From Methylobacterium sp. (GTDB lineage: Bacteria > Pseudomonadota > Alphaproteobacteria > Rhizobiales > Beijerinckiaceae), in assembly GCA_020252865.1 (NCBI GenBank), contig JADCCH010000298.1:1-10775 (forward strand): a DNA stretch of 10,775 nt, given 5' to 3'. The translations under genes and the position numbers were made by a program. Of the stretch, positions 1-10,775 are shown piece after piece. Within the stretch, counting starts at the first letter, position 1. Every line of letters begins with the position of its first letter. The notes beneath the pieces are model-generated. The model worked only from the letters and a program-made list of their open reading frames with translations. It was not told the DNA's origin and did no database searches.

Positions 1-467
1 ACCGCCCGCACCGGCCGCCCCAGGGCCCGCGCGGCGAGCACGCGGCGGTGGCCATAGGCGACCTGATAGCGATCCGAGCCATCGGGATGCGGGCGGAGCA
101 GCACCGGCACCTGCTGGCCGCTCTCGCGGATGGATTCCACCAGGGCCTGCAGGCTTTCCCCACCCTGCGCGAGGCGGTCCGCGATCATCGAGGCGACGAT
201 GCGCGAGGGCTCGACCTCCACCACGGCCTGCCCGGCCTCCATCTGCTGGCGCAGCACGCGCGCTTCCTGCGCCTCGTTCTTCAAGGCCTCGATGGAACGC
301 GTGACCGAGCCGATGGCCCCGGATTGCGAAAGCGGCGGCGGAGCAGGGGAGGGGGCAGGCCCCGGAGGAACGGCCGCGCCGGAAAAGTTGCCGGCCGGCA
401 ACTTTTCGCCCGGTTGCCGATCGGCCGGCATGCCCAGCAACCCTTCGAGCAGATTTTTTCGCGCCAT
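1..467 (-). CDS. repB: RepB/ParB-family plasmid partition protein, N-terminal part (cut by window edge)
   Basis: This is the centromere-binding protein of a repABC-type partition system; with RepA and parS it segregates the replicon. The frame is open from the ATG at 467 to the window edge (155 codons seen). The N-terminus MARKNLLEGLLG is typical of RepB proteins. A Pro/Ala-rich linker follows (about residues 30-50), then a segment with charged helices, and then the ParB nucleotide-binding box as GHRR (residues 139-142) followed by VLAA. The C-terminal HTH and dimerisation parts lie outside the window. The start overlaps the repA stop by one base (TGATG) and has a strong GGAGG Shine-Dalgarno at 476-480, 8 nt away, so translation is probably coupled to repA. 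Codons 21-29 coincide with a perfect palindrome that looks like parS. The family call is firm; RepB rather than another plasmid ParB rests on the N-terminus and the RepA partner. Confidence 0.9.
   Translation of the reverse strand, partial: MARKNLLEGLLGMPADRQPGEKLPAGNFSGAAVPPGPAPSPAPPPLSQSGAIGSVTRSIEALKNEAQEARVLRQQMEAGQAVVEVEPSRIVASMIADRLAQGGESLQALVESIRESGQQVPVLLRPHPDGSDRYQVAYGHRRVLAARALGRPVRA
382..407. promoter_or_regulatory. Putative parS centromere (26-bp perfect palindrome) inside repB
   Basis: Positions 382-407 form a perfect 26-bp palindrome. Its core at 387-402 reads GTTGCCGGCCGGCAAC, which satisfies every fixed base of the repABC parS consensus GTTNNCNGCNGNNAAC. It lies within the repB coding sequence (codons 21-29). 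The partner protein is encoded by the same gene. That the site binds RepB is inference. A degenerate relative, with GATC inserted after GTTGCC, sits next to it at 413-430. Confidence 0.8.
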
Positions 468-1639
468 CAATCACGCCTCCAGGTCGAGCGGATCAGCCCC
501 TCGATCTCGCCATTCACCTGGTCGAGGGCTTCGATCGCGCGGTCATAGGTCTGCCGCGTGAATTGCTCGCGCGACACCTCGTAGAGCGTCTGCTTGGTGA
601 TGCCGGCATCGGCGATGGCCGTGCTCTTCAGCATGGGGTAGTTCAGCACATATTCGCCGAACATCGAGCGCATGAAGGAGACCATCTGGTTCTGCGGCCC
701 GTCGCCGGGCTCGTAGCGCGTCACGAGATAACGCATCCAGTCATAGCTCATCCGGGCACCGGCATCCGCGAGGGCGGACATCAGCTGGCTGGTCATGAGC
801 AGGAACTGGCACATCGACATCACATCGAGCATCTGCGGATGGACGGTCACCAGCACGCTGCTGGCCGCGCAGAGCGCCGACAACGTGAGATAGCCGAGCT
901 GGGGCGGGCAATCGATCACCACCACATCGTAGCGGCTCTCGACCGTCGCCAGCGCCTCGGCGATGCGGGTGAAGAAGAAGCCTTCGCCCTTCTTCCGGGC
1001 CAGCATCGCGCGCGGCGTTTCATGCTCATATTCCATCAACTCGATATTGCCGGGGATAAGATCGAGGCCGGGAAAATAGGTGGGGCGGATCACCTCCTCG
1101 AGCGGGCGGCGCTCCGCGTCATAGCGCAGGGCGCCGAACAGCGTCTGGTTCTCGCCGATGTCGAATTCCGGCTGGTAGCCATGCAGGGCCGAGAGCGAGG
1201 CCTGCGGATCGAGATCCACCGCCAGCACGCGATAGCCATGCAGCGCGAGATATTGCGCGAGATGCGCGGCGGTCGTCGTCTTGCCCGAGCCGCCCTTGAA
1301 ATTCGCGACCGCGATGACCTGCAGCGGCTCACCCGGCCGGCGCGTGGGCATGTACTTGCCCGAGCCGCCATCGAGAAACACCCGCAGGGCGCGCATATCC
1401 TCGATGGAATAAAGCCGCCGGCCCGAAGGCGTCACCTCGGGAGAGGGGCCCTTGCCATCGAGCGAGAGGTGGCGAAGATAGCCATCATTCACGCCGATGA
1501 GCCGGGCGACCTCGCCGGAGGTGAATTTGCGAAGGGTTTTCGTGGCGGTGGGCGGAAACAGCTTCATGCGATGCGCGTGAAGGCGCTCGCTAAGATCCCG
1601 GGCATGGCCTGCGATCAGGGTATGGATGGCTTCGCCCAC
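467..1639 (-). CDS. repA: RepA, ParA-type plasmid partition ATPase
   Basis: RepA is the Walker-type ATPase that moves replicon copies apart together with RepB-parS, and in this family it also represses its own operon. The protein has 390 residues from the GTG at 1639. An N-terminal helical region is followed by a MerR-like HTH (about residues 39-60, FTSGEVARL...), then the deviant Walker A KGGSGKTTT (115-123), then LAVDLDPQAS (switch/A' region), and then the Walker B segment VVVIDCPP with Asp243. The length is close to the usual 400. I chose GTG 1639 because AGAGGAA lies about 7 nt upstream and because family members begin near the GEAIHTL-like segment. A TTG at 1741 would add 34 residues but has no ribosome site and an atypical sequence. 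The gene is transcribed away from the photolyase-like gene and overlaps repB by one base. No repC is visible; it would lie beyond the left edge. Confidence 0.93.
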   Translation of the reverse strand: MGEAIHTLIAGHARDLSERLHAHRMKLFPPTATKTLRKFTSGEVARLIGVNDGYLRHLSLDGKGPSPEVTPSGRRLYSIEDMRALRVFLDGGSGKYMPTRRPGEPLQVIAVANFKGGSGKTTTAAHLAQYLALHGYRVLAVDLDPQASLSALHGYQPEFDIGENQTLFGALRYDAERRPLEEVIRPTYFPGLDLIPGNIELMEYEHETPRAMLARKKGEGFFFTRIAEALATVESRYDVVVIDCPPQLGYLTLSALCAASSVLVTVHPQMLDVMSMCQFLLMTSQLMSALADAGARMSYDWMRYLVTRYEPGDGPQNQMVSFMRSMFGEYVLNYPMLKSTAIADAGITKQTLYEVSREQFTRQTYDRAIEALDQVNGEIEGLIRSTWRRD

Positions 1640-1720
1640 GGAAGAATTCCTCTGGACACGGAAAAAAGCAGAAGTCTCACTTTCAAGCGTGACCAGGATC
1701 GCCCGATTCTGGGCCAATCG

Positions 1721-1747
1721 CAAGGAATTTAGGTTTAACAAGGAATT
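1721..1747. repeat. Two CAAGGAATT direct repeats upstream of repA
   Basis: CAAGGAATT occurs at 1721-1729 and again at 1739-1747, 18 bp start to start, in an AT-rich island within GC-rich DNA about 80-110 bp upstream of the repA GTG. RepA proteins of this family autoregulate, so the repeats could belong to an operator or promoter region, but there is no direct evidence. Good -35/-10 boxes are not obvious. Confidence 0.35.
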
Positions 1748-1749
1748 AA

Positions 1750-1767
1750 CGCGGGGGAACCCCCGCG
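1750..1767. other. GC-rich perfect inverted repeat in the repA/photolyase intergenic region
   Basis: CGCGGGGGAACCCCCGCG is an inverted repeat with 8-bp arms around a two-base centre. Read on the minus strand it is followed by TTAATT, giving a loosely terminator-like shape, yet no minus-strand gene precedes it. It could be an attenuator, an operator for RepA, or part of the replicon control region. Its function is unknown. Confidence 0.4.
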
Positions 1768-1857
1768 CGGTAGCGCCGCGTGCGGCCGGAAGCGCGCGGC
1801 CCTGGTGCCGGGGGCGGGAAACATGGTCCGATGCCGCGCGCCTTGCGTAGGCGGAAC

Positions 1858-3150
1858 ATGAGCAAACCTCCTTCTTCCCGCCTTTTCCTGCCCATGCGCG
1901 CCGCCGGCCTGGCGCGCCTCGCGGAATTTCTCCCGGCCGCGGGGCGCGCCTATGCCAATCGCCGCAACTCGGATCACGGGCCGGATGACCGGGCGAATGT
2001 CTCCATCCTCTCGCCCTATCTGCGCCATCGCCTCGTGACCGAGCGAGAGGTGCTGGACCGCGTTCTGCAACGCCACAGCCTCGAGGCGGCCGAGAAATTC
2101 GTGCAGGAGGTGTTCTGGCGCGGCTATTTCAAGGGCCATCTCGAAACCCGCCCCGAAATCTGGAGCCGGTATCAGGCGGCCTTGTCCGGCCAGCAGGCCG
2201 CTCTCGAGGAGGGCGGCAGCTTCGCCCGCGCCTATCGCAAGGCGGTGGAGGGCCGGACGGGCATCGATTGCTTCGATGCCTGGGTGGAGGAATTACGCGA
2301 GACCGGCTATCTCCACAACCACACGCGCATGTGGCTGGCCTCGATCTGGATCTTCATGCTGCGCCTGCCCTGGGAACTCGGCGCGGATTTCACTTTCCGG
2401 CATTTCATTGACGGCGACCCTGCCTCCAATACCCTCTCCTGGCGCTGGGTGGGCGGCTTGCACACCCGCGGCAAGACCTATCTCGCGCGGCCCGACAACA
2501 TCGCCGAGCATACGGGCGGGCGCTTCCGCCCCAAGGGGCTGGCGCGCGAGGCCATCGCGCTCGAAGAGCCGCCCCTGCCCGCCGCGCAACCCGCGCGCCC
2601 GGCGGATGATGCCGCGCCCGCCGGCCCCGCCCTGCTGCTGCTGACCGAGGAAGACCTCCACCCCGAGAGCCTGCCGCTCGCCTCGGCCGAGATCCGTGGC
2701 ATCTTCGCCTGCCATGCGACCGCCGCGCGATCGGCTTTCGCGGTTTCGGATCTGGCCCTCGCCTTCGCGGAAGGCGCGATGGCCGATGCCACGAGCCGCG
2801 CCAGCGCCCATTTCGGCGCGGGGGCGGAGCCTCTGCAGGCGCTGCGGGCGGATGACCTCGCCCGGCGCTGCCGCGCGCTGGGGGTGGAGCGCATCCTTAC
2901 CGCCTATGCGCCGGTGGGGCCGATGGGCGAGGAACTCGCCCGCCTGCGCCCGGCTCTCGCCCGGGCCGGCATCGCGCTCACCGAAATCCGCCGCAGCGAG
3001 GATGCGCTCATCTGGCCGCATGCCATGAAGGGCTTTTTCGGCCTGCGCGAGCGCATCCCCGATCTCGTCGGGAAGATGGGGATCGGCGCGGAGGCGATGC
3101 AGCCCGATCTCTTCACGCGCGATGCGCGCCGCGCGTCTGCCCACCGATGA
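1858..3150 (+). CDS. Photolyase/cryptochrome-family FAD-binding protein with apparently inverted domain order
   Basis: This 430-residue protein carries the photolyase FAD-binding helical domain at its N-terminus. Residues 149-158 read TGYLHNHTRM, and residues 185-206 hold DGD, then SNTLSWRWVGG, then LHTRGK. These correspond to the FAD-pocket segments of photolyases (E. coli: NNGGWQW), with the cofactor-proximal Trp kept (W195/W197). The usual N-terminal alpha/beta domain is missing before it. After a Pro/Ala linker (about 240-258), residues 259-400 look like that domain placed last: a hydrophobic strand then TEEDLHPESLP, later LARRCRALGVERILT, and HAMKGFFGLRERIP, which resembles the end of the alpha/beta domain. 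The likely role is a flavoprotein in light-dependent DNA repair or light sensing. ATG 1858 was chosen as the likely start, but its GGCGGA ribosome site is weak; ATGs at 1831 and 1894 are alternatives. The gene overlaps the next one by ATGA. The FAD-domain call is firm; the activity is unknown. Confidence 0.85.
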   Translation: MSKPPSSRLFLPMRAAGLARLAEFLPAAGRAYANRRNSDHGPDDRANVSILSPYLRHRLVTEREVLDRVLQRHSLEAAEKFVQEVFWRGYFKGHLETRPEIWSRYQAALSGQQAALEEGGSFARAYRKAVEGRTGIDCFDAWVEELRETGYLHNHTRMWLASIWIFMLRLPWELGADFTFRHFIDGDPASNTLSWRWVGGLHTRGKTYLARPDNIAEHTGGRFRPKGLAREAIALEEPPLPAAQPARPADDAAPAGPALLLLTEEDLHPESLPLASAEIRGIFACHATAARSAFAVSDLALAFAEGAMADATSRASAHFGAGAEPLQALRADDLARRCRALGVERILTAYAPVGPMGEELARLRPALARAGIALTEIRRSEDALIWPHAMKGFFGLRERIPDLVGKMGIGAEAMQPDLFTRDARRASAHR

Positions 3151-3506
3151 GCGGGCGGCCCGTCACGGTCTGGTTCGATTCCGCCTGCCCGATCTGCGCG
3201 CGGGAAATCCGGGTGATGCGCGCGCTGGATTGGCGCGGGAACATCGCCTTCATCGATCTTCACGCGCCCGATGCCGCCTGCCCGATCGACCCCGCCCTGC
3301 TGCTCGCCCGCTTCCATGCGCGGGATGCCGAGGGGCAATTGCATTCGGGTGCTGCGGCCTTCGCGCTGATGTGGCGGCACGTGCCGCTTTTCTGGCCGCT
3401 GGGGCAGATGGCGCGCATTCCCCTCGTGCTCGCGCTGCTGGAACGCGCCTATCTGCGGTTTCTCGTCTGGCGTCAGGGAAGGCCGGCGCGCAAGGTCGCG
3501 GTCTGA
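3147..3506 (+). CDS. DCC-family (DUF393) thiol-disulfide oxidoreductase-like protein
   Basis: This is a small 119-residue protein of the DCC family, which is related to thioredoxin-fold thiol redox proteins of poorly known function. The family signature DxxCxxC appears near the N-terminus as DSACPIC (residues 11-17), after the strand VTVWF. The C-terminal half has a hydrophobic segment around WRHVPLFWPLGQMARIPLVLALL, followed by a basic tail; this layout is typical of DCC proteins (helices rather than a clear membrane anchor). Its ATG overlaps the stop codon of the photolyase-like gene (ATGA), so the two are almost certainly co-transcribed and translationally coupled. DCC genes often neighbour photolyase or flavoprotein genes in proteobacteria (recalled, not checked). 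A redox partner role for the flavoprotein is inference. Confidence 0.85.
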   Translation: MSGRPVTVWFDSACPICAREIRVMRALDWRGNIAFIDLHAPDAACPIDPALLLARFHARDAEGQLHSGAAAFALMWRHVPLFWPLGQMARIPLVLALLERAYLRFLVWRQGRPARKVAV

Positions 3507-3522
3507 GGTCAGCGCGGCCTGA

Positions 3523-3539
3523 GTCCGGCCCGGCCGGAC
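3523..3539. terminator. Inverted repeat after the DCC gene, possible terminator
   Basis: GTCCGGCC and GGCCGGAC flank a single C, a perfect inverted repeat with 8-bp arms starting 17 nt after the DCC stop codon. No T-run follows, so it is not a classical intrinsic terminator. Its position between two transcription units fits a transcript end. Confidence 0.35.
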
Positions 3540-3553
3540 CTGCTCATCAATTG

Positions 3554-3570
3554 TGCAACGGCGCGCTGCG
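3554..3570. promoter_or_regulatory. Candidate NtrC-type enhancer dyad
   Basis: TGCAAC-N5-GCTGCG matches the NtrC consensus TGCACC-N5-GGTGCA at 9 of 12 half-site positions. Its centre lies about 120 bp upstream of the -24/-12 promoter, a normal enhancer distance. This is one imperfect site judged by eye, so binding is inference. Confidence 0.4.
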
Positions 3571-3578
3571 ATAGGCAG

Positions 3579-3602
3579 GCCTCGCCAAATTGCAGGCAAG
3601 GC
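3579..3602 (+). other. Imperfect stem-loop upstream of the transporter operon
   Basis: GCCTCGCC (3579-3586) can pair with GGCAAGGC (3595-3602) with one mismatch and an 8-nt loop. If transcription starts at the sigma-54 promoter downstream, this stem is not in the leader RNA and would be only a DNA-level feature. No known riboswitch was recognised. Confidence 0.2.
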
Positions 3603-3675
3603 GGCGGGGCGAATTCGCTTCGTGGCGCCGCATGCAGGCCCGGCGAACACAGCCTTCACGGGGCGGGAAAGCGGC

Positions 3676-3692
3676 TGGCACAACCGTTGCTT
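3676..3692 (+). promoter_or_regulatory. Sigma-54 (RpoN) -24/-12 promoter for the ABC transporter/hydrolase operon
   Basis: TGGCAC (3676-3681), five bases, then TTGCTT (3687-3692) match the RpoN consensus TGGCAC-N5-TTGCW exactly, including GG at -24 and GC at -12 with correct spacing. The base before it (C) also fits. The predicted start is near 3702, leaving a leader of about 48 nt before the ATG at 3750. It is the only -24/-12 match I noticed, and it sits in the right place and orientation. It implies activator-dependent, probably nitrogen-responsive, control. Confidence 0.8.
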
Positions 3693-3749
3693 CAGATGCC
3701 GGACAAGCCAGCCGCTGGCGCTGGCGATCCGCTCCAGGGAGCCATGGCC

Positions 3750-4862
3750 ATGCCGTTCGATTGCTTTTCCCGCCGCTCATTCCTGCAAGGCGCCGCCGCG
3801 GGCACGGCCGCCGCTGCCCTTGGTTTCCCCAACCTCGCACGGGCCCAATCGGGCGTGACGATCGGCATCGTCTATGTCGGCCCGAAGGATGATTTCGGCT
3901 GGAACCAGGCGCATGCAGTCTCCATCGGCGTGCTCAAGGCCACGCCGGGCGTGAAGATCATCGAGGAAGAGAATGTGCCGGAAACGGCCGCCGTGGCGAA
4001 ATCCATGGAATCCATGATCAATCTCGAAGGCGCGAACCTGATTCTCGCGACCTCCTTCGGCTATTTCAACCCCTTCATGGTGGATGTGGCGAAGAAGTAT
4101 CCGAAGGTCACTTTGCGCCATGCCGCCCCGCTCTGGGAGAAGGGCAAGCACCCGGACAATGCCGGCAGCTATTTCGGCTATCTCGATCAGGCGCATTATG
4201 TGAACGGCGTCGCGGCGGGCCTCTCCACCCGGACCAACAAGATCGGCTTCGTGGCCGCAAAGCCGATTTCCAGCGTGCTGCGCAACATCAACTCGGTGCT
4301 CTGGGGCGCGCGCTCGGTGAACCCGAACGCCACGCTGCAGGTGATCTTCACCGGGGATTGGGCCCTGCCCGTGCGCGAGGCGGAAGCCGCGAATGCGCTG
4401 ATCGGCGCGGGCTGCGACATCCTGACCTGCCATGTCGACAGCCCGAAGGTCGTGATCGAGACCGCCGAGCGCCGGGGCATCAGGTCGCTGGGCCACAATG
4501 CGAGCCAGGCGCCGCTGGCACCGAAGGGCTTCATCACCGGCGCGGAATACAAGTGGGAGACGATCTACAGGATCTTCGCCGAGGCGATCGCCAAGGGCCA
4601 GCCGGTGCCGAACATGGTGTTCGGCGGCTATGACAAGGACATGGTGCGCAACACCGCCTTCGGGGCCGGCGCCGAGGAGCCGGCGCGCAAGGCAGCCGAG
4701 GCGGCGATCGCCGATCTCAAGGCCAACAAGCCGATCATCCGGGGCCCGGTGAAGGACAACAAGGGCAATGTGGTGCTGCCCAATGCGAGCTACGACAATT
4801 TCGATCGCGTGCTCGACGGCATGAACTTCCTCGCGGAGGGGGTGGTCGGCTCCATCACCTGA
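3750..4862 (+). CDS. BMP-family ABC transporter substrate-binding protein, Tat-exported
   Basis: This 370-residue periplasmic ligand-binding protein (BMP/PnrA-like family, PF02608) captures the substrate for the ABC importer encoded downstream. It begins with a twin-arginine signal, SRRSFLQG at residues 7-14, followed by an Ala-rich hydrophobic core; a probable cleavage follows ARA (residue 32). The mature part starts with strand VTIGIVYVGP, then DDFGWNQAH (47-55), the family's ligand-pocket region in the DxGW...H version rather than the nucleoside-type version. Further family segments include ILATSFGY and GSYFGYLDQAHYVNG. ATG 3750 is preferred over 3744 because AGGGAG (3736-3741) lies 8 nt before it and only 2 nt before 3744. 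The frame is open upstream to 3687, but that stretch overlaps the sigma-54 promoter. It is the first gene of the operon. Nucleosides are the classic family ligands; here the neighbours suggest a ureido compound (inference). Confidence 0.93.
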   Translation: MPFDCFSRRSFLQGAAAGTAAAALGFPNLARAQSGVTIGIVYVGPKDDFGWNQAHAVSIGVLKATPGVKIIEEENVPETAAVAKSMESMINLEGANLILATSFGYFNPFMVDVAKKYPKVTLRHAAPLWEKGKHPDNAGSYFGYLDQAHYVNGVAAGLSTRTNKIGFVAAKPISSVLRNINSVLWGARSVNPNATLQVIFTGDWALPVREAEAANALIGAGCDILTCHVDSPKVVIETAERRGIRSLGHNASQAPLAPKGFITGAEYKWETIYRIFAEAIAKGQPVPNMVFGGYDKDMVRNTAFGAGAEEPARKAAEAAIADLKANKPIIRGPVKDNKGNVVLPNASYDNFDRVLDGMNFLAEGVVGSIT

Positions 4863-4901
4863 TCGGGGCGCAGGACCGCGCCCGTTGCGGGGTCGATCGC
4901 C

Positions 4902-6026
4902 ATGAACCAGCCCGTTTCCATCCCCGCCGGCCCTGCCGCGGCAGGCCGCATCGGCCGCGAGCGCCTCGCGCGACTCCAGCGCGGGGCGGAGGCCGTGGCG
5001 ATCCCGATGCTGGCGCTGGTGATTTCGGCCGGCTTGTTCTCGATCTTCCTGCTGATCCTCGGGAAATCGCCGGTCCAGTTCTACAGCCTTATCTGGCTCG
5101 GCGGGTTCGGCACGCCGTTCTCGTGGTCGAACACCCTGCTGCGCGCCGCCCCGCTGATGCTGATGGCCCTGGCGGTGGCGATTCCCGCGCGGCTCGGCCT
5201 CACGATGATCGGCGGGGAGGGGGCGCTCGTGCTCGGCGGGTTCGCGGCGGCCGCCATCGCCGTGCCGCTGATCGGCACCACGAATCCGGTGCTGATGCAT
5301 GCGCTGATGCTGATCGCCGCGATGGGCATCGGCGCGATCTGGATCGGGATCGCGGGCGGCCTGCGCCATCATCGCGGCGTGAACGAGACGATCTCGACCC
5401 TGCTGCTTTCCTACATCGCCATCGCGATCATGAACTTTTTCGTCGAAGGCGCGCTGCGCGACCCCGCCGACCCGAACAAGCCCTCGACCAGGGCGATCGG
5501 CAGCGAGGCGATGATCGGCAAGATGCCGGGCATCGATGTGCATTGGGGCCTTGCGGTCGCGGTGCTCGCCTGCATCCTGCTCCATGTGCTGATGCAGCGC
5601 ACGACCTATGGCTTTGCCTGCCGCATCGCCGGGGGCAATGCGCGCGCCGCGCTCGCGCAGGGCCTGCCGGTGGGGAAGCTGATCGTCAGCGCCTCGATGA
5701 TCGCGGGGCTCTGCGCCGGTCTCGCGGGCTATTTCGAGGTGGCGGCCGTGCATGGCAAGGCCAATGCCTCGCTGGCCGCCGGCTACGGCTTCACCGGCAT
5801 TCTCGTGGCGTTTCTCGCGCGGCATAACCCGCTGGCGATCATTCCGGTGGCGATATTGTTCGGCGGCATCGCGGCGGCGGGCGGCATCATCCAGCGCCGC
5901 ATGGGCCTTCCCGATGCGAGCGTGCTGCTTCTGCAGGGCATGACCTTCCTCGTGCTGCTCGCGAGCGAAACGCTCTATGGCCGCTTCCGCCTCTTCAACC
6001 CCGCGGCCCGGACGGAGCGCACCTGA
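4902..6026 (+). CDS. ABC transporter permease, first subunit (BMP/nucleoside-type, BPD_transp_2)
   Basis: This inner-membrane permease of 374 residues belongs to the branched-chain/simple-sugar/nucleoside permease superfamily and pairs with the second permease to form the channel. A basic, cytosolic N-terminus (about residues 1-32) precedes multiple hydrophobic helices, the first around residues 33-55. The conserved motif NETISTLLLSYIA and the following segment FFVEGALRDP are typical of the first permease of BMP-type importers. A late cytosolic loop with GGNARAALAQGLPVGK is the probable ATPase-coupling region. The gene starts 39 nt after the binding-protein stop. Its stop overlaps the next start (TGATG), indicating coupled translation. 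No strong Shine-Dalgarno is visible at the start. Confidence 0.92.
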   Translation: MNQPVSIPAGPAAAGRIGRERLARLQRGAEAVAIPMLALVISAGLFSIFLLILGKSPVQFYSLIWLGGFGTPFSWSNTLLRAAPLMLMALAVAIPARLGLTMIGGEGALVLGGFAAAAIAVPLIGTTNPVLMHALMLIAAMGIGAIWIGIAGGLRHHRGVNETISTLLLSYIAIAIMNFFVEGALRDPADPNKPSTRAIGSEAMIGKMPGIDVHWGLAVAVLACILLHVLMQRTTYGFACRIAGGNARAALAQGLPVGKLIVSASMIAGLCAGLAGYFEVAAVHGKANASLAAGYGFTGILVAFLARHNPLAIIPVAILFGGIAAAGGIIQRRMGLPDASVLLLQGMTFLVLLASETLYGRFRLFNPAARTERT

Positions 6027-6949
6027 TGGATGGCTCATCGGCCCTCGTGACGGTTCTCGCGGCGATGATCGGCGGCGCGATCCGCGTCTCGACGCCCTTC
6101 CTGTTCGTGGCGCTGGGCGAGATGCTGACGGAGCGTTCGGGCCGCATCAATCTCGGCCTCGAAGGCACGCTCGTGCTCGGCGCGATGAGCGGCTATGCGA
6201 TCTCCTATCATACGGGTTCGCCCTGGCTGGGCCTGCTCGTGGCGGGCTTCGCGGGGATGATGATGGGCACGCTCCACGCGCTGATCTGCCGGCTGCCGAG
6301 GGTGAACGACATCGCCGTGGGCATCGCGCTGATGCTGTTCGGCCTCGGCATCGCGTTCTTTCTCGGCAAGGCCTATATCCAGCCCACCGCGCCACGCCTG
6401 GGCTCGATTCCGCTCGGCTTCTGGAGCAGCAACCCGCAGATCGAGCGGGCCCTTGAGATCAACCCGCTCTTCCTCATCGGGATTGCGCTCGCGTTCTTCC
6501 TCGCCTGGGCGCTGAAGAACACGCGGCCCGGCCTCATCCTGCGTGTCACGGGCGACAGCGAGGCGGCCGCGCGCGCGTTGGGCCATCCCGTGATGCTGAT
6601 CCGCCTGATGGCGACCGCCGCCGGCGGCTTCCTCGCGGGCATCGGCGGGGCGTTCCTCTCGCTCTACTATCCCGGAAGCTGGAACGAGGGCCTCTCCTCG
6701 GGGCAGGGGCTGATGGCCGTGGCCCTGGTGATCTTCGCGCGCTGGGACCCCATCCGCTGCCTTTACGCCGCGATGCTCTTCGGTGCTGCGGGGTCGCTCG
6801 GCCCTTCGCTGCAGGCCATCGGCATCACGCAGGGCTATTATTTCTTCAACGCCGCTCCCTACATCCTCACGCTTTTCCTGATGATCGGCTCGGCCGGCTC
6901 GAAGAAGGCGCTGCGGGATGCGCCGGGCGAATTGGCACTCACGCGGTGA
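6026..6949 (+). CDS. ABC transporter permease, second subunit (BMP/nucleoside-type)
   Basis: This 307-residue inner-membrane permease is the shorter partner of the preceding one. The segment [19 protein letters not shown] near residues 32-50 is the hallmark of the second permease in BMP-type systems (family form ERSGxxNxGLEG). [21 protein letters not shown] is a conserved helix. A loop with [19 protein letters not shown] is the likely ATPase-contact region. Hydrophobic helices fill most of the chain. The start overlaps the preceding stop by one base. The end lies 11 nt before the ATG of the biuret-hydrolase-like gene. Confidence 0.92.
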
Positions 6950-6960
6950 GGAAAGACGCC

Positions 6961-7638
6961 ATGCCGACGCTCCCCGCCAACCCCTATCCCTGGCCGTATG
7001 ACGGTGCCTTCAGCCCCGCGAATACGGCGCTGATCGTGATCGACATGCAGACCGATTTCTGCGGCAAGGGCGGCTATGTCGATGCGATGGGCTATGACCT
7101 TTCGCTCACCCGCGCGCCGATCGAGCCCATCCGCCGCGTGCTCGAAGCCATGCGCGCCAGGGGCTATTGGATCATCCATACCCGCGAGGGGCACCGGCCC
7201 GATCTTTCCGATCTGCCGGTGAACAAGCGCTGGCGCTCGCAGCGCATCGGTGCCGGCATCGGCGATCCCGGCCCGTGCGGGAAGATCCTCGTGCGCGGCG
7301 AACCGGGCTGGGAGATCATCGAGGAACTCGCGCCGCTGCCGGGCGAGACCATCATCGACAAGCCGGGCAAGGGCTCCTTCTGCGCGACCGACCTTGAAAT
7401 GATCCTGCGCCAGCGCGGCATCCGGAACATCATCCTCACCGGCATCACCACGGATGTCTGCGTGCACACCACCATGCGCGAGGCGAATGATCGCGGCTTC
7501 GAATGCCTGCTGCTGGAAGATTGCTGCGGCGCAACCGACAAGGGCAACCACGAGGCCGCGATCAAGATGGTGACGATGCAGGGCGGCGTGTTCGGTGCCG
7601 TGGCGAATTCCGCCATGCTGATCGCGGGCCTGCCATGA
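6961..7638 (+). CDS. biuH: Biuret amidohydrolase-like cysteine hydrolase (isochorismatase family)
   Basis: This 225-residue cytosolic hydrolase has the isochorismatase fold. The catalytic triad is Asp28 (VIDMQTDF), Lys134 (DKPGKGSF) and Cys167 (TTDVCV). Adding 8 gives 36/142/175, the triad I recall for Rhizobium leguminosarum BiuH. The other pocket residues recalled for BiuH also line up: Phe33 (41), Lys137 (145) and Gln207 (215). Segments such as [22 protein letters not shown] and [15 protein letters not shown] closely resemble BiuH. The expected reaction is biuret plus water to allophanate and ammonia (EC 3.5.1.84). ATG 6961 has GAGGA 8 nt upstream; a GTG at 6946 overlapping the previous stop would add five residues. 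The gene sits between permease and ATPase genes, as if its substrate is what the importer brings in. Other ureido-amide substrates remain possible. Confidence 0.82.
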
Positions 7639-9167
7639 TCGCCGGGCCCGCCCGCCGCGCCATCGGCCTCGAAGCCATCGCCATGCGCAAGGTGTTCGGC
7701 GCGCTGGTGGCGCTCGATGATGTGTCGCTGAAGGTGCGGGCGGGCTCCTTCCATGCGCTGCTCGGCGAGAATGGCGCGGGCAAATCCACGCTCGTCAAAT
7801 GCATCATGGGCTTCTACCAGCCCGATGCCGGGCAGGTGCTGGTGGATGGCATGGAACGCGCCATCCGCAACCCGAAGGAAGCGGCGGAAGCAGGGATAGG
7901 CATGGTCTACCAGCATTTCACGCTGGTGCCTTCGCTCACGGGTGCCGAAAACCTCGTGGTCTCGCGCCCGCATGGCCGGACCATCATCCACTGGGCGGAA
8001 GAAAATCGCGCGCTCGAGGCCTTCCTCGATCGCATGCCGTTCCGCGCGCCGCTCGACCGGCCCGTGTCACTGCTCTCGGCGGGCGAGAAGCAGAAGCTCG
8101 AAATCCTGAAGCAGCTCTATCTCGACCAGCGTTTCATCATCCTCGACGAGCCGACCTCCGTGCTCACCCCGGGCGAGGCGGATGAGGTGCTCGGCCTGCT
8201 GCGCGACATGACCCGGCGCGGCGAGGTGACCGTGCTGATGATCACCCACAAGTTCCGCGAGGTCACGGCCTTCGCCGATGATCTGACGGTTCTGCGCAAG
8301 GGCGCCTTCGCCGGAAGGGGCGTGGTGAAGGAAACCCCGGTGGAGAGCATGGCCGCGATGATGATCGGCGACACACCCATCCGCGAGCGTGCCGACCGCG
8401 TGGCGCATGAGAAAAAGCCCGTGGCGCTCGACATTGCCGGGGTCTTCGCGGATGCCGATGACGGCCGCCCGGCCCTCGAGGCGATCAACCTGAAGATCCG
8501 CGCCGGCGAGATCGTGGGCATTGCCGGCGTCTCCGGCAATGGCCAGGGCGCGCTGGTGGAGGTGCTCTCCGGCCAGCGCCCCATGCGGCTGGGCCAGCTC
8601 GCGGTCCATGGCCAGGATTACCTGCCGAACCGCGCGAGCATGGCGCGCCTGAAAGTGTTCGGCCTGCCGGAGGAACCGCTGAAGAACGCCACCGTGCCGA
8701 AAATGTCGGTGGCGGAGAACATGGCCTTCCGCTCGTTTGATCGCCCGCCCATCGCCTCGCTGAAATACTGGCTGTCGCCCGCGCCCATGCGGAAGCAGGC
8801 GGAAGAACTCATCGCGAAATACCGCGTGAAGACGCCCTCGCCCGATGCGCCCATCGCGGCGCTCTCGGGCGGCAATGTGCAGCGCAGCGTGCTCGCACGC
8901 GAACTCTCGGGAGATGTCGAGGTGCTGATCGTTGCAAACCCCTGCTTCGGGCTCGATTTCGCCTCAGCTGCGGAAATCCGCGCGCAGATCATGGATCAGC
9001 GCAACCGGGGTGCCGCCGTGTTGCTCGTCTCGGAGGACCTGGACGAAATCCTCTCGCTCTCGGATCGCGTGGCGGTGATGTCCGGCGGGCAGATCACCTA
9101 TGTCGAGGAGATCGGGAAGACCGACCGCGCGACCATCGGCGCGCATATGGCCGGGGGAGGGCATTGA
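7635..9167 (+). CDS. ABC transporter ATP-binding protein with two nucleotide-binding domains (BMP/nucleoside-type)
   Basis: This 510-residue ATPase energises the importer and carries two fused nucleotide-binding domains, as usual for sugar/nucleoside-type systems. NBD1 has Walker [10 protein letters not shown] (residues 44-52), the Q-loop YQHF, an altered signature LSAGEKQK (147-154) and Walker B ILDEPT (169-174). NBD2 is degenerate: [10 protein letters not shown] (about 298-307) replaces Walker A and lacks the Lys, the signature is LSGGNVQ (410-416), and VANPCFGLD (433-441) replaces the Walker B/D-loop region without a catalytic Glu. Loss of Walker A in NBD2 is seen in relatives, so one ATP site is probably non-hydrolytic. 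Its ATG overlaps the hydrolase stop (ATGA). The frame is open further upstream to 7503, but that is only overlap with the hydrolase gene. Transport of a small polar nitrogen compound is inferred from the neighbours. Confidence 0.93.
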
Positions 9168-9835
9168 TGGCCGCGATTTCCATCCCCGCCGAGCCCGGCC
9201 CCTTCCCGCTGGCGCCGGGCCGCACCGCGCTGATCGTGATCGACATGCAGCGCGATTTCCTCGAGCCCGGCGGGTTCGGCGAGGCGCTTGGCAACGACGT
9301 CTCGACCCTGCGGCCCGCCATCGCGCCGGTCGCGCGGCTGCTCGCCCTGTTCCGCGCGAGGGGCTGGCCGGTGATCCACACGCGGGAATCGCACCGGCCC
9401 GACCTTTCGGATTGCCCGCCCGCGAAGCTCTCGCGCGGCGCGCCGGGGCTGCGGATCGGGGATCAAGGCCCGATGGGGCGCATTCTCGTGCAGGGGGAGG
9501 CGGGCAACGCCATCCTGCCGGAATGCGCGCCCATTCCCGGCGAGATCGAGATCGACAAGCCGGGGAAGGGCGCCTTCCACCGCACCGATCTTCAAGCCAT
9601 GCTGGAGGCAAGGGGCATCTCGCATCTCGTCTTCGCCGGCGTGACAACCGAGGTTTGCGTGCAGACCTCCATGCGCGAGGCGAATGATCGCGGCCATGAA
9701 TGCCTGCTGATCGAGGAGGCGACCGAAAGCTATTTCCCCGCCTTCAAGGCCGCGACGCTTGCGATGATCCGCGCGCAGGGCGGCATTGTCGGCTGGACGG
9801 CGAAACTCGCGGATTTCGAGGCAGCACTGGCATGA
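9167..9835 (+). CDS. Second cysteine hydrolase of the isochorismatase family, paralogue of the BiuH-like protein
   Basis: This 222-residue isochorismatase-fold amidohydrolase has its triad at Asp26 (VIDMQRDF), Lys131 (DKPGKGAF) and Cys164 (TTEVCV). The BiuH pocket residues are also kept (Phe31, Lys134, Gln204). It is clearly a paralogue of the protein encoded at 6961-7638 but differs in the substrate-lid stretch (here [19 protein letters not shown], in the other protein a stretch with NKRWRSQ and GDPGPCG) and after the Cys (EEATESYF against EDCCGATD). It may therefore act on a related substrate; triuret is the obvious candidate because triuret hydrolase (TrtA) is a known BiuH relative, but I cannot assign it. 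ATG 9167 overlaps the ATPase stop (TGATG) and follows a GGGGGAGGG ribosome site; the TTG immediately before it (9164) is not favoured. Its own stop overlaps the next start (ATGA). Confidence 0.85.
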
Positions 9836-10605
9836 CGGATGATCGCAAGGGCCGCTGGGCGGGGCGCAACGAGACGAAGGATCGCGTGCGCGAGGATGTC
9901 TGGCAAGGGCTGGAGCGGAGCGGCTTCGGCATCGGCCCGGTCTGGAGCGCCATCCCGAATTTCGTCGGCGCGGATCTCGCGGCCTGGCGTCTCGCGCAGA
10001 CGCCGGAATGGCAGGCCGCGCGAACGGTGAAATGCAACCCCGATCCGCCGCAGATCCCCGTGCGCCTGCGGGCGCTGCTCGATGGCAAGGTGCTCTATGC
10101 GCCCGTGCCCTATCTCACCGAAGGTTTTCCGTATCTGCGGATCGACTCCGCAAGGCTGCGCGAGAAGGGCGTGAGCTTCGAACTCGCCGCGACCTCCGAA
10201 GGCTACATGATGCATGGCGAGCGCATCGATTTCGAGGCGGTGGAGCCGCTGGATTTCTGCGTGGTCGGGTCGGTCGCGGTCACGCGGTCGGGCGGGCGGA
10301 CGGGGAAGGGCGCGGGCTTCGCCGACCTTGAAACCGGCATTTTCCGCGAACTCGGCATCATCCGCCCCGGCACGCCCATGGCCACGACCATCCATTCGAG
10401 CCAGCTCGTCGCCGAGCCGCGCGTGGTGATGCAGGCGCATGACAGCCCGCTCGACTTCATCGCGACGGAGAGCGAACTCATCCGCACCGGCAACGAGGCC
10501 CCGCGCCCGGCGGGGGTGGATTGGGATTCCGTGCAGCCCGACCAGTTCGAGACCATCCCCTTCCTGCGCGACCTTCACGCGCGGATGCGGGCGAGGAAGG
10601 TCTAG
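9832..10605 (+). CDS. 5-formyltetrahydrofolate cyclo-ligase-like protein (COG0212, MTHFSD-type paralogue)
   Basis: This 257-residue protein is of the 5-FCL-like family, which shares the fold of 5-formyl-THF cyclo-ligase but is a distinct paralogue. Residues 17-50 ([14 protein letters not shown]...IPNFVGAD) and the motif [17 protein letters not shown] (144-160) followed by AGFADLE match the MTHFSD/COG0212 form. Classical cyclo-ligases instead carry a GYGGGYYD-like end to this loop. The Gly/Lys-rich loop is the likely ATP or phosphate site. The family's true reaction is unsettled; published comparative genomics, as I recall it, linked COG0212 to thiamin metabolism. It is the last gene of the operon, overlapping the second hydrolase by four bases (ATGA), so it is coupled to amide hydrolysis and import. 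Folate salvage cannot be ruled out but is less likely given the motif. Confidence 0.85.
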
Positions 10606-10622
10606 GGTCGTGACACTCGACC
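10606..10622 (+). terminator. Weak hairpin directly after the operon
   Basis: GGTCG (10606-10610) can pair with CGACC (10618-10622) across a 7-nt loop, immediately after the last stop codon. There is no T-run, so terminator function is only a suggestion from position. Confidence 0.25.
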
Positions 10623-10724
10623 GGATTCCGATCCGATTGAACGAGGCCGCCCGCTCTCATTTCTTGTCATTTCACGCATTTTCTTCAATCTACCGGCATC
10701 CCCCTGGTCGGAAAATGCTCTAGA
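10611..10724. repeat. Probable dispersed intergenic repeat of alphaproteobacteria
   Basis: The stretch runs from GATTCCGATCCGATTGAACGA through CTCATTTCTTGT and ACGCATTTTCTTC to GGAAAATGCTCTAG. This succession resembles intergenic repeats I recall from many alphaproteobacterial genomes, whose ends read ...GAAAATGCTCTAG. It is more AT-rich than its surroundings and has no coding potential that fits the neighbours. I recognise it from memory and cannot align it. If right, a mobile or mosaic repeat sits between two convergent genes. Confidence 0.5.
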
Positions 10725-10775
10725 CCGGGCCGGCGCTGGCCTCGATCCAACGGGACAGGCCATCGGCAAGGCCAT
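10720..10775 (-). CDS. C-terminal end of a convergent gene of unknown function (cut by window edge)
   Basis: On the minus strand the frame ending at TAG (10722-10720) reads GLADGLSRWIEASAGPV for its last 17 codons and is open to the window edge. The composition (Trp, Glu, Ala-rich helix) looks like a protein C-terminus. Codon third positions are mostly G or C, as in the neighbours. The piece is too short to name. It would converge on the operon. The TAG coincides with the edge of the putative dispersed repeat. Confidence 0.4.
   Translation of the reverse strand, partial: GLADGLSRWIEASAGPV

Follow-up and report, generated by a model that had tools for sequence, protein, structure and literature searches.

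Seven tightly joined genes on the forward strand of the window, the whole 10,775-nucleotide stretch of Methylobacterium sp. DNA that was analyzed, probably form a triuret/biuret nitrogen-scavenging operon, a reading to which we give a probability of about 0.7. It follows from the match of the first hydrolase to the biuret amidohydrolase model and from the residues that the second shares with the triuret hydrolase TrtA. Most of the operon is a known kind of cluster, and its COG0212 partner, an enzyme with a fold that uses ATP, is an unexplained addition.

Gene order and the two hydrolases

The operon begins with a BMP-family solute-binding protein (3750..4862; Pfam Bmp, 103 bits) carrying a TAT signal (TAT_signal, 28.8). 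Its open reading frame was listed at 3687-4862 from a TTG codon, with in-frame ATG codons at 3744 and 3750, the latter being the start taken by the sequence-only reading. After a gap of 39 bases come ABC permease 1 (4902..6026) and ABC permease 2 (6026..6949), both of the BPD_transp_2 family, followed by hydrolase 1 (6946..7638; Isochorismatase), the double ABC ATPase of the importer (7635..9167; ABC_tran in two stretches), hydrolase 2 (9164..9835; Isochorismatase), and the COG0212 protein (9832..10605; 5-FTHF_cyc-lig). Given the first start codons, the genes overlap by 1 or 4 bases at each of the final five junctions, from permease 1 to the COG0212 gene; alternative ATG codons lie 15 bases downstream of the first start codon in hydrolase 1 and 3 bases downstream in hydrolase 2. 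The open reading frame check agreed with the seven genes at these coordinates, and Pfam families matched all seven. The interleaving of hydrolase and transporter genes described from the sequence was also confirmed, with hydrolase 1 located between permease 2 and the ATPase. As a point against the operon reading, no promoter- or terminator-like sites turned up around the genes in consensus scans. A photolyase-like open reading frame is located at 1780-3150 and was covered by the family scan from 1855 on.

Hydrolase 1 was identified as BiuH, the biuret amidohydrolase. It scored 425.8 bits against the NCBI BiuH model NF050097 (cut-off, 370), matched the solved structure 6azo at 4e-128, retained the catalytic Asp, Lys, and Cys, and showed the BiuH-type residues Y, Y, D, and V at TrtA positions 35, 41, 160, and 205. 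Hydrolase 2 fell below the same cut-off (249.9 bits), and its top solved relative was TrtA (6xix, 8e-89). All eight residues compared (D24, K129, C162, Q202, F35, N41, E160, and I205) were identical to those of 6xix, and the four discriminating positions (F, N, E, and I) were all as in published TrtA. The low model score and the TrtA-type residues ruled out a second BiuH, so that the initial description of two BiuH-like amidohydrolases held for hydrolase 1 only. TrtA is distinguished by its activity on triuret, which exceeds that on biuret by about four orders of magnitude, and hydrolase 2 is predicted from its sequence to be a triuret hydrolase.

In the proposed pathway, TrtA would convert triuret to carboxybiuret and ammonia, with carboxybiuret decaying to biuret, as is in print for a homologue, and BiuH would convert biuret to allophanate and ammonia, as is in print for homologues. 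By homology, AtzF would split allophanate, and AtzE with AtzH would give a parallel route from carboxybiuret; the three genes sit on other contigs of the window genome. The sequence-only reading had proposed import of a ureido or amide compound with stepwise ammonia release. Its hydrolytic part stands for ureido compounds through BiuH plus TrtA, and its import part is retained as a prediction, in which the BMP-type ABC importer would bring small planar ureides into the cell.

The importer and its conservation

The importer combines a Bmp-family binding protein, two BPD_transp_2 permeases, and a double ABC ATPase, the composition of a BMP/PnrA-type system. A B6 importer was rejected because the scores against NF047927 to NF047930 were 37.2, 140.9, 189.1, and 414.2 against cut-offs of 400, 465, 400, and 670, respectively, both permeases thus falling under the B6-transporter cut-off. 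The closest solved chains of the binding protein were 3s99 and AtzT (6pi5), and its pocket, numbered as in AtzT, reads W S F H S N W H D. At the positions of the AtzT guanine pocket (Y45 S97 F98 E165 W194 N218 N220), the window protein has W S F S W H D, with Ser instead of Glu at position 165, and so lacks the pocket of an AtzT-like guanine binder. Similar BMP proteins also occur alone, adjoining DUF1989 genes, which counts against the triuret/biuret reading.

All seven genes occurred together in 14 of the 199 relatives searched, the window genome counted, and the set was also found in L004, L005, L006, and the Allorhizobium plasmid L135. The order was constant in all of these, with extra genes intervening in some genomes. 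Because the same order recurs in 14 of 199 relatives, the arrangement is not due to chance, and the conserved co-occurrence that the initial reading would predict was observed.

Loci with a BMP protein at least 60% identical to that of the window and with TrtA were classified as type A (26 loci), which left out five BMP copies at 60 to 64% without TrtA (L171-L175). Those with a BMP protein 50 to 53% identical were classified as type B (13 loci, with G063 partial at a contig end); G122 (45%) was excluded from both, and the 58-genome hit set includes BiuH-only matches. Type-B loci have BiuH nearby and TrtA not always, and their pocket was read in 5 of the 13 loci (L102, L103, L104, L106, and L109) and in plasmids L141 and L142 outside the 199. 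COG0212 was present in 14 of the 26 type-A loci, the type of the window, in 0 of the 13 type-B loci, and in 3 of the 9 TrtA-bearing genomes of the window's genus. One type-A genome without it (G005) is 83% complete. The COG0212 protein therefore recurs with one importer version in many alphaproteobacteria and is conserved, not obligate as its linkage had first appeared.

The COG0212 partner and alternative explanations

COG0212 proteins are said, after work by Pribat in 2011, to occur in all domains of life. The window protein has the 5-formyltetrahydrofolate cyclo-ligase fold and a glycine-rich loop ending in Asp. Available portions of the literature link the family to thiamin in plants and bacteria and give its reaction as unknown (PMC4120688), and they present it as a thiamin-associated cyclo-ligase paralog (PMC4120688, PMC5041015). 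The window protein shares family and fold with this paralog, but the operon type forms a separate, distinct clade (26 rows; support, 100/99), 22 of whose 26 rows accompany a type-A BMP importer.

The protein may be an accessory enzyme tied to this importer subtype, and the extra ATP-dependent or repair step suggested by the sequence-only reading is plausible. The published triuret pathway contains no step requiring COG0212. Tentatively, the subfamily could be an ATP-dependent enzyme acting on a formyl- or ureido-bearing ligand of one BMP-importer subtype; this ligand would connect the breakdown of ureides (triuret, biuret, and cyanuric acid) with thiamin-linked loci, and its conversion would be the function so far missing for the orphan COG0212 family. 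With low confidence, we infer an ATP-driven, cyclo-ligase-style activation, at a formyl or ureido group, of a co-imported compound beyond the reach of the hydrolases.

A somewhat unlikely alternative is that the main cargo of the importer is a heterocycle resembling a purine or pyrimidine, such as an oxidized purine or thiamin pyrimidine, and that COG0212 modifies this compound, the hydrolases using only its breakdown products. Guanine is the ligand of AtzT, one of the closest solved binding proteins, but at the position of its Glu165 all 33 type-A binding proteins read carry Ser, Thr, or Ile. Two Rhodobacterales plasmids (L137 and L138) carry the type-A BMP protein and COG0212 without the hydrolases, and L137 adjoins a thiamin cluster, thereby suggesting that the ligand may not be a ureide. 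However, this thiamin neighborhood was found at one locus only, and among the 199 relatives the type-A importer occurred at 26 loci with TrtA against 5 more copies without it. The published thiamin link agrees with a heterocycle, as do the NMT1/THI5-type binding proteins encoded next to distantly related COG0212 paralogs of L062 and L138 (neighborhoods examined for 10 of 12 genomes, with G506 and G572 left out).

It is improbable that COG0212 is a second 5-formyltetrahydrofolate cyclo-ligase for one-carbon by-products, such as formate released by the formamidase that related operons encode. The fold is the same and several related operons carry formamidase, but the protein scored 19.1 bits against TIGR02727 (cut-off, 84.9), and the open reading frame list shows no formamidase in the window operon. 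A canonical gene over the cut-off is encoded elsewhere in the near-complete sister genomes G004 and G008, and the 78%-complete window genome yielded none. Least probable is that COG0212 takes the place of AtzD at the front end of the pathway, preparing or opening a cyclic precursor, since the exclusion across the 26 type-A loci (both, 2; COG0212 only, 12; AtzD only, 9; neither, 3; P = 0.004) weakened to P = 0.14 at one count per genus and state (any COG0212-positive locus making a genus positive; g1 and g27 mixed) and G000, G004, and G008 have an AtzD gene elsewhere.

The conserved operon ties the COG0212 subfamily to an importer as well as to hydrolases whose substrates are known, which narrows the candidate substrates to a short list open to testing. 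It would also reveal the true cargo of BMP importers that neighbor biuret and triuret genes.

Comparison with known systems

The linkage of a BMP importer to biuret and triuret genes had been regarded as new, but the Rhizobium johnstonii (leguminosarum) 3841 pRL10 record and the available part of PMC12625717 already show it. The published descriptions searched, as far as available, gave no COG0212 partner of such a cluster. On pRL10, the order BMP-permease-permease-(formamidase)-BiuH-(AtzD)-ATPase-TrtA is interleaved as in the window; in contrast, this cluster has AtzD, formamidase, and cupin and no COG0212, and its binding protein has the other kind of pocket (Y S F Q Q N W H D). The nitrifier trtA/biuH/trtB/atzF clusters with bmpA-nupABC likewise combine a BMP-type transporter with biuH, trtA, and atzF, and "cyclo-ligase" has 0 occurrences in the main text (PMC12625717). 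In the Herbaspirillum sp. BH-1 TrtA/BiuH/AtzF operon (PMC7948467, main text, with 0 occurrences of "ABC transporter" and "cyclo-ligase"), TrtA stands with BiuH and the compared residues match those of the window, whereas atzF lies inside the operon and not elsewhere in the genome. Finally, although the window operon holds none of D, G, E, H, and F of the Pseudomonas sp. ADP atzDGEHF/AtzT system, as described in the available parts of PMC6219798 and PMC6834077, the window genome encodes homologues of AtzE, AtzH, AtzF, and AtzD, and its BMP protein is related to AtzT.

Operon layout and replicon

The seven-gene operon described in the sequence-only reading was correctly recognized. Its genes are arranged in the order BMP binding protein, permease, permease, BiuH, ATPase, TrtA, and COG0212, with the BMP gene starting at position 3744 or 3750 and ending at 4862 and the COG0212 gene (9832 to 10605) in last place. 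The last five junctions are overlaps of 1 or 4 bases, and the first junction, between the BMP and permease genes, is a gap of 39 bases. The window spans positions 1 to 10775 of contig C221. The nearest named relatives of the COG0212 gene are in two Methylobacterium MAGs (97 to 98% identity).

On the minus strand, positions 3 to 1741 contain a repABC-type RepA, which scored above the TIGR03453 cutoff (643.9 versus 348.45 bits), and a second ORF that overlaps it and matches ParB_N weakly, at 25.9 bits, just under the cutoff of 26.3. Because RepA and the ParB_N-like ORF sit before the operon, the replicon is probably of the plasmid type (plasmid or chromid). This repABC-type partition locus lies about 2 kb from the operon. 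In addition, the segment 5' of the operon at 1780 to 3506 holds an ORF that matches the photolyase FAD domain over only part of its length (residues 82 to 209 of the 431 scanned) and then a DCC1-like oxidoreductase gene; both genes are kept in the same place in loci L001 and L002.

Hydrolases and the predicted pathway

Hydrolase 1 scored above the BiuH equivalog cutoff and matched R. leguminosarum BiuH (6azo, 4e-128), whereas hydrolase 2 fell under that cutoff and matched TrtA best (6xix, 8e-89). At the discriminating positions 35, 41, 160, and 205, as discussed in passages of PMC7948467, hydrolase 1 carries the BiuH-like residues Y, Y, D, and V, and hydrolase 2 carries the TrtA-like residues F, N, E, and I. 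D24, E72, K129, K132, C162, and Q202 are present in both. The chemistry of TrtA and BiuH has been published for homologues: passages of PMC7948467 give carboxybiuret, which decays to biuret, as the TrtA product and describe trtA-biuH clusters, and parts of PMC5806882 and PMC6219798 treat BiuH and AtzH.

The allophanate hydrolase gene is absent from the window operon. AtzF-like (59% to a Rhizobium RU36D protein), AtzE-like (63%), and AtzH-like genes were found elsewhere in the window genome, a draft that is 78% complete, on contigs C238 and C224, and these genes are mutually adjacent in two near-complete sister genomes (G004 and G008). AtzD-like genes likewise lie outside the operon locus. Same-locus pathway genes occur in other genomes, as in L006 (BMP-P-P-BiuH-ATPase-TrtA-AtzG-AtzE-COG0212-AtzH-GntR-AtzF, where P is a permease).

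The best explanation, to which we assign a probability of about 0.7, is a triuret/biuret nitrogen-scavenging operon. A planar ureide would be taken up by the BMP importer, and the pathway would be completed by AtzF encoded elsewhere in the genome. COG0212 might use ATP to act on some compound that enters through the same importer.

TrtA/BiuH-type matches (E 1e-50) were also present in 78 Escherichia plasmid records. On the E. coli plasmid p3R-1 (L178, 7007 to 14217), a TrtA-like hydrolase (60%) adjoins DUF2877, fdrA, DUF1116, carbamate kinase, and cytosine permease genes.

Distribution of COG0212 and its association with the importer

Among 199 relatives, the window genome included, close matches to COG0212 (E at most 2.1e-39) occurred in 17, and in 14 of these the gene sits with all seven genes. 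It lies away from the trtA locus of the same genome in G069 and G175 and is a fragment in G030, where TrtA was not found. The truncated G030 gene (last 83 residues, 77% identical) lies between a PuuE-like gene (below cutoff) and an M20 peptidase gene (L058, 8463 to 11299). TrtA or BiuH was found in 16 of the 17 COG0212 genomes versus 58 of 199 overall (Fisher 7e-9, uncorrected for kinship). In a class-wide sample, 15 of 385 genomes matched COG0212 at 1e-15. Besides the window's own, two of these matches exceeded 60% identity (G493 and G570, carrying loci L157 and L158), and twelve were at 31 to 41%; no BMP, BiuH, or TrtA match was found near the latter in the 10 neighborhoods fetched of 12. 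The family of G493 had a match in 3 of 24 genomes. COG0212 is a minority addition to TrtA/BiuH-type loci, since only 7 plasmid records carried it (E 1e-5) versus 270 with a TrtA/BiuH-type match (E 1e-50). The linkage described as obligate-looking was not upheld: COG0212 is conserved and tied to one importer type but is not obligate.

Two importer types were distinguished by the binding pocket of the BMP protein; for the counts, type A loci have a BMP protein at least 60% identical to the window's together with TrtA, and type B loci have one that is 50 to 53% identical. COG0212 accompanied 14 of 26 type A loci and none of 13 type B loci in the 199 relatives (p 0.0009), or 10 of 14 and 0 of 11 when counted per genus (p 0.0005), per-genus counting being the only phylogenetic correction. 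COG0212 presence tracks importer subtype and not TrtA, because loci L003, L157, and L158 (BMP-P-P-formamidase-BiuH-ATPase-COG0212) are without TrtA and two Rhodobacterales plasmids (L137 and L138) are without all hydrolases sought, yet have COG0212 and the importer. On both plasmids the order is LysR-COG0212-BMP-P-P-ATPase, with no hydrolase gene in that stretch and a type A BMP protein 62 to 64% identical to the window's. Thus, the COG0212 substrate is more likely an importer ligand than an intermediate of triuret breakdown.

An importer mainly carrying a purine- or pyrimidine-like heterocycle that COG0212 modifies, such as a thiamin pyrimidine, is a less likely reading. One of the Rhodobacterales loci adjoins thiD, thiS, thiazole synthase, thiamine phosphate synthase, a ThiF-family gene, TenA, and an NMT1/THI5-type binding protein, but the thiamin side is weakened because no Pfam family was found for the binding protein of locus L007. 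L138 (3281 to 13994) carries two COG0212 paralogs close together, at 33% and 54% to that of the window; an NMT1/THI5-type importer accompanies one of them and the BMP importer the other. On a third plasmid, COG0212 adjoins a different BMP importer (25% identity).

Five further BMP genes (L171 to L175, 60 to 64%) were found without TrtA or this kind of permease in the stretch. GntR and DUF1989 genes are near L173, L174, and L175; DUF1989 is near L171; and GntR is near L172, where DUF1989 was not seen. L172 has Ile at pocket position 165; the four with DUF1989 nearby have Leu there. The BMP proteins of these four are 56 to 62% identical to the window's; L174 has a flavin reductase gene and L171 a subthreshold piece of one. 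In two operons with a type B binding protein, a small cupin gene lies directly 3' of TrtA (L103, 9406 to 9759; L141, 10656 to 11009).

Comparison with known systems

The binding pockets were compared at positions taken from passages on AtzT in PMC6834077. In AtzT the pocket residues are Y S F T E N W N N. The type A pocket reads W S F H x N W H D in 33 BMP proteins including the window's, where x is Ser in 20, Thr in 10, and Ile in 3, and the type B pocket reads Y S F Q Q N W H D in seven. Compared with AtzT, the aromatic sandwich is retained, but the guanine-contacting Glu is gone. No report linking COG0212 or 5-formyltetrahydrofolate cyclo-ligase to biuret or cyanuric acid was found in the literature searched, a set with supplementary figures and most subscription papers outside it. 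The ureide reading of the operon holds for the enzymes BiuH and TrtA. The pairing of a BMP importer with such genes is already in print, bmpA-nupABC with biuH, trtA, trtB, and atzF appearing in portions of PMC12625717. The new, unexplained part is the COG0212 partner.
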